Shown: piece after piece, positions 1-64,000 of the stretch | How positions within the stretch are numbered: position 1 is the stretch's first letter | Layout of the letters: every line of letters begins with the position of its first letter | Source: an uncultured Succinivibrionaceae bacterium | Lineage (GTDB): Bacteria > Pseudomonadota > Gammaproteobacteria > Enterobacterales > Succinivibrionaceae | Length of the DNA: 64,000 bases | Assembly: GCA_944389865.1 (NCBI GenBank) | Contig: CALXNX010000003.1 | Span: 1 to 64,000, forward strand | Direction of reading: 5' to 3' | Position numbers and translations under genes: made by a program | The notes under the pieces: model-generated | The model's input: the letters and a program-made list of their open reading frames with translations, nothing else | What the model was told of the DNA's origin: nothing | Database searches by the model: none

Positions 1-22
1 CTGAAATTAGATTCCAGGAGGG

Positions 23-65
23 CGGCAATTCCTCCCCCGCTTAAGAAGCGGGGGTATCCTTGCCG
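23..65 (+). mobile_element. Right end of an IS200/IS605-type element (body outside window)
   Basis: A perfect 9-bp stem, CCCCCGCTT (34-42) with AAGCGGGGG (46-54) around a 3-nt AAG loop, is enclosed by a second inverted pair CGGCAA (23-28) / TTGCCG (60-65). This G/C-rich hairpin set in GGCAATTCCT...TATCCTTGCC looks like the subterminal palindrome at the right end of IS200/IS605 elements, just downstream of tnpB. That family assignment is from memory of the family's ends. No tnpA or tnpB is visible, so the element body would lie to the left. A simple transcription terminator is the alternative, but no T-run follows. Confidence 0.5.
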
Positions 66-89
66 TAACTTGATGAATGCCATGGCAAG

Positions 90-203
90 ATGGCAGACAT
101 GTCACGTGATGAGCTGATCGAGAACTTCTAGATGGCGCATAAGGTTCTGGAAATGATCGAACAGGAGACCGGCATCAAAATTAGGTCGAATCGGCATCAC
201 TGA
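90..203 (+). pseudogene. Decayed short reading frame beside the IS end
   Basis: From an ATG at 90 the frame reads 13 codons (MADMSRDELIENF), hits TAG at 129-131, then resumes at ATG 132 and runs 23 codons to TGA 201-203. The acidic, helical text on both sides of the stop (SRDELIENF, then MAHKVLEMIEQETGIKI) reads like one helical segment broken by a single nonsense codon. This suggests a relic, perhaps of a small transposon-associated protein. I do not recognise the family. Confidence 0.25.
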
Positions 204-205
204 CC

Positions 206-225
206 AGCCCCGCAGACGCGGGGCT
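206..225. terminator. Perfect hairpin downstream of the FKBP gene
   Basis: AGCCCCGC (206-213), loop AGAC, GCGGGGCT (218-225): an 8-bp perfect stem 28 bp beyond the stop of the minus-strand FKBP gene. No clear T-run follows on either strand, so it is at best a weak terminator or transcript-end stabiliser. Confidence 0.45.
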
Positions 226-253
226 GCCTAAAACAGCGCTGCAGGCGGAAGGA

Positions 254-1099
254 TTATTCAGCCTTGTCAGCACCGGCAGCGGCCGCCGCAGCGGCTCCGC
301 CGGAGGGCTCTGCGCCAGGCTGCACGCTGACTAACTCTACATTGAAGACCAGCACGGAATTGGGTTTAATTAAGCCGCCCGCGCCGTTCTCGCCGTAAGC
401 TAAGGAGGCCGGGATATAGAGCTCAAACACCGAGCCTTCCTGCATCAGCTGCAGACCTTCCACCCAGCCGGCAATCATATTCTGCAGCGGGAAGGTCACC
501 GGCTCTTTCTGCTCATCAAAGACCTGACCGTCAATGGTCGAGCCCTTGTACTTCACCGAAATGGTATCAGAGGCAGTGGGCTTTTTGCCGGTGCCGGCCT
601 TCAGGATCTTATACTGCAGGCCGGAGGCGGTTGTGACTACGCCCTCTTTCTTAGCGTTTTCCTCTAAGAATTTGCTGCCGGCATCGAGGTTCTGCTGCGC
701 CTCAGCCTTAGCCTTGGCGGCCATCTGCTCCTGTACCTTCTGATCTAAGGCGCGCAGGGTCTCTTCGATCTGCTCCTGAGTCAGCGAGCTCTGCTGAGCT
801 AAAGCGTCCTTAAAGCCCTGCTCAATTAAGTCGGTCTTAATGCCGCCCAATAATTCAGCCTGCTCTTTGACTAACTGGGCAATATAGCCGCCCACCGAGG
901 CGCCTACCGCGTAGGAGGCCTTATCCTCAAAAGAGCTCTGATCGCTCACTTTAGCCGGAGCCGGCGTCTGCACCTCAGCTGCCTGTGCGGCTGCCGCCGG
1001 CGCAGCTTTCTCTTCACCGCAGCCGACCACGGTCAATAAAGCAGCTGCCGTTAAAGTTAATCCGCAGGCAAATCTGCCCGTCTTGTTTAAATTAAACAC
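254..1099 (-). CDS. fkpA: FKBP-type peptidyl-prolyl isomerase, FkpA/Mip-like lipoprotein
   Basis: Catalyses cis-trans isomerisation of prolyl bonds and acts as a periplasmic folding chaperone. The 281-residue product begins with a lipoprotein signal (hydrophobic run, then LTVVGCG with the lipidated Cys) and an Ala/Pro-rich linker. Next comes a Mip-like helical dimerisation segment (about 55-150: SYAVGASVGG, then a Gln/Glu/Ala-rich coiled helix) and a C-terminal FKBP domain (about 155-262). FKBP hallmarks are visible: VKYKGSTIDGQVFD, then GWVEGLQLMQEGS, IPASLAYGENGAGG and VFNVELVSV. The start is GTG at 1099, preceded on the minus strand by TAAGGAGT at good spacing. It is monocistronic and separated from thiL by about 130 bp. 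FkpA or Mip/FklB naming is uncertain; the FKBP fold is not. Confidence 0.88.
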   Translation of the reverse strand: MFNLNKTGRFACGLTLTAAALLTVVGCGEEKAAPAAAAQAAEVQTPAPAKVSDQSSFEDKASYAVGASVGGYIAQLVKEQAELLGGIKTDLIEQGFKDALAQQSSLTQEQIEETLRALDQKVQEQMAAKAKAEAQQNLDAGSKFLEENAKKEGVVTTASGLQYKILKAGTGKKPTASDTISVKYKGSTIDGQVFDEQKEPVTFPLQNMIAGWVEGLQLMQEGSVFELYIPASLAYGENGAGGLIKPNSVLVFNVELVSVQPGAEPSGGAAAAAAAGADKAE

Positions 1100-1197
1100 T
1101 CAATACTCCTTAGGGGCTGTTCAGCCCATGGCCTGCATAGTCTGCAGGATTAAAAATCTGCCTCCTTTAGAGCGGCAGATCAGCACAAAAGTTCCCC

Positions 1198-1214
1198 CAG
1201 CGGGATCCCCGCTG
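1198..1214. terminator. Hairpin downstream of thiL
   Basis: CAGCGGG (1198-1204), loop ATC, CCCGCTG (1208-1214), lying 17 bp beyond the thiL stop on the minus strand. The bases that follow on the minus strand (GGGGGAACTTTTGT) contain only a short T tract, so termination efficiency is uncertain. Confidence 0.4.
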
Positions 1215-1230
1215 AAGGCGGATAAATCAG

Positions 1231-2202
1231 TCAAAAATGTTCAAATCCCGGGCGCAGCGGCTGCCGCCTGCCCTGATAGAGAAAATGCACGCCGCGCTCG
1301 GCCGGCAGAATGGTGCCGATGCGTGTCACCGGCGTGTGCGTGCGCTTTGCACTCTGCAGCAGCCGGGGCTCCAGCTTTGGCGGCAGCGTCAGCAGCAGCT
1401 CATAATCGCAGCCGCCGTAGACCGCAAGATCAAGGCGCTCCTGCACGCTGAGCCGGGCGGCAGCTTCCCTGCTCTGTAAAACCGGAGCCAAAGGCAGATT
1501 TTCGAGGCGGATCTCGGCCCCCGCCCTGCTCTGCAGCAGGATGTGGCGCAGATCGCCTGCCAGTCCATCTGAAAGATCAATGGCGCAGCGGCAGTACCGG
1601 GCAGCTTTGCGGGCAAACTCAGTCCTGACAGGCAGCATAAAGCTGTGCTTATAAGCCTGCGCATACAGCTCAGGTGAAAGCTTGACCTCGCCCATCCCTG
1701 CTTTAACATAAAGCCCGCAGCCCCCAAGCGTACCGGTGACGTAGATGCCGTCCCCGGGGCGCGCGGCAGAGCGCAGCATAGCCCTTTCAGGCTTAATTGC
1801 ACCTGCGGCCGTAATGGTGATGCTCAAGGGCCCTGCGCTCATATTGCCGCCGATAAGCGGGATCTTTTCCCGATCGGCCAATGCAAACAGACCGCGGGCA
1901 AAATCCGCGACCCACTGCTTACTGCCCTCCGGCAGATTTAAAGAGAGCAGAAACCATACAGGCCTCGCGCCCATCGCGGCTAAATCGGACAAATTTACCG
2001 CCAAAGCACGCCAGCCTAAATAGTCGGCTCGGGTGCCGGCAAAGAAATGCCGCCCCTCGACCATGGTATCGGTAGTGACCGCCAGCTGCCGCCCCTTTTG
2101 AGGCTGCAGCAGCGCGCAGTCATCGCCGATGCCCAGGATCACCCCCGGGCCATGATCGTGCCCGCTGAGCTTTTTCTTTATCAGCTCGAACTCGCCTGCC
2201 AT
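1231..2202 (-). CDS. thiL: Thiamine-monophosphate kinase
   Basis: Phosphorylates thiamine monophosphate with ATP to give thiamine diphosphate, the last step of cofactor synthesis. The 323 residues show the ThiL/PurM-like fold: N-terminal FELIKKKL, the metal-binding GIGDDCALL (about 23-31), VTTDTMVEGRHF, VNLSDLAAMGARP, and C-terminal CAIDLSDGLAGDL. One family motif differs: the usual GGDTT before GP reads GGNMSAGP (about 117-124), so the Asp that usually contacts metal is Asn. I recall similar Asn variants in other ThiL proteins, so activity is likely kept. It follows nusB by 9 bp at the distal end of the glyA-rib operon, the classic nusB-thiL pairing. Confidence 0.93.
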   Translation of the reverse strand: MAGEFELIKKKLSGHDHGPGVILGIGDDCALLQPQKGRQLAVTTDTMVEGRHFFAGTRADYLGWRALAVNLSDLAAMGARPVWFLLSLNLPEGSKQWVADFARGLFALADREKIPLIGGNMSAGPLSITITAAGAIKPERAMLRSAARPGDGIYVTGTLGGCGLYVKAGMGEVKLSPELYAQAYKHSFMLPVRTEFARKAARYCRCAIDLSDGLAGDLRHILLQSRAGAEIRLENLPLAPVLQSREAAARLSVQERLDLAVYGGCDYELLLTLPPKLEPRLLQSAKRTHTPVTRIGTILPAERGVHFLYQGRRQPLRPGFEHF

Positions 2203-2211
2203 GAAGGATGA

Positions 2212-2655
2212 TTAACCCTGGCCGCGCTGCACTGCGCGCACTACCTTATCGAGCACGCCGTTTACAAACTTATGGCTGTCCTGCTCGGCAAATTCCTTGG
2301 CGAGCATGATGGCCTCGTTGATGACCACCTTGTAGGGAACATCCTGTCGATACAGCAGCTCAAAGGTGCCTAAGCGCAGAATAGCCTTATCGACCTGATC
2401 GAGATCTTTGAGCGGACGCGATAAGAACGGCTCGAACACTTCATCTAAGTGCTCAACATTCTCCACGATCCCGGAAATCAGATCGTGCATATAATCCAGA
2501 TCTGCTCCCTGTACCGGCTGATCTTCTAAAAACTGCGCTTCAATCTGCCCCGGAGTCTGACCGGTCATCTGCCACTGATAAACCGCCTGCATGGCAAAGT
2601 GGCGGGCCTTGTGGCGCATGGCCGGAGAAACAGAGCCTTCAGTAGGATTACGCAT
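2212..2655 (-). CDS. nusB: Transcription antitermination factor NusB
   Basis: NusB pairs with NusE (S10) to bind boxA RNA and supports antitermination of rRNA transcription. The 147-residue all-helical protein matches the family in order: RHKARHFAMQAVYQWQMTG near the N-terminus, YMHDLISGIVEN in the middle, then DQVDKAILRLGTFELLYR and VVINEAIMLAKEFAEQDSHKFVNGVLDKV. Length is normal. The ATG at 2655 is kept; the first dozen residues before MRHKARH are unusual, so an internal start is possible. It lies 4 bp after ribH and 9 bp before thiL in a tight minus-strand operon. Confidence 0.96.
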   Translation of the reverse strand: MRNPTEGSVSPAMRHKARHFAMQAVYQWQMTGQTPGQIEAQFLEDQPVQGADLDYMHDLISGIVENVEHLDEVFEPFLSRPLKDLDQVDKAILRLGTFELLYRQDVPYKVVINEAIMLAKEFAEQDSHKFVNGVLDKVVRAVQRGQG

Positions 2656-2659
2656 AAGC

Positions 2660-3130
2660 CTAAATTGCCTTAATTACATTGACCATTTCCAAAGCCGACG
2701 AGGCGGCTTCAGAGCCCTTATTGCCGGCCTTGGAACCGGCGCGCTGCACGGCCTGCTCTAAAGTTTCGGTAGTAAGCACGCCGTTGGCCACCGGCAGCGC
2801 ATACTTTAAAGTCACCTGAGTAATGCCCTTGGCGCACTCATTGGCCACCACCTCAAAGTGATAGGTGGATCCGCGGATGACGCAGCCTAAAGCGATCAGA
2901 GCGTCATACTTGCCGGACTTGGCTAAGTGCTCTAAGGTTACCGGGATCTCAATGGCTCCCGGCACCCACACCACGGTAATATTGTCCTCAGGCGTCTCAC
3001 CCTCGCGCTTTAAAGTATCTAAAGCGCCTTCGAGCAGTCGCTCGGAGATAAAGGAGTTAAAACGCGATACCACGATGGCAAAGCGGCCTTCTCGGCAGGG
3101 CTTTACGCCTTCGATAACCTTAATTGACAT
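2660..3130 (-). CDS. ribH: 6,7-dimethyl-8-ribityllumazine synthase (riboflavin synthase beta chain)
   Basis: Condenses 5-amino-6-ribitylaminouracil with dihydroxybutanone phosphate to form lumazine, the substrate of riboflavin synthase. The 156-residue protein shows the lumazine synthase order: [66 protein letters not shown] and [13 protein letters not shown]. The reading frame extends 22 codons upstream, but the ATG at 3130 (MSIKVIEG) has a strong GGAGGA ribosome-binding site and gives the family length. It sits between ribE and nusB. Confidence 0.96.
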
Positions 3131-3204
3131 AGTTCCTCCGCAAAATGCGTGTGCGCTGCGCTTATTTAGTAAACTGCAGCAGCGCGAACAAACCAAAATA
3201 AAAT

Positions 3205-3891
3205 TTAAAAACCGTTGGCCAGAAGCGTCTCAAGAGACAGTCCGCTGCCGGATGACGCAGTCTCCTGTTCTTTGGCCTGAGCTGACGCCGGGACAGTTAA
3301 AAGCCGCTCTATATAGCGGGCCAGCACATCCACCTCTAAATTGACGCGCCGTCCGGGCTGGAACTGCGATAAATTGGTGACCTGCTGGGTGTGCGGGATC
3401 ACGGTCAGGCGAAAGGCCCTGCGCTCATCGCTCACCTCATTGACTGTAAGAGACATGCCGTCCACCGCAATCGATCCTTTATGGGCGATATAGCGCATGA
3501 GCTCAGCCGGAGCCTGCACCCAAATATCCAGCGCCTCGGAGCGCGGGGAGAGGCTCAGCACCTGTCCGATGCCGTCCACATGCCCCTGCACGATATGCCC
3601 GCCCAAATGGGTGGCGGGAGTACAGGGCAGCTCCAAATTGAGCTTTTCGCCGGCGCTGTAGTACTTAAAGCAGGTCAGACTTAAAGTTTCAGCTGACGCA
3701 TCCGCCGCAAAGCCGTCCGCCTCCACCATGGTCGCCGTCAGGCACACGCCATTAGCGGCCACGCTGTCGCCGATGCGCACGCGATGCGCGCAGTCAAAGC
3801 TGGGCGGAGCTGCCACAAAGACGGCCGCTCCCTGCCCGTGCCTGATGATCCGCGCCAGCGTGCCTACCGCTTCAATAATTCCGGTATACAT
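3205..3891 (-). CDS. ribE: Riboflavin synthase alpha chain
   Basis: Dismutates two 6,7-dimethyl-8-ribityllumazine molecules to riboflavin. The 228-residue product begins [10 protein letters not shown] (family usual MFTGIIE) and shows two lumazine-binding repeats. The first has [14 protein letters not shown] and the second has [12 protein letters not shown] followed by [13 protein letters not shown]. Length is at the upper end of the family because of a short C-terminal tail. The ATG at 3891 shares one base with the ribD stop (TGATG), so the two are translationally coupled. RibH follows 74 bp downstream. Some genomes call this gene ribC. Confidence 0.95.
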
Positions 3892-5060
3892 CAGTCCTCC
3901 TGCACGGCGCGGTCCGCGGGCTGCTTTTCATAATGCAGACGCAGATCCGGACCGATGCGCTTGACGCTCTTTAAAGTAAAGCGCTGAGCCTGTGCTATGC
4001 TTGCCGGGACATTCAGCTGCAGCGCACTGCGGCTGTCAGCGCCTAAAAGCAGCGGCGCCTGATAGCAGTACAGCTCATCGCACAGATCTGCATTTAAAAA
4101 CGCGCTGGTCACGCCGCTGCCCGCCTCAACTAAGACGCGGCGCAGCTCCAAACCGCCTAAATACTTGAGTACGGCAGCAAGATCGCAGCGCCCCTGTCCG
4201 TCTGCCGGCACCCATAAAATTTGATGTGCATCGCTTACCCTCTCGACCTGAGCGGCTGCGGCTTCAGCCGTGCAGACCTGCAGCACCTGCCCCTCTTTAA
4301 ATAAATTCAAGGTCCGGCAGATCTCCGGAGTAAGGCGGCGCTTGGAATCGAGTACCACCTTTAAAGGCTGGCGCAGCTGATCCTGCGGGACCAGTCGGCG
4401 CACCTTTAAGGGCAGCTCAGCATAGCGCACGCTGAGCTTTGGATCATCGGCCAGCACCGTATTGACCCCGGTGATCACGGCATCGGACAGCGCGCGCAGG
4501 CGCTGCACATCCGCCCGAGCCCGCGGTCCGGTGATCCATTTGCTCTCACCTGAGGGCAGAGCAATCCTGCCGTCAAGGGAATATGCGGTCTTGACCGTAA
4601 CGTAAGGCAGGCCGGTGCGCATGGCTTTGAAAAAGGCCCGATTGAGCTCTAAAGCCTCTGCGGCGCATAAGCCGACTTCAGCCTTAATGCCGGCATCAGC
4701 CAAAATCTGCATGCCGCGGCCTGAGACCTTGGGGTTAATGTCGGTGACCGCGGCCACTACGCGGCGTACGCCGGCTTTGACTAAAGCTTTAGCGCAGGGC
4801 GGGGTGCGTCCGTAATGCGAACACGGCTCTAAGGTGACATAGACCGTCGCGCCTTCGGCACGGCCGCCGATATTGCGCAGCGCTGCGGCCTCGGCATGAT
4901 CGGTGCCGGCCTTTTTATGCCAGCCTTCAGAAATGATGACGCCGTTGCGTACGATGACGCAGCCGACGCAGGGATTAGGTGAGGCCGTAAAGCGGCCGCG
5001 CCGCGCTAGTTTTAAAGCGCGGCGCATAAAGATCAGATCTTCACTTGAAAATTTATTCAA
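3891..5060 (-). CDS. ribD: Bifunctional pyrimidine deaminase/reductase RibD
   Basis: Performs the second and third steps of riboflavin synthesis: Zn-dependent deamination of the GTP-derived pyrimidine, then NADPH reduction of its ribosyl side chain. Residues 1-145 form the cytidine-deaminase-like domain with PNPCVGCVI, the zinc site HAE (GTDHAEAAAL) and PCSHYGRTPPCAKAL. The rest is the reductase domain, with YVTVKTAYSLDGRIALPSGESKWITG and the C-terminal VLVEAGSGV. The start is taken as TTG at 5060 (AGGA upstream, 18 bp after glyA), because the family's MARALKLA-like helix starts about 11 residues in. GTP cyclohydrolase/DHBP synthase genes are not in the window. Confidence 0.94.
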   Translation of the reverse strand: MNKFSSEDLIFMRRALKLARRGRFTASPNPCVGCVIVRNGVIISEGWHKKAGTDHAEAAALRNIGGRAEGATVYVTLEPCSHYGRTPPCAKALVKAGVRRVVAAVTDINPKVSGRGMQILADAGIKAEVGLCAAEALELNRAFFKAMRTGLPYVTVKTAYSLDGRIALPSGESKWITGPRARADVQRLRALSDAVITGVNTVLADDPKLSVRYAELPLKVRRLVPQDQLRQPLKVVLDSKRRLTPEICRTLNLFKEGQVLQVCTAEAAAAQVERVSDAHQILWVPADGQGRCDLAAVLKYLGGLELRRVLVEAGSGVTSAFLNADLCDELYCYQAPLLLGADSRSALQLNVPASIAQAQRFTLKSVKRIGPDLRLHYEKQPADRAVQED

Positions 5061-5078
5061 GCTCTTATCCTGCCTGTA

Positions 5079-6341
5079 TCAGTCCTTATATACCGGGAAG
5101 CGGGCGCACAGATCGAGGACCTTAGCGCGGGCTGCGGCGATGACTTCCTCATTCTGATAGTTATCCAGCACATCACAGATGATGTCGGCAAGATGCAGCA
5201 CCTCAGCTTCCTTGAAGCCGCGGCGGGTGCAGGCCGGAGTACCGAGGCGCAGACCGGAGGTGATGAACGGCGAGCGGGTATCGCCTGGCACCGAGTTCTT
5301 GTTCACGGTAATATTGGCGCGGCCTAAAGCAGCTTCCGCGTCCTTGCCGGTCATCTCCAGGCCGATGAAGTCCATTAAGAACAGATGATTGTGAGTGCCG
5401 CCGGAGACTACCTTATAGCCGCGCTCCATAATGCGGGCGCACATGGTCTGAGCGTTCTTCAGCACCTGCTGCTGATACTCGATAAACCAAGGCTGCATGG
5501 CTTCCTTGAACACGATGGCCTTAGCGGCGATGACGTGCATTAACGGACCGCCCTGAGACCCCGGGAACACGGCGGAATTGATCCTCTTATATAAAGCTTC
5601 GTCGTGGCAGTTGGACAGAATGAAGCCTGAGCGCGGACCGCCTAAGGACTTGTGGGTAGTAGAAGTCACCACGTGAGCGTAATCAATTGGGCTGGGGTAC
5701 ACGCCGGCTGCCACTAAGCCTGCCACATGAGCCATATCAACCATCAGATAAGCGCCGACTTCATCGGCGATCTCGCGGAGCTTCGCCCAATCGACCACGC
5801 CGGAGAAAGCAGAGAAGCCGCCGACGATGACGCGGGGCCGGCACTCAATGGCCTTAGCGCGAATGGCTGCGTAATCAAGCTCACCGGCCTCATTGACCTC
5901 GTACTGTACGGAGTGGTACATCTTGCCGGAGAAATTCACCGGGCAGCCGTGCGTTAAGTGACCGCCGCTGGCCAACGATAAGCCTAAAATGGTGTCGCCG
6001 GGCTTGCACATAGCCATGTAGGCAGCGGCATTGGCCTGAGAACCGGCATGAGGCTGCACATTAGCAAAATCGCAGTGGAACAGCTGACAGGCGCGCTCAA
6101 TGGCTAAACGCTCAGCCTTATCGACGAACTCGCAGCCGCCGTAGTAGCGCTTCCCCGGATAGCCTTCAGCGTACTTATTGGTAAGCTGAGACCCCTGCGC
6201 CTCCATCACGCAGCGGCTGGCATAGTTTTCCGAAGCGATGAGCTCAATATGATCTTCCTGTCTCTGATTTTCAGCCTGCATGGCCTCCCACAGTTCCGGA
6301 TCAAATTCAGCAATAGACTTAGCCTTATTCATTGCGACCAT
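5079..6341 (-). CDS. glyA: Serine hydroxymethyltransferase
   Basis: PLP enzyme interconverting serine and glycine while loading one-carbon units on tetrahydrofolate. The 420-residue sequence is full length: [13 protein letters not shown] (31-43), [17 protein letters not shown] (55-71), [21 protein letters not shown], and the PLP lysine K231 in [14 protein letters not shown]. The ATG at 6341 is preferred over a second ATG three codons in, because GAGGT lies 9 nt upstream of the first. It heads the minus-strand operon leading into ribD. Joining one-carbon and flavin genes is unusual compared with the nrdR-ribD order in enterics. Confidence 0.97.
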
Positions 6342-6711
6342 CTAATGACACCTCAAAGAGCGGGTTAATAGTGAAAGAAAACGGGGGCGATTTTACCATT
6401 TTTGCGCCTGCAAAACCCGATTTTTCAGCCGCCCGCCCCAAATTAAGTCTGCAGGCCCTGCCTCGAAGATGCCTTCACTCAGCCTAAACTGCGCAAAGAA
6501 AGTCAGCGCTGACTGCAGGACTCACCGCCAAAAACTGCTGTTCAGGCGCAAATCCAGCAGATCTGTCTCTCCAATGGGCAAAAAAGAGGCATGACAAATC
6601 AGCTTTTCACCTACAGATGCGAATTTTTTGCACTATAATGCAGAACCTGTGCCCAAGGACGGCTCATCTTTTTCAGTGTTTGTATTTTAGTAAATTTTTA
6701 TAGGTCCCGAC
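6342..6711. promoter_or_regulatory. Divergent promoter region between glyA and the AbgT gene
   Basis: 370 bp with no gene. For glyA (minus strand) an extended -10 (TGGTAAAAT) is seen at 6390-6398 without a good -35. For the plus-strand transporter a perfect TATAAT lies at 6634-6639, preceded by TTTTTTGCAC and also without a clear -35. The middle part shows no operator I can name; I looked for a PurR-like box near glyA and did not find one. Confidence 0.45.
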
Positions 6712-8286
6712 ATGAGTACTCCTGCTGCTTCGCCAGAGACCGGCATGCTGACCCGTTTTTTAAACGGCGTGGAGCGCATCGGCAATCGCCTGCCGCATAT
6801 CACCATGCTGTTTATCTACGCCCTGGTCATCGCCATGGTCTGCTCTTTCCTGCTCTCTTACGTCGATTTTGACTATATTCACCCCAATACCGGCGAGAAA
6901 ATTAAGATCCTCAATCTGTTTGCCCCGGAAAACCTGGTGACCTTCATTGAAAACTCGGTGAAGAACTTCATGAACTTCCCGCCTTTGGGCATTACCATTG
7001 TGGTGACTTTAGGCATCGGCATTGCAGAAGGCTCGGGCTTCATTCACGCCTGCCTGCGCAAGCTCCTGTCCATTACCCCCAAGCAGATCTTAACCCCGGC
7101 GGTGATCTTCATCTCCATTCTCTGCCACGTGGCCTCCGACTCCGCCTACACCGTGCTGATGCCGGTATCGGCCCTGATGTTCTACTGCTGCGGCCGTCAT
7201 CCCTTAGCGGGCATCGCCTGCTCCTTTGCAGGACTTGCCGGCGGATTTACCGCCTCCTTCACGCCCTCGATGATCGATCCGGTGATGCAGGGCTTTACGG
7301 AAAATGCCGCACACATCATTGACCCGAATTATTCCGTCAACGTGCTGTGCAACTACTTCTACGCCCTGGGCGGGACCATCTTCGTGATCTTAGCCTGCTG
7401 GTTTGTCACCGATAAGATTGTCGAGCCCCGTCTCAATGCCTTCATGCCGGTAGATGACCAGATTGCCGACGATGAAGACACCAAGATGCACGAGCCCACT
7501 GCCCGCGAGAACAAGGCTTTCGTTTACGGCGCCGGCACTGCCGTACTGCTGCTGGTGATTTTATTTGCGCTCTGCTTCCCGGATGACAGCATCATGCGCG
7601 CACCGGACGGCTCCTTAACTTCACCGCAGTCGGCGGTGATGAAGTGCTTAGTGCCCTTCTTATTCATCTTCTTTGCGCTGCCGGGCTTAATTTACGGCTT
7701 TGCCGCCGGCACCTACAAGTGCGCCAACGACGTCATCAAGGCCATGGAGAACATCATGCGCATGCTGATCTCCTTCATGGTGTTCTGCTTCTTTGCCGGC
7801 CAGTTCCTCTATGTCTTCGGCCAGTCGCAGATAGGCTCCCTGCTTGCCATTGCCGGCGCGGAGTTCCTGCGCGACTTAGGCATGCCCTCGGGCCTGACCT
7901 TATTCGGCATCATCGTGCTCACCGGCATGCTCAACATCTTAATTACCTCTGCCACCTCCAAGTGGGCGATTTTATCGACCATCTTCGTGCCGATGCTGAT
8001 GATGCTGGGACTCTCCCCGGAGCTCACTCAGGCCGCCTTCCGCGTGTCCGACTCCGCCGTGAACGTCTCCACTCCGCTGTTCCCGTTCTATCCGCTGCTT
8101 ATCATGTACTGTCAGAAGTACTGCGGCAAGGCCGGCGTGGGCACCTTATGCTCGATGATGATCCCCTATACCGGCGCTCTGCTCATCGTGCTGACCGTGG
8201 TGCTGTATGCCTACTGGATGCTCGGCATCCCGCTGGGCTTCAGCTCGGGATTTGACTATCCGTCCACCATGTTCCCGCAGCCTTAA
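6712..8286 (+). CDS. abgT: AbgT/MtrF-family transporter
   Basis: Inner-membrane transporter of the AbgT family, whose known members take up p-aminobenzoyl-glutamate (E. coli AbgT) or export sulfonamides and other compounds (MtrF, YdaH). The 524-residue protein shows the family's N-terminal RFLNGVERIGNRLPH, then many hydrophobic segments with GIAEGSGFI, the first re-entrant motif HVASDSAYTVLMPVSA, FTASFTPSMIDP, ITSATSKWAILSTIFVPM and VNVSTPLFPFYPLL. It is followed by a terminator, then peptidase T. Import of a peptide-like PABA-glutamate catabolite is one reading of the pairing; export cannot be excluded from sequence. Confidence 0.87.
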   Translation: MSTPAASPETGMLTRFLNGVERIGNRLPHITMLFIYALVIAMVCSFLLSYVDFDYIHPNTGEKIKILNLFAPENLVTFIENSVKNFMNFPPLGITIVVTLGIGIAEGSGFIHACLRKLLSITPKQILTPAVIFISILCHVASDSAYTVLMPVSALMFYCCGRHPLAGIACSFAGLAGGFTASFTPSMIDPVMQGFTENAAHIIDPNYSVNVLCNYFYALGGTIFVILACWFVTDKIVEPRLNAFMPVDDQIADDEDTKMHEPTARENKAFVYGAGTAVLLLVILFALCFPDDSIMRAPDGSLTSPQSAVMKCLVPFLFIFFALPGLIYGFAAGTYKCANDVIKAMENIMRMLISFMVFCFFAGQFLYVFGQSQIGSLLAIAGAEFLRDLGMPSGLTLFGIIVLTGMLNILITSATSKWAILSTIFVPMLMMLGLSPELTQAAFRVSDSAVNVSTPLFPFYPLLIMYCQKYCGKAGVGTLCSMMIPYTGALLIVLTVVLYAYWMLGIPLGFSSGFDYPSTMFPQP

Positions 8287-8309
8287 GCAGTCACATGGTC
8301 AAAAAATCC

Positions 8310-8336
8310 AGCCGGCGCTTTCGCCGGCTTTAATTT
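8310..8336 (+). terminator. Rho-independent terminator after the AbgT gene
   Basis: AGCCGGCG (8310-8317), loop CTTT, CGCCGGCT (8322-8329), then TTAATTT. A good GC stem with a U-rich tail separates the transporter from pepT. Confidence 0.75.
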
Positions 8337-8373
8337 AAAGCTGCTGCATGTAAATAAGCTGGTTTGAATTACT

Positions 8374-9591
8374 ATGAATTATCAAGATTTTTTAGTAGAG
8401 CATTTTCTGCGCTATGCCGCAATTGCTTCCCAATCCATTGCCGGCACCGGCGTCATTCCAAGCTCTGAAGGTCAATGGACCTTAGGCCGCCTGCTGTGCG
8501 ACGAGCTCAAGGCTTTAGGGCTTATCAATATCGATCAGGACGAGCACGGCGTGGTGACCGCCCTGCTGCCCGGCACTCGTCCTGCAGCCAAACTGGGCTT
8601 CTGCTCGCATTTAGATACCGTAAACGTGTCTTTAAGCCCGGAGGTCAAACCGCAGATCATCGACTATCAAGGCGGCGATGTAGTGCTGAACGCAAAAGAG
8701 CACATCGTGATGTCCGCCGCCGAGCACCCGGAGCTTAAGGCGTATCAGGGGCAGAAGATCATCTTCTCGGACGGCACTTCAGTCTTAGGCGCAGATAACA
8801 AGGCCGCCATGGCCAACATCATGGCCGCGCTGCAGATCATCGTGGAAGAGCAGCGTCCGCACGGCGATCTCTATGTCGCCTTTGTCCCGGATGAAGAGAT
8901 CGGTCTGTGCGGCTCCAAGGTCCTCGATTTAAATAAATTCAAGCCCGATTACGCCTACACCATCGATTCCTGCGCCTTAGGCGAGGTGGTCTATGAAACC
9001 TTTAACGCAGGCTCGGTATACTTTGAGATTGAAGGCGTCACTGCCCATCCGATGTCGGCCAAGGACAACCTGGTCAATCCTATCCTGGTGGCCCATGACT
9101 TAATCTCCCTGTTTGACCGCCTGCAGACGCCGGAGCATACCGCAGAGAAGGACGGCTACTGGTGGTTTAACGCTGTCAAAGCCGATGCTTTAACCTGCTC
9201 TCTTACCATGCACATCCGCGACTTTGATAAAGCGAACTATTTAAAGCGCAAGGAATTTACTCAGCAGGCTGTAGAGCAGGTGAAGCGTCTGCACCCCAAG
9301 GCCAAAATCACAGTGCGCTTTGAGGATGTTTACGAAAACATTGCCAATAATGCCAGTCCCGCCGATGCACCCATTGCCAAGCTCTATCAGGCTTTGAGCG
9401 CTTTAGGGATTGAGGCCAGGACCTACGCCATGCGCGGCGGTACGGACGGATCATGCCTGTCAGCACGCGGCATCGTCACGCCCAATTACTTCACCGGGGC
9501 GCACAACTTCCACTCGCGCTTTGAATTCCTGCCCTTAGAAAGCTTTGAAAAGTCGCTGCAGGTGACCTTAAAGCTCATAGAACTGGCGTAA
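8374..9591 (+). CDS. pepT: Peptidase T (tripeptide aminopeptidase)
   Basis: Di-zinc M20B aminopeptidase that removes N-terminal residues from tripeptides in the cytoplasm. All ligand regions are present in the 405 residues: H79 and D81 in FCSHLDTV, the bridging D141 in GADNKA, the catalytic pair E174/E175 in PDEEIG, D198 in TIDSC and the late GAHNFHSRFEF histidine. The dimerisation domain starts at about 205. No strong ribosome-binding site is seen before ATG 8374, so expression may be low. It lies downstream of the AbgT gene beyond a terminator, suggesting related roles (peptide or folate-catabolite salvage) rather than one transcript. Confidence 0.93.
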   Translation: MNYQDFLVEHFLRYAAIASQSIAGTGVIPSSEGQWTLGRLLCDELKALGLINIDQDEHGVVTALLPGTRPAAKLGFCSHLDTVNVSLSPEVKPQIIDYQGGDVVLNAKEHIVMSAAEHPELKAYQGQKIIFSDGTSVLGADNKAAMANIMAALQIIVEEQRPHGDLYVAFVPDEEIGLCGSKVLDLNKFKPDYAYTIDSCALGEVVYETFNAGSVYFEIEGVTAHPMSAKDNLVNPILVAHDLISLFDRLQTPEHTAEKDGYWWFNAVKADALTCSLTMHIRDFDKANYLKRKEFTQQAVEQVKRLHPKAKITVRFEDVYENIANNASPADAPIAKLYQALSALGIEARTYAMRGGTDGSCLSARGIVTPNYFTGAHNFHSRFEFLPLESFEKSLQVTLKLIELA

Positions 9592-9741
9592 TCTGGCGGC
9601 AAAAGTAAAACTGCAAAATCCGCGCGCTTTCACAAATAATTTCACGGAAATTTGAGACGGGCGGCGGATTTTCGCACCAAAAGTTCAAAAATTGAGGCAA
9701 ATGGCTTAAAATGGCCTGAATTTTGGTCACGGAGTAAAAAT

Positions 9742-10182
9742 TTGGCACATATTCTGGTAATTAACGGACCTAACCTCAATCTTCTGGGGATGCGCGAGCC
9801 GGGCATTTACGGTAGCGACAGCCTTAAGAGCATCGAGGAGAAGCTGCGCCGCATTGCCGGTGATCTTGGAGTGGAAATCGATTTTTATCAGTCCAATCAC
9901 GAAGGCAGCATCGTCGATGCCATTCAGCAGTCGCGGGGGCGCTCTGATTTCATCCTGATCAATGCCGGGGCCTATACCCACACCTCGGTGGCGATCCGCG
10001 ACGCGCTCTTAGGCGTGGCCATTCCCTTCATTGAAATCCATTTATCCAACGTTCACGCACGCGAAGAGTTCAGACATCATTCCTTCCTCAGCGATAAAGC
10101 TGCCGGGGTAATCGTTGGTTTCGGAGCGGACGGGTACGAATACGCTTTGCGCCATGCCGCAAAGCTTGCCTGCCGCAATTAA
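9742..10182 (+). CDS. aroQ: 3-dehydroquinate dehydratase, type II
   Basis: Third step of the shikimate pathway, dehydrating 3-dehydroquinate by trans elimination. The 146-residue protein has the type II landmarks: [21 protein letters not shown] near the start, the flexible catalytic lid, [32 protein letters not shown], and [18 protein letters not shown]. The start is TTG at 9742 with GGAG 7 nt upstream; longer N-terminal extensions in the same frame lack family similarity. It is directly followed by accB-accC, a common gammaproteobacterial order. Confidence 0.95.
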
Positions 10183-10221
10183 GGTTTTTTACCGCCGCAA
10201 GGCGCTGATTTAGGTGACAAC

Positions 10222-10710
10222 ATGCAGATTGATATTCATAAGATTGCCAAACTGATTGACTTGGTTTCCAATTCGGACGTGGCTGAGATCAACATTAAGC
10301 AGGGTGAAGAAGAATTATGCATCACCCGCCAGAGCAAGGTGACTACGGTGGCCGTGCCTGAGGTGATCCCGACCGTGCTGCCGGCAGCTCCGGCGGCGGT
10401 TCCGGCCGCAGCTCCGGCGGCTGCAGCCCCGGCTCCGGCAGCGCAGGCTGCCCCGGCTGCAGCTGCGCCCGCGGCAGCCAACACCATGAAGTCTCCGATG
10501 GTAGGCACCTTCTACAGATCGGCCAGCCCTACTGCTGATCCGTTCGTGACTGAAGGTCAGACCGTGAAGGAAGGCGATACCTTATGCATTATCGAGGCCA
10601 TGAAGATGATGAATCAGATTCAGGCCGACAGATCCGGCGTCATCAAGCAGATCTTAGTAGAAAACGGCGCTACCGTAGAGTTCGATCAGCCCTTATTTGT
10701 GTTTGAATAA
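10222..10710 (+). CDS. accB: Biotin carboxyl carrier protein of acetyl-CoA carboxylase
   Basis: Carries biotin between the carboxylase and transferase sites of acetyl-CoA carboxylase, the first step of fatty acid synthesis. The 162 residues consist of an N-terminal segment (1-45: [28 protein letters not shown]), a long Ala/Pro linker (about 50-88), and the biotinyl domain with EAMKMMNQI; the lysine carrying biotin is K128. The ATG is preceded by AGGTGA. It is 11 bp from accC, with which it forms the biotin carboxylase subcomplex. Confidence 0.97.
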
Positions 10711-10721
10711 GAGGCTTGCGC

Positions 10722-12107
10722 ATGAACTTTGACAAAGTACTGATCGCCAACCGCGGCGAAATTGCGCTGCGCATTCTGCGCGCCTGCAAACAGCTGGGGT
10801 TAAAGACCGTGGCGGTGCACTCCACCGCCGATCGTGAGCTGATGCATGTCAAGCTTGCCGATGAGACCATCTGCATCGGCCCGGCCAGCCCCAAGGAATC
10901 CTATTTAAATATCCCCACCATCATCGCGGCGGCTGAAGCTGCAGGCGCATCGGCCATTCATCCGGGCTACGGCTTTTTGTCCGAGAATGCCGATTTTGCC
11001 GAGATGGTGGAAAAATCCGGCTTCATCTTTATCGGCCCTACCGCCGATACCATCCGCTTAATGGGCGATAAGGTGTCCGCCAAGCGCGCGATGCAGCGAG
11101 CCGGTGTGCCCTGCGTGCCGGGTTCTGACGGCGCTTTGGGCGATGACATCAATGAAAATAAGAAGCTGGCCAAAAAGATCGGCTACCCCATCATCATCAA
11201 GGCAGCGGGCGGCGGCGGCGGCCGCGGCATGCGCGTAGTGCGCTCTGAGGATGAACTGGAAGACGCCATTGCGCTGACGCGCCGTGAAGCGGATATGTTC
11301 TTCAACAATCCGGCGGTGTACATGGAAAAGTTCCTGGAGAACCCGCGGCATATCGAGTTCCAGGTCTTATCCGACACTCACGGCCACGCCGTCTATTTAG
11401 GCGAGCGCGACTGCTCGATGCAGCGGCGCAATCAGAAGGTTTTAGAAGAAGCACCGGCTCCCTTCATCACACCGGAGCAGCGCGCTGAAATCGGCTCGCG
11501 CTGCGCTAAGGCCTGTATAGACATCGGCTATCGCGGCGCCGGCACCTTTGAGTTCCTGTACGAGAACGGACAGTTCTACTTCATTGAGATGAATACCCGC
11601 GTGCAGGTGGAGCATCCGGTGACCGAGCTTATCACCGGCGTGGATATCGTGCGCGAGATGATCGCCGTATGCGCAGGCGCGCCGCTGTCAATCACCCAGG
11701 ATGACGTCCACATCAAGGGGCATGCTTTTGAGTGCCGCATTAACGCTGAAGATCCCAAGACCTTCCTGCCCAGCCCCGGTCAGATCTCCTATCTGAACAT
11801 CCCCGGCGGTCCGGGCGTGCGCTGGGACAGCCATATCTATCAGGGATACCGCGTCCCGCCTTACTACGACTCGCTCATCGGCAAACTGATTTGCCACGAC
11901 GATGATCGCGAGCTGGCCATGGCGCGCACGCTGCAGGCTTTAGATGAGATGGTGATCGACGGCATTAAGACCAATATACCGCTGCACAAAGATCTCTTAA
12001 CCGATCCGGTGGAGATCAAGGGCGGCGCCTCCATTCACTATCTGGAGCACAAATTAGGTCTGGTGCAGGAAAAGAGCGCCGACAAGAGCAAAGAAGACGC
12101 CAAATAA
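10722..12107 (+). CDS. accC: Biotin carboxylase subunit of acetyl-CoA carboxylase
   Basis: ATP-grasp enzyme that carboxylates AccB-bound biotin with bicarbonate. The 461-residue product has the N-terminal [18 protein letters not shown], the glycine-rich ATP loop [56 protein letters not shown] and the C-terminal barrel with [13 protein letters not shown] 10722 is chosen: GAGG at 10711-10714 is well spaced for it, while an in-frame TTG at 10716 would be too close. It closes the aroQ-accB-accC group, ending at a hairpin terminator. Confidence 0.97.
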
Positions 12108-12125
12108 GGCCGTCTGATGGGTTAA

Positions 12126-12157
12126 GCAGAGAGCGCCGACGGGCGCTCTCTGCATTT
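12126..12157 (+). terminator. Terminator after accC
   Basis: GCAGAGAGCGCC (12126-12137), loop GACG, GGCGCTCTCTGC (12142-12153): a perfect 12-bp stem followed by ATTT. A TATAAT at 12163-12168 just after it may serve lpxL. Confidence 0.65.
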
Positions 12158-12212
12158 CTGGTTATAATAAATTCATTCAAACCACACCGATTTCACTTAA
12201 GGATCCGCACAC

Positions 12213-13241
12213 ATGGCCGGCAAAATTAAGCTGCATACCTCATACGAAAAGCGGCGCGAGCAGCATCGCGATATCAGCAGAGAGCGCGGGTGGGGCAAGG
12301 GCATGACCTCCGGCATTAAGTTCAGCTGCAGACTGCTCTACCCGGGCTTCTGGGGCGCGTGGCTGGCCATTGGACTGCTGTGGATCATAGTTACCCTGCT
12401 GCCCTATCCTGCCATCATGGCCTTAGGGCGCGGCATCGGACATCTGCTGGCCCGGCTGATCCCGGGACGGCGCTATATCGTAAGACGCAATCTGGAGCTG
12501 GCTTTCCCTGAGATGCCGGCAAAGGAGCGCGAAATCCTGGCGCGGCAGATCTTCGCCAACTCCGGCATGGGCATTTTAGAGACCGGCATAGCTTGGTTCT
12601 GGTCCGATAAGCGTCTGCTCAGACATACCTTTATCGACGAGCAGGAATTAGAGCGCGCCCGCGCAGTTGCCGCCTTAAACAGGCCGACCTTGGTCTTAAC
12701 CTGCCATTTTGTGACCCTGGAGATCATGGCACGGGTCTACGCGCTTTTAATTAAGCCCGGCATCGGGGTCTATCGCTCGTCCGACCATCCGGTGTGGGAA
12801 TTTATGCAGGTAAATGGCCGCCTCAGATGCAACAGCGCCTTGGTGGACCGTAAAGATCCGCGCTCGATGATTAAAGCTCTGCTCAAAGCCCTGCCCATTT
12901 GGTACGCGCCTGATCAGGACTATGGCCGCAAAGTTTCCATCTTCGCGCCCTTCTTCGGCGTCAAGGAAGCGGCCACCGTCACCGGCACGCACGATCTTGC
13001 CAAGGTTAAAGGAACCTTAGTGCAGCCGTCCTGGACAGTGCGGGAAAAAGGCGGCTACCGCCTGTATGTAAAAGAGCCGCTGACGGACTTTCCTACAGCC
13101 GATGCTCTGGCGGATACCGTGCGGGTCAATCACATCATCGAAGAGATGATCATGCACGCTCCCGAGCAGTACTTATGGATGCACCGACGCTTTAAGACCG
13201 CCCCGGAAGGGCAGCCGCCGCGTTATCCGGATATTGCCTGA
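12213..13241 (+). CDS. lpxL: Lipid A biosynthesis acyltransferase (LpxL/HtrB family)
   Basis: Transfers a secondary acyl chain (lauroyl or similar) onto Kdo2-lipid IVA at the inner membrane. The 342 residues carry one N-terminal membrane segment (about 47-66), the RRNLELAFPEM motif, the catalytic HX4E (H165-E170 in CHFVTLE), YRSSDHPVWEF, IWYAPDQDYG and the C-terminal RRFKTAPEGQPPRYP. Relative to E. coli LpxL there is an N-terminal basic extension of about 30 residues; M31 (12303) is an alternative start, but AAGGATC lies upstream of M1. LpxL versus LpxP/LpxM substrate choice cannot be told by eye. Confidence 0.9.
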   Translation: MAGKIKLHTSYEKRREQHRDISRERGWGKGMTSGIKFSCRLLYPGFWGAWLAIGLLWIIVTLLPYPAIMALGRGIGHLLARLIPGRRYIVRRNLELAFPEMPAKEREILARQIFANSGMGILETGIAWFWSDKRLLRHTFIDEQELERARAVAALNRPTLVLTCHFVTLEIMARVYALLIKPGIGVYRSSDHPVWEFMQVNGRLRCNSALVDRKDPRSMIKALLKALPIWYAPDQDYGRKVSIFAPFFGVKEAATVTGTHDLAKVKGTLVQPSWTVREKGGYRLYVKEPLTDFPTADALADTVRVNHIIEEMIMHAPEQYLWMHRRFKTAPEGQPPRYPDIA

Positions 13242-13304
13242 TAGGATAAAGTGTGGATGCTGCCGCCGCTGCCTGCTATAGACCGCATTCCAAAGGAGCC
13301 AGAC

Positions 13305-15386
13305 ATGATTGACAAAGACAAACTGCAGCTAATCCTGCAGCAATATAAAAAGCGCCTTGCAGACCAGAAATGGTGGGCTGCAGAAAAGTACAAATGGCAG
13401 GCTATCGCGCACTTTCAGCTGCATTGGGATCCTGCAGCTGCCGATTTTTCCATCATGCTGGATGAAGCTCTGAGTAAAACCTCAAATCTGTTGGCCTCAG
13501 CAAATAATTTTCCGCGCGCCATGCTAGTTAAGCTGGCACAGCATGCTCCTGATCAAGTCAGAGAGATGTTTCGCGCTTTGTTTACTGAAACTGACAGCAC
13601 CGATGATGTTGTCAGCCGCATCTTAGACTTTAAAAATAAGGCCAAAGAGCTGAAAGAGCAGTACTTGCCTGAGGCTAAAAATCATTATCAGTCCGAAAAT
13701 GCTGTCACCACCTATCTGTGGCTGCGCTATCCAGACAAATACTATATATACAAATTTTCTGAGATTCAAACTGTTGCTGCCTTTCTTAATTCTAACTACA
13801 GTTTTAAGCAAGGCAAATATGCTGCTAATCTCAGCAATTTTTTAGCTTTATACAGAGAAATAAACACAGAACTGCTGCAGAACGCTGAACTCAAATTCAT
13901 CTTTTCCGGCCTTGATAAACAAGACTGCTGGAAGGATCCCCACCTTGTGACGCTGACTATTGATATAGGTTACTTTTTAACTAACGATTACACACAATCG
14001 CTCAACCAGTCTGATGATGAAGATATCAGCGCTGAACAATCATCGCATCCGGTACCGCAGCCTGATGGTACTACTTTATCAGAGCATCAGAGATATTGGT
14101 GGCTTACTGCCAATCCGCAAATCTGGAGCTTTGGTGAGCTTGCCCCTGGACAGGCTCAGGCTTATACTCTCTATACTGACAATCAAACTAAGCGCCGTGT
14201 TTTTCAGAATTTTCTTGATGCAAAAGCAGGAGACATTATCATCTGCTATGAATCTCATCCGTTAAAGCAGATTGTGGCCTTAGCACGGGTTAAAACACCT
14301 GAAGACGGAGAAAAGATTGTCTTTGAAAAAACCGAAGCTCTAACCACGCCTATTGATTACAATGAACTCAAAGACTGCCCTGAGCTTCAGAATATGGAGT
14401 ATTTCCGCAATCCGCGCGGCAGCCTATTTAAACTCACGTCGGCAGAATATACCTTTCTGCTTGGTTTAATCCGAGAGACTAATCCAATCTATGCACAGCG
14501 GTGCGGTTCTGCGTACAGTAAAAAAAATTTTTTACAGGATGTATATATTGATGCTGCTGACTATGAAAGTATGTCAGCCGTACTGCATCTTAAGAAGAAC
14601 ATCATCCTACAGGGACCGCCTGGTGTAGGCAAGACTTTTGCTGCCAAACGCTTAGCTTGGTCAATCATGGGGGAGCAAGACAACAGCCGCATTGAATTTG
14701 TCCAATTTCATCAAAGCTATTGCTATGAAGATTTTGTCCAAGGCTACAAGCCTGCAAACGACGGTTTTGAGCTAAAGCCCGGCATTTTCTACCGTTTCTG
14801 CCAAAAAGCAGCCAATCAGCCAGACAAAGATTTTTTCTTCATTATTGATGAAATCAACCGCGGCAATTTGAGCAAGATTTTCGGTGAACTGCTGATGCTG
14901 ATAGAAAAAGGCTATCGCGGCAAAAAAGCCTTGCTGTCAGGCAGCGGAATGTCTTTTTCTGTTCCCCAAAATCTTTATATCATCGGCATGATGAACACCG
15001 CTGATCGCAGTTTAGCGCTGATTGATTATGCACTGCGCCGGCGCTTCGCCTTTATTGATCTGAAACCTGCTTTCAACAGCGGTCCTCAAGGAACAATTAA
15101 CACTAAATTCAAAAACTACATAGACAGCTTAAGCAGTGAAAAATTAGTTCAATTTGTACAGCTGCTCCATGAACTCAACGAACAGATTGCAACCGATCCG
15201 GCCTTAGGCTCTGGATTTAGGATCGGACACAGTTATTTGTGCGGTCAGACTGAAAATTCCTGCACTGATGAATGGCTGCACGCTGTTGCTGCTTACGAAA
15301 TCCTGCCCCTTATTCGTGAATATTGGTTTGACAATCAAGATAAGCTGCAGGAGTGGGAAGAAAGACTCAGCAGGTTCACAGCATAA
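13305..15386 (+). CDS. mcrB: McrB-type AAA+ restriction GTPase with EVE domain
   Basis: Motor and recognition subunit of a type IV McrBC restriction system, which cleaves modified foreign DNA with McrC. The 693 residues have an N-terminal helical domain (1-230; KWQAIAHFQLHWDPAAADF, YLWLRYPDKYYIYKF). Next is an EVE/PUA-like domain (about 263-385; RYWWLTANP, AGDIIICYES, FRNPRGSLFKLT), a class known to read modified bases. The McrB AAA+ domain follows, with Walker A GPPGVGKT (437-444), Walker B FFIIDEINRGN (511-521) and the McrB signature MNTADRS (563-569). ATG 13305 has AAGGAG upstream. It overlaps mcrC by one base (TAATG). The DNA is visibly AT-richer than lpxL, consistent with horizontal acquisition. 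Confidence 0.92.
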   Translation: MIDKDKLQLILQQYKKRLADQKWWAAEKYKWQAIAHFQLHWDPAAADFSIMLDEALSKTSNLLASANNFPRAMLVKLAQHAPDQVREMFRALFTETDSTDDVVSRILDFKNKAKELKEQYLPEAKNHYQSENAVTTYLWLRYPDKYYIYKFSEIQTVAAFLNSNYSFKQGKYAANLSNFLALYREINTELLQNAELKFIFSGLDKQDCWKDPHLVTLTIDIGYFLTNDYTQSLNQSDDEDISAEQSSHPVPQPDGTTLSEHQRYWWLTANPQIWSFGELAPGQAQAYTLYTDNQTKRRVFQNFLDAKAGDIIICYESHPLKQIVALARVKTPEDGEKIVFEKTEALTTPIDYNELKDCPELQNMEYFRNPRGSLFKLTSAEYTFLLGLIRETNPIYAQRCGSAYSKKNFLQDVYIDAADYESMSAVLHLKKNIILQGPPGVGKTFAAKRLAWSIMGEQDNSRIEFVQFHQSYCYEDFVQGYKPANDGFELKPGIFYRFCQKAANQPDKDFFFIIDEINRGNLSKIFGELLMLIEKGYRGKKALLSGSGMSFSVPQNLYIIGMMNTADRSLALIDYALRRRFAFIDLKPAFNSGPQGTINTKFKNYIDSLSSEKLVQFVQLLHELNEQIATDPALGSGFRIGHSYLCGQTENSCTDEWLHAVAAYEILPLIREYWFDNQDKLQEWEERLSRFTA

Positions 15387-16465
15387 TGAAAGATCGCACC
15401 ATCTTTATCCGCAATATCTACTATATGCTTGCTTATGCGTTCACCGCCTTGCGACATGATGGGTATAAAAATCTTGCAGGCGAGAAGTTTTCGCATATTC
15501 ATAATCTCTTTGCTGCAATCTTCTGCATAGGAATCAGTATGCAGCTCAGACAGGGACTGAAGCGTGATTATCTGCAGATGCAAGAAGACCTACGCACAGT
15601 ACATGGCAGAATTGATCTGGCCGCATCCTTGCGCCTTAAGTTACAACACCGCTGCCAACTTTCCTGCTGCTTTGATGAACTTAGCGAAAATATTTTGATG
15701 AACCGGATACTCAAAACAGCTGCACTCGTGTTGCTGCACAGCAGCGAGGTGGAACGCCGGTACAAAGATCAACTGAAAAAATCCCTAAGCTTTTTCAATA
15801 CACTAGAACCACTAGATCCGCAGCTAGTTCCCTGGAAACTGCTGCAAAAGCAGCACTGCAGCAGAGCATATCTAATGCTTTTAGGACTTAGCCGACTGCT
15901 TTTTGACGGTATGCTGCAATGTCCTCATATCGGGAAATACCGCCTGCTTTCTTTCATCGATGAGCAAGCAATGTCCAGGCTGTATGAAAAATTCATCCTT
16001 GCTTACTTTACCCAGGAGCATCCTCACATAAAAACGGCAGCAGCCCAGATCCAGTGGGCTTTAGATGACGGACATGCTGAACTGCTTCCGAGAATGCAGA
16101 CAGATGTTATGCTGACTCAAAACAGCAAAGTGCTGATCATTGATGCCAAGTACTATGCTCACTCACTGCAAAGCCGCTACAATGTCAGAACTATACACTC
16201 GGCTAATCTGTATCAAATCTTCACCTATGTAAAAAATAAAGAATGGGAATTCAGCAGCAGAGAGCATCAAGTATCAGGAATGCTGCTCTATGCGGCTGCG
16301 GAAGATGATTTTCAGCCCAATCAATGCTATTACATGAGCGGAAATAAAATCAGCGTCCGCACTTTAGATTTAAACCGTCCTTTTAATGATATAGCTGCAC
16401 AGCTCAACGCTATCGTAGCAGAACATTTCGGAGCGCACCCAAGGCATAACAATCTCTTATGCTGA
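15386..16465 (+). CDS. mcrC: McrC-type nuclease subunit
   Basis: Nuclease partner of McrB in the type IV restriction complex. The 359 residues start MKDRTIFIRNIYYMLAYAF, a typical McrC N-terminus, and carry a C-terminal PD-(D/E)xK fold with catalytic D240 (PRMQTDVML), D253 and K255 (VLIIDAKYY); YEKF at 200-203 is also family-typical. The ATG at 15386 overlaps the mcrB stop; an upstream in-frame ATG at 15353 lies inside mcrB and is less likely. The reading frame is intact, so the pair looks functional. Confidence 0.92.
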   Translation: MKDRTIFIRNIYYMLAYAFTALRHDGYKNLAGEKFSHIHNLFAAIFCIGISMQLRQGLKRDYLQMQEDLRTVHGRIDLAASLRLKLQHRCQLSCCFDELSENILMNRILKTAALVLLHSSEVERRYKDQLKKSLSFFNTLEPLDPQLVPWKLLQKQHCSRAYLMLLGLSRLLFDGMLQCPHIGKYRLLSFIDEQAMSRLYEKFILAYFTQEHPHIKTAAAQIQWALDDGHAELLPRMQTDVMLTQNSKVLIIDAKYYAHSLQSRYNVRTIHSANLYQIFTYVKNKEWEFSSREHQVSGMLLYAAAEDDFQPNQCYYMSGNKISVRTLDLNRPFNDIAAQLNAIVAEHFGAHPRHNNLLC

Positions 16466-16536
16466 TGCCGAAAATGCGCATACTGTCAGCACATCATAAG
16501 TTCTGTAAAAATAACTGCAAAGGATATATATATACC

Positions 16537-17172
16537 ATGAACGCTGCTGAAATAAAAAAATGCGTCAGAGCCTTTATAAAAAGATGGCAGGATCATGAAA
16601 GTGAGATATCCGGCTATATGGGATTTTGGATCGACCTGCTACAGAATGTATATGGCGTAAGCGATGCCATCGATGTCATTAAGTTTCAAAAGCCGGTTAA
16701 ATTAGTTAATACCTGCCTGATTGACGGCTATATCGCAGCCACCCGGGTACTGATCGAGCATAAGAGCAGTAAGATTGACCTCAGCAAAAAATATAGACAG
16801 TCTGACGAAACCTACTGTACACCATACGAGCAGGCCAAACGCTATGCCAACGCACTTCCCTACAGCGAAAAGCCGCGCTTTATCGTCTGCTGCAATTATC
16901 AGCAGTTTTGGGTATACGATCAGGAAAACCCGCAGGATGCGCCCTATATCATTGAGCTGAAAAATTTAGAGCAGGATTATCCCCGCCTGAGTTTTTTAGC
17001 TAACTTAGACGAGGTGCACTTAAACCGGCAGACGGCGCTGACTATGCAGGCCGGAACTTTAGTCGGCCGCATCTACGATGCTCTCCATCAGCAGTATCAA
17101 GATAAAGACTCGCCTGAGGCCTGCACTGGAGTGAAAGAAATTTTGTGTAAACCTTTAACTTCCGATCATTAA
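16537..17172 (+). pseudogene. N-terminal fragment of a type IIL (MmeI-like) restriction-modification enzyme, cut by an IS
   Basis: Encodes the nuclease half of a single-chain MmeI-type enzyme. The first about 197 residues are enzyme sequence; the tail is read from the inserted element and ends at a TAA in a terminator loop (17170-17172). Nuclease residues of the MmeI D-X(n)-EXK type are visible: D63, E74 and K76 in IDGYIAATRVLIEHKS, followed by the family's PYEQAKRYANALP and PRFIVCCNYQQFWVYD. ATG 16537 has AGGA upstream and fits the family N-terminus; an earlier ATG at 16459 overlaps mcrC. The remainder of the gene resumes after the element at 18495. As it stands this half has no methylase or recognition domain. 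Confidence 0.85.
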
Positions 17173-17185
17173 GATCGGGGGTTTT
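17162..17185 (+). terminator. Terminator inside the IS left end
   Basis: CCGATC (17162-17167), loop ATTAA, GATCGG (17173-17178), then GGGTTTTG. Placed between the left inverted repeat and the transposase start, it would stop transcripts arriving from mcrBC and the cut gene. Confidence 0.65.
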
Positions 17186-17218
17186 GTTAAACTTTAGGTT
17201 CATTTTAAGGAACACAAA

Positions 17219-18457
17219 ATGCCTTCTAAAGATAACCCTGGTAAAGAAATTGCCGACCTGATTTTTAAGCACTTTAAACCTACATCAGCCCAAGAAGTTC
17301 AGGATGCTATAAAGACAGTTTTTGCTCCAGTTTTTGCGTCTATCCTCAATGCTGAGATGACCGAACACTTAGGCTACGAAAAATCATCTTCTGAAGATAA
17401 ATCAACCTCAAACCGCCGCAACGGATATTCAACCAAAACCATAAAGACCTCTATCGGCGAAGGTAAAATAAAAGTGCCGCGCGATCGCGATGGTACCTTT
17501 GACCCCATGGTGGTTGGCAAGCATCAGCGCGATGTATCCAGCATTGAAAACAAGGTATTAGCGTTATATGCCAGAGGCATGAGTCAGCGGGATATCGCTG
17601 CCACTATTGAAGACATCTACGGCTTTACCGTATCACAGGACAAAGTATCCAAGATCACGGATTTAATTTTGGAAGACGTTGAAAAATGGCAAAATCGTCC
17701 TTTGGATCCTGTGTACGCTTTCACTTTTGTTGACTGCATATATACCAACATTAGGGATGAGCGCGGCCGCAGCCGTAATCAAGCCGTATACGTAGTGCTG
17801 GGCATTAATATGCAGGGGCATAAAGATGTTCTAGGGCTGTGGGTGGCTCCTACAGAGTCAAAGAGCTCTTGGATGAATATATTCGATACTTTGAAGCAAC
17901 GAGGGGTAGAGGATATTCTGTTTTTGTCCATGGATGGCGTCAGCGGGCTGGAGGATGGAGTAAAAAGTATCTTCCCTAAGACAGTAGTACAGCGCTGTAT
18001 TGTCCACTTGATACGAAACTCCCTCAAGTACGTCCCCAGCAAGGACTACAAAAAGTTCTGTGCAGACATTAAGACTGTATATCAAGCAGTAAGCCTGGAA
18101 GAATGTCGTCGCTGCTTTGAGCAGTTTAAAGCCGAATGGGAAAATAACTGCCCCGGAACTGTAAAGGTTTGGGAAAGGAATTTTACCCATGTAGAACAGC
18201 TGTTTGACTATCCTTCAGAGATTCGGCGCGTAATGTATACTACCAATGCCATAGAGTCTGTAAACTCCAGCCTGCGCAAAGTAACCAAGCATGGCTCCTT
18301 TGAAAATGAAAATGCCGTACGCAAGGTTTTTTATCTAAGAATTAAAGAGCTGGATAAAAAATGGACATCACCTATACGCAATTGGGCTAAAGTCCTAAAT
18401 CAGATCACTATGTTTGATGATTTTTTTGAAAGATTAACACAATATCATGTAATATAG
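17219..18457 (+). CDS. IS256-family (Mutator-type) transposase
   Basis: DDE transposase moving the surrounding element. The 412 residues are full length for the family and uninterrupted. Catalytic residues are visible at D172 (FTFVDCIY), D239 (LSMDGVSGL) and E346 (TTNAIESVNSSLRK), with the family's NRRNGYSTKTIKT near 65-77, LYARGMSQRDIA near 116-127 and the CxxH pair in QRCIVHLIRN. AAGGA precedes the ATG. The intact frame suggests the element could still be mobile. Confidence 0.95.
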   Translation: MPSKDNPGKEIADLIFKHFKPTSAQEVQDAIKTVFAPVFASILNAEMTEHLGYEKSSSEDKSTSNRRNGYSTKTIKTSIGEGKIKVPRDRDGTFDPMVVGKHQRDVSSIENKVLALYARGMSQRDIAATIEDIYGFTVSQDKVSKITDLILEDVEKWQNRPLDPVYAFTFVDCIYTNIRDERGRSRNQAVYVVLGINMQGHKDVLGLWVAPTESKSSWMNIFDTLKQRGVEDILFLSMDGVSGLEDGVKSIFPKTVVQRCIVHLIRNSLKYVPSKDYKKFCADIKTVYQAVSLEECRRCFEQFKAEWENNCPGTVKVWERNFTHVEQLFDYPSEIRRVMYTTNAIESVNSSLRKVTKHGSFENENAVRKVFYLRIKELDKKWTSPIRNWAKVLNQITMFDDFFERLTQYHVI

Positions 18458-18461
18458 CGAT

Positions 18462-20819
18462 GTGAAATTTACACAAAAATTATATCACTCTCTGCTGCAC
18501 TCATTAAACGTATTGTGCGTGCGCCTGGTCTTCTGCCTCTATGCTGAGGATGCCGACCTGTTCAGCCGCAATCAATTCTGCGATTTTATTAAAAGCAAAG
18601 ATCCGGACTATATCCGCAGATACCTCTTTGCTTTATTTGAAACGCTCAACACCAAAATTGTTGATCGCAGTCCTTATCTGGAGCGCGAGCTGCAGGCTTT
18701 TCCTTACGTCAACGGCTCATTATTTGCTGACATCCCGCTGGAGATCCCGACTTTTACCGAGGAGATTAAGCATATCCTCACCGTGGAGGCCGGCGAGCAG
18801 TTTGACTGGAGTCAAATTAATCCCACCATTTTCGGCTCCATCTTTGAGGCTACCCTAAATCCGCAGACCCGCCGCTCCGGAGGCATGCATTACACCTCAC
18901 TGGAAAATATACACCGCGTCATAGATCCCTTATTTTTAGACTCACTCAAAGCTGAATTTAAGCAGCTGCAGAAGCAAATTTACCGCACCGACAAACAGCG
19001 CGACGCCAAGGGCGGCCGCAGCCGGTACGGTCTGCTGCGCTCAGAGCTGCAGGCTCTGAATAATTTTCAAAATAAACTGGCAGGCCTCAAATTCTTAGAT
19101 CCGGCCTGCGGATCCGGCAACTTCCTGACTGAGACTTATCTTGCTCTGCGCAGTTTAGAAAATCAGGTGCTGGCGCTCAAAGGTCCTCAGGATTTGTTTG
19201 CCGACGAAATCATCAAAGTAAAAATTGAGAATTTTTACGGCATCGAAATTAACGACTTTGCCGTCTCCGTGGCTAAAACCGCTCTATGGATAGCAGAGGG
19301 GCAGATGATGCAGCGCACGCAATCCATTGTAAAGGAGCCCATCAGCTTCCTGCACTTGAACAGTTATCCGCAGATAGTAGAGGCCAGCGCCCCGACGCTT
19401 GACTGGCTGTCCTTAACTGACGGCAAGCTCTTTGACTACATTATGAGTAATCCGCCTTTTGTAGGATACGGTATGCAGGACGAGCGTCAGAAACAAGAAA
19501 TGCTCACAGTCTATCAGAATGAAAACTGCCGCAGCTATCCGCGCGCCGGCAAAATAGACTATGCCGCCTGCTGGTTTTTTAAGGCAGCTGAACTGATGCA
19601 CCGCTGCCCTGGGATTAAAACAGCCTTTGTCGCCACCAACAGCATTACACAGGGCGATCAGACTGCAGCGGTATGGCAGCCTTTGTTTGAACGCTTCAGC
19701 ATCCACATTGATTTTGCCTATCAGACCTTTAAGTGGGAAAGCGAGAGCTTGGATCAAGCCGCTGTACACGTCATCATTGCAGGCTTCAGCTGCGGTGCAG
19801 CGCCTAAGGTAAAGACCATTTACACTGCAAAAAAAAAGATCAGCACATACAACATCAGTCCATATCTGCGTCCTGAGCCTACGGTGTTCATCAGCAGCCG
19901 CAGCAAGCCGCTGTGCCAGGTGCCGGAGATGACTGCCGGCAATCGTCCGGCAGACGGCGGACATTTAATCATTGAGGCTGAGGACTATCAGGAATTTGCA
20001 ACAAAAGAGCCGCAGGCGCTGCCCTTTATCAAAAAACTTACCGGTGCACGCGAATACATCAATAATATTCCGCGCTGGTGCTTATGGCTGGTGGATGTCA
20101 GCCCGGCGCAAATCAGAAAGCTGCCGCTGGTGCGCCGCCGCGTTGAGCTGTGCAGGCAGGATCGTTTAGCCGGAGCCCTGGATCGGCAGAAATTAGCAGA
20201 GACCCCGGCCTTGTTCCGAGAGACTTTAAATCCGGAACATTACATTTTAATCCCCTACACCTCCTCGGAAAACCGCGAATATATTCCGCTGGGCTTTTTA
20301 GATAAGGACACAATCCCTACAGATTCAGCCAGCATCATCATCGATGCCGGAATGTACGAATTTGCCGTCTTAAGCTCCTCTGTACACATGACCTGGATAC
20401 GCGCAGTGGCTGGACGGCTTAAAAGCGATTTCCGCTATTCTAAGGATATTGTGTATAACAATTTCCCCTGGCCGCAGGATCTGGATGCAGCGCTTAAAAC
20501 GCAGATTGAGCAGGCCGGCGCTGCCATTATAGAGGCTCGGAAGCAGTACCCCGACTCATCTCTTGCCGATCTGTACGATAAAACCGTGATGCCGCCGGTG
20601 CTGCACAAGGCCCATCAGCACAACGACGCGCTGGTGCTTAAGGCCTACGGTCTGCCCGCTGACGCCGAACCTGCAGAGATCCTGTCTGTGCTGCTTACGC
20701 AGTATCAAACCCTAAGTACAGGGGCAAAGAGAGCTATCGATACCGCCGCAGCAGATAAAAGTGCAGATCAAAACAAGAAAACCACTCAAATCCCAACTAA
20801 GGAGAACAAACAATGCTGA
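18462..20819 (+). CDS. Methyltransferase/recognition part of the split MmeI-like enzyme
   Basis: Carries the gamma-class adenine-methyltransferase and target-recognition domains of a type IIL enzyme. Residues 14-34 (HSLNVLCVRLVFCLYAEDADLF) resume family homology. SAM motif I is LDPACGSGNF (212-221) and the catalytic motif IV is SNPPF (329-333). PYVNGSLF, IFGSIFEA and GMHYTSLENI are typical of MmeI relatives, and a recognition domain follows to about 740. The first 11 codons, from GTG 18462, come from the right end of the inserted element, so the frame is open from the IS into the methylase. A possible IS-borne promoter is TTGAAA (18426-18431) with TAATAT (18450-18455). It may act as a stand-alone methylase or be unexpressed; sequence cannot decide. 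Confidence 0.85.
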   Translation: MKFTQKLYHSLLHSLNVLCVRLVFCLYAEDADLFSRNQFCDFIKSKDPDYIRRYLFALFETLNTKIVDRSPYLERELQAFPYVNGSLFADIPLEIPTFTEEIKHILTVEAGEQFDWSQINPTIFGSIFEATLNPQTRRSGGMHYTSLENIHRVIDPLFLDSLKAEFKQLQKQIYRTDKQRDAKGGRSRYGLLRSELQALNNFQNKLAGLKFLDPACGSGNFLTETYLALRSLENQVLALKGPQDLFADEIIKVKIENFYGIEINDFAVSVAKTALWIAEGQMMQRTQSIVKEPISFLHLNSYPQIVEASAPTLDWLSLTDGKLFDYIMSNPPFVGYGMQDERQKQEMLTVYQNENCRSYPRAGKIDYAACWFFKAAELMHRCPGIKTAFVATNSITQGDQTAAVWQPLFERFSIHIDFAYQTFKWESESLDQAAVHVIIAGFSCGAAPKVKTIYTAKKKISTYNISPYLRPEPTVFISSRSKPLCQVPEMTAGNRPADGGHLIIEAEDYQEFATKEPQALPFIKKLTGAREYINNIPRWCLWLVDVSPAQIRKLPLVRRRVELCRQDRLAGALDRQKLAETPALFRETLNPEHYILIPYTSSENREYIPLGFLDKDTIPTDSASIIIDAGMYEFAVLSSSVHMTWIRAVAGRLKSDFRYSKDIVYNNFPWPQDLDAALKTQIEQAGAAIIEARKQYPDSSLADLYDKTVMPPVLHKAHQHNDALVLKAYGLPADAEPAEILSVLLTQYQTLSTGAKRAIDTAAADKSADQNKKTTQIPTKENKQC

Positions 20820-21289
20820 AAATATATCGTCTGAAGCTAAAACCAGAAAAGCGCTGCACTAAGCGCCGGATATCAGGTCCCAGCGCCGCGCTGCTGCCTG
20901 TTGTACTCATGAGCGTCCTTCTGCTTAATGCCTGCGTCAGCGCTGAAGATCAGGTCGCAGCGAACAGCGTCATCACCGCACTGCCGCAGGAAGTACAGGG
21001 CTGTACCTTTTTGGGCAATGTAGACAGCCGCTCGCGCGCCTCCATTGGACCGGCCCGCTTTGAGCTCAAGCTGCAGACCGCAGCTTTAGGCGGCACCCAT
21101 TTAGTGGAGACTTTAGCTTTCCCGCAGCTGATGGGAGCAGGCTGGGATTTCGGTACGGTCCTGTCAGGCCGCGCTTACCGCTGCCCGGAGGGTTTAGGTC
21201 CCAAGGTCGAAAAGCCGCAGGCGCGTCTGTCATCCCCGGAACTGCCTACGCCACCCTCAGTGAACATGGGGGATGACGACTGGCTTTAG
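20813..21289 (+). CDS. Small DUF4156-like lipoprotein
   Basis: 158 residues with a long basic N-terminus, hydrophobic stretch and lipobox LLLNAC (Cys41). The mature part has a pattern I associate with DUF4156/YjeI proteins: QGCTFLGNVDSRSR, AALGGTHLVETL, and SGRAYRCPEG near the end. Function unknown. The ATG overlaps the end of the methylase gene by 7 bp and has a strong AAGGAG upstream. It converges on glnE. Its last 25 codons (QARLSSPELP...GDDDWL) are duplicated at 21873-21950, which marks it as the native neighbour of glnE before the duplication. Confidence 0.7.
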   Translation: MLKIYRLKLKPEKRCTKRRISGPSAALLPVVLMSVLLLNACVSAEDQVAANSVITALPQEVQGCTFLGNVDSRSRASIGPARFELKLQTAALGGTHLVETLAFPQLMGAGWDFGTVLSGRAYRCPEGLGPKVEKPQARLSSPELPTPPSVNMGDDDWL

Positions 21290-21500
21290 CTTGTTCTGCG
21301 GCGCTGTAAGCGCGGACCGCTGAAGATCACATTCCAGATCTTCTCAACGGCCGCGCACTCCCGGGGCCGATCTGCCACTGCCGCAATGCGCGGCAGATTG
21401 GTCATTAAGACGCACTTACAGCAGCCACGCACGGTGAGGCAAGGCTCTTTTAACACTGCGCACCATGCTCGGTAAAGATGTTAAGATGCGCGCATTCATT
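21213..21500. repeat. Direct repeat copy 1 (lipoprotein 3' end plus glnE 3' relic)
   Basis: 288 bp that recur at exactly +660 (21873-22160). Over the first clear 110 bp about six of seven bases match by eye. This copy is continuous with the intact lipoprotein gene but holds only a relic of the glnE 3' end. Confidence 0.85.
21300..21500 (-). pseudogene. Relic of the glnE 3' end
   Basis: Minus-strand sequence matching the last about 64 codons of glnE (21966-22160), with many substitutions and small indels that break the frame; the glnE stop codon itself is lost (GGACCGCGCTTAC instead of GGACCGCACTGA). It has no start and is non-coding now. Confidence 0.8.
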
Positions 21501-21502
21501 GC

Positions 21503-21564
21503 TTACCTGAAAATATCAGCATGAGAGCCCAAACGCGCCAAAGGTTAAAATTAACAAGTCATCA
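21503..21564 (-). pseudogene. C-terminal remnant of a RelE/YafQ-type toxin
   Basis: Immediately after the antitoxin stop the minus strand reads DDLLILT, then after a one-base shift LARLGSHADIFR followed by TAA (21503-21505). Joined, this matches the end of YafQ/RelE mRNA interferases (pattern ...LxLxRxGTHSDLF). The shift is explained by one extra T in TTT at 21540-21542. Only about 20 codons survive; the catalytic body is deleted, so no active toxin is made here. Confidence 0.65.
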
Positions 21565-21840
21565 TCATTTTGAGAGCTCTTTGAAAAGATCTTCCATATT
21601 ATTATAGCTGGGGACAGATGGATCTTTTTCAATTCGCTCTGCTTCAAGCATGGCCTTTACAGTCTCAGCATTAGGATTAATCTCAAACGGAATCCCCCCT
21701 GCGCGCAGAGCCTGCCGAACAAAAATATTAAAAGCTGTGCTTATATCTAATCCCAGCTCATTGAAAAGGCGCTCAGCCTTTTCTTTCACATCCGAATCCA
21801 TCCTGATGGTAATGTTAGATGTATGTGCTGAAAGTGTCAT
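21565..21840 (-). CDS. RelB/DinJ-family antitoxin without its toxin
   Basis: 91-residue antitoxin with the ribbon-helix-helix N-terminus of DinJ/RelB (NITIRMDSDVKEKAERLFNELGLDISTAFNIFVRQAL at about 9-45; IPFEI at 50-54) and an acidic C-terminal arm. Such proteins neutralise a RelE/YafQ ribonuclease and repress their own promoter. ATG 21840 has AGGAG upstream on the minus strand. The downstream toxin is reduced to a short tail, so the antitoxin is an orphan that could act as an anti-addiction module or on another locus's toxin. The cassette sits exactly between two 288-bp repeats. Confidence 0.88.
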   Translation of the reverse strand: MTLSAHTSNITIRMDSDVKEKAERLFNELGLDISTAFNIFVRQALRAGGIPFEINPNAETVKAMLEAERIEKDPSVPSYNNMEDLFKELSK

Positions 21841-21872
21841 TCAGCCTCTCCTGTTTTTATATGTGCAGGAGC

Positions 21873-22160
21873 AGCCGCAGGCGCGTCTGCCCTCCCCGGA
21901 ACTGCCCACTCGCTGTCAGTGAACATGGGGGATGATGACTGGATTTAACCGCTCCTGCGGTGCTGTCAGTGCGGTCCGCTGAAGATCACATCCCAGATCT
22001 TCTCGACGGCTGCGCACTCCGGCGGACGATCTTCCACTGCCACAATGCGCGGCAGATTGGCCAGTGAGACCCGGTGATAGTAGCCGCGGATGGCAAGGTA
22101 TGCCTCTTTCAACACCTGCGCATCATGCTCGGTGAGGATGTTAAGGCGTGCACACTCATC
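21873..22160. repeat. Direct repeat copy 2 (lipoprotein 3' relic plus intact glnE 3' end)
   Basis: Second copy of the 288-bp repeat. Here the glnE part is intact and coding, while the lipoprotein tail is a relic (shifted frame between the PELPT and the SVNMGDDDW parts). Confidence 0.85.
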
Positions 22161-24872
22161 TAAAATACGCACATTATCCGACCACAGCACCATGTTGGAG
22201 TATTTAGGCGCATAGCGTAAAAGCAGATACTGCGAGATAAATTCCACATCCACCATGGCTCCATGGCCCTGCTTTAAGTCAAATAAGGTAGCCGACGAGC
22301 GGTCTAAATGCTGGCGCATCTTATTGCGCATGGCCAGCACATCTTCTTTGAGCTTCTGTTCATCGCGCGGCATGCGCAGCACTTCATCGCGTATTTGATT
22401 GAAGCGGTCAATCACGCTCTTGGAGCCTGCCAAAGGACGCGCCCGCACTAAGGCCTGATGCTCCCAGGTCCAGGCGCGGTTTTTCTGATAATCCTCAAAG
22501 CCGTCCAAATCGGCTACCAGCATGCCCGCATCACCGTCAGGACGCAGGCGCATATCCAGATCGTAGAGGACACCGCCCGTCATGCGCGTCACCGATAAAT
22601 GCAGCAGCCGCTGCACTAATTTCTGGTAGAAGAGCGCAACCGGCACGCTGTGGGCTCCCTCCGTCATGCCCTCATTGACCTCGCGCACAAAGACCATGTC
22701 AAGGTCTGACTTATACCCCAGCTCAATGCCGCCCAGCTTGCCGTAACCGATGACAGCCAGCCCAGGATCCTGCGCCGAGCGTCCCGGCGGACAGCCTAAA
22801 CGCTCCACAGTCTGCTGCCAGGCCAGGATCAGCATCTGCCGAATTAAGGCTTCAGCAAGCCAGGTTAGACAGTCGCTGATCTTCATTAAAGGGAGGCTTT
22901 CAGAGCGATCGGACATGGCGATGCGCAGCACATTGATCTTTTTGAAGAGGCGCAGCGCTTCCATCTGCTCCTCCAAGTCGTCAGGCTCAATGCGCATCAA
23001 GGTTTCGCGCAGGGCAGCGAGGTATTCCTCAGGCTTCGGCGGGGCCTTTAAATACTGCGGGGCAATGAGCTCATCGAGCAGGATCGGATGCGCCGCAATT
23101 AAGGCCGACGCAAAGGCATTTTCGTTTAACAGCGTAATGAGCCGCTCTAAAGCCGGCTCATTTTCAGTTAACAGCTGCAGGTACGTGGTGCGCAGGGCCA
23201 CCTTTTCAATGAGGCCAGCAGCTTTTAAGAAAAGATCCGCTCCATTGTCATACTGCGCGCAGCGGCGTATGACCTTGGGCATCAGGCGGCGCAGCGTATC
23301 GCGGCCGTTGGGGCCTACCGGCTGATGCGAGAGGCTGCGCTGCAGCGTCACGATAGCCTGCGCAAAGGGCATGGCCTGACTTTCATCCTTAAGCAGCGGA
23401 CGGACAAACTCAGCCACCTCTTTGGGCTCCGGGCTGATTTCCCACAAATCCATATCGGCAGTGTTCTCAGGCGCAGTGCCGGACTCAGGCTCAGGATCAT
23501 TAATGACCTTGCAGAACTCCTCATGCACCTCAGCCATTACGGCGGCGAGTTCCTCCTTTAATGCAGCGTAGGAAGGTTTGTTCATGGCAAGGGCAAGACG
23601 CAGCTGATCGCGCTCGCGCTCCGGCAGGGTCTGCGTCTGCTGATCGGCCAGCTCCTGCAGCGAGTTTTCCAAACGGCGCAGATAGACGTAGTCTTCATCA
23701 AGCTTAGCGCAGACATCGGCAGGCAGCAGATTTAAAGCCGGCAGGAAGCGCAGGGTCTTGCGCAGGGAGCGCTCCTGCAGCTCCTGATAGCGGCCGCCGC
23801 GCATCAGTTCAAAGACCTGAGCGATAAACTCCACCTCGCGGATGCCGCCAGAGCCCAGTTTGAAGTTATTATCGAGCTTGCGGCGGCGCACTTCAGTGGC
23901 GATGACATGCTTTAATTTGCGCAGCGATTCAATGGCGCTGAAATCAATATAGCGTCGATAGACGAAGGGCCGGAGCATATCGATAAGCTCATCGCCAAAG
24001 GGCTGCCAGAGGTGAAAATCTCCGAGGAGCTTGGCCTTGACTAAGGCGTAGCGCTCCCAGGTACGGCCCTGGGTTTCGTAATAAACCGCTAAGGCGTCAA
24101 AACTGCTTACTAAGGATCCGGCATCCCCGAAGGGGCGCAGGCGCAGATCGATGCGGTAGCAGCAGCCGTCTGCGGTGGTATCGGACAAAAGATTGGACAA
24201 GCGCTGCACTACGCGGGTGAAAAATTCCTGATGGGTCAGCGAGCGGGTGCCGCCCTTAGTTTCGCCGTCATACGGATAACAGCAGATCAGATCGATATCC
24301 GAGGAGAAATTAAGCTCGCCGCCGCCCAGTTTGCCCATCCCCAGGATCAGCAGCGGCATCGGTCTGCCCTCTGCAGTTAAGGCATCGCCGAAGGCCGGGA
24401 CTAAGGAAGCGCGCACCACGTCCACGAGGCGCATCACAATCTCCTCAGCCAGATTGGAAAGGCTGACAAAGATTTCTTCGATATCGGCCCTGCCCGTCAG
24501 ATCGCGCCAGGCAATCGGCACCATGCGGGTGCGGCGCAGGATGCGCAGACGCTTTTTAAGCTCATTATCATTAAGCCCCATGGGCATGGCATCGAGCACT
24601 GCCTGCTGATGATCAAGAAGCAGCCCGGGATCGGTCAAAGCCCCGGCTTTAATCAGGGCGGCACACTCCCTGGGGTACTGAATTAAAGTCTTGGCAATAA
24701 AGTCGGACATGCCTAAGACATAATGCAGATCAGGGGCGTTGGCAAAAACTTCCTGACACTCCTCAGGTGCGCGCTTTAAGCGCTCAGCATAGCGTACAGC
24801 TTCTTCCTCTAAAAGGGGCGGAAGCGCAGGCAGCGGGTGCTGCGGGAAAATCGACCAGCGGGGCTGCAGCAT
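21966..24872 (-). CDS. glnE: Bifunctional glutamine synthetase adenylyltransferase/adenylyl-removing enzyme
   Basis: Adds or removes AMP on glutamine synthetase in response to PII, controlling nitrogen assimilation. The 968-residue protein has two nucleotidyltransferase domains. The N-terminal adenylyl-removing one has GMGKLGGGELNFSSDIDLI (about 175-195). The C-terminal adenylylating one has GYGKLGGIELGYKSDLDMV (about 705-725). Helical linker domains lie between and after them, including IREVEFIAQVFELMRGG and the late MVDVEFISQYLLL. Length is normal. It follows ygiF by 6 bp in the conserved ygiF-glnE order. Its 3' end was the substrate of the local duplication but is intact. Confidence 0.96.
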   Translation of the reverse strand: MLQPRWSIFPQHPLPALPPLLEEEAVRYAERLKRAPEECQEVFANAPDLHYVLGMSDFIAKTLIQYPRECAALIKAGALTDPGLLLDHQQAVLDAMPMGLNDNELKKRLRILRRTRMVPIAWRDLTGRADIEEIFVSLSNLAEEIVMRLVDVVRASLVPAFGDALTAEGRPMPLLILGMGKLGGGELNFSSDIDLICCYPYDGETKGGTRSLTHQEFFTRVVQRLSNLLSDTTADGCCYRIDLRLRPFGDAGSLVSSFDALAVYYETQGRTWERYALVKAKLLGDFHLWQPFGDELIDMLRPFVYRRYIDFSAIESLRKLKHVIATEVRRRKLDNNFKLGSGGIREVEFIAQVFELMRGGRYQELQERSLRKTLRFLPALNLLPADVCAKLDEDYVYLRRLENSLQELADQQTQTLPERERDQLRLALAMNKPSYAALKEELAAVMAEVHEEFCKVINDPEPESGTAPENTADMDLWEISPEPKEVAEFVRPLLKDESQAMPFAQAIVTLQRSLSHQPVGPNGRDTLRRLMPKVIRRCAQYDNGADLFLKAAGLIEKVALRTTYLQLLTENEPALERLITLLNENAFASALIAAHPILLDELIAPQYLKAPPKPEEYLAALRETLMRIEPDDLEEQMEALRLFKKINVLRIAMSDRSESLPLMKISDCLTWLAEALIRQMLILAWQQTVERLGCPPGRSAQDPGLAVIGYGKLGGIELGYKSDLDMVFVREVNEGMTEGAHSVPVALFYQKLVQRLLHLSVTRMTGGVLYDLDMRLRPDGDAGMLVADLDGFEDYQKNRAWTWEHQALVRARPLAGSKSVIDRFNQIRDEVLRMPRDEQKLKEDVLAMRNKMRQHLDRSSATLFDLKQGHGAMVDVEFISQYLLLRYAPKYSNMVLWSDNVRILDECARLNILTEHDAQVLKEAYLAIRGYYHRVSLANLPRIVAVEDRPPECAAVEKIWDVIFSGPH

Positions 24873-24878
24873 GGATTT

Positions 24879-25994
24879 CTAAGCCTTTTGATTAACAGTT
24901 TTTACGGTTTGCAGCTTTAATAATAAGGCACGCAGATGCAACGGTAAACTGTAGGCCTGAGTTTTCGTGATGCGCCGGCGCAGACGCTGGGCATCTGCGC
25001 TTAAATCATAGTCCTGATCCTGCAGGGTCAAAGGCAGAACGCGGCTTTCCAGTTTCTCTGCATACCGGGCAAGTTTCTTCAAAGTGCGCTTAATGTGCTT
25101 GGCGTCAGCTTTCAACTCCCGGCAGGACTCGGAGTCATTGACATTATCGTCATTAAGCGCCTCGGTAAGCACACAGCCGCAGGCGCGGCGCAGATTTTTT
25201 AAGGCCGCCGTCATATAACCTAAATAGAGCGGATTTAACTGCACTAAGAAGAGACCCAATAAGGTCTCAAAGCTCTTTAAATTAACCGTTAAATAGGCAG
25301 CTGCACTAAGGGCGCGGCGCTTGGGGAGTTCAATGGCACTGCGCTCGGCAGCTCCCATTAAAAGGGCCGCACGGTGCATCTTGGAAAAGGGCTCCAGGGT
25401 AAGCGGCACGCCGGCATTCCCCAAGCCGCGCACCACCTCGTCAAATAAAGGAATGAGCTCAGCACTGTCGCTCGGTCCCTCTTTGAGCTCAATTTCCAGC
25501 TCCAGGATAGGAGCTTTGATGCCCGAGGCCTTAATAAAGCCTTCATCTACAGCAATTTCAAACTTAGCGCCTTTGTATTTAAGGTCATAACAGGTGCGCT
25601 TAAAGTCGATGGCGCACTGCTTCACTAAATTCTGCTGCAGGGCTGCGACATCGGTCCCCTCCGGGAACGCATCGTCAGGGAATAAGGACAGATCAGGGAT
25701 CTTGAGGCCGCCCGGCAGACTGACGTTATATTCCTGACGGGCATGAACGCCTGCCAGGGCCGCGCCTTTTACCTTTAAGGTCTGCTCCTGATAGCTCTGA
25801 GCTTTACGGATGCGCAGGCCGGCCTTTAAGGCAAATAAAGCTCTCTGCGGAGTATCAAAATAAGTATTGGATAATGTATCCTTACGCGGGGCGCTGACCT
25901 CCCCTAAGGACTGTAACGCCGTCTTCAGCTGCGGGCAGGGCTTTAATAAGCCGAGCTTAACTTCAATCTCACAATTCATGGCCTGAGCACTCAT
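24879..25994 (-). CDS. ygiF: Inorganic triphosphatase, CYTH-CHAD type (YgiF)
   Basis: Hydrolyses inorganic tripolyphosphate in a CYTH tunnel fold. The 371-residue product has the CYTH signature EIEVKL (E9, E11, K13), conserved basic and acidic strands (TYFDTPQRAL, GLRIRKA, EIAVDEGFI, ILELEIELKEG), and a C-terminal CHAD-like helical region rich in basic residues. Start ATG 25994 has GAGGA 8-9 nt upstream; 34 more codons are open upstream but are low in family character. Synteny (ygiM divergent, glnE downstream) matches E. coli and supports the call. Confidence 0.88.
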   Translation of the reverse strand: MSAQAMNCEIEVKLGLLKPCPQLKTALQSLGEVSAPRKDTLSNTYFDTPQRALFALKAGLRIRKAQSYQEQTLKVKGAALAGVHARQEYNVSLPGGLKIPDLSLFPDDAFPEGTDVAALQQNLVKQCAIDFKRTCYDLKYKGAKFEIAVDEGFIKASGIKAPILELEIELKEGPSDSAELIPLFDEVVRGLGNAGVPLTLEPFSKMHRAALLMGAAERSAIELPKRRALSAAAYLTVNLKSFETLLGLFLVQLNPLYLGYMTAALKNLRRACGCVLTEALNDDNVNDSESCRELKADAKHIKRTLKKLARYAEKLESRVLPLTLQDQDYDLSADAQRLRRRITKTQAYSLPLHLRALLLKLQTVKTVNQKA

Positions 25995-26297
25995 CTTAGC
26001 TTCCTCAATCTCAAGAAAATATCCAGCGGCCGCCGCTGCCGGGGCTGTCTGCACAGCCCGCCGCAGCATCAGCTGCAACGGTAAAGAACATATCATGCAG
26101 ACGTAAACTCTAAATAAAGTCTAAAGCCTGCCGAGACAAAAAACACGTTTTTTACGTTAAGAAAACGTTAAGAAAAAGTAAAGCCTCCAGCCGCCGCTCC
26201 TGCTCCCGCCGGCCACAGCTGCAGCAGATGCTGCTGCAGCGGATCCCATGCGGCGTGCTAAGATCTGCCCCAGCGAATTTTCTTAATAAGGATAAGT
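25995..26297. promoter_or_regulatory. Divergent region between ygiF and ygiM
   Basis: 303 bp without a gene. It holds a tandem repeat of ACGTTAAGAAA (about 26153-26175) and a perfect 10-bp hairpin GCTGCAGCAG (26218-26227), loop ATG, CTGCTGCAGC (26231-26240). A possible ygiM -10 (TGCTAAGAT) is near 26258-26266, and AAGGA lies ahead of the ATG. Confidence 0.4.
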
Positions 26298-27047
26298 ATG
26301 CATAAGTTAAGTTTAGGCCTCGCCCTTTTAGGTTTGAGCGCCGTTTTTGCAGTCCAGGCCGCCCCGGAAGATCCGGCCGCCGCTCCCAGCGCCCCGGCAG
26401 CTGCCGCAGCTCCAGCTTTAGAAGATCAGACTGCTCCTGCAGAGCCGGATGCACCTAGTGAGCCGGTGCGTGATCAAAACGGCTTTTATATCGGCGGCCC
26501 GGTCTATGTTTCTGATCAGAACATGGTGTGGGTGCGCTCAGGGCCTGGTACTAATTACCGCATTATCGGCAGCCGCGCCATCGGTACTGAACTGACCTTA
26601 AGAGCCTACAGCCGCGACGGCAGCTTTGCTCAGGTCGAGGATGCTGAGGGCAATACCTTCTGGATGGGGACTAAGACCCTGCAGGCGGACAGCTGCGGCA
26701 AGGTGCGGGAGCAGGAACTGCTTGCGCGCATCGGCTCCCTTGAAGATCAGCTGAAAAATTACGACAGCGCCTTAAAACGGCAGGCTGATGCAGCGACGCA
26801 GCGCAGCGAGCGCTTAGAGCGCGAAAACGCCGGGATGCAGCAGGCTATAGCCCAAAAAGATAAGACCATTGAAGAGCTCGACGAGCTGCGCCGCGATTAT
26901 GAAGACCGTCTGCAGACTAAGGAGCTCGATATGCAGATGCGCTGGTGGCTGCAGGGCGCGATCATCGCCTTCTGCGGCGCTGTTGCCGGCATTATTTTTG
27001 TGTATCTGCCCCGTCCGACCCGCAAGTCAAGACGCGAGCGCTTCTAA
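26298..27047 (+). CDS. ygiM: SH3-domain membrane-anchored protein YgiM (TIGR04211 family)
   Basis: 249 residues: cleavable-looking signal peptide (1-21, ending AVQA), Ala/Pro-rich spacer, bacterial SH3 domain (about 68-130; VWVRSGPGTNYRIIG, GTELTLRAYSRDGSFAQVED), a coiled-coil stretch (about 145-205; SLEDQLKNYDSALKRQ) and one C-terminal membrane helix (about 213-235) ending in a basic tail. The arrangement is that of E. coli YgiM, whose exact role is unsettled (envelope; suspected cell wall or phosphate-linked function). It is divergent from ygiF as in enterics. Confidence 0.87.
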   Translation: MHKLSLGLALLGLSAVFAVQAAPEDPAAAPSAPAAAAAPALEDQTAPAEPDAPSEPVRDQNGFYIGGPVYVSDQNMVWVRSGPGTNYRIIGSRAIGTELTLRAYSRDGSFAQVEDAEGNTFWMGTKTLQADSCGKVREQELLARIGSLEDQLKNYDSALKRQADAATQRSERLERENAGMQQAIAQKDKTIEELDELRRDYEDRLQTKELDMQMRWWLQGAIIAFCGAVAGIIFVYLPRPTRKSRRERF

Positions 27048-27051
27048 GCGC

Positions 27052-27456
27052 TCATTTGCCTCTAAGATCAGTTTGAGGAACAAAGCGCAGTTCTCTGCTG
27101 CCGTCAGGCAGCACGCGGTACTGCGCTTTGACCGCTTCTATCCGCCCCATCTTTGCGCGTTCCCCTTTGTCTTGATCTTCCCTGCTGAAGTCAAATGAAG
27201 CTGCAATGGGAGAGGATAAAGGGCGCTGCAGATTAAGATTAGACCACGGCCGCCGCTCTCTTAAAGCCGCGCCTAAAGTATCAGCCTGCGACCGCAGCTG
27301 CGCGTCGATAAAGCTCTGCAGATAAGCCGCGCTCTGCGCCCGGGCCTGAACTAAGTCGCGCTGATATTTAAACTCAAGGGCAGTTAAAAGCGCCATGCTC
27401 AGCGCTAAGTTCAGCGCAGTGATAAGCACAAACACACGCCATGAAAAGAGCTTCAT
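27052..27456 (-). CDS. Small single-span membrane protein coupled to gspA
   Basis: 134 residues with one N-terminal membrane helix (about 7-27) and a periplasmic part of about 100 residues with helical AAYLQSFIDAQLRSQADTLGAAL and a C-terminal RVLPDGSRELRFVP. I do not recognise the family. Its ATG overlaps the gspA stop (TAATG), so it is translated with gspA. By position it could play the part of GspB/ExeB, the usual partner of GspA, but the T2SSB domain pattern is not evident. Confidence 0.55.
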   Translation of the reverse strand: MKLFSWRVFVLITALNLALSMALLTALEFKYQRDLVQARAQSAAYLQSFIDAQLRSQADTLGAALRERRPWSNLNLQRPLSSPIAASFDFSREDQDKGERAKMGRIEAVKAQYRVLPDGSRELRFVPQTDLRGK

Positions 27457-29219
27457 TACTGCTCCTTTCCCTGCAGCTTTGCCTGAGGCTGAAGCTTGGA
27501 CTTAGGATGCAGTAAATAAGGCCGGGTGTCGCTCACTGCCGCTTCAAGCTTAAGATAGAAATCAGCGTCAAAACGCTGCGCCTGCACCCTTGCGGCGTAA
27601 TTAAACAGGGCTGCGGATAAATCCGTCACTAAGGAAAAATCGCACAGTCCCCACTGCTCGCGCTTACAGATGGGCTCCAGGCGCTCGCGCAGATACCGCC
27701 GCCCCTCCGGAGTTAAGGCGCGCAGCTGCTCAAGAAGCGCCCCGCTCCCTGCACTGAAGGCGGCATCCTGCAGGATGGAGAGATCGCCAGAGGGCGGCGT
27801 GCGGTAGAGCACCAGGCTGCGGTAAGCCGCCTCTCGCTCCAAATAATCCCGGCTTACGGTAAAGATTTCACGGCCGATGATGAGCTCCCCCTGCTGTTCA
27901 TTTAAATGCAGCAGTACCGCAAAAAACGGTGTCAGCTCGTCATCGTAAAGTTCAATTAAGGCCGGGTAATTGAGCTTTTCAAGATCCCTGAGCGAGCGTA
28001 CGCCCAAAGCGCAGGACAGTCCGGCTGCCGGCAGCGTCTGACAGTTAAGCGGACTTTCCCCCGGAGCGGCGGCCATACCCTCAAGGCCGATTAAAGTGCT
28101 CAAGGCGTCATCTGCAAACAGCGCAGCTGAAACTGCGCGGCGCAGATGTCCCTGCAGGGCGGTTTCCTGCGATGTGCCGCTTAATAAATACGGCAGAGCC
28201 CGGTTTGCTGCAGAGAATACCGCCGGATCGTCCTTTAAGGCATGCTCAAAGCTCTGCACCGCGATAAAGGGGCGCAGCAGCAGCAGTAAGCCTGCAAAGC
28301 AGGCGGCGGAGGCGGCTATGGCCGCGGCAGCTGAAATCATAATCCGCGGCGCAAACATGGACTTTAAGGCCCGGCCTAAGCGCTTTAGGGAACGGCGCCT
28401 GAAATGCGCTCCCGCCTGCGCGGCAGCAAAGCCCTTCTGAGCGACAGCTGCGGTGATCATATTTTTTTCTTTGGCCGCAGCCTGCTGCATGGCCGCATCA
28501 GCCGCAGCATTGATAAGCCGCGGCAGGCCACGGCACAGCTTGGTAAGCCGCGCTGCGGCTTTGTCGGTAAATAAGGGCTCGTGGCGTCCTGCCTGCTGCA
28601 GCCGGAAGGATAAATAGGCGGCCGTTTCCTCACGGGTAAAGGGCTTCAAGGCGGCAAAGAGACGAATGCGCCCGCGCAGCATCTGCTGACTGGGGTGTTC
28701 CAAGGCCGCGAGCAGATCTTCCTGACCTACCAGCAGAAAATTGATCATGCGCCCGTACCGGCCCTCCAGGTTTGAGATTAAACGCAGCTGCTCCAGGACT
28801 TCAAAACTCAGTCCCTGGGCTTCATCGATGATGACGGTGGTGAGCTGCTGCAGGCGCGTCTGCTCCTCAAGCAGGGCGCGCAGCTTGAAAGTAAGTTCCG
28901 CAGGAGACTCTAAGGACGTCGCCATTACGCCCGAAGCGCGCAGAATGGTAGCAAGAAGCATGGGGGCTGACAGGCGCGGATCGTCGATGGCAATTAAACG
29001 CATGCGCCCGGGCAGCGAGCGCATCAGCATGCGCACTAAGGCGGTTTTACCCGCCCCCGAGGGACCTGAGAGCACGCAGATGGAGCCGGGTGTGGACAGA
29101 GTTTCCCGCAGATGTTCCAAGGCCTGATGCTGCGCCCGCCCGACATAATAAAAGCGCTCGCTTAAAGAAGGCTCGAACGGAGCTTCCGCCAAGCCGTAAA
29201 ATTTGAGGTATGCCGCCAT
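27456..29219 (-). CDS. gspA: GspA/ExeA-type secretion ATPase
   Basis: Inner-membrane AAA ATPase that, with GspB, remodels or binds peptidoglycan so the type II secretin can assemble (known from Aeromonas ExeAB). The 587 residues begin FYGLAEAPFEPSLSERFYY, family-typical, with Walker A GPSGAGKT (52-59), Walker B VIIDEAQGL (129-137), and a helical lid ending in GLPRLINAAADAAM. A membrane helix at about 295-316 leads to a periplasmic region resembling the ExeA peptidase-like domain (GLSCALGVRSLRDLEKLNYPALIEL, FAVLLHLNEQQGELIIG). The C-terminal peptidoglycan-binding repeat is weak. No other gsp gene is in the window. Confidence 0.82.
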   Translation of the reverse strand: MAAYLKFYGLAEAPFEPSLSERFYYVGRAQHQALEHLRETLSTPGSICVLSGPSGAGKTALVRMLMRSLPGRMRLIAIDDPRLSAPMLLATILRASGVMATSLESPAELTFKLRALLEEQTRLQQLTTVIIDEAQGLSFEVLEQLRLISNLEGRYGRMINFLLVGQEDLLAALEHPSQQMLRGRIRLFAALKPFTREETAAYLSFRLQQAGRHEPLFTDKAAARLTKLCRGLPRLINAAADAAMQQAAAKEKNMITAAVAQKGFAAAQAGAHFRRRSLKRLGRALKSMFAPRIMISAAAAIAASAACFAGLLLLLRPFIAVQSFEHALKDDPAVFSAANRALPYLLSGTSQETALQGHLRRAVSAALFADDALSTLIGLEGMAAAPGESPLNCQTLPAAGLSCALGVRSLRDLEKLNYPALIELYDDELTPFFAVLLHLNEQQGELIIGREIFTVSRDYLEREAAYRSLVLYRTPPSGDLSILQDAAFSAGSGALLEQLRALTPEGRRYLRERLEPICKREQWGLCDFSLVTDLSAALFNYAARVQAQRFDADFYLKLEAAVSDTRPYLLHPKSKLQPQAKLQGKEQ

Positions 29220-29304
29220 AGTGCTCCTGCAGCTTCAGGCTTTTGTTTTGCCTTGTTATTTAATGTAACTCTATTCAGCTGTGCAGAGCAAGAGAGCGCA
29301 GTCT

Positions 29305-30198
29305 TCAGGCGGCAGACTGCTGGCCCTTGCGGTACTTGAGCGGCGTCATGCCGTATTTCTGCTTGAAGAGGCGGAAAAAGTACGTGGGACTGGCAAAGCC
29401 GCAGTCGAGGAGAATGTTAGTGATATCCTGATCGCCCGCTTTCAATGCCGTGGCCGCCTGGCGCAGGCGCAGATCATTTAAATACGCCGTAAAGCTCATT
29501 CCTACCGCCTGTTTAAAGAATTTGCAGAAATGCGGCACGCTGTAGCTGAGTTGAGCTGCCGCTGCGCTCACCGTTAAGTCCTCGGCATAATGCTCATCGA
29601 TATAGGTCAAAAGCGCCTTGAGCTTTAACTGTCCTTCCTCCTGATGCTGCGGACGCTTGAGCTGTCTGCGGCTGAGACTGCCGCTTTCATAGCAGACAGC
29701 CAGAAACTCCAGCACGCGGGCTTTGACCTTAAGCCGCGCGGCCGGATGCTGATCGAAGATCAAAGTTAAGGCCTGCGACAGCAAAGCGTCCAGTTCATTG
29801 AACACCGCATCTTCAGGCTTAATTACCTGCAGCTCCTGCATTGCGCCCGCCGCCAGGGCCGTCACGATCTCATTTTCCACCTCGTCAAAGGAGGATAAGG
29901 ATATGGCCTCGGCGTTAAAGAGCAGCGCCTCTTCCACACAGTCCGTCGGCAGTACAAGTCCGTGCAGCAGATTGGCCGGCAGAATGAGCAGCGCCGGAGC
30001 GCTGATGATCTGCTCCTGCAGATTGATCTGCAGCTGCATACTGCCTTTAACTAAGCGGATAAGTTCAATTTCGGGGTGCCAATGCATGCGCACCCGCTCC
30101 GGCTGCTCCCCGCCGTGCCAAAGATAGCCTGCCATGGGAAAGAGGCGTGAGCCGTGGCTGACCTTTTCCTTAAGTTCTTTATCCGGGCGCTGCGTCAT
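29305..30198 (-). CDS. AraC-family transcriptional regulator
   Basis: 297 residues: an N-terminal cupin-like sensor (about 25-150; HWHPEIELIRLVKGSMQL) and a C-terminal double helix-turn-helix (about 190-290; YIDEHYAEDLTVSAAAAQLSYSVPHFCKFFKQAVGMSFTAYL, then DITNILLDCGFASPTYFFRLFKQKYGMTPLKYR). The very strong AAGGAGGGG precedes ATG 30198. It lies 77 bp downstream of the sugar carrier and malQ on the same strand, beyond a hairpin, so control of malto-oligosaccharide use is a reasonable guess but not shown. Confidence 0.9.
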   Translation of the reverse strand: MTQRPDKELKEKVSHGSRLFPMAGYLWHGGEQPERVRMHWHPEIELIRLVKGSMQLQINLQEQIISAPALLILPANLLHGLVLPTDCVEEALLFNAEAISLSSFDEVENEIVTALAAGAMQELQVIKPEDAVFNELDALLSQALTLIFDQHPAARLKVKARVLEFLAVCYESGSLSRRQLKRPQHQEEGQLKLKALLTYIDEHYAEDLTVSAAAAQLSYSVPHFCKFFKQAVGMSFTAYLNDLRLRQAATALKAGDQDITNILLDCGFASPTYFFRLFKQKYGMTPLKYRKGQQSAA

Positions 30199-30220
30199 TA
30201 ACCCCTCCTTGAAATTAACT

Positions 30221-30247
30221 GCTCCCCGTCAGCTGAAAACGGGGAGC
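30221..30247 (-). terminator. Hairpin between the sugar carrier and the AraC gene
   Basis: GCTCCCCGT (30221-30229) pairs with ACGGGGAGC (30239-30247), a 9-bp stem with a 9-nt loop. On the minus strand it follows the carrier gene; the T-poor sequence after it also contains the AraC ribosome-binding site, so partial read-through or attenuation is possible. Confidence 0.5.
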
Positions 30248-30275
30248 ACTGTGATTATAACTTTAAGCCTTGGAT

Positions 30276-31640
30276 TTAAGCTGCAGCAGTTTTGCTCTGA
30301 CTGCCCTTGATGAAGAGCACGCACACCGCGCCGATTAAGAGGTAGACGCCGGCCAGCACCAGCATGTTGACCTCAGATGGCGGCTCTCCTTCAGTGCTCA
30401 AAAGGTGCAGGACCAGGCCGCCGGTGCCGGCGGCTACGATCTGCGGCAGGCAGATGGTGCAGTTAAAGAGGCCTAAATAAGTGCCCATATTGCCGCCGCG
30501 CAGCGCATTGGTCAGCAGCGTGAACGGAATGGCCAGCATGCCTGCCCAGGCGCAGCCGATGAAGAAGTAGGATCCAAACAGCAGGAAGGGATCGTGCATC
30601 AGCTTGATGGAGATGAAGCCCAGGCCCCCTAAGATTAAGCTTGCGATGTAGGCGTGCTTAATCTGACCGAACAGCGGAATGCACATCGACCACAGCACGG
30701 AACCTACCGCCTGCACGGCAAATAAGATGCCGACCCAGTTGCCCGCTTCCTGATAAGCGGCAGAAGCGGTATCCAGCATCACTGCGCCGTCGTCCACAGC
30801 CTTCACCGGGGCGTCAAAAGCCTGCAGGGCGACGCTGCCGGTGCTGTAGGTCCACATGTACATGAAGGCCATCCAGCAGAAGAACTGCACCAAACCTACG
30901 CGCCAGAAAGCGCTGGGTGCGTTCTTGAGCAGGCTCACTAAGCTCACCTTGACCGGCGCATCGGCCTTAATGTCGTGATACTCGTTGTAGAGCGCCGGTG
31001 GATACTCCTTGACCTTGACGGTGGTGTAGATCACGCACAGCACTAAGATTAAAGCACCGATATAGAAGGAGTAGATCACCGAATCCGGAACTGCGCCTTC
31101 CGGGGCGATGTTGCTGATGCCGACGGCCGCAAAGAGGAACGGGAACACGTAGCCCACTAAGCTGCCGGCATTGCACAGGAAGCTCTGAATGGAATAGGCC
31201 AGGCCCTTCTGCTTCTGATTGACCATATCGCCGACCATCATCTTAAACGGCTGCATCGCCATGTTGATGGTGGTGTCTAAAAACATCAGGGCGGTTAAGG
31301 CGAAGATCATGGCCGCAGCCGCGTGCAGACCGAAGCTGCCGGCATTGGGCAGCAGGATCATCACCACGATGGCGCCGGCCGCGCCGACAAAGAGATAGGG
31401 CATGCGGCGGCCGAAACGCGTCCAGGTACGGTCAGAGAGCAGACCGACAATGGGCTGAACCACCATGCCCATGATGGGCGGCAGCAGCCAGAAAAAGCTC
31501 AGGCTGTGCGGATCGGCGCCTAAGGTTGAGAAAATCCGGCTGATATTGGCCGACTGCAGGGCGTATGCAATCTGAATGCCGAAAAAGCCGAAGCTGATAT
31601 TCCACAGTTTAAAGAACGATAAATCGGGCATCGGTTTCAT
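30276..31640 (-). CDS. MFS/GPH-type sugar transporter (maltose-type)
   Basis: 454-residue inner-membrane carrier with about 12 hydrophobic segments. The N-terminal half has GFFGIQIAYALQSANISRIF, LLPPIMGMVVQPIVGLLSD and the motif DRTWTRFGRRMPY typical of GPH/SLC45-like sugar:cation symporters. NMAMQPFKMMVGDMV and GCAWAGMLAIPFTLLTNAL fit the same group, which includes bacterial maltose carriers. It starts 1 bp after malQ ends, so uptake of maltose or malto-oligosaccharides for MalQ is the natural inference. Substrate is not proven by sequence. Confidence 0.82.
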   Translation of the reverse strand: MKPMPDLSFFKLWNISFGFFGIQIAYALQSANISRIFSTLGADPHSLSFFWLLPPIMGMVVQPIVGLLSDRTWTRFGRRMPYLFVGAAGAIVVMILLPNAGSFGLHAAAAMIFALTALMFLDTTINMAMQPFKMMVGDMVNQKQKGLAYSIQSFLCNAGSLVGYVFPFLFAAVGISNIAPEGAVPDSVIYSFYIGALILVLCVIYTTVKVKEYPPALYNEYHDIKADAPVKVSLVSLLKNAPSAFWRVGLVQFFCWMAFMYMWTYSTGSVALQAFDAPVKAVDDGAVMLDTASAAYQEAGNWVGILFAVQAVGSVLWSMCIPLFGQIKHAYIASLILGGLGFISIKLMHDPFLLFGSYFFIGCAWAGMLAIPFTLLTNALRGGNMGTYLGLFNCTICLPQIVAAGTGGLVLHLLSTEGEPPSEVNMLVLAGVYLLIGAVCVLFIKGSQSKTAAA

Positions 31641-31641
31641 T

Positions 31642-34362
31642 TTAATCTCTCCCGCTCTCGGTAATTAATTCCTTGATGTGCTTGTTTAAGCTCTGGGCCT
31701 GACGCAGTTTTTCGATGGTAAGCGGCATGCGCCAGCGCCAGTAATACGGGGTAATGGCCGGCACGTTGATGCGATCATCAAGCGTGTCCGGGCAGGCGGT
31801 CTCAGCGTTCAGCCCCAGCCAATCCTGCAGCGGCAGTACGCACAGTACGGCGCGGCTGCTTAAGTGACGGCGAACTATCTCGGCAGTAAGCTCGGGCGTA
31901 ATGGCGGCCGGGGCCTTACCGGACTGTCCTAAAACCTCGCGGTAATAGCGGGAGGTAAGCTCCGGATCTTCCTGCCACCAGCCGCGCAGCGTGGTCATAT
32001 CATGGGTGCCGGTGGTGCATACCGCGCGCTCGGGATTGTCGGAGGGCAGATTGAAGCTCCGGCCTAAAGCCTTAGGCATGCGCTCAATCTCAAGGCTTAG
32101 GATCTTCAGCTCCGCCATCACCCAGGGCACGCAGTCAGGCACCATGCCTAAATCCTCGCCGCAGGTGAGCATCGAGGTCGCATGAATTAAAGCCGGGAGC
32201 CTGGCCATGGCCTGCTCGTACCAGAACTGATTGTGCCGCTCGTAGAAGTAATGATCGTGCAGCGCCTTGAAGGCCTGCTGCTCGGCGCGCGGCAGTTTGC
32301 TGAAGCTGTAGTCGGCCGCGGCATTGATGCGCGGATGATAGAGCTGATGATCCTTGAAATCCTGCACCAACAGCACGTTGTCGATAAGGCCCAGCAGCGC
32401 CGTGCATAAAGCCTTGGATCCGGCGTCATCCCTGCCGGCAAAGGCCTTTAAGACCTGTCTTTGGGTCTGATACTGCGGCCTGAGCGCCCAGCGTCCGCCG
32501 CCGCGGGATTCTAAATACTGATCCTTGACGAGGCTGGCCTGATCGCCAAAGCGCCAGGCAATCAGCGCATCGTCAATATACGGCTCTGTATAGCGCTCTA
32601 AAGGCTGCTGCAGGCCGCGGGCGGCTAAATCCTGAGCGGAAAAGCCCAAAGCCGGCGCGAACTGTCCCAGAATGCCGTGGACCTGACAAAGCGGGATCTG
32701 CCAGATGCGGAAGAAGCCTAAGATGTGATCGATGCGGTAGGCCGAAAAGAAGCGCGCCATAAAGGTAAAGCGCTTTTTCCACCAGGCATAGTCGTCGCGG
32801 GCCATGGCGTCCCAATTGTAGGTGGGCAGCCCCCAGTTCTGACCTAATGCTGCAAAGGGATCGGGCGGCGCGCCGGCCTGACCGTCTAAGTTAAAGAGCT
32901 CCGGCTCCTGCCAGGCCTCCACGCTGGTGCGGCTGATGCCGATAGGAATATCGCCCTTAAGGCTTACGCCTAAGGCGCGGGCTGTGGCGCTGACCTGCTC
33001 CAGCTGAGTTATGGCCTGGTACTGCAGCCAGCAGTAAAAAAGAATGCGCCGGCAGCTGGCGCTGCCTGCAGTCAGCAGCTTGTCCACATCCGCCTGCGCG
33101 AAGGTGCGCTCCTGCCAGGTGCTGAAATCGGCGGTGCCGTAGCTGTCGCGCAGATAGCTGAAGATCGCATAAGGCAGGAGCCAGCTGCGTTCGGCCTTAA
33201 GGAAAGCCTTGAAGTCAGCGTCAGAAAACAGGTTCTCCTGTTCCCCGGCAAAAACTTCGGCCAAATACTCGAGCTTGAACTTGAATACGGCATCGTAATC
33301 AAGCTGCGCCAAAGCGTTGAGGCGGGTCTGCTCTCTGGCTAAGGCGGCGGCTTTTTTGCCCGCCTTAACTTTGGGCACCTGTCTTAAATCGATATACAGC
33401 GGATGCAGCGCATAAATGGAAATGGCGCTGTAAGGATAGGAATCTACCCAGGTGCCGGTCTGCGTGGTGTCGTTAATGGGCAGGATCTGCACTACCTTCT
33501 GGCCGCAGTCAGCGGCCCACTGCACATACTGCAGCAGATCGCCGAAATCGCCGATGCCGGCGCTGCCCTCAGATCTCAGACTGAAGACCGGAACCGCGCT
33601 GCCGGCAAGGCGCACGGCTTCATCCTTATAGACAATGCTCTCAGGCAGCAGCATGGTGCAGCCGTCCTGTGCGGACAATTCAGCGCGCTGATTGCAGCCG
33701 GGCTGCCAATAGACGGCGCCGGTGCTCTCATCCTTGATGAAGAACTTATACTCAAATACCGCCGGCAGTTCCGCCCGCGGCAGGGACAGTGCAAAATAGT
33801 GCGGGCCCTGAGGGGGAACAGCTGCCGCCTGCTGCAGATCCCAGCTGCCTAAAGCGGCAGCGCTGCCCGCTGCATACAATTTGCAGCCCTCAGGCAGCGC
33901 GGCGTAAGCGCGCAGCACCACCTGCGCGCCGGCCGGGCGCGGCGCGGCCGCGCTCAAAAGCTCAGCCGGCGAGGCGGCAGCGGCGGCTGCGCTGTCCGTC
34001 TCAGCCTGCTCCTGCGGGGCAAAAACCTTGGTGAAAAGATAAGAACGCTCCGGCTCAGCGCTCCAGTGATCGACCGCGCAGAGCTCCTGCAGCCCCGCCT
34101 GCAGCTTCAGCCGGTGGGCAAAACGGACATTCTCCTGCCGGATGATGCGGCCGTCGCCTGCAAGGAGCTCGTAGATATAGGTGAGCTCTGCGCCGTCCGC
34201 GGTCAGCTGTACGTCCGCAGCCGGATCTAAGCGCCAATTCCCCTCCCAGCTGCTGGGCGCGGTGCACTGCAGCGGGAGCGTCAGCCCCAGGGGCGACAAT
34301 ACTCTCAGCTGCAGGCGCTGACCGAACTGGGCGCGGTAATTCAGGTTAAAATATAACTGCAT
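31642..34362 (-). CDS. malQ: 4-alpha-glucanotransferase with N-terminal starch-binding (CBM20-like) domains
   Basis: Amylomaltase-type GH77 enzyme that transfers glucan segments between malto-oligosaccharides. The 906 residues start with an immunoglobulin-like CBM20-type domain (about 1-105), then a clearer CBM20 (about 140-225; LYAAGSAAALGSWD, FEYKFFIKDESTG). The GH77 barrel follows, with LKGDIPIGISRTSVEAW, GAPPDPFAALGQNWGLPTYNW, the nucleophile region YRIDHILGFFRIW, GEDLGMVPDC and TTGTHDMTTLRGWW. This is the DPE2/Bacteroides-like architecture, not the short E. coli MalQ. ATG 34362 is chosen because TGAGGA is 9 nt upstream; TTG 34377 and ATG 34371 are poorer. Confidence 0.93.
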   Translation of the reverse strand: MQLYFNLNYRAQFGQRLQLRVLSPLGLTLPLQCTAPSSWEGNWRLDPAADVQLTADGAELTYIYELLAGDGRIIRQENVRFAHRLKLQAGLQELCAVDHWSAEPERSYLFTKVFAPQEQAETDSAAAAAASPAELLSAAAPRPAGAQVVLRAYAALPEGCKLYAAGSAAALGSWDLQQAAAVPPQGPHYFALSLPRAELPAVFEYKFFIKDESTGAVYWQPGCNQRAELSAQDGCTMLLPESIVYKDEAVRLAGSAVPVFSLRSEGSAGIGDFGDLLQYVQWAADCGQKVVQILPINDTTQTGTWVDSYPYSAISIYALHPLYIDLRQVPKVKAGKKAAALAREQTRLNALAQLDYDAVFKFKLEYLAEVFAGEQENLFSDADFKAFLKAERSWLLPYAIFSYLRDSYGTADFSTWQERTFAQADVDKLLTAGSASCRRILFYCWLQYQAITQLEQVSATARALGVSLKGDIPIGISRTSVEAWQEPELFNLDGQAGAPPDPFAALGQNWGLPTYNWDAMARDDYAWWKKRFTFMARFFSAYRIDHILGFFRIWQIPLCQVHGILGQFAPALGFSAQDLAARGLQQPLERYTEPYIDDALIAWRFGDQASLVKDQYLESRGGGRWALRPQYQTQRQVLKAFAGRDDAGSKALCTALLGLIDNVLLVQDFKDHQLYHPRINAAADYSFSKLPRAEQQAFKALHDHYFYERHNQFWYEQAMARLPALIHATSMLTCGEDLGMVPDCVPWVMAELKILSLEIERMPKALGRSFNLPSDNPERAVCTTGTHDMTTLRGWWQEDPELTSRYYREVLGQSGKAPAAITPELTAEIVRRHLSSRAVLCVLPLQDWLGLNAETACPDTLDDRINVPAITPYYWRWRMPLTIEKLRQAQSLNKHIKELITESGRD

Positions 34363-34878
34363 TATTTTCATCCTCAAGGCCAGTGCATCATCCTGCCTGC
34401 GCAGGATCCATCCGCTGGTCTTTTTTGTAAATTTCTGATGAAGATTTTATGCAGGCGCCCAGCCTAAAAAATCCGCTTTATTGCCATAAAAGTGCACTAT
34501 ATTAAGAACTTTTGGCATTCAAAACTTAAGCTATACTGCTTAACATATTAAAATTATGAAGAAAGTTTGATTAAACTTCTTTGTACATAAGATTAATATC
34601 AAGATCCTGCCAATGCTTAAATTTGTGAACTTACTCACGCTTTTTCTGCACTTTTCTTCGGTCCGCCGCACCCGCTGCAGGGGCTGAGAACTGTATATTT
34701 TTCCCACGTCGTATATGCACTCTATTAAGCATAAATCTGCACCCGCGGCATCACAGCGCCCTCTGAATTCTAAATTTCCCACTTTACCGCGCAATATTGT
34801 GCACACAAGAGCCTGCGCCTTTATCCGCCTTTTTCGCTACAATACCTTTCATTTTTAGCGACTTCATTCAGGACTGCC
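34363..34878. promoter_or_regulatory. Divergent region between malQ and cca
   Basis: 516 bp without a convincing gene. A hairpin ATCCTGC (34390-34396), loop CTGC, GCAGGAT (34401-34407) lies just upstream of malQ. The central part is AT-rich. A -10-like TACAAT (34838-34843) ahead of cca lacks a clear -35. I could not identify a MalT or AraC-type operator. An 88-codon minus-strand frame at 34540-34806 has no family character and was not called. Confidence 0.4.
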
Positions 34879-36069
34879 ATGCAGATTTATTTAGTCGGCG
34901 GCGCCGTGCGCGATGCACTGTTAGGCCTGCCCGTTAAAGATCGTGATTTTGTGGTGGTGGGCGCGCGCCCGCAGGATTTATTGGACCAGGGCTTCAAACA
35001 GGTAGGTCATGACTTTCCGGTGTTTCTGCACCCGGTTACCCATGAGGAATACGCCTTAGCCCGCACTGAAAAGAAAAGCGGCAGCGGCTATACCGGTTTT
35101 AACTGCTCCTTTGGTCCCGAGGTTACCTTAGAGGAAGATCTCAAGCGCCGCGATCTCACCATCAATGCCATCGCGCAGGATGAGAGCGGTCAGCTGCATG
35201 ATCCGTACGGCGGCATTAAAGACTTACAGGAACGCACGCTCAGACACATCTCCCCTGCTTTCTGTGAAGATCCGCTGCGCGTGCTGCGCGCCGCACGCTT
35301 TGCCGCCAGGCTCGCCCCCCTGGGCTTTACCCTGCATCCTGATACGCACGAGCTGCTGCGCCGGATGGCAGCCTCCGGCGAGCTTTGCGCGCTCACCCCA
35401 GAGCGGGTCTATATGGAGGTGCAAAAGGCCTTAGCCGCTCCCGCCCCGGCATTATTCTTTACTCTGCTGCAGGACTGCGGAGCTTTAGCTCAAGTGCTGC
35501 CCCCTGTCGCCGCTCTGTTTGCGGACGGCCGCTGGAGACGCGTCGAGCAGGCCTTAAATGCCGCGGCTAAAGCAGACTTGGCTGTGCCGCAGCGGCTTGC
35601 CCTGCTCACTGCCGCCTTAAATGATGCTGAATTTAAAAAGCTGCAGGATCTGCTGCCGCTGACGCGCGAGGAGCGCGATCTGACCTGCATCCTGCGCAAA
35701 GGCGCGGCTGATGCTGCCATGCTGCCCGACCTTATCTGCCGCGGTGATCCGCTAAAGGCTGGGGAATTTTTACAGCAGCTTTTCACCCGGCTCGATCTCT
35801 ACCGCCGCGGACAGCGGCTTAAGCCGTGGCTGCAGTGCGCGGCGGTGTGGGAGCCTGACGCCGCCCCCCTGCTGGAGACTTTGCAGGACTTATATCAGCG
35901 CAGCGCTGCAGTGCAGGCCAAAACCTTTGCAGCGCAGGGGCTGAAAGGCGCCGCCATTGGACAGGCGCAGGCGGCCGCGCGCGTGCAGCTCTTAAGCGAC
36001 GCTGTAGGAAAGATACAGAAGCGCACAGCCCAGGAGCACGCGGTAAATTACAAAGATCGCCATGCCTGA
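34879..36069 (+). CDS. cca: CCA-adding tRNA nucleotidyltransferase
   Basis: Adds or repairs the 3' CCA of tRNAs. The 396 residues show the class II nucleotidyltransferase head: [25 protein letters not shown] with the catalytic DxD (D-R-D), [48 protein letters not shown] and [16 protein letters not shown]. The E. coli enzyme's C-terminal HD phosphohydrolase motif (HDLGK) is not present; the corresponding part reads [11 protein letters not shown], so only nucleotidyltransferase activity is expected. AGGA precedes the ATG. The last 26 codons overlap the 3' end of uppP on the other strand. Confidence 0.93.
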
Positions 36070-36843
36070 TTTGGCGATGTACTTCATGAATAAGTGAATG
36101 ACGCAGATGGCGGTGGCGAAGGCCAGGAACGCGCCGATAAGCATTTCAATCGGATCAGCGCCGGCAGCGGCCGGATTTTGATAGAGCTTAAGGCCCTCCA
36201 AAAGCCCCGAGGCCAGAATGATGGGGATGGAGAGCAGAAAGGAAAAGCGCGCCGCAGCCTCCGGGCGCAGGCCTAAGAACAGACCCGCCGTTAAAGTAAT
36301 GCCCGAGCGCGAGGTACCGGGAATTAAGGCTAAAGCCTGCGCACAGCCGATGATCACCGCCTGCTGCAGGTTCATGTGTCTGAGGCTGTCGGTTCTTTCG
36401 CCTTCAATGGAGGCGATGGTGCGCCAGCACAGCCGGCGGTTGACGTAGGAGGCCATGCCCAGCAGCAGACCGAAGCCGATGGTGGTATAGGCGATAAGCT
36501 CCATCGAGCGGGCGGCAGTGGAAACCAGGTCTTCAAAAAAGAAGCCGCACAGTCCAGCAGGTATGGTAGCGATGACGATATACCAGCCCTCCCGGCTTAC
36601 CGGAGTGAGGCGGCGCTTGACCACGGACTCAATGGTATAGGTGGTAATTTTGACTAAATCTGACAGGTAATAGCAGATGACGGCCAGGAGCGTACCCACA
36701 TGCACGGCGACGTCAAAGGCCAGCCCTTGATCAGGCCAGCCTAGAACTTCACTGGGCAGAATTAAATGGGCGCTCGATGAAACCGGCAGAAACTCAGTCA
36801 AGCCCTGGATCAGGGCCAGCACAACAATATGGGTAAGCAGCAT
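35992..36843 (-). CDS. uppP: Undecaprenyl-diphosphatase UppP (BacA)
   Basis: Integral membrane phosphatase that recycles undecaprenyl pyrophosphate for peptidoglycan and O-antigen synthesis. The 283 residues show [19 protein letters not shown] (about 12-30) with the catalytic Glu motif, [14 protein letters not shown], and the second signature [20 protein letters not shown], within eight or so membrane helices. Length and both motifs are normal. The gene overlaps cca tail-to-tail by 78 bp and ends a short minus-strand stretch after folK. Confidence 0.95.
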
Positions 36844-36934
36844 ACAGGCTTTATCTGCCGCCTCACAGCATTAAGCGGCAGCCTCATTAATTTATGGCCT
36901 CAAGGCAGGACAGCGCGTCGCGCGGCCGTCAGCT

Positions 36935-37465
36935 TCAGGCCCACTCCGGGGCTTTGCGGTTCCAGTCAAAATCGTATTTTTCCACCTTCATTCTGGCCGG
37001 CAGGCGCGGGGCCATCTCGTTCCAGATCTCCTTGATGGGAAGCTTTAATAAAGGATGCACCAGATCGGCATTGAGCTCGCATAAAGGGCAGAGCACAAAA
37101 GGATAGTCCTGAATATCATGACGGGGCAGCTTGCACGGGGTGGTAGTGACGACGTCATCGTACAGGAGCACATCGATATCCAAGCGGCGCTTGACGCCGA
37201 AGTTGGTGCCGTTGTGGAACATCATCTCTGATCCGGCCTGCGCTTCAATCTTTTCAATGGCGGCAAGCAGATCGTCGAGGCTTAAAGCGCACTGACCGCC
37301 GACTACCATATTGAGATAATCCGGCTCCGCCTCGCGCACGGCATGACTCTGCCAGACAGAGGAATGCTTAAAATCTGTAAACAAGGGCGCTAAAGCGGCC
37401 TTGGCAAACAGCAGCGCATTGTCGCGATTAAGGTTGGATCCAATACCAAGATAAACTTGAGCCAT
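36935..37465 (-). CDS. folK: 6-hydroxymethyl-7,8-dihydropterin pyrophosphokinase
   Basis: Transfers pyrophosphate from ATP to hydroxymethyldihydropterin in folate synthesis. The 176 residues match HPPK: VYLGIGSNLNRDNALL at the N-terminus, YLNMVVGGQC, LLAAIEKIEAQAG, FGVKRRLDIDVLLYDD (the metal-binding D-x-D) and LPRHDIQDYPFVLCPLCEL. ATG 37465 has TGAGGA at proper spacing; eleven more codons upstream are open but look like the end of the previous gene's leader. It is 10 bp after folB in a tsaD-folB-folK operon. Confidence 0.95.
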   Translation of the reverse strand: MAQVYLGIGSNLNRDNALLFAKAALAPLFTDFKHSSVWQSHAVREAEPDYLNMVVGGQCALSLDDLLAAIEKIEAQAGSEMMFHNGTNFGVKRRLDIDVLLYDDVVTTTPCKLPRHDIQDYPFVLCPLCELNADLVHPLLKLPIKEIWNEMAPRLPARMKVEKYDFDWNRKAPEWA

Positions 37466-37475
37466 AAGTAGTTCC

Positions 37476-37829
37476 TCACGCTTTTTTGCTGATTTCAATG
37501 CCCGTGCCCAGGGTGTCAGGCACCGCCTGCGTTTTAGTCAGGCGCACCGTCACCGCTGCCGGATGAAATTCTTTTAAAATCAAATCGCACAGTTCAGAGC
37601 CTAAGGTTTCAAGCAGCTCTGCCTGTCTATGAAGCACAAATTCCTTGACCTGCGCGCTCAGCACTGCATAATCCGCGCTGTGCGCCAAATCGCCGCTGCT
37701 CCCCGCCTCTATTAACGATGGATACTGCAGGATCAGATCAATCAGCAGATCCTGCGCACTAACGCGCTCCTCAGGGTTAATCCCGACAATGCAGTTTACC
37801 TTGAGGCCATTTACAAATACTTTATCCAT
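37476..37829 (-). CDS. folB: Dihydroneopterin aldolase
   Basis: Cleaves dihydroneopterin to hydroxymethyldihydropterin and glycolaldehyde, the step before FolK. The 117-residue product is full length: [28 protein letters not shown] at the start (with the conserved GxxxxER), [32 protein letters not shown] in the middle, and [21 protein letters not shown] at the end. Its start overlaps the tsaD stop by 8 bp. Confidence 0.94.
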
Positions 37830-38853
37830 TAAGCAGCGCCAAGGTATCTAAGGGCCAGCGCGGAAAGACGTTTACCGCTAGGGGGCCGTACTGTCCGGCC
37901 TTAAAGCGCATCATGCCCGCCTGCGCGATCATGGCGCCGTTGTCGGTGCAGAACTCCGGACGGGCAAAAAACGCCTGTCCGCCGCGCTCTGCCATTAAGG
38001 CGGTTAAGGCCTGGCGCACCGCCTGATTAGCGCTCACACCGCCTGCGACCACCAAAGTTTTACTGTGCGTCATCTTTAAGGCGCGTTCGCATTTGTGCAC
38101 CAGAGTATCGGTAACCGCATCAGTAAAGCAGCGGGCGATATCGCTTTTGACCTGATCATTGAGCCTGCCTTCTGCCTTAGCCGCCTGCACCGCATTGAGC
38201 ACGGCAGTCTTGAGTCCGGCGAAGCTGAAATCGGCCGTGGGCCGGTCAAGCATCGGACGCGGGAAATGATAGGCGCTGCTGTTTCCGCCCTGAGCCAGAC
38301 GCTCTAAATGCGGCCCGCCGGGGTAGGGCAGATCCAAAAGCTTGGCGGTCTTGTCAAAAGCCTCGCCCGCGGCATCGTCGACGGTCTGGCCTAGTAAATG
38401 ATAAGCGCCCGGACCGCGCACATCGATCAGCATGGTATGTCCGCCGGAAACCAGCAGCGCGGTAAAGGGAAATGCGGGCTTGGGATCTTCCAGCAGCGGA
38501 GCTAATAAATGCCCTTCCATGTGATGGACCGGGATGGCCGGAATATTAAGGGCGTAAGCTAAAGCCCGAGCGGCCATTGCGCCGACTAAAAGGGCGCCGA
38601 TAAGCCCGGGTCCTGCGGTATAGGCCACAGCGCAGTAATCCTGCAGCTGCATGCCTGCGCGCCTGGTGACTTCACGCACTAAAGGCACTACTCTTTTAAT
38701 ATGATCGCGGCTGGCCAGTTCCGGCACCACCCCGCCGTATTGAGCATGCATGGGGATCTGCGTGTGCAGAGCGTGGGCTATCAGGCCCTGCTCATCATCA
38801 TAGACGGCAGCGCCGGTTTCATCGCAGGAGCTCTCAAGGCCTAAAATGCGCAT
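37822..38853 (-). CDS. tsaD: tRNA N6-adenosine threonylcarbamoyltransferase TsaD
   Basis: Catalytic subunit for t6A37 modification of ANN-reading tRNAs. The 343 residues show [47 protein letters not shown], the metal-binding [15 protein letters not shown], and the late [12 protein letters not shown] and [16 protein letters not shown] 38853 (AGGG upstream) gives the family start; a TTG seven codons earlier is possible but less likely. It is divergent from rpsU, the classical gammaproteobacterial arrangement. Confidence 0.97.
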
Positions 38854-39043
38854 AACATCCCTAAGGAAATTCAAACAAACAACCGGCTAATTTTAGCAAA
38901 AATTAAAGCCCGATCACACTCTGAAAAAATGCTGCATCCATGGCGCTGAAATTCAAGCGTATTTTATGCGTGACTTTAAAGGCGCTCTCAGCTATAATCA
39001 GCCCGTTTTTTATTTTTGTTTCGGCAGCATCATTTTAACTAAC

Positions 39044-39264
39044 GCCGCTTACATCCCCTTGCGTAAGCTGGGGGATGTAAGCGGCTGGTAAAGCGCATTT
39101 TGCTAATGTAAAATACGCTGAAAGAACTCAGGAAAGAGCTTTGTACTCCTACCTGATGGGGGCATTGTGGACATGCCCGTAAGCTCCCCGTAATGGGGAG
39201 CTTACTAAAAGCAGGGATACGACCCTGCGAAACCTCGCACGTAAGTGCGTTAGGTAGTTCATAG
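39044..39264 (+). ncRNA. Hairpin array resembling an IS200/IS605 end plus omega-RNA scaffold, inside the rpsU leader
   Basis: Five inverted repeats in 211 nt. (A) GCCGCTTACATCCCC (39044-39058) with GGGGATGTAAGCGGC (39071-39085), a perfect 15-bp stem. (B) AGCGCATTTT (39092-39101) with AAAATACGCT (39110-39119), one mismatch. (C) GTAAGCTCCCC (39179-39189) with GGGGAGCTTAC (39195-39205), 11 bp. (D) GCAGGG (39211-39216) with CCCTGC (39223-39228). (E) CGCAC (39236-39240) with GTGCG (39245-39249), loop GTAA. Hairpins C-E overlap a tnpB-tail-like frame, as in omega RNA. No T-run follows any stem, so these are not terminators. It may be an active structured leader, an exapted guide-RNA scaffold or decaying debris. 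Confidence 0.45.
39112..39264 (+). pseudogene. Possible 3' relic of a tnpB-like gene
   Basis: One frame reads NTLKELRKELCTPT, an in-frame TGA (39154-39156), then WGHCGHARKLPVMGSLL, KAGIRPCETSHV and SALGSS before TAG 39262-39264. Two reading-frame pieces in the same phase separated by one stop, overlapping hairpins C-E and ending at ...GTAGTTCATAG, resemble the tail of IS200/IS605 TnpB genes. No zinc ribbon or RuvC motif remains, so the family call rests on this tail only. Confidence 0.35.
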
Positions 39265-39522
<258 letters not shown>

Positions 39523-39555
39523 TCGCGCTTTTCGGCTTTGCCGATGACTGCGCAG

Positions 39556-39614
39556 GCGGCAGCTTTAAGCTGCCGCACTTTCAGAAGGGGCTGCTGGTCA
39601 GCCCTTTTCTTTTA
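39556..39614 (+). terminator. rpsU terminator
   Basis: Two hairpins: GCGGCAGC (39556-39563) with GCTGCCGC (39569-39576), then GGGCTG (39588-39593) with CAGCCC (39599-39604) followed by TTTTCTTTT. The second is a standard rho-independent terminator and abuts the stop of the convergent EamA gene. Confidence 0.8.
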
Positions 39615-40526
39615 CCCCTGCCGCGCCGCCTGCAGTTTTAAGCAGGCTTTCAGATGCGGCAGCTCCGAGATTAACAGCCCCAGCATAGTCAGCACAATGC
39701 CGCAGAAGATCTGCAGCGTCAGCTCCTCGCCGAGGATTAACACCGCCGCCGTGACCGTCACCGCCGGAGCTGCGTAAAGATACGGACCGCTTTGGGCCGG
39801 ACCAATCAGTTTGACTGCAAAATTCCAGGTAAAAAAGCACAGCGCCGAGGCGCCGAAACCTAAAAAGAGCAGATTGGCCGCATTAACCGGCTCAAGATAA
39901 GCGGCCGGCTTAAAGCTCACATCCAAAAAATACATAAAAGGCAGCATCCCCAGCAGCCCGTATCCGAACACCCGGCGGGTAGCCAGTCCCATATTGCAGC
40001 CCATGGCGCCGATGCGGCGCATGCATAAGGTATAGATGCCCCAGACTGCGGAGGCGGCTAAGGCTAAGAGATCGCCTGCCGGATTAAAGGAGATTTCCAG
40101 AGAGTTAAAGCTCAGAAGGGCAATGCCGGTGAGCGCGCAGATAAAGCCCGCAAAGAAGCTCATATGCAGCGGCCGGTGCGAGCCCCATAAACGATCCGCT
40201 ATGGCGATGAAAAACGGCGCGGAGCCGACGATCACGCCTACATTGGAGGCGGTGGTGTGATTGAGCGCGATATTTTCCCCTAAAAAGTACAGCGTGACTC
40301 CGGTAAGCCCTGCGCCGATAAACCAGCGCTCCTCGCGCCAGGGGTGCAGCGGCAGCCGGCGCGGCAGCAGCAGACACAGCGCCAGAAAGCCTATGCTGAA
40401 GCGGCTGAATAAGATCTCCAAAGGAGTAAAGCTGTCCAGCAGCACCTTGGTGGAAATAAAGGTGGTGCCCCACACCAGCATGGTGCCGGCGGCCAGACCG
40501 TGTCCTAAAACAGCAGCGTTAACCAC
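39612..40526 (-). CDS. EamA/DMT-family transporter
   Basis: 304-residue inner-membrane protein with ten hydrophobic segments in two EamA repeats. The N-terminal repeat has MLVWGTTFISTKVLLDSFTPLEILFSR and LALNHTTASNVGVIVGSAPFF-like text. The second has LLALAASAVWGIYTLCMRRIG and the C-terminal LIGPAQSGPYLYAAPAVTVTAAVLILGE. Such proteins usually export amino acids, purines or other metabolites; the substrate is unknown. The start is GTG 40526 with AAGGA eight bases upstream. It converges on rpsU. Confidence 0.85.
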   Translation of the reverse strand: MVNAAVLGHGLAAGTMLVWGTTFISTKVLLDSFTPLEILFSRFSIGFLALCLLLPRRLPLHPWREERWFIGAGLTGVTLYFLGENIALNHTTASNVGVIVGSAPFFIAIADRLWGSHRPLHMSFFAGFICALTGIALLSFNSLEISFNPAGDLLALAASAVWGIYTLCMRRIGAMGCNMGLATRRVFGYGLLGMLPFMYFLDVSFKPAAYLEPVNAANLLFLGFGASALCFFTWNFAVKLIGPAQSGPYLYAAPAVTVTAAVLILGEELTLQIFCGIVLTMLGLLISELPHLKACLKLQAARQG

Positions 40527-40688
40527 ATTCAGATCCTTACATCTAATGCTAAAAAAGCCTCAGGATTGTAGCGCTGCTGCCCCTGCGGCGCAAATTCCCG
40601 CGCGTACGGCGCAAAAAAGCGCAGTTATGAGCTCAAAACCATTTATAATTCTCAAAAGTGCGGTGTGCGCACGCGCCGCGCAGCAGAA

Positions 40689-43676
40689 ATGAGAACGCTG
40701 TTTATGCCCTTTTTTGAGATCTTCGATCACAGTGCCGATGTGGTGTTTGCGTTAAACCAGAGCGCAGATGCCGTCATTTACGCCAATCAAAGCGCCCGCC
40801 AATTTGCTCCCGACGATCTTAAGCTGCTTGAAATGTACCAGCGTCATTTAAAGCATCCTGACGCCAAGGTGCCCTTGGAAGGCAGCGTCAGCAGCTATTT
40901 GGTGCAGACTTTAAGCGCAGCAGATGAGACCGGCCAGCCCGTGACTTTAGTGCGCGCGGTACAGGTAGCCGGGCACCGGCCGCAGGAAAAAGATGCCTGG
41001 ACGCCGTCCAGCCTGCTTGACAAGGTGGTCCCACTGGATACGCCCAGCGGCGCACTCTACGTCCTGCTGCAGGATTTAGGCGAGCGCTTTGACGCATCCG
41101 GGGCCATTATTTACGCCGTGGAGCACCAGCGTATTGTCCACTCGGTGCAGTGGGCCCGCACCGAAGATCTCAGCGACTCCGCCTCCCTGCGCCACAGCGA
41201 AATCGGCGATCTGCTTAAATCCTATTTAGAACAGAGTCTTATCGGCGGCAGCAGCTCCAGCTTAATTCTCACTAAGGATGCCAAACTGCAGGCGCAGCAT
41301 CCTATGGAATACGCCCTGCTGCGTGAATTTAATTTAGACAATGTGGCCATTCGCGCGCTCAGCAGCAGCTCACAGGAAGTTTTAGGCTTTTTAATCGTCT
41401 GCTCAGTCGCCCCGCAGCACTTAGATCTGTGCCGCAAGGAGCTGCATTTTTACAGCATGGTGGCGGCATCGCTTCTCAAAAAGCGCCGCATGTTCTTAAG
41501 TCTGCGTTATTTAAAGGACAGAGATGAGCTCACCGAGGCCTTCAACCGCCGCGCCTTTGAGCGGCAGCTGCAGGTGCTGCGCTTCCACAAGTCCTTAGGC
41601 GTCATCTGCGCCCAGATCCCTGATTTAAAGGAGCTCAATCAAAAATACGGGCTGCAGTACTGCGATGAGCTGCTGCAGCAGACTTTTCAGTGCTTAAAGA
41701 CCATCATGCCGAGCTTCCCGATTTTCCGCAGCCGCGGCAATGTCTTTACTGCAGTGCTCAAAGACTTAAGTCAGGATCAGCTCAATACCTTCAAGCTCAG
41801 GGCCGGAGCACTGCTTAAAAGTCAGCACTGCGCTGTCGAGCTGACCAGCGCTTTTGCAGACCAGCCCTGCACCTTAGAGGATTTAATCAGCAGGACCGGA
41901 CTTAACGGCCCCGCGCTGCCGCATAAGCCGCAGGCCTATCAGTCCGCTCCCCTGGAGCGCGACTTTGACAGTCTGCCTCAGCATCCCTTCGTACAGTATG
42001 TGCAGCAGTATCATTTTGATGATGCTGCCATGTGGCAGTCGCTGTCTGAGAACAGTCAGACCTTCTATATCTACTGCGGCGATCTGCAGGCCAATGTGTT
42101 CTTTTTAAGCGATAATATGCGCGATACTTTCGGCTTTGAGCACAGCATCGTCCCCGATATGCTGAGCATTTGGCCCACGCTCATTGCCGACGATCAGGAC
42201 CGCGAGATCTGGAATGAAGATTTAGCCCGCACCTTAAAAGATCCGCATTACCGCCACTCCCTGCGCTATCGGGTCACCGATGCCGGCGGCGCGCGCATCT
42301 GGGTGCACTGCCGCGGCCGCGTGATCTTTAATGATAAGGGAGAGCCGGTCTTTATGTCCGGGAGCTTAATGCGCCTTGACGACCGCAACTTAGTCTGCCC
42401 GGTGACCAATCTGCAGCGCGAATATGCGGCGGTAAAGGACATCAGCCGGCTGATTGAGCTGGAGCATTCCTGCACCATCTACGCCATCAAGTTCTTTGAG
42501 TTCAACGAGATCAATGAACACATCGGCCATGAGGCAGCCAATCAGCTCCTCCATGCCATCGCCGAGAAGCTGACTGACCAATTAGGCGACAGCATGAAGT
42601 TCTATCGCTTAGACGGCATCACCATCATCGGGGTGAGCAAGAGCCGCGATCTCGATACCGAGCAGAATTTAAAAGAGCAGATCTTCGGCATCGCCTCCTC
42701 TACCTACAGTGATTTCGGCTTCGGCTCGCGCCGCTGCGCTTCCATCACCGCGATCCGCTATCCTGAGCATATTGAAAGCGCCGAGGAGCTCTTTGAAAAG
42801 ATCTCGGGCTTTGAGGCCATTGCCAAGCGCGAAATGCAGCCCTTTATTGAATTTACCGCCTACGATGCTGAGGCGCAGCGCCGCCAGGCAGGCTTAGTGC
42901 TCAAGCTGTCCTTCAGCGTCGATCATAATTTTGAGGGCTTCTCCACCGTGGCGCAGCCGGTAGTATCAAGCGCGCCGGATCACCGCATCGTCGGCGCCGA
43001 GATCTTAATTCGCTGGGCCAATGACAATTTAAATATCGGCCCTACCGCCTTTATTCCGGTCTTAGAGCAGACCAAGCTTATAGTGCAGGTAGGCCGCTTT
43101 GTCTTCCGCGAGGCCGCCAAATTAGTCAAGCGCGCCATCCGCTACGCGCCCGATTTCTTTGTGTCCTTTAATGTAAGCTACGTGCAGATCAAAGAAGATC
43201 CCGGATTTTTTGACTATATTAAAGACACGCTGCTGGAGCTGCAGCTGACCGGCAATCACTTTGTAGCCGAGCTTACCGAGACCAATTTTGACGCCTGCCC
43301 GGAAAAACTGAGCGCCTTTATCTCCAGCTGTCGGCAGATAGGGGTCTACCTGGCGCTCGATGATTTCGGCAACGGCTATTCATCGCTCAATCTGCTGCTG
43401 AAATACCCGGCGGCCATCATCAAGCTCGACCGCTCGCTTACCGTCAAGGTCCATGAATCGCAGAAAAATCTGAACTTCATCAAGGCGGTGATCTTCGCCT
43501 GCCATCAGATGGGCCGCAAGGTCTGCGTGGAGGGCGTGGAAACAGCTCAGGAACTTGCCTCGATTGAAGAGACGCAGTGCGAATATATTCAGGGCTATTA
43601 TTTCTTCAGGCCCTTAAAGCCTGATGATCTGCTGGCTAAGATCTTCCTGCAGCAGCAGCTTTTAGTACTTAAATAG
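40689..43676 (+). CDS. Large cytosolic EAL phosphodiesterase with sensor and degenerate GGDEF domains
   Basis: About 995 residues. Domains in order: an N-terminal sensory region with a PAS-like start and a GAF-like part (about 85-270); a GGDEF-like domain with its signature lost (DRDELTEAFNRRAFERQL then RSRGNVFTAV); a PAS-like stretch (about 440-580); a second degenerate GGDEF (CPVTNLQREY... RLDGITIIGV); and a C-terminal EAL domain. The EAL keeps catalytic motifs: AEILIRW (ExLxR), FNVSYVQI, ELTETNF, ALDDFGNGYSSL, IKLDRS, CVEGVET and QGYYFFRPL, so c-di-GMP hydrolysis is expected. No transmembrane segment. A TATAAT is at 40644-40649; ATG 40689 or 40704 and GTG 40665 are alternative starts. It overlaps the next gene tail-to-tail by 8 bp. 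Confidence 0.85.
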   Translation: MRTLFMPFFEIFDHSADVVFALNQSADAVIYANQSARQFAPDDLKLLEMYQRHLKHPDAKVPLEGSVSSYLVQTLSAADETGQPVTLVRAVQVAGHRPQEKDAWTPSSLLDKVVPLDTPSGALYVLLQDLGERFDASGAIIYAVEHQRIVHSVQWARTEDLSDSASLRHSEIGDLLKSYLEQSLIGGSSSSLILTKDAKLQAQHPMEYALLREFNLDNVAIRALSSSSQEVLGFLIVCSVAPQHLDLCRKELHFYSMVAASLLKKRRMFLSLRYLKDRDELTEAFNRRAFERQLQVLRFHKSLGVICAQIPDLKELNQKYGLQYCDELLQQTFQCLKTIMPSFPIFRSRGNVFTAVLKDLSQDQLNTFKLRAGALLKSQHCAVELTSAFADQPCTLEDLISRTGLNGPALPHKPQAYQSAPLERDFDSLPQHPFVQYVQQYHFDDAAMWQSLSENSQTFYIYCGDLQANVFFLSDNMRDTFGFEHSIVPDMLSIWPTLIADDQDREIWNEDLARTLKDPHYRHSLRYRVTDAGGARIWVHCRGRVIFNDKGEPVFMSGSLMRLDDRNLVCPVTNLQREYAAVKDISRLIELEHSCTIYAIKFFEFNEINEHIGHEAANQLLHAIAEKLTDQLGDSMKFYRLDGITIIGVSKSRDLDTEQNLKEQIFGIASSTYSDFGFGSRRCASITAIRYPEHIESAEELFEKISGFEAIAKREMQPFIEFTAYDAEAQRRQAGLVLKLSFSVDHNFEGFSTVAQPVVSSAPDHRIVGAEILIRWANDNLNIGPTAFIPVLEQTKLIVQVGRFVFREAAKLVKRAIRYAPDFFVSFNVSYVQIKEDPGFFDYIKDTLLELQLTGNHFVAELTETNFDACPEKLSAFISSCRQIGVYLALDDFGNGYSSLNLLLKYPAAIIKLDRSLTVKVHESQKNLNFIKAVIFACHQMGRKVCVEGVETAQELASIEETQCEYIQGYYFFRPLKPDDLLAKIFLQQQLLVLK

Positions 43677-45057
43677 CAGCCGGCATGGCCAGGGTTACGG
43701 TGAAATCCGAGTAATTGGTCTGATAGATCTGCAGCGAGGCGGCGTTGGACCAGATTAAGGCGTGCTCGTAGACCTGCAGCCCGTGCCCCGGGTCGCCGCC
43801 GAAGATGTTCAGCCCGCGGACAAATTGGGTTAAATTTAAGTTCTCAAGACCGCGCACAGTCTCTAAAAAGCCCTCCAGGCGGATCAGCAGACCGGGGTCT
43901 GCCGCACTGCTGAAGGGAAAGAAGGTCTCGGCTACGCGCGGATTCTGCCGCCCGGCCCACACCCGCTCAATTGAAAAGAGTCCGTAGATAAAAGCCAAAT
44001 TGCACTCGGCATCGTTCATATTCTGCTCTTTGGCCAAAAGATACAGCATCCGCGCGCGCAGCATGGAGCATTTTAAGGTCTCAAAAGCGGCATTCTTGGC
44101 AAAGACGTCATCGCCCTGCGCGGCCACGAAGGTAAGTCCGTGGAGCGCCGTCACCGCCAATACGGCGGCAAGCGCGTACGGTCCGAAGGACTGCAGCACC
44201 TGGGCATAATTCCACAGATTATCCTTAAACTCGGGGCGATGGAATTTCAGCAGCGAAATGGCATCGCTCTGCATATAAGGGCGGCGGCGGACAATGCCGT
44301 CGATGACCGCCTGATCCAGTTTTTGGGAGATCAGGCTCTTAATCAGCACGAAGATGTGAGCATTTTTAAGCAGCACATCCTTATCGGTATAGTAGGCGTG
44401 CGGCTTAAAGAACACGCTCTGCACCAAGTCGGTGGAGCTGGCAAAGGCCTCCATGCGCTGATCTAAAGTCTGCATGCCGCAGGTGATGATCTTAAGGCGG
44501 GGATTGCGCAGCTTCAGCTGCTGCGCCTGCTCCAAATCCTGCTGCAGATTAGGACTCCAGCGCACGATCACGTAGTCAAAACAGGCAATCTGCTCATTCC
44601 AGGCGCTGCTCTGCGCAAAACAGGCCAAATCAGCTGCAAAGCGGACATTGCGCCGCTTGAGCGCCGTGACCCACTGCTGCTGCGCCGGCAGCGGCGGGAT
44701 GCGCTCCTGCACATGCACCACTAAGCGCCCGGCAGGATATTTGCCGCAGGAGGTCAGAAGCTCGCGGCACAGTGGCAGGGCGATCATGGCGCTGGCGTGC
44801 TGGCCGATGAAGCTGCTGAGGCTGCGGCGCATTAAAAAACCGGTGAGCACATGCGGAACATGCTTTGGCTCTAAACGGCCGGCTACCAGCATATTCCCGG
44901 CGGTAAATTCCAGGTAATAGAGATTGGTCACCCCGTTTAAGTCATAAATCGGAGTGCGCACAATCAAATGACAGCGATTGACCGAGCGCCGGTAGGTCGG
45001 CTTTTCAGGCTCGGGCTGCTTCTGCATAGGAATTTCTGCGGCCATGCTCCCTATCAT
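43669..45057 (-). CDS. Divergent EAL-HDOD (YuxH-like) signalling protein
   Basis: 462 residues. The first half resembles a decayed EAL domain of the YuxH type (RTPIYDLNGVTNLYYLEF at about 34-51, RLVVHVQERIPPLP, then a strand/helix series) with no DDFG or EGVE motif left. The second half resembles HDOD (DKDVLLKNAHIFVLIKSLISQKLDQAV, DAISLLKFHRPEF, LAAVLAVTALHGLTFV, FETLKCSMLRARMLYLLAKEQ). It should bind partners rather than hydrolyse c-di-GMP. Start at 45057 is uncertain, with an alternative ATG at 45045. It faces the EAL phosphodiesterase and shares its 3' end, so the two may form a signalling pair. Confidence 0.6.
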   Translation of the reverse strand: MIGSMAAEIPMQKQPEPEKPTYRRSVNRCHLIVRTPIYDLNGVTNLYYLEFTAGNMLVAGRLEPKHVPHVLTGFLMRRSLSSFIGQHASAMIALPLCRELLTSCGKYPAGRLVVHVQERIPPLPAQQQWVTALKRRNVRFAADLACFAQSSAWNEQIACFDYVIVRWSPNLQQDLEQAQQLKLRNPRLKIITCGMQTLDQRMEAFASSTDLVQSVFFKPHAYYTDKDVLLKNAHIFVLIKSLISQKLDQAVIDGIVRRRPYMQSDAISLLKFHRPEFKDNLWNYAQVLQSFGPYALAAVLAVTALHGLTFVAAQGDDVFAKNAAFETLKCSMLRARMLYLLAKEQNMNDAECNLAFIYGLFSIERVWAGRQNPRVAETFFPFSSAADPGLLIRLEGFLETVRGLENLNLTQFVRGLNIFGGDPGHGLQVYEHALIWSNAASLQIYQTNYSDFTVTLAMPAAI

Positions 45058-45168
45058 GCTCCCGCCCCCTCCGTCAGACGGAATAAAGATAAAACAGCGG
45101 AGAAGTTAATTACAGTGAGTTTAAGCTTATGCTCTGCACTCAGTCGCAGATGCGGGATATATGATAGC

Positions 45169-45186
45169 GCGCCCCTTCAGGGGCGC
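45169..45186. other. Hairpin between the HDOD and mpl genes
   Basis: GCGCCCC (45169-45175), loop TTCA, GGGGCGC (45180-45186). It lies upstream of the HDOD gene and downstream of mpl on the minus strand, about 88 bp after the mpl stop; no T-run follows, so a terminator role is weak. The rest of 45058-45273 shows nothing else I can support. Confidence 0.4.
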
Positions 45187-45273
45187 ACCGGACAGCAGAA
45201 TAAAAGTTTGAATAATATGCGCCGGATCATGTTTTCAGCCGCAGCGGCAGCGGCGGCTGGATGAAAGGAAAGT

Positions 45274-46641
45274 TTAAAAATCAGCTGCTTTCTGCAGACT
45301 GTCTGCCAGGTAAGCGGCCAGCCCGTTGAAAGATCCATTGCTCATGGTAAGAATGACGGTGCCCGGCTTCAGCCTGCCTGCAAGATAATCCCGCAGCGCC
45401 CCGAAATCGGTAAACACCTGATGCGGAACCGGACACTGCGCCATCACCGCCGCGGCGTCAAATTTGACCTGCGGGCCCTGATAGATCACCGCCTCATCGG
45501 CCGGGGCAAAGGCGGCCGGCAGGGCGGCACTGTTCGCCCCCTGCTTCATGGAGTTTGAGCGCGGCTCGAACACCGCAATAATGCGGGCATCCCGGCCCGC
45601 ATGTGCGCGCAGGCCCTCCAGGGTGGCCAGCACCGCCGTGGGATGATGGGCAAAATCGTCGTAAACGGCGCAGCCGTTTTTGGCCGCCTTAAGCTCCAGA
45701 CGGCGCTTGGGCAGCTTGTAGGTCTCAAGCGCTTTGGCCGCCTGCACCGGTTCGACGCTGACGGTGGATGCCGCGGCGATGGCCGCTAAGGCATTGCGCA
45801 CATTGTGCGCGCCGCAGCAGGGCAGCGTGAAGGTACCAAGCTCCGCCCCCTGATAACTTAAAACATAGCCCGAGCCGTCCTCTTCAGTTAATTTAGCGTT
45901 AAAGCCCGCAGGTCCTGCAAAATAAATTTTCCCGCTCCACAGCCCGCGGGATAAGACATCCTCCAAGGCCGCGTCGCCCTGCGGCACTATCACATGGCCG
46001 CGCCCGGGAATAGTGCGTACTAAATGGTGAAACTGCCGCTTAATTTCCTCTAAGGATGCAAAAATATCGGCGTGATCGTATTCCAGATTATTCAGCACCG
46101 CAGTGACCGGGCGGTAATGGACGAATTTAGAGCGCTTGTCAAAGAAGGCGCAGTCATATTCATCAGCCTCAATCACAAAGTACGGACTGTCCGACGCCCG
46201 CGCGCCGACCGCAAAGTTTTCGGGCACGCCGCCGATTAAAAAACCGGGATTCAGGCCGGCGCACTCCAGGATCCACGCCAGCATCGCGGTAGTGGTGGTC
46301 TTGCCGTGCGTGCCGGCCACAGCCAGCACTTCCTTATCCTTTAAATAATGCTCATAAAGCCACTGCGGCCCGGAGACGTAGGGGATCTTTTCATTCAGCA
46401 GCCGCTCAATCACCGGCATGCCGCGCTTCATCACATTGCCGACCACGACTAAATCAGGCTTAAGGCTGAGCTGCTCGGCCCCAAAGCCCTGCATGATCTC
46501 AATGCCGGCTGCCTCAAGCTCAGTGCTCATCGGCGGATAGACATTTAAATCACAGCCGCTGACCTGATGGCCGGCCGCTTTAGCGATCAGGGCGATGCCG
46601 CCCATAAAGGTGCCGCAGATCCCCAGGATATGAATATGCAT
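45274..46641 (-). CDS. mpl: UDP-N-acetylmuramate:L-Ala-gamma-D-Glu-meso-diaminopimelate ligase
   Basis: Recycles cell-wall tripeptide by ligating it to UDP-MurNAc. The 455 residues show the Mur ligase order: HILGICGTFMGGIALIAKAAGH, the ATP loop AVAGTHGKTTTTAMLAWILE, FVIEADEYDCAFFDKRSKFVHYRP, LNNLEYDHADIF, then ALAAIAAAS, YDDFAHHPTAV and FEPRSNSM, which mark Mpl rather than MurC. The ATG shares a base with the apbE stop (TGATG), so the nqrM-apbE-mpl genes form one operon. Confidence 0.95.
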   Translation of the reverse strand: MHIHILGICGTFMGGIALIAKAAGHQVSGCDLNVYPPMSTELEAAGIEIMQGFGAEQLSLKPDLVVVGNVMKRGMPVIERLLNEKIPYVSGPQWLYEHYLKDKEVLAVAGTHGKTTTTAMLAWILECAGLNPGFLIGGVPENFAVGARASDSPYFVIEADEYDCAFFDKRSKFVHYRPVTAVLNNLEYDHADIFASLEEIKRQFHHLVRTIPGRGHVIVPQGDAALEDVLSRGLWSGKIYFAGPAGFNAKLTEEDGSGYVLSYQGAELGTFTLPCCGAHNVRNALAAIAAASTVSVEPVQAAKALETYKLPKRRLELKAAKNGCAVYDDFAHHPTAVLATLEGLRAHAGRDARIIAVFEPRSNSMKQGANSAALPAAFAPADEAVIYQGPQVKFDAAAVMAQCPVPHQVFTDFGALRDYLAGRLKPGTVILTMSNGSFNGLAAYLADSLQKAADF

Positions 46642-47708
46642 CAGCGTCCCTCCGGCAGATCACACTTTAAATAAGGCTCAAAATAGCGGTTATAGCGCCC
46701 CACGGGCTTGCCGTCCTGCATCTCGATGACGTACACCGGGGTTTCCTGACTGTCGCCCCAGGCCAAAGCCTGATCCGCCCCCAGCACCATTAAGCCGGTA
46801 TCCAGAGTATCGGTAATGAGCGCATTGCGCGCGATCACCGTCACCGACACGGTGTGATGATCGACAGGCTGGCCGGTGGCCGGATCGATGATGTGCGAGA
46901 AGCGCTTGCCGGTCTTTTCATCGACAAAATAATTGCGGTACGAGCCTGAGGTGGACATGGCCATGCCCTGCGGGCACACCACGGCAAAAGGCTGACCGTC
47001 GGGATCGACCGGATTGACGATGCCCACGCGCCACGGCCGGCCCTCAGGATTGACGCCCCGCGAGCGGCTCGCTCCGGCGATGGAAACTAAATAGGAAGGA
47101 ATGCGCTGCTCGTCTAAGAAGGCCGCTAATTCATCGACCCCAAGGCCCTCGCCTACGGTGGAGAGATCCAGCTGCACGCGCGGATCTTTTTTCTCCAGGA
47201 AAGCCGCACCGCCGATATAGGTTACCGCGTATTTATCGCGCCCTACGTACTCGCGCACCGCAGCGATTTCGTCAGCCGTCGGCACCTTTTCCGGGCGCCC
47301 GTCAGGTCCAAAGCCCCATAAGTTGACCAGGGGCCCTACCGAGAGCTCCACCGCGCCGCCGATGCGCAGCGACTGCCGGTTAACCTCTTCAATCACGTGG
47401 GCCAAATAAGTGGAAATCTGCAGCGGCTTGGTGTCGCGCTGATTGAAGCGCGACAGCTCACTGTTCTTATCAAAAGTGGAAATAATGCTGCTGATTTGAT
47501 TAAAGCGCTGCTCTGCATCCTGCTGCAGCTGTCTGCTGCCTCCCGGATACGAGCCCGGCACGGTGAGCTGATAGAAAGTACCCATGGTCTGGCCGGTGAC
47601 GCGTACCGCCTGCGGCGCTTTATCTGCGCTGGCGCTGTCCCCGCCGCAGCCTGACAGGCCCATCAGTACGGCTGCGCTCAGCAGAGCGCATATCCCCTTT
47701 TTCAGCAT
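46641..47708 (-). CDS. apbE: FAD:protein FMN transferase lipoprotein (ApbE/Ftp)
   Basis: Attaches FMN covalently to threonines of NqrB and NqrC (and similar proteins) in the periplasm. 355 residues with a lipoprotein signal (LMGLSGC, Cys21). The body has TGQTMGTFYQLTV, ISTFDKNSELSRFN, VELSVGPLVNLWGFGP, DLSTVGEGLGVDEL, YLVSIAGASRSRG and SHIIDPATGQPVDHHTVSVTV, then ITDTLDTGLMVLG. It lies between nqrM and mpl. The Nqr targets are encoded 9 kb away (57221-63117) in the same orientation. Confidence 0.94.
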   Translation of the reverse strand: MLKKGICALLSAAVLMGLSGCGGDSASADKAPQAVRVTGQTMGTFYQLTVPGSYPGGSRQLQQDAEQRFNQISSIISTFDKNSELSRFNQRDTKPLQISTYLAHVIEEVNRQSLRIGGAVELSVGPLVNLWGFGPDGRPEKVPTADEIAAVREYVGRDKYAVTYIGGAAFLEKKDPRVQLDLSTVGEGLGVDELAAFLDEQRIPSYLVSIAGASRSRGVNPEGRPWRVGIVNPVDPDGQPFAVVCPQGMAMSTSGSYRNYFVDEKTGKRFSHIIDPATGQPVDHHTVSVTVIARNALITDTLDTGLMVLGADQALAWGDSQETPVYVIEMQDGKPVGRYNRYFEPYLKCDLPEGR

Positions 47709-47721
47709 GATTTATCTGTCC

Positions 47722-47949
47722 TTATACCTGCTTATGTTCAATCTTCAGATCGGCCTGACAGGTCTTGCCCGGCTTATGGCTTTTATTGCCGGCAAAACCG
47801 CAGTTTAAGGTGCAGGCGCTGCAGGTAAGCCCTTCCAGGGCCGCCGTCGCTTCTTCCTCTGACTGCATCGGCCGGCCGCGCAGCACTAAGCTTAAGGCCA
47901 GACTGCCGACAAAGAGCAGAAAGAAGAGAAAAGAAATGAGGTAAATCAT
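47722..47949 (-). CDS. nqrM: Na+-NQR maturation protein NqrM
   Basis: Small membrane-anchored assembly factor needed for the NqrD/NqrE iron centre. The 75 residues have one N-terminal helix (about 1-23) and four cysteines at 43, 46, 50 and 64 (CSACTLNC...TC), the spacing seen in NqrM/DUF539. The ATG at 47949 has GGGAG upstream. It sits directly before apbE, both serving the Nqr complex. Confidence 0.9.
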   Translation of the reverse strand: MIYLISFLFFLLFVGSLALSLVLRGRPMQSEEEATAALEGLTCSACTLNCGFAGNKSHKPGKTCQADLKIEHKQV

Positions 47950-48025
47950 ATATACTCCCGACGTTATGCATCAGCATCCAAGCTTCGGTGCATTATAGCC
48001 TAAAGCGCCGCCTGCCTGCCTGAGA

Positions 48026-48070
48026 GGCCGCTGCGAACTTTTCGCAGCGGCCGCAGTAAAGTTATATAAT
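48026..48070 (+). promoter_or_regulatory. proS promoter overlapped by a long hairpin
   Basis: GGCCGCTGCGAA (48026-48037), loop CTT, TTCGCAGCGGCC (48041-48052) is a perfect 12-bp stem. TATAAT is at 48065-48070; a -35 candidate TTCGCA (48041-48046) with an 18-bp spacer lies in the right arm. A further palindrome CTGCAGA-TG-TCTGCAG is near 48093-48108 in the leader. Confidence 0.45.
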
Positions 48071-48166
48071 ACCGGGTTTAGTTTTTAAGCACCTGCAGAT
48101 GTCTGCAGTTTGTCTGTATTAATTTGTACTAATTCGGCTTTATCCATACAATTTTAGGAAAGTGAG

Positions 48167-49888
48167 ATGCGTACCAGCAAATATCTGTTATCAACTTTAA
48201 AGGAAAATCCCGCTGAAGCTGCGGTAGTCAGCCATCGCCTGATGCTGCGCGCCGGCTTAATCCGCCAGATTGCCTCCGGCATCTATACCTGGCTTCCTAC
48301 CGGCCTGCGCGTGCTCCATAAGGTTGAAGCGGTGATCCGCGAGGAGATGAATAAGACCGGAGCCATTGAGCTTTCCATGCCGGTGGTGCAGCCGGCTGAT
48401 TTATGGCGCGAAAGCGGCCGCTACGAAAAGTACGGTCCGGAGCTCTGCCGCCTCAAGGATCGCAAGCACAATGAATTTGTGCTCGGTCCTACCCACGAGG
48501 AGGTCATCACCGCCATTGCCCGCCGCGAGATCAAATCCGCCCGCCAGCTGCCTATGAATCTCTATCAGATTCAGACCAAATTCCGCGATGAGATCCGCCC
48601 GCGCTTCGGCGTGATGCGCGGCCGCGAATTTTTAATGAAGGACGCTTACTCCTTCCATTTAGATCATGCCTCCTTAGAAGAGACCTATCAGGATATGTAT
48701 GACGCCTACAGCGCCATCTTCACCCGCTTAGGCCTCGACTTCCGTCCGGTGGAGGCTGATACCGGCGCCATCGGCGGCAATCACTCCCACGAGTTCCAGG
48801 TTTTAGCCGATGCCGGCGAGGACACCATCGTGTTCTCCGATGCCTCAGACTACGCTGCCAATATCGAAATGGCCGAAACCATTGAAACCGCTGAGCGTCC
48901 GGCCCCGGGCGCGGCCTGCAGCAGGGCCGCCACCCCCGGCTGCCACAGCGTGGATGAAGCTGCCAAGGCCTTAGGCCTGCCCAGCGATCAGGTATTAAAG
49001 AGCCTCATCGTGCGCGGCGAGCGCAATGAGGAGGGCAGGTACGAGCTTATCATGTGCTGCCTTAAGGGCAATCAGGAATTAAATGAGATCAAAGCAGGAA
49101 AAGTACCGGGCCTGTCCAATCCGCTTGAATTTGCGACCGACGAGGAAATCACCGACTTTACCGGTGCAGCTCCGGGCTCGCTGGGGCCTGTGGGCTTCAA
49201 GGGCCGCATCTTAGTGGATCGCGCCGCCGACAGAATGGGCAATTTTGCCTGCGGGGCCAATGAGAACGGCTTTCACTTAATCAATGTCAACTGGGATCGC
49301 GATGTGCCCAAATATGAAGTGTGCGATCTGCGCAATGTCGAGGAAGGCGATTTAAGCCCGGACGGCAAGGGCCGTCTGCACCTGCGCAAGGGCATTGAAG
49401 TAGGTCAGGTCTTTATGCTGGGCAAAAAGTACTCAGAGGCCATGGGCGCCGTGGTGATGGATGAGAACGGCGCATCCATCCCGATGGAGATGGGCTGCTA
49501 CGGCATCGGCGTGACCCGCGTCATCGCCGCTGCCATTGAGCAGCATCATGACGATCGCGGCATCATTTGGCCCGATGCCATGGCCCCGTTTGACGTATCC
49601 ATCATCGCCATTAAGCCGGGCCGCTGCCCGCAGGTGCATGAGACTGCAGAAAAGCTGTATGCACAGCTCGAAGCTGCCGGCGTCGAGGTGCTCTACGACG
49701 ATCGCGACGAGCGTCCTGGCGTGATGTTTGCCGACGCTGAGCTTATCGGTATTCCGCATATTATTACTATCGGCGAGAAGTCCTTAGCTGCAGGCGAGAT
49801 TGAGTACAAAGATCGCCGCACCGGCGCCAAGGAGAACGTCAAGGTCGAAGATATGGCCGCTTTCATTCAGGGCAAGCTCAAAAGATAA
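48167..49888 (+). CDS. proS: Prolyl-tRNA synthetase (bacterial type with editing domain)
   Basis: Class II synthetase charging tRNA-Pro. The 573 residues have motif 1 ([30 protein letters not shown]), motif 2 ([26 protein letters not shown]), the INS editing domain between motifs 2 and 3 (about 225-405; [35 protein letters not shown]) that removes mischarged alanine, motif 3 ([27 protein letters not shown]) and the anticodon-binding C-terminus. ATG 48167 has AGGAAAG upstream. It ends at a strong terminator. Confidence 0.97.
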
Positions 49889-49928
49889 GCTTAAAGCTAA
49901 AGTAAGCAGTCAGCTTAAGAGCTCAAAC

Positions 49929-49957
49929 AGCCGCGCCTTTGGCGCGGCTTATTTGTC
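49929..49957 (+). terminator. proS terminator
   Basis: AGCCGCGCC (49929-49937), loop TTT, GGCGCGGCT (49941-49949), then TATTTGTC: a 9-bp GC stem with a U-rich tail. Confidence 0.8.
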
Positions 49958-49972
49958 TTTAAAATCAAAAAA

Positions 49973-50473
49973 TCAGGGCAGAGGATGTTCTTTGAGCGCG
50001 GCGGTGCGCACTTTAAGCGCCCAGATCTGCGCCGCCTGGAGCATCGGCTGCATGCTGACCTTCAGCCTGTCCGCAGGCGCTTTGCTGCCGTGATGGTGCA
50101 TGAGGATCGTAAGCGCATCAAGCGCCTGCGCACCGGATAAAAACTCGACCTCGCCGTCCCCTGCCAAACTCTTAAAGTAATTGCTGCTGCGGCAGTCCTC
50201 AGTTAAATGCAGCACGCTGCGCAGGGTGACGGCAAAGGCCGCCTGAGGACAGCGGCGCAGCAGCTCATATTTGCGCCCGGACCGCGCCCCGTGAAAGATC
50301 AGATAAAGCTCGTTATCGCGCACTAAGGGGGCATAGTTAACCGTCACGGCGTAAGGATAAGGCTCATCCTTGAGCGCCAGGGTCATTTCCCGTCCCTCGG
50401 TAAAGGCGGCGATCACGGCATTCAGATCCGTACATCCCCGGGCGCTGCGGCGCAGCGGTGCAAGAGTAAACAT
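49973..50473 (-). CDS. Pyridoxamine-phosphate-oxidase-fold flavin protein (NimA-like)
   Basis: 166 residues of the split-barrel FMN-binding fold. The pattern PYAVTVNYAPLVRDNELYLIFHGARSGRKYELLRRCPQAAFAV (about 40-83) is that of the NimA/PPOX group, which includes nitroimidazole-resistance and heme- or F420-related oxidoreductases. The specific role is unknown. ATG 50473 has GAGGA upstream. It is convergent with proS and divergent from mglB. Confidence 0.72.
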   Translation of the reverse strand: MFTLAPLRRSARGCTDLNAVIAAFTEGREMTLALKDEPYPYAVTVNYAPLVRDNELYLIFHGARSGRKYELLRRCPQAAFAVTLRSVLHLTEDCRSSNYFKSLAGDGEVEFLSGAQALDALTILMHHHGSKAPADRLKVSMQPMLQAAQIWALKVRTAALKEHPLP

Positions 50474-50822
50474 CAATTTTTCCTCACCTGTAAGCCGAAA
50501 AGCTGCAGCATTTTATCCTGTTTTATCCTCCTGCAGTGCAGCACTTCAGGACAATCACCGCAAAAGTGCAGGTAAAGGGCTGATTTTTCGTGACTGCGCT
50601 CAAAGAATTGAAATGTAAACGTTATCACCATCTCAGCATCAGACTTATTTTTACTGTTTAAAATCAATCAGATAAAATTGTTAGATCATGTAACTTATCT
50701 TATAATACATTACATACAGGTATTTAATCAGCGTAAAAATGCGCCTCAGCTCTCATTTTCCCGCGGCGTAAATCATTAGTATAAGCGGCGATCAGAAGTT
50801 TCATTTTTCGGAGGAACATTCC
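50474..50822 (+). promoter_or_regulatory. mgl control region
   Basis: 349 bp without a gene. TGTAAACGTTATCA (50614-50627) is an imperfect palindrome (10 of 14 positions symmetrical, core AACGTT) of the LacI/GalR operator type. TTGTTA (50678-50683), 17 bp and TATAAT (50701-50706) form a good sigma70 promoter for mglB, with a leader of about 110 nt and GGAGG ahead of the ATG. I saw no convincing CRP box. Confidence 0.6.
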
Positions 50823-51842
50823 ATGAAGAAGACCTTAACCGCACTTGCCGCCGGCATCGCCTTTGCCGCCCTCAGCGCCTCTGCCGCTCAGGCCGACGAC
50901 GTCTTAATCGGCTCGTGCATTTACAAGTTCGACGACACCTTTATGACCGGCGTGCGCAACAATATGCAGAAAGCAGCCGATGATTTAGGTGCTGAAATTG
51001 AGCTGGTGGACTCCCAGAACCGTCAGCCGGCCCAGAACGATCAGGTCGATACCTTCATTACCAAGGGCGTGACCGCCTTAGTGATTAACCCGGTGGACCG
51101 CAGCGCAGCCGGCCCCTTAGTAGACAAGGCCAAGGCTGCCGGCCTGCCGATTGTCTTCATCAACCGCGAGCCTGAGAAAGCCCTGCTCGACAACTGGGAA
51201 AAGGCCTGGTACGTCGGCGCTAAGGCTGAAGAGTCCGGCACCATCGGCGGCGAACTTATCGCTGACTACTTCAAGAGCCACCCTGAGGCCGACAAGAACG
51301 GCGACGGCGTGCTGCAGTACATCTTAATTAAGGGCGAGCAGGGCCATCAGGACGCTACGCTGCGCTCTGAGTACTGCGTCAAGGCCATGAAGGATGCCGG
51401 CCTGAAGATTGAAGAGATCGGCGCTGACAATGCCAACTGGGATAAGGTGCAGGGCCATGACAAGATGAAGAACTTCATCACCTCCAAGGGCATTGAGAGC
51501 ATCGAAGCCGTGCTGGCCAACAACGACGACATGGCTTTAGGCGCTATCGAGGCCTTAAAGTCTGAAGGCTACAACACCGGCAAGGATCCCTCCAAGTATA
51601 TTCCGGTGGTGGGCGTGGACGCTACTGCTCCGGCCCTGCAGGCTATTGCCAACGGCCAGATGCTGGGCACCTCCTTAAATGACGCCTACAATCAGGGCAC
51701 CGCTGCGGTCCGTATTGCCGTGCAGGCCTCTAAGGGCGAGCCGGTCACCGACGAGTCCATCGGCTACAAGATCACCGACGGCAAGTATGTGTGGATCCCG
51801 TACGTGAAGGTCACCGCCGACAACTACAAGGACTTCATGTAA
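50823..51842 (+). CDS. mglB: Galactose/methyl-galactoside periplasmic binding protein
   Basis: Periplasmic receptor for D-galactose/D-glucose, feeding the MglAC importer. 339 residues with a signal peptide ending AAQA (about residue 24), then the type I periplasmic fold: IGSCIYKFDDTFMTGVRNNM, TALVINPVDRSAAGPLVDKA, FINREPEKALLDNWEKAWYVGAKAEESG, and VVGVDATAPALQAI. The DKNGDGVLQ loop (157-165) is the calcium site known from E. coli MglB. A hairpin follows before mglA. Confidence 0.94.
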   Translation: MKKTLTALAAGIAFAALSASAAQADDVLIGSCIYKFDDTFMTGVRNNMQKAADDLGAEIELVDSQNRQPAQNDQVDTFITKGVTALVINPVDRSAAGPLVDKAKAAGLPIVFINREPEKALLDNWEKAWYVGAKAEESGTIGGELIADYFKSHPEADKNGDGVLQYILIKGEQGHQDATLRSEYCVKAMKDAGLKIEEIGADNANWDKVQGHDKMKNFITSKGIESIEAVLANNDDMALGAIEALKSEGYNTGKDPSKYIPVVGVDATAPALQAIANGQMLGTSLNDAYNQGTAAVRIAVQASKGEPVTDESIGYKITDGKYVWIPYVKVTADNYKDFM

Positions 51843-51868
51843 TTTCAGGTCCTTTTTCCCTGCAAAAG

Positions 51869-51891
51869 CCCCCTGTCTGCCAGGGGGTTTT
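51869..51891 (+). terminator. Hairpin between mglB and mglA
   Basis: CCCCCTG (51869-51875), loop TCTGC, CAGGGGG (51881-51887), then TTTTA. It looks like a leaky terminator that would leave more mglB than mglA-mglC message, a usual need for binding proteins. Confidence 0.65.
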
Positions 51892-51920
51892 AGTTTAAGC
51901 TTAAGCGAGGACTTAAACAC

Positions 51921-53420
51921 ATGAGCGATTATGTGCTTGAGATGAACGACATCGTCAAGCGTTTCCCCGGCGTTTTGGCCTTAGATCACGCCAATCTCAA
52001 GGTCAGACCGGGTACGGTGCATGCCCTGATGGGTGAAAACGGCGCCGGCAAATCAACGCTGATGAAATGTCTGTTCGGTCTCTATCACCCCGATGAGGGC
52101 GAAATCATTTATCAGGGGCAGAAGATCACCGACATTCCCAACACCAAGGCGGCGCTGAACATGGGCATCACCATGATCCATCAGGAACTGCATCCCATCC
52201 GCTTCCGCCCGGTGATGGAAAACGTCTGGATCGGCCGCTTCCCCTTAAAATACGGCTTTGTCGATCATGACAAGATGTACCGCGATACCGTGGCCCTGTT
52301 TAAAGAAATCGGCCTCAATGTCGATCCTTTGGCGCGAGCCGGCACGGTCTCGCCGTCCAATCTGCAGCTGGTGGAAATTGCGCGCGCAGTTTCCTACAAC
52401 GCCAGGATCATCATCATGGACGAGCCCACCTCTTCACTGACTGAAAATGAGGTGGAATACTTATTCAACATCATCAATAAACTGCGCTCCGAAGGCCGCT
52501 CCATCATCTACATTTCCCACAAGATGGAGGAAATTCTGCGCATCTCCGATGACGTCACCATCATGCGCGACGGCAAATACGTCGGCACCTGGCAGGCCAA
52601 GGACATCGATCAGGACTTCATCATCCGCAACATGGTGGGCCGCGATTTGTCCAACCGCTTCCCGGCGCGTGAAGGTCAGCCCGGCAAAGACGTGGTCCTC
52701 AAGGTCGAGCATTTCACCTCGGCTGCCAAGCGCTCCTTTGTGGATGTCAACTTTGAGCTGCATCAGGGCGAGATCTTAGGCATCGGCGGCCTGGTGGGCG
52801 CACAGCGTACGGAGCTGGTCGAAAGCATCTTCGGGCTGCGTCCCCTCAAGGAAGGACACATTTACAAGAACGGACAGGAAATTAAGATCAAGTCCGTGCG
52901 CGACGCCAAGAAAAACGGCATTGCTCTGCTGACCGAAGAGCGCCGGCAAACCGGCATTTTCGGCATTCTGTCCATTCTCGACAATACGGTGATTGCTGCG
53001 CAGCAGCAGTTTGCCAACGGCGGTATTCTGGATAATGCCAAGCGCGTGCCGGCAGCGGCGCAGTCCTGTAAGGAGCTGAACGTCAAGATGCCTAATCTGG
53101 CGGTGCCGATTAAGAATCTGTCCGGCGGCAATCAGCAGAAAGTGCTGATCGCGCGCTGGCTCCTGACCAATTCCGACATCATCATTTTCGATGAGCCTAC
53201 CCGCGGCATTGACGTGGGCGCTAAATACGAGATCTACACCCTGATGCTTGAGCAGATTAAGAAAGGCAAGTCCATCATCATGATCTCGTCGGAAATGCCG
53301 GAGCTGATGGGTATGGCTGATCGCATCATGGTGATGTGTGAAGGTCATGTCACCGGCTTTGTCGATAAAGAACACTTTGACCAGGTGGAAATTATGCGCC
53401 TGGCCTCTTCATTTAAATAA
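51921..53420 (+). CDS. mglA: Galactose ABC importer ATPase (two fused ATP-binding domains)
   Basis: Energises galactose uptake with MglB and MglC. 499 residues with two ABC domains. The first has Walker A GENGAGKST, the Q-loop MIHQELHPI and Walker B IIIMDEPTSSLTENE. The second has the degenerate Walker A typical of this group (GGLVGAQRTELVE), the intact signature LSGGNQQK and IIIFDEPTRGIDVGAK. It follows mglB by 78 bp and precedes mglC by 9 bp. Confidence 0.95.
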   Translation: MSDYVLEMNDIVKRFPGVLALDHANLKVRPGTVHALMGENGAGKSTLMKCLFGLYHPDEGEIIYQGQKITDIPNTKAALNMGITMIHQELHPIRFRPVMENVWIGRFPLKYGFVDHDKMYRDTVALFKEIGLNVDPLARAGTVSPSNLQLVEIARAVSYNARIIIMDEPTSSLTENEVEYLFNIINKLRSEGRSIIYISHKMEEILRISDDVTIMRDGKYVGTWQAKDIDQDFIIRNMVGRDLSNRFPAREGQPGKDVVLKVEHFTSAAKRSFVDVNFELHQGEILGIGGLVGAQRTELVESIFGLRPLKEGHIYKNGQEIKIKSVRDAKKNGIALLTEERRQTGIFGILSILDNTVIAAQQQFANGGILDNAKRVPAAAQSCKELNVKMPNLAVPIKNLSGGNQQKVLIARWLLTNSDIIIFDEPTRGIDVGAKYEIYTLMLEQIKKGKSIIMISSEMPELMGMADRIMVMCEGHVTGFVDKEHFDQVEIMRLASSFK

Positions 53421-53429
53421 GGAGCCTGT

Positions 53430-54650
53430 ATGTCCAGTGTAATCACTAGAAGCAGCTATCGCAAAAGCCTCATCGGCATTGGCGCCTTAGTGCTGCTGCT
53501 CGGTGTGGTACTCAAATTTGCCGCCATCAAAACGCTCTATGATCTCCCTGTCATTATGATGATCATCGGCGTGTGGGTGTGCCTGCAGAATGTCTACCGC
53601 TTCTATCACCCGGGTGCTCATACCCAGGATATTGAGATCAATTCCAAGACGCTCAATAACCTTTTAACCAACTACGCCATCATCATCGCCATGATTGTGC
53701 TGGTGGTGATCATCTGCGTACTGCAGCCGCGCTTCATGCAGATCCGCGTGGTGCTTGATATTATGACCCAGTCCTCGACTAAGCTCATTATCGCGCTGGG
53801 CATCTGCTTTACCCTCATCATCGCCGGATGCGATCTGTCAGCCGGACGCATCGTGGGTTTAGCCGCCGTGGTCTCGACCTCCATGCTGCAGACCTCAGAC
53901 TACGCTAACCGCTTCTTCCCGGATTTAGCGCAGCTGCCGCTGTTCATTCCGATTCTGATTGCCATCGGCATCTGCATGGTATTCGGCGCCTTGAACGGCT
54001 TCCTGGTCGCGCAGTATGAGATGCACCCCTTCATTGCCACCCTGGCCACGTCCGTGATTGTCTACGGCAGCTGCTCGCTGTACTTCGACCTGCCGCCTAA
54101 CAACTCGCAGCCTATCGGCGGCGTGCGTCCGGACTTTGCGGCCTTAGGTCAAACCAAGTTCTTCCAGTCAGGATCCTTCCCGGGCATTTCCGTCCTGATC
54201 CCGATTGCCGCCGTGATCACCGTGATCATTTGGTTCGTACTCAATAAGACCGTGTTCGGCAAGAACGTCTACGCCCTGGGCGGCAACCGCGAAGCTGCGG
54301 TGGTAGCCGGCGTGAACGTCTATATGACCAACCTCTTCATCTTCATCTTAGCCGCAGCCCTGTACGGTATTGCCGGCGTGCTGGAAGCTGCCAGAACGGC
54401 TGGTGCTACCAACCAGTACGGCATGGGATATGAGCTCGATGCCATCGCAGCCTGCGTGGTGGGCGGCGTCTCATTGATGGGCGGCATCGCCACCGTGTCG
54501 GGCATTATCGCCGGCGTGTTCGTATTCACCATCATTCAGTACGGCCTGCAGTTCATCTCGGTGTCCCCGATGTGGCAGCAGGTGATTAAGGGCATCATTA
54601 TTGCGGTGGCCGTGGCCATCGATATGGGCAAGTACCGCCGCAAGGTCTAA
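53430..54650 (+). CDS. mglC: Galactose ABC importer permease
   Basis: Membrane channel of the galactose importer. 406 residues with about ten membrane segments, longer than E. coli MglC (about 336) by an N-terminal extension containing two extra hydrophobic stretches. The conserved core has ITQSSTKLIIALGICFTLIIAG-like text, DLSAGRIVGLAAVVSTSML, GFLVAQYEMHPFIATLAT, and YALGGNREAAVVAGVNV followed by GGVSLMGGIATVSG. It ends at a strong terminator, closing the mglBAC operon. Confidence 0.93.
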   Translation: MSSVITRSSYRKSLIGIGALVLLLGVVLKFAAIKTLYDLPVIMMIIGVWVCLQNVYRFYHPGAHTQDIEINSKTLNNLLTNYAIIIAMIVLVVIICVLQPRFMQIRVVLDIMTQSSTKLIIALGICFTLIIAGCDLSAGRIVGLAAVVSTSMLQTSDYANRFFPDLAQLPLFIPILIAIGICMVFGALNGFLVAQYEMHPFIATLATSVIVYGSCSLYFDLPPNNSQPIGGVRPDFAALGQTKFFQSGSFPGISVLIPIAAVITVIIWFVLNKTVFGKNVYALGGNREAAVVAGVNVYMTNLFIFILAAALYGIAGVLEAARTAGATNQYGMGYELDAIAACVVGGVSLMGGIATVSGIIAGVFVFTIIQYGLQFISVSPMWQQVIKGIIIAVAVAIDMGKYRRKV

Positions 54651-54679
54651 GCCCTGAAGCCCAATAAGCAAGCATTAAG

Positions 54680-54701
54680 CCCGGCTCTATGCCGGGTTTT
54701 T
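54680..54701 (+). terminator. mgl operon terminator
   Basis: CCCGGC (54680-54685), loop TCTAT, GCCGGG (54691-54696), then TTTTT: a canonical rho-independent terminator. Confidence 0.85.
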
Positions 54702-54762
54702 CGTGTCCTGCACATTAAGCTGAGAAAGGACGGCAATGATGCTGCGCTTCAGGCTGGAAAAG

Positions 54763-55068
54763 CTAAGCTTGAGTTTGAGCGTTAAGTCTGTGCCCGACTG
54801 CGGCAATAAAGTCGGGCAGATAGAATTGGGTGAGATCAAAGAGCGCCGTCAAATCATTTTTCTGCTGATATAAAAGCGCCGCGCCCATCAGCTCATTGAG
54901 CGCCTTGATTTCCTGCGGGTTAAAAAGCGCGACTGAGGCGGTCAGCGCCGTCAGCAGCGCTGTCAGCCTGCCGTAGCTCTCAGCAGGACACCCGCCAAGG
55001 CAGGTGCGCGCGCACTCCTGCGCCTGAGCTGTCAGGGCGGCGGCATTAAAGGTCAACTGATCGGTCAC
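54763..55068 (-). CDS. Hypothetical 101-residue protein
   Basis: No signal or membrane segment. The sequence is helical and Ala/Leu-rich with one cysteine pair near 19-27 (CARTCLGGC) and a long amphipathic stretch YGRLTALLTALTASVALF. The family is not recognised. The GTG start overlaps the stop of the upstream 657-residue gene (GTGA), so the two are translationally coupled and probably work together. Confidence 0.55.
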   Translation of the reverse strand: MTDQLTFNAAALTAQAQECARTCLGGCPAESYGRLTALLTALTASVALFNPQEIKALNELMGAALLYQQKNDLTALFDLTQFYLPDFIAAVGHRLNAQTQA

Positions 55069-57038
55069 GGCTGTTCCTCCTGCTCTGAGCCCTGCTGAGC
55101 GCGTTCAGCCTGGCGGCGCTGCGCTTCATCCAGCGCCTGACGCTCTAAGTCCTGCACCTCGCTCTTGACCTGCGGCGCGGGCTCGGCAAAATCATCCTCG
55201 GACAGTAAGGTCTCATCGGGCAGCTCTTCACGGTAATACGGCGCGCTTAAGACTGCATTGGTCTGCAGCACCGCCGCCACGCCCTGCACCAGCTGCCCCT
55301 GCCAGTACGGCAGCCGGCCGCGCTGCACTAAATCGTCGATATAGGAGGTCAAGGCGGTACTGTAGGTTTCCCAGCGCTGCTGCAGATCGCGCAGGGCCTG
55401 CGCATCCTGCTGCGACACCGCTGCAATGGCATTGACGCGATTGAGCAGTTCATGCTCTAAGGTATTGTGCTGACGCTCCTTTTCCAGGGTGCAGATATCC
55501 GCATCGCGCGAGGAGATGCACTGGCGCATTAAGAAGTAATCGCCAAAGCCGAAGACCTCGCAGGCGGTGAGCATGGTCAGACCAAAGGCGGCGCGCTGCG
55601 TCTCGCCGGCGGCGGACTGGCCATCGGGAGCATAGAATATCGAGGAGCTCCAAGCGTCAGCAAATTCATCCCAAGCCGCAAGCAGCGCTCCGTACTGTTC
55701 GCTTTTAAGGCCCTTTGTGGAGAGCTCGGTGCGGATGGAGTGCAGGCAGTCATTACTGCCGAAGAAGAACTCATCACCGCGCATGCCCTCAAAATAGGCG
55801 CATTTATTCTCTAAAGGACTGTCGGTAACGGTCCGGCTGCCGGTGCCCTGCCGAAAAGCATGCTCCGGGCGCAGATTAAGGCCCTGCGGTCTGCCGGCTA
55901 AATTCCAAATGCGCAGCAGCATTTGCCGATACATCACCGGACGCAGCGCCTGGGCCTTTAAAATAAAGGGCTGCAGATAGGTCAGCTGACGGTAAAAGTC
56001 CGCCCAGGCATTTAAAGCCTGCTCCACCGAGCGGTGCAGCTGATAAGAGGGCGGCAGGCGGCGCATTAGGACCGAGAGGTATTTAAGCCCCTCCATTTCA
56101 TAGCGCCCGTCAATATCGTACAGCAGCGTAGTCGGATCGTCGCGGCTGTTTAAAATGGAGAAATAGCTTAAGGGATATTCGCGCAGCTGCCGCGTCCCCG
56201 CCAGCGCATACAGCCCTAAATACCATTCGCTGCCGTCAGCCAGCCCCAAATCGGCTGCCGGACCTGCCGGCATGGCGCGCACCGCATCATTCCACAGCGT
56301 CTGATATTTCTGATAAGCCCCGTCGGGCGCATGAAAGAGCTGATATAAAAAGGACAGCGGCCCCTGCCCTTCACGCAGGTAGAAGCGATCGAGCGCCAGC
56401 CTGCAGGAGTCGGTTAAATTAAAGCGCCAGCCGCGCGGAGTCTTGGCGGTGCAGAGCTCATCGACATTGCCTAAATGATCGCGATTAAAGCCCTGCTCCG
56501 GCCACAAAAGCGCTGATAACAGCCCCTGCCGGCATTTGAAATCCTGATCAAGGCATAAAAGCGTACAGGCATGCGCTACCGACTTTAAGGTCTCTCCGGC
56601 GCCCAGCAGCGGCAGATCGAGGCTTACCGGCAAGTTGAGATAAGCCGCATCCTCCGGCTTGAACGTAAGCGTCAGACTGGGGCTTTGAGCCAGCGCCAAA
56701 TAAAACTCATCATCAAGCTGAAATTCTAAGGTATTACCGGCAAGCTCAGCATATGCCGAAGTGATTTCGCCGCCGCAGTTAAGTTCAATCTCAAAGATCA
56801 TGGCATCGGAATAGAACTGCGGCAGAAGAAGCGAAAGTCTGTTTTTATGCTCTTCAGTTTTAGCGCACAAAACCGCCTGCAGCTGCGTCTGCTGCGGCCC
56901 ATTAACAAAGGCTGCCACTTCAGACGTACCGTCAGGATAATCCAGTCTTCCGGCCTCCCACAGGCTCAGCGCCTGCGCGGCGGGAAGGTGCAGCATGAGG
57001 GTCCAAAGACCTGCCGCTGCCATGGCGTACGCGCGCAT
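55065..57038 (-). CDS. Hypothetical secreted 657-residue protein
   Basis: A signal-peptide-like N-terminus (MRAYAMAAAGLWTLMLHLPAAQA) is followed by a large soluble region rich in Tyr, Trp, Leu and cysteine pairs (CTLLCLDQDFKC at about 157-168; CISSRDADIC at about 515-525) and an acidic/Gln-rich, charged C-terminus. Disulfide-stabilised periplasmic or surface location is likely. I recognise no domain. It sits upstream of and overlaps the 101-residue gene, and lies downstream of the nqr terminator on the same strand; mglBAC converges on it from the other side. Confidence 0.55.
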   Translation of the reverse strand: MRAYAMAAAGLWTLMLHLPAAQALSLWEAGRLDYPDGTSEVAAFVNGPQQTQLQAVLCAKTEEHKNRLSLLLPQFYSDAMIFEIELNCGGEITSAYAELAGNTLEFQLDDEFYLALAQSPSLTLTFKPEDAAYLNLPVSLDLPLLGAGETLKSVAHACTLLCLDQDFKCRQGLLSALLWPEQGFNRDHLGNVDELCTAKTPRGWRFNLTDSCRLALDRFYLREGQGPLSFLYQLFHAPDGAYQKYQTLWNDAVRAMPAGPAADLGLADGSEWYLGLYALAGTRQLREYPLSYFSILNSRDDPTTLLYDIDGRYEMEGLKYLSVLMRRLPPSYQLHRSVEQALNAWADFYRQLTYLQPFILKAQALRPVMYRQMLLRIWNLAGRPQGLNLRPEHAFRQGTGSRTVTDSPLENKCAYFEGMRGDEFFFGSNDCLHSIRTELSTKGLKSEQYGALLAAWDEFADAWSSSIFYAPDGQSAAGETQRAAFGLTMLTACEVFGFGDYFLMRQCISSRDADICTLEKERQHNTLEHELLNRVNAIAAVSQQDAQALRDLQQRWETYSTALTSYIDDLVQRGRLPYWQGQLVQGVAAVLQTNAVLSAPYYREELPDETLLSEDDFAEPAPQVKSEVQDLERQALDEAQRRQAERAQQGSEQEEQP

Positions 57039-57184
57039 AAAAAAGCTTAAATCTTCTTCTTAGTGAGCGCGATTGTAATCCCAAAACAAAGGTTTACAGC
57101 ACAGGTATGCAAAATAATTTCGCCTCTGCACCAAGCTGAGGCTTAAGACGGAAAAGAGAAAAACAGATAACGTAAAGACGATTA

Positions 57185-57208
57185 AGCCGGGGCTTAAGGG
57201 CCCCGGCT
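57185..57208 (-). terminator. nqr operon terminator
   Basis: AGCCGGGGC (57185-57193) with GCCCCGGCT (57200-57208), 9-bp stem, loop TTAAGG. Read on the minus strand it lies 13 bp past nqrF and is followed by TAATCGTCTTT. Confidence 0.7.
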
Positions 57209-57220
57209 GCGGTAATTGGA

Positions 57221-58450
57221 TTAACCGCCGAAATTGTCGAAGAGGATGTTTTCGTCTTCAACGCCTAAGGAGTGCAGCATATTGACTGCGCTCTTGGTCA
57301 TCATAGGAGGACCGCACATGTAGTACTCACAGTCTTCAGGATTCTTATGATTCTTTAAGTACTGCTCGTACAGCACGTTGGCGATGAAGCCCGTGAGACC
57401 AGTCCAATGATCCTCAGGCAGAGGATCAGACAGGGCTAAGTGCCAGGTAAAGTTCGGATGCTCTTTGGCCAGCTGATTGAACTCGTCCACGTAGAAAGCT
57501 TCACGCAGGGAACGGGCGCCGTACCAGAAGGAGATGCGGCGCTTGGAGTTCAAGCGCTTTAACTGATCAAAGATGTGCGAACGCATCGGGGCCATACCGG
57601 CGCCGCCGCCGATAAACACCATCTCGTTGTCGGTATCGCGGGCAAAGAACTCGCCGAACGGACCGGAAATGGTGACCTTATCGCCAGGCTTCAAGCTCCA
57701 AATATAGGAGGACATGATCCCAGGAGGCACTTCATGCAGCTGACGCAGCGGCGGAGTAGCAATACGCACGGTCAGCATAATCAGGCCCTTCTCGCCCGGG
57801 TAGTTGGCCATGGAGTAGGCGCGCATGGTCGGAGTATCGACTTTCGACACTAAGTCGAACATGCCGAACTTCTCCCAATCGGCTCTGTACTCCGCAGGGA
57901 TATCGAAGTCCTTGTAGTACACGGTGTGCGGCGGGCATTCGATCTGAATATAGCCGCCGGCGCGGAACGGGACTTCCTCACCCTCAGGCAGACGCAGGCG
58001 CAGCTCCTTAATGAAGGTGGCCACGTTGTTATTGGAAATAACCTCGCATTCCCACTTCTTCACGCCGAAGACCTCAGGCGGCAGCTCGATTTCGATATCA
58101 TTCTTGACCGTCACCTGGCAGGCCAGACGCCAGCCTTCCTTGATCTGACGCTTGGTGTAGTGCGAATACTCAATCGGCAGCACGTCGCCGCCGCCCTTAA
58201 CAACCTTCACCTTGCACTGACCGCAGGCGCCGCGGCCGCCGCAGGCTGAAGATACGAACACGCCCTTGCTCGACAGCGAGTTTAAGAGCTTATCACCGGC
58301 AGGAACGGTGAGGGAGTGAGCGGGATCGCCGTTCACGCCGATAGTCACATCGCCGGTCTGCACTAAGAAGTGCTTAGCGCCTAAAATCAAGGCCACTAAG
58401 ACCGCAATGATGACTACGAACATCACCACACCGGAAATGATTGTAAACAT
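57221..58450 (-). CDS. nqrF: Na+-NQR subunit F (NADH-oxidising)
   Basis: Entry subunit: oxidises NADH and passes electrons through FAD and a 2Fe-2S cluster. The 409 residues have an N-terminal membrane anchor (about 3-25), a ferredoxin domain with cluster cysteines C70, C76, C79 and C111 ([10 protein letters not shown]), the flavin motif RAYSMANYP, and the NAD-binding [13 protein letters not shown] with the C-terminal YYMCGPPMM. Last gene of the nqr operon. Confidence 0.97.
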
Positions 58451-58459
58451 GCTTCCTCC

Positions 58460-59059
58460 TTAGAGCTGAATGCCTGAGAAGGACATGAAGCCAATGGCCA
58501 TCAGTCCTGCGGTAATGAAGGTAATGCCTAAGCCGCGCAGACCAGCCGGAACGTCAGCATACTTCAGACGCTCGCGGATACCGGCCAGGAGCACGATGGC
58601 CAGAGCCCAGGATAAGCCTGAACCTAAGCCGTAAACGATGGACTCCGGGAAGTTGTATTCGCGCTGCACCATGAAGGACACGCCGGCGAAAATCACGCAG
58701 TTCACCGTAATCAGCGGCAGGAAGATACCTAAGGCGCTGTACAGTGAAGGCACGTACTTATCTAAGAACATCTCCAGGATCTGCACGATGGCCGCGATCA
58801 CGCCGATGTAGGTGATGAAGGACAGGAAGGATAAGTCCAGACCTTCCATCAAAGCATCCGGCTTTAAGATGTAGGTGTTGATCAGATTGTTGGCCGGGAC
58901 GGCTAAAATCTGCACCATGACCACGGCTGCGCCCAGGCCGGCGGAGGTAGTAACTTTCTTGGACACTGCCAGGAAAGTACACATGCCGAGGAAGAAGGCC
59001 AGCGCCATGTTCTCAATGAAGACGGCTCTGACAAAGAGAGACAGATAATGCTCAATCAT
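58460..59059 (-). CDS. nqrE: Na+-NQR subunit E
   Basis: Membrane subunit paired with NqrD; together they hold an iron centre in the membrane and take part in electron and Na+ transfer. The 199 residues contain six hydrophobic segments, with [28 protein letters not shown] at the start (the conserved cysteine region) and [22 protein letters not shown] in the middle. It begins 2 bp after nqrD and ends 9 bp before nqrF. Confidence 0.96.
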
Positions 59060-59061
59060 GC

Positions 59062-59727
59062 TTAGTAATCCTCCCTATGGGTATCATACTCAGCCGGCTC
59101 AATCAGCTCCTTGCGGTAAGTCTTGACCGCCCAAATGAGCAGACCGACCAGGAAGAAGCCGCAGGGCGGCATTACCAGCAGACCGCAGGGCACATACCAG
59201 CCGCCGTTATTGACGGTAGGCAGGATGGTAAGACCAAACCAGGTGCCCGAGCCGAAGATCTCACGGAAGGTGGCGATAATGCAGAGCACTATCATGTAGC
59301 CCAAACCGTTGCCCAAGCCGTCCATGAATGACGGCAGAGGCGGATACTTTAGCGCGAAGCCCTCAGTACGGCCCATCACGATGCAGTTGGTAATGATCAG
59401 GCCGACGTACACCGACAGCTGCTTGGACAGATCGTAGGCAAAGGCTCTTAAGATCTGATCCACCAGGATCACCAGGGAGGCGATAATGGTCATCTGCGCG
59501 ATAATACGGACGCTGCCCGGAATGTAATTGCGGGTATAGGATACTGCCGCATTGGACAGAGCCGTCACCGCCGTTACGGAAAGACCCATCACGAAAGCAG
59601 TCTTCATGCTGCCGGTCACTGCCAAAGTCGAGCAGATGCCCAGCACCTGAATCATCACCGGGTTATTGGCGATGATAGGTTCGATGAACGCTTCCTTCCA
59701 GGTAGGGGACTTTACATCAGAACTCAT
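59062..59727 (-). CDS. nqrD: Na+-NQR subunit D
   Basis: Membrane subunit homologous to NqrE and RnfE. The 221 residues contain several membrane helices with [18 protein letters not shown] (conserved cysteine) and [21 protein letters not shown] (second cysteine). Its ATG overlaps the nqrC stop by 4 bp (ATGA). Confidence 0.96.
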
Positions 59728-60518
59728 TTAAGGAACTCCCCCTTGCGTAATTGATCAAGGAACGGCTTGTAGACCGTGCCCAGCCAATACTGAGCGGCGT
59801 GTCTGATACCGTTGGTGGTTAAAGTAGCGCCGGAGAGAGCATCGACCTCATAAGCAGCCTGCTCGCCCTCATGGGCGGCATTCTTCTTAATAGTGAAGGC
59901 CAGCTCGCCGTCAGCATTCTCAATCTTCTTGCCCACCCACAGGGCCTGCCAGCGCGGATTGTCGATTTCACCGCCCAGACCCGGAGTTTCGCCGTGCTGA
60001 TAGAAGGTAACAGCTTCAATAGTGTTGCCGTCCATACCCACAGCGACGTAGCCGTAAGCAGTGGACCACAGCGCAGCGCCGTAGAACGGCAGGATCACGC
60101 GCGTCACATTGCCGTCAGCATCCTTGGCAAAATAGATAGGCATTAAGGTTGAATGTCTGCGAATGCCGGCAATATCTTCCTCAGCGGGAATAGCCACGGA
60201 GAGGTCCGGATTGGAGGCATTGGAGGCAAAGTTGTAGCCGTCAGCCTCGCTCTGACGATCCGCCGCAATCTTGCCGGTGGTGGTGTCTAAGAGCTGCGCC
60301 TCAATGTGGGCGGCATAGGTCTGAGCTACGGTACCCTGAGTCTCCACGCCGGCCACGCGCAGAATGCTCACCTGACGGTCGTTAGCTACAGCAGCGGCCT
60401 TGAACGGATCAAGGGCCACCACGGCGCTGGACACCAGCACGGAGCAGACCAGGCAGAAGCCGGTAATGATGACAAAGGTGCCTAATACGGAGTCTTTATT
60501 GAGCTTAAGCACGGGCAA
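59724..60518 (-). CDS. nqrC: Na+-NQR subunit C (covalent FMN)
   Basis: Periplasmic FMN carrier anchored by one N-terminal helix (about 12-34). The 264 residues include [19 protein letters not shown] and the flavinylation motif [12 protein letters not shown], in which T232 receives FMN from ApbE. The start overlaps nqrB by 14 bp and the end overlaps nqrD by 4 bp. Confidence 0.96.
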
Positions 60519-61749
60519 GTCTCCTCTTGATATTGCGCTGAGTGCTCAGGTAGTCAAACAGCGGAGCACAGCAGTTGGCAAATAAGATAGCAAGCATCAT
60601 GCCCTCAGGGTAGGCCGGATTGACCACGCGGATGAGGATCACCATGACGCCGATTAACAGACCAAAGGCCCATTTGCCGGAGTTGGTAAATGCCGAGGAT
60701 ACCGGATCGGTTGCCATGAACACTAAGCCGAAGGCGAAGCCGCCTAACACTAAGTGCCACATGAAGCTCATCGAGAACATGTTGTTGGTGTCAGAGCCGA
60801 TGGCGTTGAATAAGGACGACATTAAGAACGCGCCCACCAGCACGCCGGCCATGATGCGCCAGGAAGCAATGCCGGTAACCAGGATGATGAATGCGCCCAC
60901 GGCGATCATCAGGGTAGAGCCTTCACCAATGCACCCCGGGATGTTGCCTAAGAAGGCGTCCATCCAGGTTAACGGTTCGCCTGCGATGTTGGTCAGAGCA
61001 TTGATGCCACCTTCAGACCACTGCGCCAGCGGTGTAGCGCCGGAGAAGCCGTCCACCGGAACCCAGCAGTTGGTGCCGGAGATGGAAGCCGGATAGGCGA
61101 AGAACAGGAATGCACGGCCGGCTAATGCCGGGTTCATGAAGTTGCGGCCGGTACCACCGAAGAGCTCCTTGGCAATCACGACGCCGAAGGAAATGCCTAA
61201 GGCAGCCTGCCACAGCGGCATGGTGGGCGGCACAATCAGGGCAAACAGAATGGAGGTTACGAAGAAGCCTTCATTGATGTCATGATGGCGCACAATGCAG
61301 AACAGCACTTCCCAGAAGGCGCCGACGATGAACACTACGATGTAAATCGGCAGGAAGTAAACGGCGCCGATCAGCATCTTGGAGTAAATGCCGGCATCAG
61401 TCCCCAGACTGCCGCCCAGCATCTGCACCAGGGCGTAGTGGTAGTCAGCACTGAAGAGGCTGTAGGAAGCTGCAGCTAAATCCGCGCCGCTAGGCATGGA
61501 AGCTAAAGCAGCCACAGTCTGCGCGCCGGTGTTGTACCAGCCGTAGAACATCGCCGGGAACACCGCCAGCCACACGATGATCATGATGCGCTTTAAGTCG
61601 ATGTAGTCGCGCACATGGGTGTGCCCTTTAGTGACCTTGCCGGTGCTGTAAAGCAGGGTGAAAGTGCCTTCGTAGAGAGGATAGAGCTTCTGCAGCACAC
61701 CGTCCTTCTCAAACATCGGCGCTATTTTCTTAAATAAACTCAATAACAC
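60505..61749 (-). CDS. nqrB: Na+-NQR subunit B (membrane, covalent FMN)
   Basis: Central Na+-channel subunit holding FMN and riboflavin. The 414 residues have about ten membrane helices, [16 protein letters not shown] near the N-terminus, [22 protein letters not shown] and the flavinylation motif [11 protein letters not shown] with T239, matching the known SGAT site. It lies 3 bp after nqrA. ApbE for this site is encoded at 46641. Confidence 0.97.
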
Positions 61750-61752
61750 GGC

Positions 61753-63117
61753 TTAACCCTCCACTTCAATCTTGGTTAAGCATCTGCGCAGCTGCGGACC
61801 GTAGTCGGTCTTGCCCGGGCAGACGTAGGTGCACAGGGCTAAGTCTTCCTCGGCCAGTTCCAGCACGCCCAAAAGCTTGGCCTGATCGGTGTCATTGATA
61901 TCAATGGCACGCAGCAGTACGGTCGGTTCCATATCGAACGGGAACACCTTCTCGTACAGCCCTACCGGCACCATCGGACGCGAACCGCCGTTTAAGGCAG
62001 TGTTGATGGTATAAGCTGCAGGCTTGATGAAAGAGGAGATGTAGGCGCGCGAGGCGGTGTGACGCTTAAACCCGAGGCCCATCCAGCTCTTGAATAAGAA
62101 CTCGTTGTCGCGGCCTTCTTCCAAGGCGCAGACCTGCAGATGATAGCGTCCTAAGTAGGCAGAATCCGGACCTGCTGCGGTATTGCCCCACAGTACGGAG
62201 CCGGAGATAATGCGCACGCCGTTTGCCGACTTCTCAACAGCCTCTTCAGGCAGGAGTTCAGCAATGGAAGCGCCCTGTATGGTCTCAACTACGCGCGGCT
62301 CCTTGACCTGCGGACCGCAGAGGGAAACCCAGCGCCTGCTGTAGTACTGACCTTCGACAAAAAGGTGTCCGATGGCGATCACATCCTGATAGCCTATGTG
62401 CCACACGGTCTTATTTTCCGAAACCGGATCTAAGTAGTGAATGTGGGTACCAGGCAGACCGGCAGGATGCGGTCCGATAAAGACCTCTTCGACCACGTTC
62501 GGCACTTTAGCAGTCGGCAGCGAAGGCTCGCCCTTGCAGACGTAGATCTTAAAGTCGCCGATGCGGCTTAACACGCGCAGACCGTTGGAGAAAGCTTCAG
62601 CTTCCTTCTCGATAACGATGCGCGGCTCAACAGCGCAGGGGTTGGTGTCGATAGCGGTTACGAAGATGGAGTGCGGCAGCGTGCCCACCTTAGGCACCTT
62701 GTTGAAGGGACGAGCTCTAAATGCCGTCCACATGCCGGACTCAACTAACAGGTCAGTCACGTCCTTGGAGCTTAAATCGAGCAGCTTGTCAGCCGGGGTC
62801 TTCTTAAAGGCCACAGCGGGGCCGGCAGGATCAACTTCAATGACGACAGACTGGAAGGCACGGCGCTCGCCGCGGTTAACTGCAGTTACAGTGCCCGCAG
62901 CAGGAGCGGTAAAACGTGTTCCAGGGTTTTTCTTATCCTCGAACAGTACCTGCCCTTTCTTGACTTTAGTACCAGGCTCCACAGCCATTGACGGTCTTAA
63001 GCCCGTATAATCCACCTCGCCTAAAACAGCGACGTGCTTTATCTCCGGACCTTGGACTATCGCCTGCTGCGGCTGGCCGCCAAGAGGCAGATCCAATCCT
63101 TTTTTGATGTTAATCAT
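61753..63117 (-). CDS. nqrA: Na+-NQR subunit A
   Basis: Cytosolic, quinone-linked subunit at the head of the operon. The 454 residues start MINIKKGLDLPLGGQPQQAI and contain AVEPGTKVKKGQVLFEDKKNPGTRFTAPAAGTV, a lipoyl-like barrel, then FVTAIDTNPCAVEP and IGHLFVEGQYYSRRWVSLCGPQV; the C-terminus is typical. ATG 63117 is preferred; an in-frame TTG at 63129 is upstream. Confidence 0.96.
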   Translation of the reverse strand: MINIKKGLDLPLGGQPQQAIVQGPEIKHVAVLGEVDYTGLRPSMAVEPGTKVKKGQVLFEDKKNPGTRFTAPAAGTVTAVNRGERRAFQSVVIEVDPAGPAVAFKKTPADKLLDLSSKDVTDLLVESGMWTAFRARPFNKVPKVGTLPHSIFVTAIDTNPCAVEPRIVIEKEAEAFSNGLRVLSRIGDFKIYVCKGEPSLPTAKVPNVVEEVFIGPHPAGLPGTHIHYLDPVSENKTVWHIGYQDVIAIGHLFVEGQYYSRRWVSLCGPQVKEPRVVETIQGASIAELLPEEAVEKSANGVRIISGSVLWGNTAAGPDSAYLGRYHLQVCALEEGRDNEFLFKSWMGLGFKRHTASRAYISSFIKPAAYTINTALNGGSRPMVPVGLYEKVFPFDMEPTVLLRAIDINDTDQAKLLGVLELAEEDLALCTYVCPGKTDYGPQLRRCLTKIEVEG

Positions 63118-63592
63118 AGGCGGTTCCAATCAATAATTACGGAAAGTCACAGCTTCCTCTTTATACCCTGTATAAAAACCCTGGTACAGCTTGAACACGG
63201 TCTGCCGTAAGGCGGCCGCAATGAATCTGTCCCGCAGTTTTCGTGCAGGTTACAACGCAAAAATTTTAGCATAACTGCAGGTCTTTAAACCTACTTTTTC
63301 TTTGACCGGGCTCACAGCCAAAGCGCATCACAGCGCGCTGTACCCCCTGCTGCCGCCGCCGGCGCAACCGTTTGCACTTTTCAGCAGTTCTGCACTATAA
63401 GCTGCTGCTGTACCGGACTGCACTATTTTAGAAACTTGTATACACAGGCAGACCGCACTTGTACACTATCTTTCTGTATTTTAAGCGTTTTTATTTAAAT
63501 TTTTGCTGGCCGGCGCACAGACAGCCTGTACTTTGTCCGCTATAATGCCTGTAGTTGTATAGACAAGTACGCTTAAGGACTCGACATTAATT
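63118..63592. promoter_or_regulatory. Divergent nqrA-gntR control region
   Basis: 475 bp without a gene. On the minus strand an extended -10 (TGCTAAAAT, 63263-63271) probably serves nqrA, with a leader of about 140 nt. For the GntR gene TATAAT is at 63541-63546 with a partial -35 (CAGACA, 63518-63523). The motif TGCACTAT occurs at about 63388 and 63418. Confidence 0.5.
63435..63570 (+). promoter_or_regulatory. Three TTGTA-type operators upstream of the GntR gene
   Basis: CTTGTATACACAG (63435-63447, core palindrome TGTATACA), ACTTGTACAC (63457-63466, core TGTACA) and the 20-bp imperfect palindrome at 63551-63570 (arms GTA-TTGT and ACAA-TAC around ATAG). The last lies just past the -10, where a repressor would block transcription. 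HutC-type GntR regulators bind palindromes of this general form, so autoregulation is likely. Confidence 0.5.
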
Positions 63593-64000
63593 ATGGCTGA
63601 GGCTGCCTACCGCATTATTGCCGCCGCTCTGCGGCAGGACATCCTGTCCGGGCGCTGCGATCATGCGCCCTTTCCCTCCGAGCAGGAGCTGTGCGCGCGC
63701 TTTGCCGTCACCCGCACTACCGTGCGCCGCGCGCTGGATCTTTTGGTACAGGACGGACTGATCCGCAAGCAGCAGGGCAGGCGCATCAGCTTATGCTTTA
63801 CGCCGCAAAAGCGCCGCTCATGGAATTTCACCTCGCTGACTGAGACCCTGCGCGCGCAGCATGAAGTTCCCTGCTCGCGCGTCGATCTGGCGCAGCTTGA
63901 ATCCGTGAATGGCCGCCGGGTTTTTCATTTAGTGCGCACCCGCGGCTTTCAGCGCGCCGGCGCCGTGCAGTATTTGACTCATGAGGATTCGATGCTGCCC
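63593..64000 (+). CDS. GntR/HutC-family transcriptional regulator (5' part)
   Basis: 136 codons reach the window edge without a stop. Residues 1-67 form the winged helix-turn-helix: YRIIAAALRQDILSG, PFPSEQELCARFAVTRTTVRRALDLLVQDGLIRKQQGR. From about 90 the HutC/UTRA-type ligand domain begins (SLTETLRAQH, ...VFHLVRTRGFQRAG). The target pathway is unknown; the genes it controls may lie to the right. AAGGA is some distance before the ATG, so translation start is provisional. Confidence 0.85.
   Translation, partial: MAEAAYRIIAAALRQDILSGRCDHAPFPSEQELCARFAVTRTTVRRALDLLVQDGLIRKQQGRRISLCFTPQKRRSWNFTSLTETLRAQHEVPCSRVDLAQLESVNGRRVFHLVRTRGFQRAGAVQYLTHEDSMLP

Follow-up and report, generated by a model that had tools for sequence, protein, structure and literature searches.

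Structured insert in the rpsU leader

The window (the whole 64,000-nucleotide stretch of DNA analysed here, from an uncultured Succinivibrionaceae bacterium) carries on its + strand rpsU, the gene for ribosomal protein S21 (39307..39519, 71 aa), which was present in 60/60 genomes searched. The upstream promoter noted in a preliminary description of this DNA was found as a sigma-70-type sequence, GTGACT-17-TATAAT (38970..38998, + strand), and similar promoter sequences lie upstream of rpsU in close relatives. Downstream of this promoter, the rpsU 5′ leader is longer by 224 nt of structured sequence. The rpsU leaders of genomes from the same genus and the same family were searched for the array, and none has it; they have a short hairpin only, which in two genomes of the same genus (G001 and G002) occupies the insertion place (GGCAGCATCACTGTACA..GACGCTGC). 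A predicted insert-free version of the window site likewise folds into one hairpin. Because the array was absent from relatives, and was not conserved upstream of rpsU as a cis-regulatory leader would be, it was rejected as a normal rpsU leader; among the genomes compared it is a lineage-specific insertion, in line with the insertion proposed in the preliminary description. The earlier remark that no stem is followed by a T-run holds on the + strand, where the array has no terminator-like site, and intrinsic terminators were rejected for want of such a run.

The insert was delimited as a 224-nt unit, C...GTAGTTCAT (39039..39262, + strand), directly behind the pentanucleotide TTTAA (39034..39038, + strand), its target, which would double as the TAM of a guide; the limits first given, 39044-39264, located the array and are corrected to these. 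The stretch folds at -126.1 kcal/mol, compared with -84.2 ± 5.1 kcal/mol for shuffled sequence (z = -8.2). All parts are on the + strand. The left-end (LE) subterminal palindrome (39044..39085), common to the LE of tnpA/tnpB elements, has a 15-bp stem (39044-39058/39071-39085). It is followed by a variable linker (39088..39119) containing a hairpin (39092-39119) and a -10-like box that reads TAAAAT here and TATAAT or TACAAT in other copies; copy L009 has no full promoter consensus inside the unit, and an internal promoter is unconfirmed. The remaining 143 nt (39120..39262) form an omega-RNA scaffold homologous to a tnpB 3′ end plus right end (RE). This scaffold begins with two stacked helices, TCAGG/CCTGA and GAGC/ACTC (39128..39156; last pair mismatched here), with two-sided changes in 6/9 pairs, and a stem GGGCAT/ATGCCC with the invariant loop core GTGGAC (39160..39178; helices 3-4 of the covariation count), laid out as in the ISDra2 omega-RNA structure. 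There follow an 11-bp hairpin whose sequence varies while its stem is kept (39179..39205; stem 39179-39189/39195-39205), a 6-bp hairpin in which every pair covaries (39211..39228; 39211-39216/39223-39228), and the RE hairpin (39232..39255; 5-bp stem 39236-39240/39245-39249) immediately before the terminal AGTTCAT. Four further pairs could form a pseudoknot between GGAC (39169-39172) and GTTC (39257-39260), beside the guide. The five inverted repeats originally listed, with stems of 15, 10, 11, 6, and 5 bp, are thus all present, the 10-bp one being the linker hairpin, but that inventory was incomplete, having missed the two conserved hairpins at 39128-39156 and 39160-39178.

In make-up, the unit is that of a whole non-autonomous IS200/IS605-type element, here an omega-RNA-bearing palindrome-associated transposable element (PATE). 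Units of the family are ~220-245 nt long, too short for a transposase gene; their near-terminal palindromes are related to IS605-type ones; and they sit behind a fixed short target on their 5′ side, without target duplication or terminal inverted repeats. The ends C...GTAGTTCAT do not form inverted repeats, and target duplication is absent, for which reasons a MITE proper was rejected. Rfam, scanned at the gathering threshold and at relaxed ones, gave no meaningful match.

Copies, insertion target, and distribution

A search with 39030-39275 recovered a second full copy in the same genome (C10:1682-1910, 81%), together with two partial matches on contig C46, 1.65 kb apart, to query positions 5-55 (84%) and 180-234 (78%). 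A 141-position covariance model of the core was then run over 57 genomes of Succinivibrionaceae and gave matches in 13 of them and none in the remaining 44. Counts, which include tnpB-linked ends (e.g., 2/4 in G000), were highest in G001 (42), G004 (37), G046 (25), G025 (19), G016 (15), G005 (14), and G042 (10), followed by G030 and G044 (7 each), G040 (5), G000 (4), G037 (2), and G015 (1). The array, initially taken for a lone broken relic, is instead one of many copies in a mobile family whose structure has been kept by compensatory changes. An exact-core scan of IMG/VR and a blastn search of plasmids returned no match.

Nearly all model matches are full copies that follow TTTAAC and differ in their downstream sequences. 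Among 45 copies with both flanks, TTTAAC precedes 44 and TTTATC the other, TTTA being invariant, and the flanks to the left of the target and to the right of GTAGTTCAT are random sequence. One copy (G005:C13) interrupts a gene, and joining TTTAA to ATCTTAC restores a frame, ...AVPEFKSYWMD..., that aligns gap-free to the uninterrupted paralogue ...DIPQFRSYWME.... From this empty site and the copy flanks it follows that the target is TTTAA, that the element starts at C, and that the window element spans 39039-39262. Right flanks downstream of the RE differ between copies, as is required of a guide, and their use as such is putative; in the window, the presumed guide segment is AGATGCCGCTGCATGGTTAT, 16-20 nt of rpsU leader (39263..39282, + strand). 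No TTTAA-flanked target of the window guide AGATGCCGCTGCATGG was found elsewhere in its own genome at ≤3 mismatches.

Several further arrangements were observed. Terminal-only elements of ~50 nt have the LE hairpin fused straight to GTAGTTCAT and contain no omega-RNA; they comprise L266 (G000:C10:2692-2741), four near-identical copies in G001 (L267, L271, L273, L275), and L268, L272, L274, and L276-L282 in G004. Omega-bearing forms stood to terminal-only ones as 42 to 4 in G001, 37 to 10 in G004, 25 to 0 in G046, and 10 to 0 in G042. Within the 25 G046 matches, L197-L200 make up a separate omega-bearing family with a ~185-nt scaffold nearer to a tnpB tail, which suggests that omega-bearing elements arose more than once. 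At L031:905-1194 (G016:C9), a younger unit lies at TTTTAA directly behind the LE of an older truncated unit, a nested insertion. L079 and L088, from two different genera, have the same right flank (>120 nt from ACGAAACCATAACG) and different left flanks; the unit may have been transferred together with adjoining DNA, or the assemblies may be cross-contaminated. Apparent 122-nt omega variants in G001 were rejected as a subfamily, being contig ends cut inside identical repeats.

RNA scaffold and candidate protein partners

Alignment matched the last 143 nt of the unit to the tnpB 3′ ends and RE of tnpB elements, so the overlap with a tnpB 3′ end proposed earlier is borne out. The frame across the last three hairpins, likewise described as a broken tnpB tail, reads GGIVDMPV...AGIRPCET in the window; the corresponding stretch of TnpB tails reads G(F/V/L)VD(K/M/R)PV...AGIRSCET. 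An alignment of 31 full-length copies contained compensatory changes in 17/54 predicted pairs. When a fixed structure of 45 pairs was counted over 23 sequences (stand-alone units, two hybrids from G030, and tnpB ends), two-sided changes were found in 24/45 pairs; 93.2% of cells were paired, a percentage that is biased over that of slid versions by derivation of the structure from the window sequence, the two-sided changes being the stronger point. The covariation score was 0.392, compared with 0.199 for shuffled and ≤0.082 for slid structures. The stems thus covary across related genomes, a check that the preliminary description had itself put forward, and a scaffold fold kept through compensatory changes and shared with tnpB ends agrees with the omega-RNA nature suggested there. 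Pairing of the pseudoknot is possible in 22-23 of the 23 sequences and nearly invariant, so that covariation is uninformative for it; a guide-proximal pseudoknot is compatible with these sequences, not proven by them.

Among 14 representative copies (<93% identity), identity was 85% in the omega core (39122-39178), 82% in the LE, 86% in the RE, and 59% in the linker. Since the core lies outside both end palindromes, its conservation is not obviously due to transposase recognition alone. The window copy has 18 substitutions relative to the consensus and 1 broken pair where 7.4 were expected (P = 0.0003), while the pairs of L014, L031, and L102 decay at the neutral rate, which is what old insertions would be expected to show. 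This pattern points to an RNA structure maintained in an active lineage; it is not proof of function at rpsU, and the fold of the window copy may have been kept in its active ancestor rather than at the present site.

Both ends of the window unit match the LE and RE of an IS605-type element on contig C46 of the same genome, in keeping with the IS200/IS605 origin suggested at the outset. The C46 element has a TTTAACTAATGCCGCG... left end, a degraded minus-strand Y1 TnpA, and a 444-aa TnpB ending in ...GCGGTAGTTCAT that scored above cut-off for Pfam OrfB_IS605 and Cas12f1-like_TNB. This TnpB retains the conserved acidic residues of DLGVDN, REESYTS, and ADLN, and acidic positions that we take, by motif, to be those of the RuvC triad are kept both in it and in its relatives in G016:C12, G025:C15, and G030:C223. 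A phmmer search of the C46 TnpB against PDB gave no match. The intact TnpAs of the genome belong to another group (38-41% identity), and with the cognate TnpA degraded, the window copy is probably stationary now; mobility of the element in its own genome is doubtful.

Two loci in G030 (L030:3998-5708 on C223, with LE visible, and L121 on C206) are hybrids in which tnpB, with its stop codon in GGTAGTTAA, is followed by a second omega-RNA, of the stand-alone type, and then by the RE. From their sequences, these hybrids offer the best indirect sign that the stand-alone RNA type may work with the C46 TnpB clade. No TnpB above the family cut-off was found in G001 (42 matches), and in G005 (14 matches) there was likewise no TnpB above that cut-off, no TNB-domain match, and no Y1 TnpA match; both are draft assemblies (89 and 95% complete) from which multi-copy elements are easily lost, and because metagenome assemblies break at identical repeats such absence is weak evidence.

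The left edge of the window, named earlier as a possible supplier of TnpB, was rejected as a source: the sequence there belongs to the end of a different multi-copy repeat, the window contains no TnpB, and the matching TnpB is the one on C46. Positions 1-77 of the window, at the contig start, lie inside this other repeat, which has an IS200/IS605-type end palindrome (AATTCCTCCCCCGC..GGGGGTATCC) and ~20 further copies (89-100% identical) in the same genome, with a similar number in G003; many of the copies lie at contig ends.

Competing readings and comparison with known systems

In sum, similarity to tnpB 3′ ends and IS ends, related copies in the genome, and absence of the array from relatives' rpsU leaders were all found. 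The array very probably represents one copy of an IS200/IS605 element that is non-autonomous, having kept LE, RE, and a stand-alone omega-RNA but lost tnpA and the tnpB frame, with use by TnpB and TnpA predicted in trans. The computed basis for this consists of membership in a family, exact insertion after TTTAA, a covarying structure common to tnpB 3′ ends, varying downstream sequence, and absence from the rpsU leaders of relatives. A less favoured but still plausible account, in our view a minority one, is that of a passive PATE: TnpA would need the end palindromes only, and the omega-RNA part would hitch-hike from a parental tnpB end and be used by no TnpB. The terminal-only ~50-nt forms in G001, G004, and others fit this account, as do the copy-rich G001 and G005 without a recognisable matching intact TnpB and the few copies (L014, L031, L102) that decay at the neutral rate. 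Against it, conservation of the omega core matches that of the ends, stems are kept through two-sided changes across families, omega-bearing forms outnumber terminal-only ones, and autonomous-type elements bear the same omega-RNA type behind tnpB.

It is unlikely that the array is no more than the dead remains of one truncated IS605, with a structure due to chance or to its hairpin ends only. The window copy does stand 16-19% from its nearest relatives, with no near-identical sister in its own genome, as such debris might; yet it belongs to a multi-copy family with sharp boundaries and has far fewer broken pairs than its substitutions predict, and for the family this reading is largely contradicted by the copies aligned, the copy numbers, and the broken-pair count. 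More improbable still is a regulatory leader in which the structured insert controls rpsU by attenuation or translation control. With a good promoter upstream and the rpsU start downstream, the insert would be transcribed, but rpsU leaders of the same genus and family have the short hairpin in place of the array, the + strand offers no terminator-like site, and other copies are at unrelated places. The insert may have a secondary effect on rpsU, though its sequence was not shaped by that effect.

Under the favoured reading, that of a non-autonomous element served in trans, a Y1 TnpA supplied from elsewhere would peel and paste the unit as single-stranded DNA. RNA at the window locus would come from read-through from the rpsU promoter, a C46-type TnpB would bind the element RNA in trans, and the flanking 16-20 nt would serve as its guide. 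After excision, the RNA-loaded TnpB could cut TTTAA plus guide at the emptied site, and repair of the break from an occupied copy would help to bring the element back; this course of events has been put forward for full IS605 elements (PMC10278001, PMC11870625). With terminal-only forms present in several copies, the omega-RNA is not strictly needed for spread.

We regard as evenly balanced the further proposal of a mobile element with a guide RNA as its sole product, spread by a borrowed transposase and retained by a borrowed nuclease, which would give genomes with few TnpB genes dozens of self-written guides, a natural multi-guide collection built up through transposition. In the earlier view, PATEs were leftovers of end palindromes and omega-RNAs by-products of tnpB. 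Omega-bearing PATE families make testable whether TnpB can serve elements that lack its gene, and whether such elements can exploit it; if so, an omega-RNA alone would be a selfish asset, and TnpB-bearing genomes would hold many guides. The omega-RNAs of PATEs also offer natural compact scaffolds without coding constraint.

Stand-alone trans-acting omega-RNAs, from guide loci without a nuclease gene, have been reported for IscB loci and may have been noted for PATEs too, and PATEs have been discussed together with TnpB/IscB elements; the same idea may already exist for other bacteria. Within the family, an IS605-type element encoding TnpA and TnpB (G025:C15:8834-10648) resembles the window unit in LE, RE, left TTTAA, and 3′ omega-RNA, whereas the window unit encodes no protein. 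The omega-RNA (reRNA) of ISDra2 TnpB has a 116-nt scaffold overlapping the tnpB 3′ end and RE, and its pseudoknot pairs positions -5U to -3C with the loop (-105 to -103) of a stem that has its 3′ strand at -91 to -86 (PMC10097598). The window scaffold has an ISDra2-like layout, in that -6 to -3 (GTTC) can pair with the loop GGAC and the stem 3′ strand lies at -90 to -85, and -6G, -5U, -3C, and -2A at the scaffold end are common to both. Unlike that of ISDra2, the window omega-RNA is encoded without tnpB, its TAM would be TTTAA rather than TTGAT, and the hairpins between the pseudoknot-loop stem and the last stem differ.

As described in the pertinent parts of PMC3119063, Haloquadratum PATEs are non-coding, multi-copy, and bounded by near-terminal palindromes related to IS605-type elements, and the corresponding part of PMC7290912 presents a single PATE-like sequence in Halanaerobium composed of LE, the last 58 nt of tnpB, and RE. 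These and the window unit alike lack terminal inverted repeats, target duplication, and a transposase gene. A guide RNA is not reported in those parts for either PATE, in contrast to the complete covarying omega-RNA scaffold of the window family, which also differs from the PATEs described there in reaching ~40 copies per genome and tnpB-bearing elements with the same omega-RNA type. Set against the literature on IscB and PATEs, what distinguishes the family from known PATEs, though it may already be known elsewhere, is the combination of a complete covarying omega-RNA in high-copy families, omega-bearing forms that outnumber terminal-only ones, and hybrid tnpB elements.
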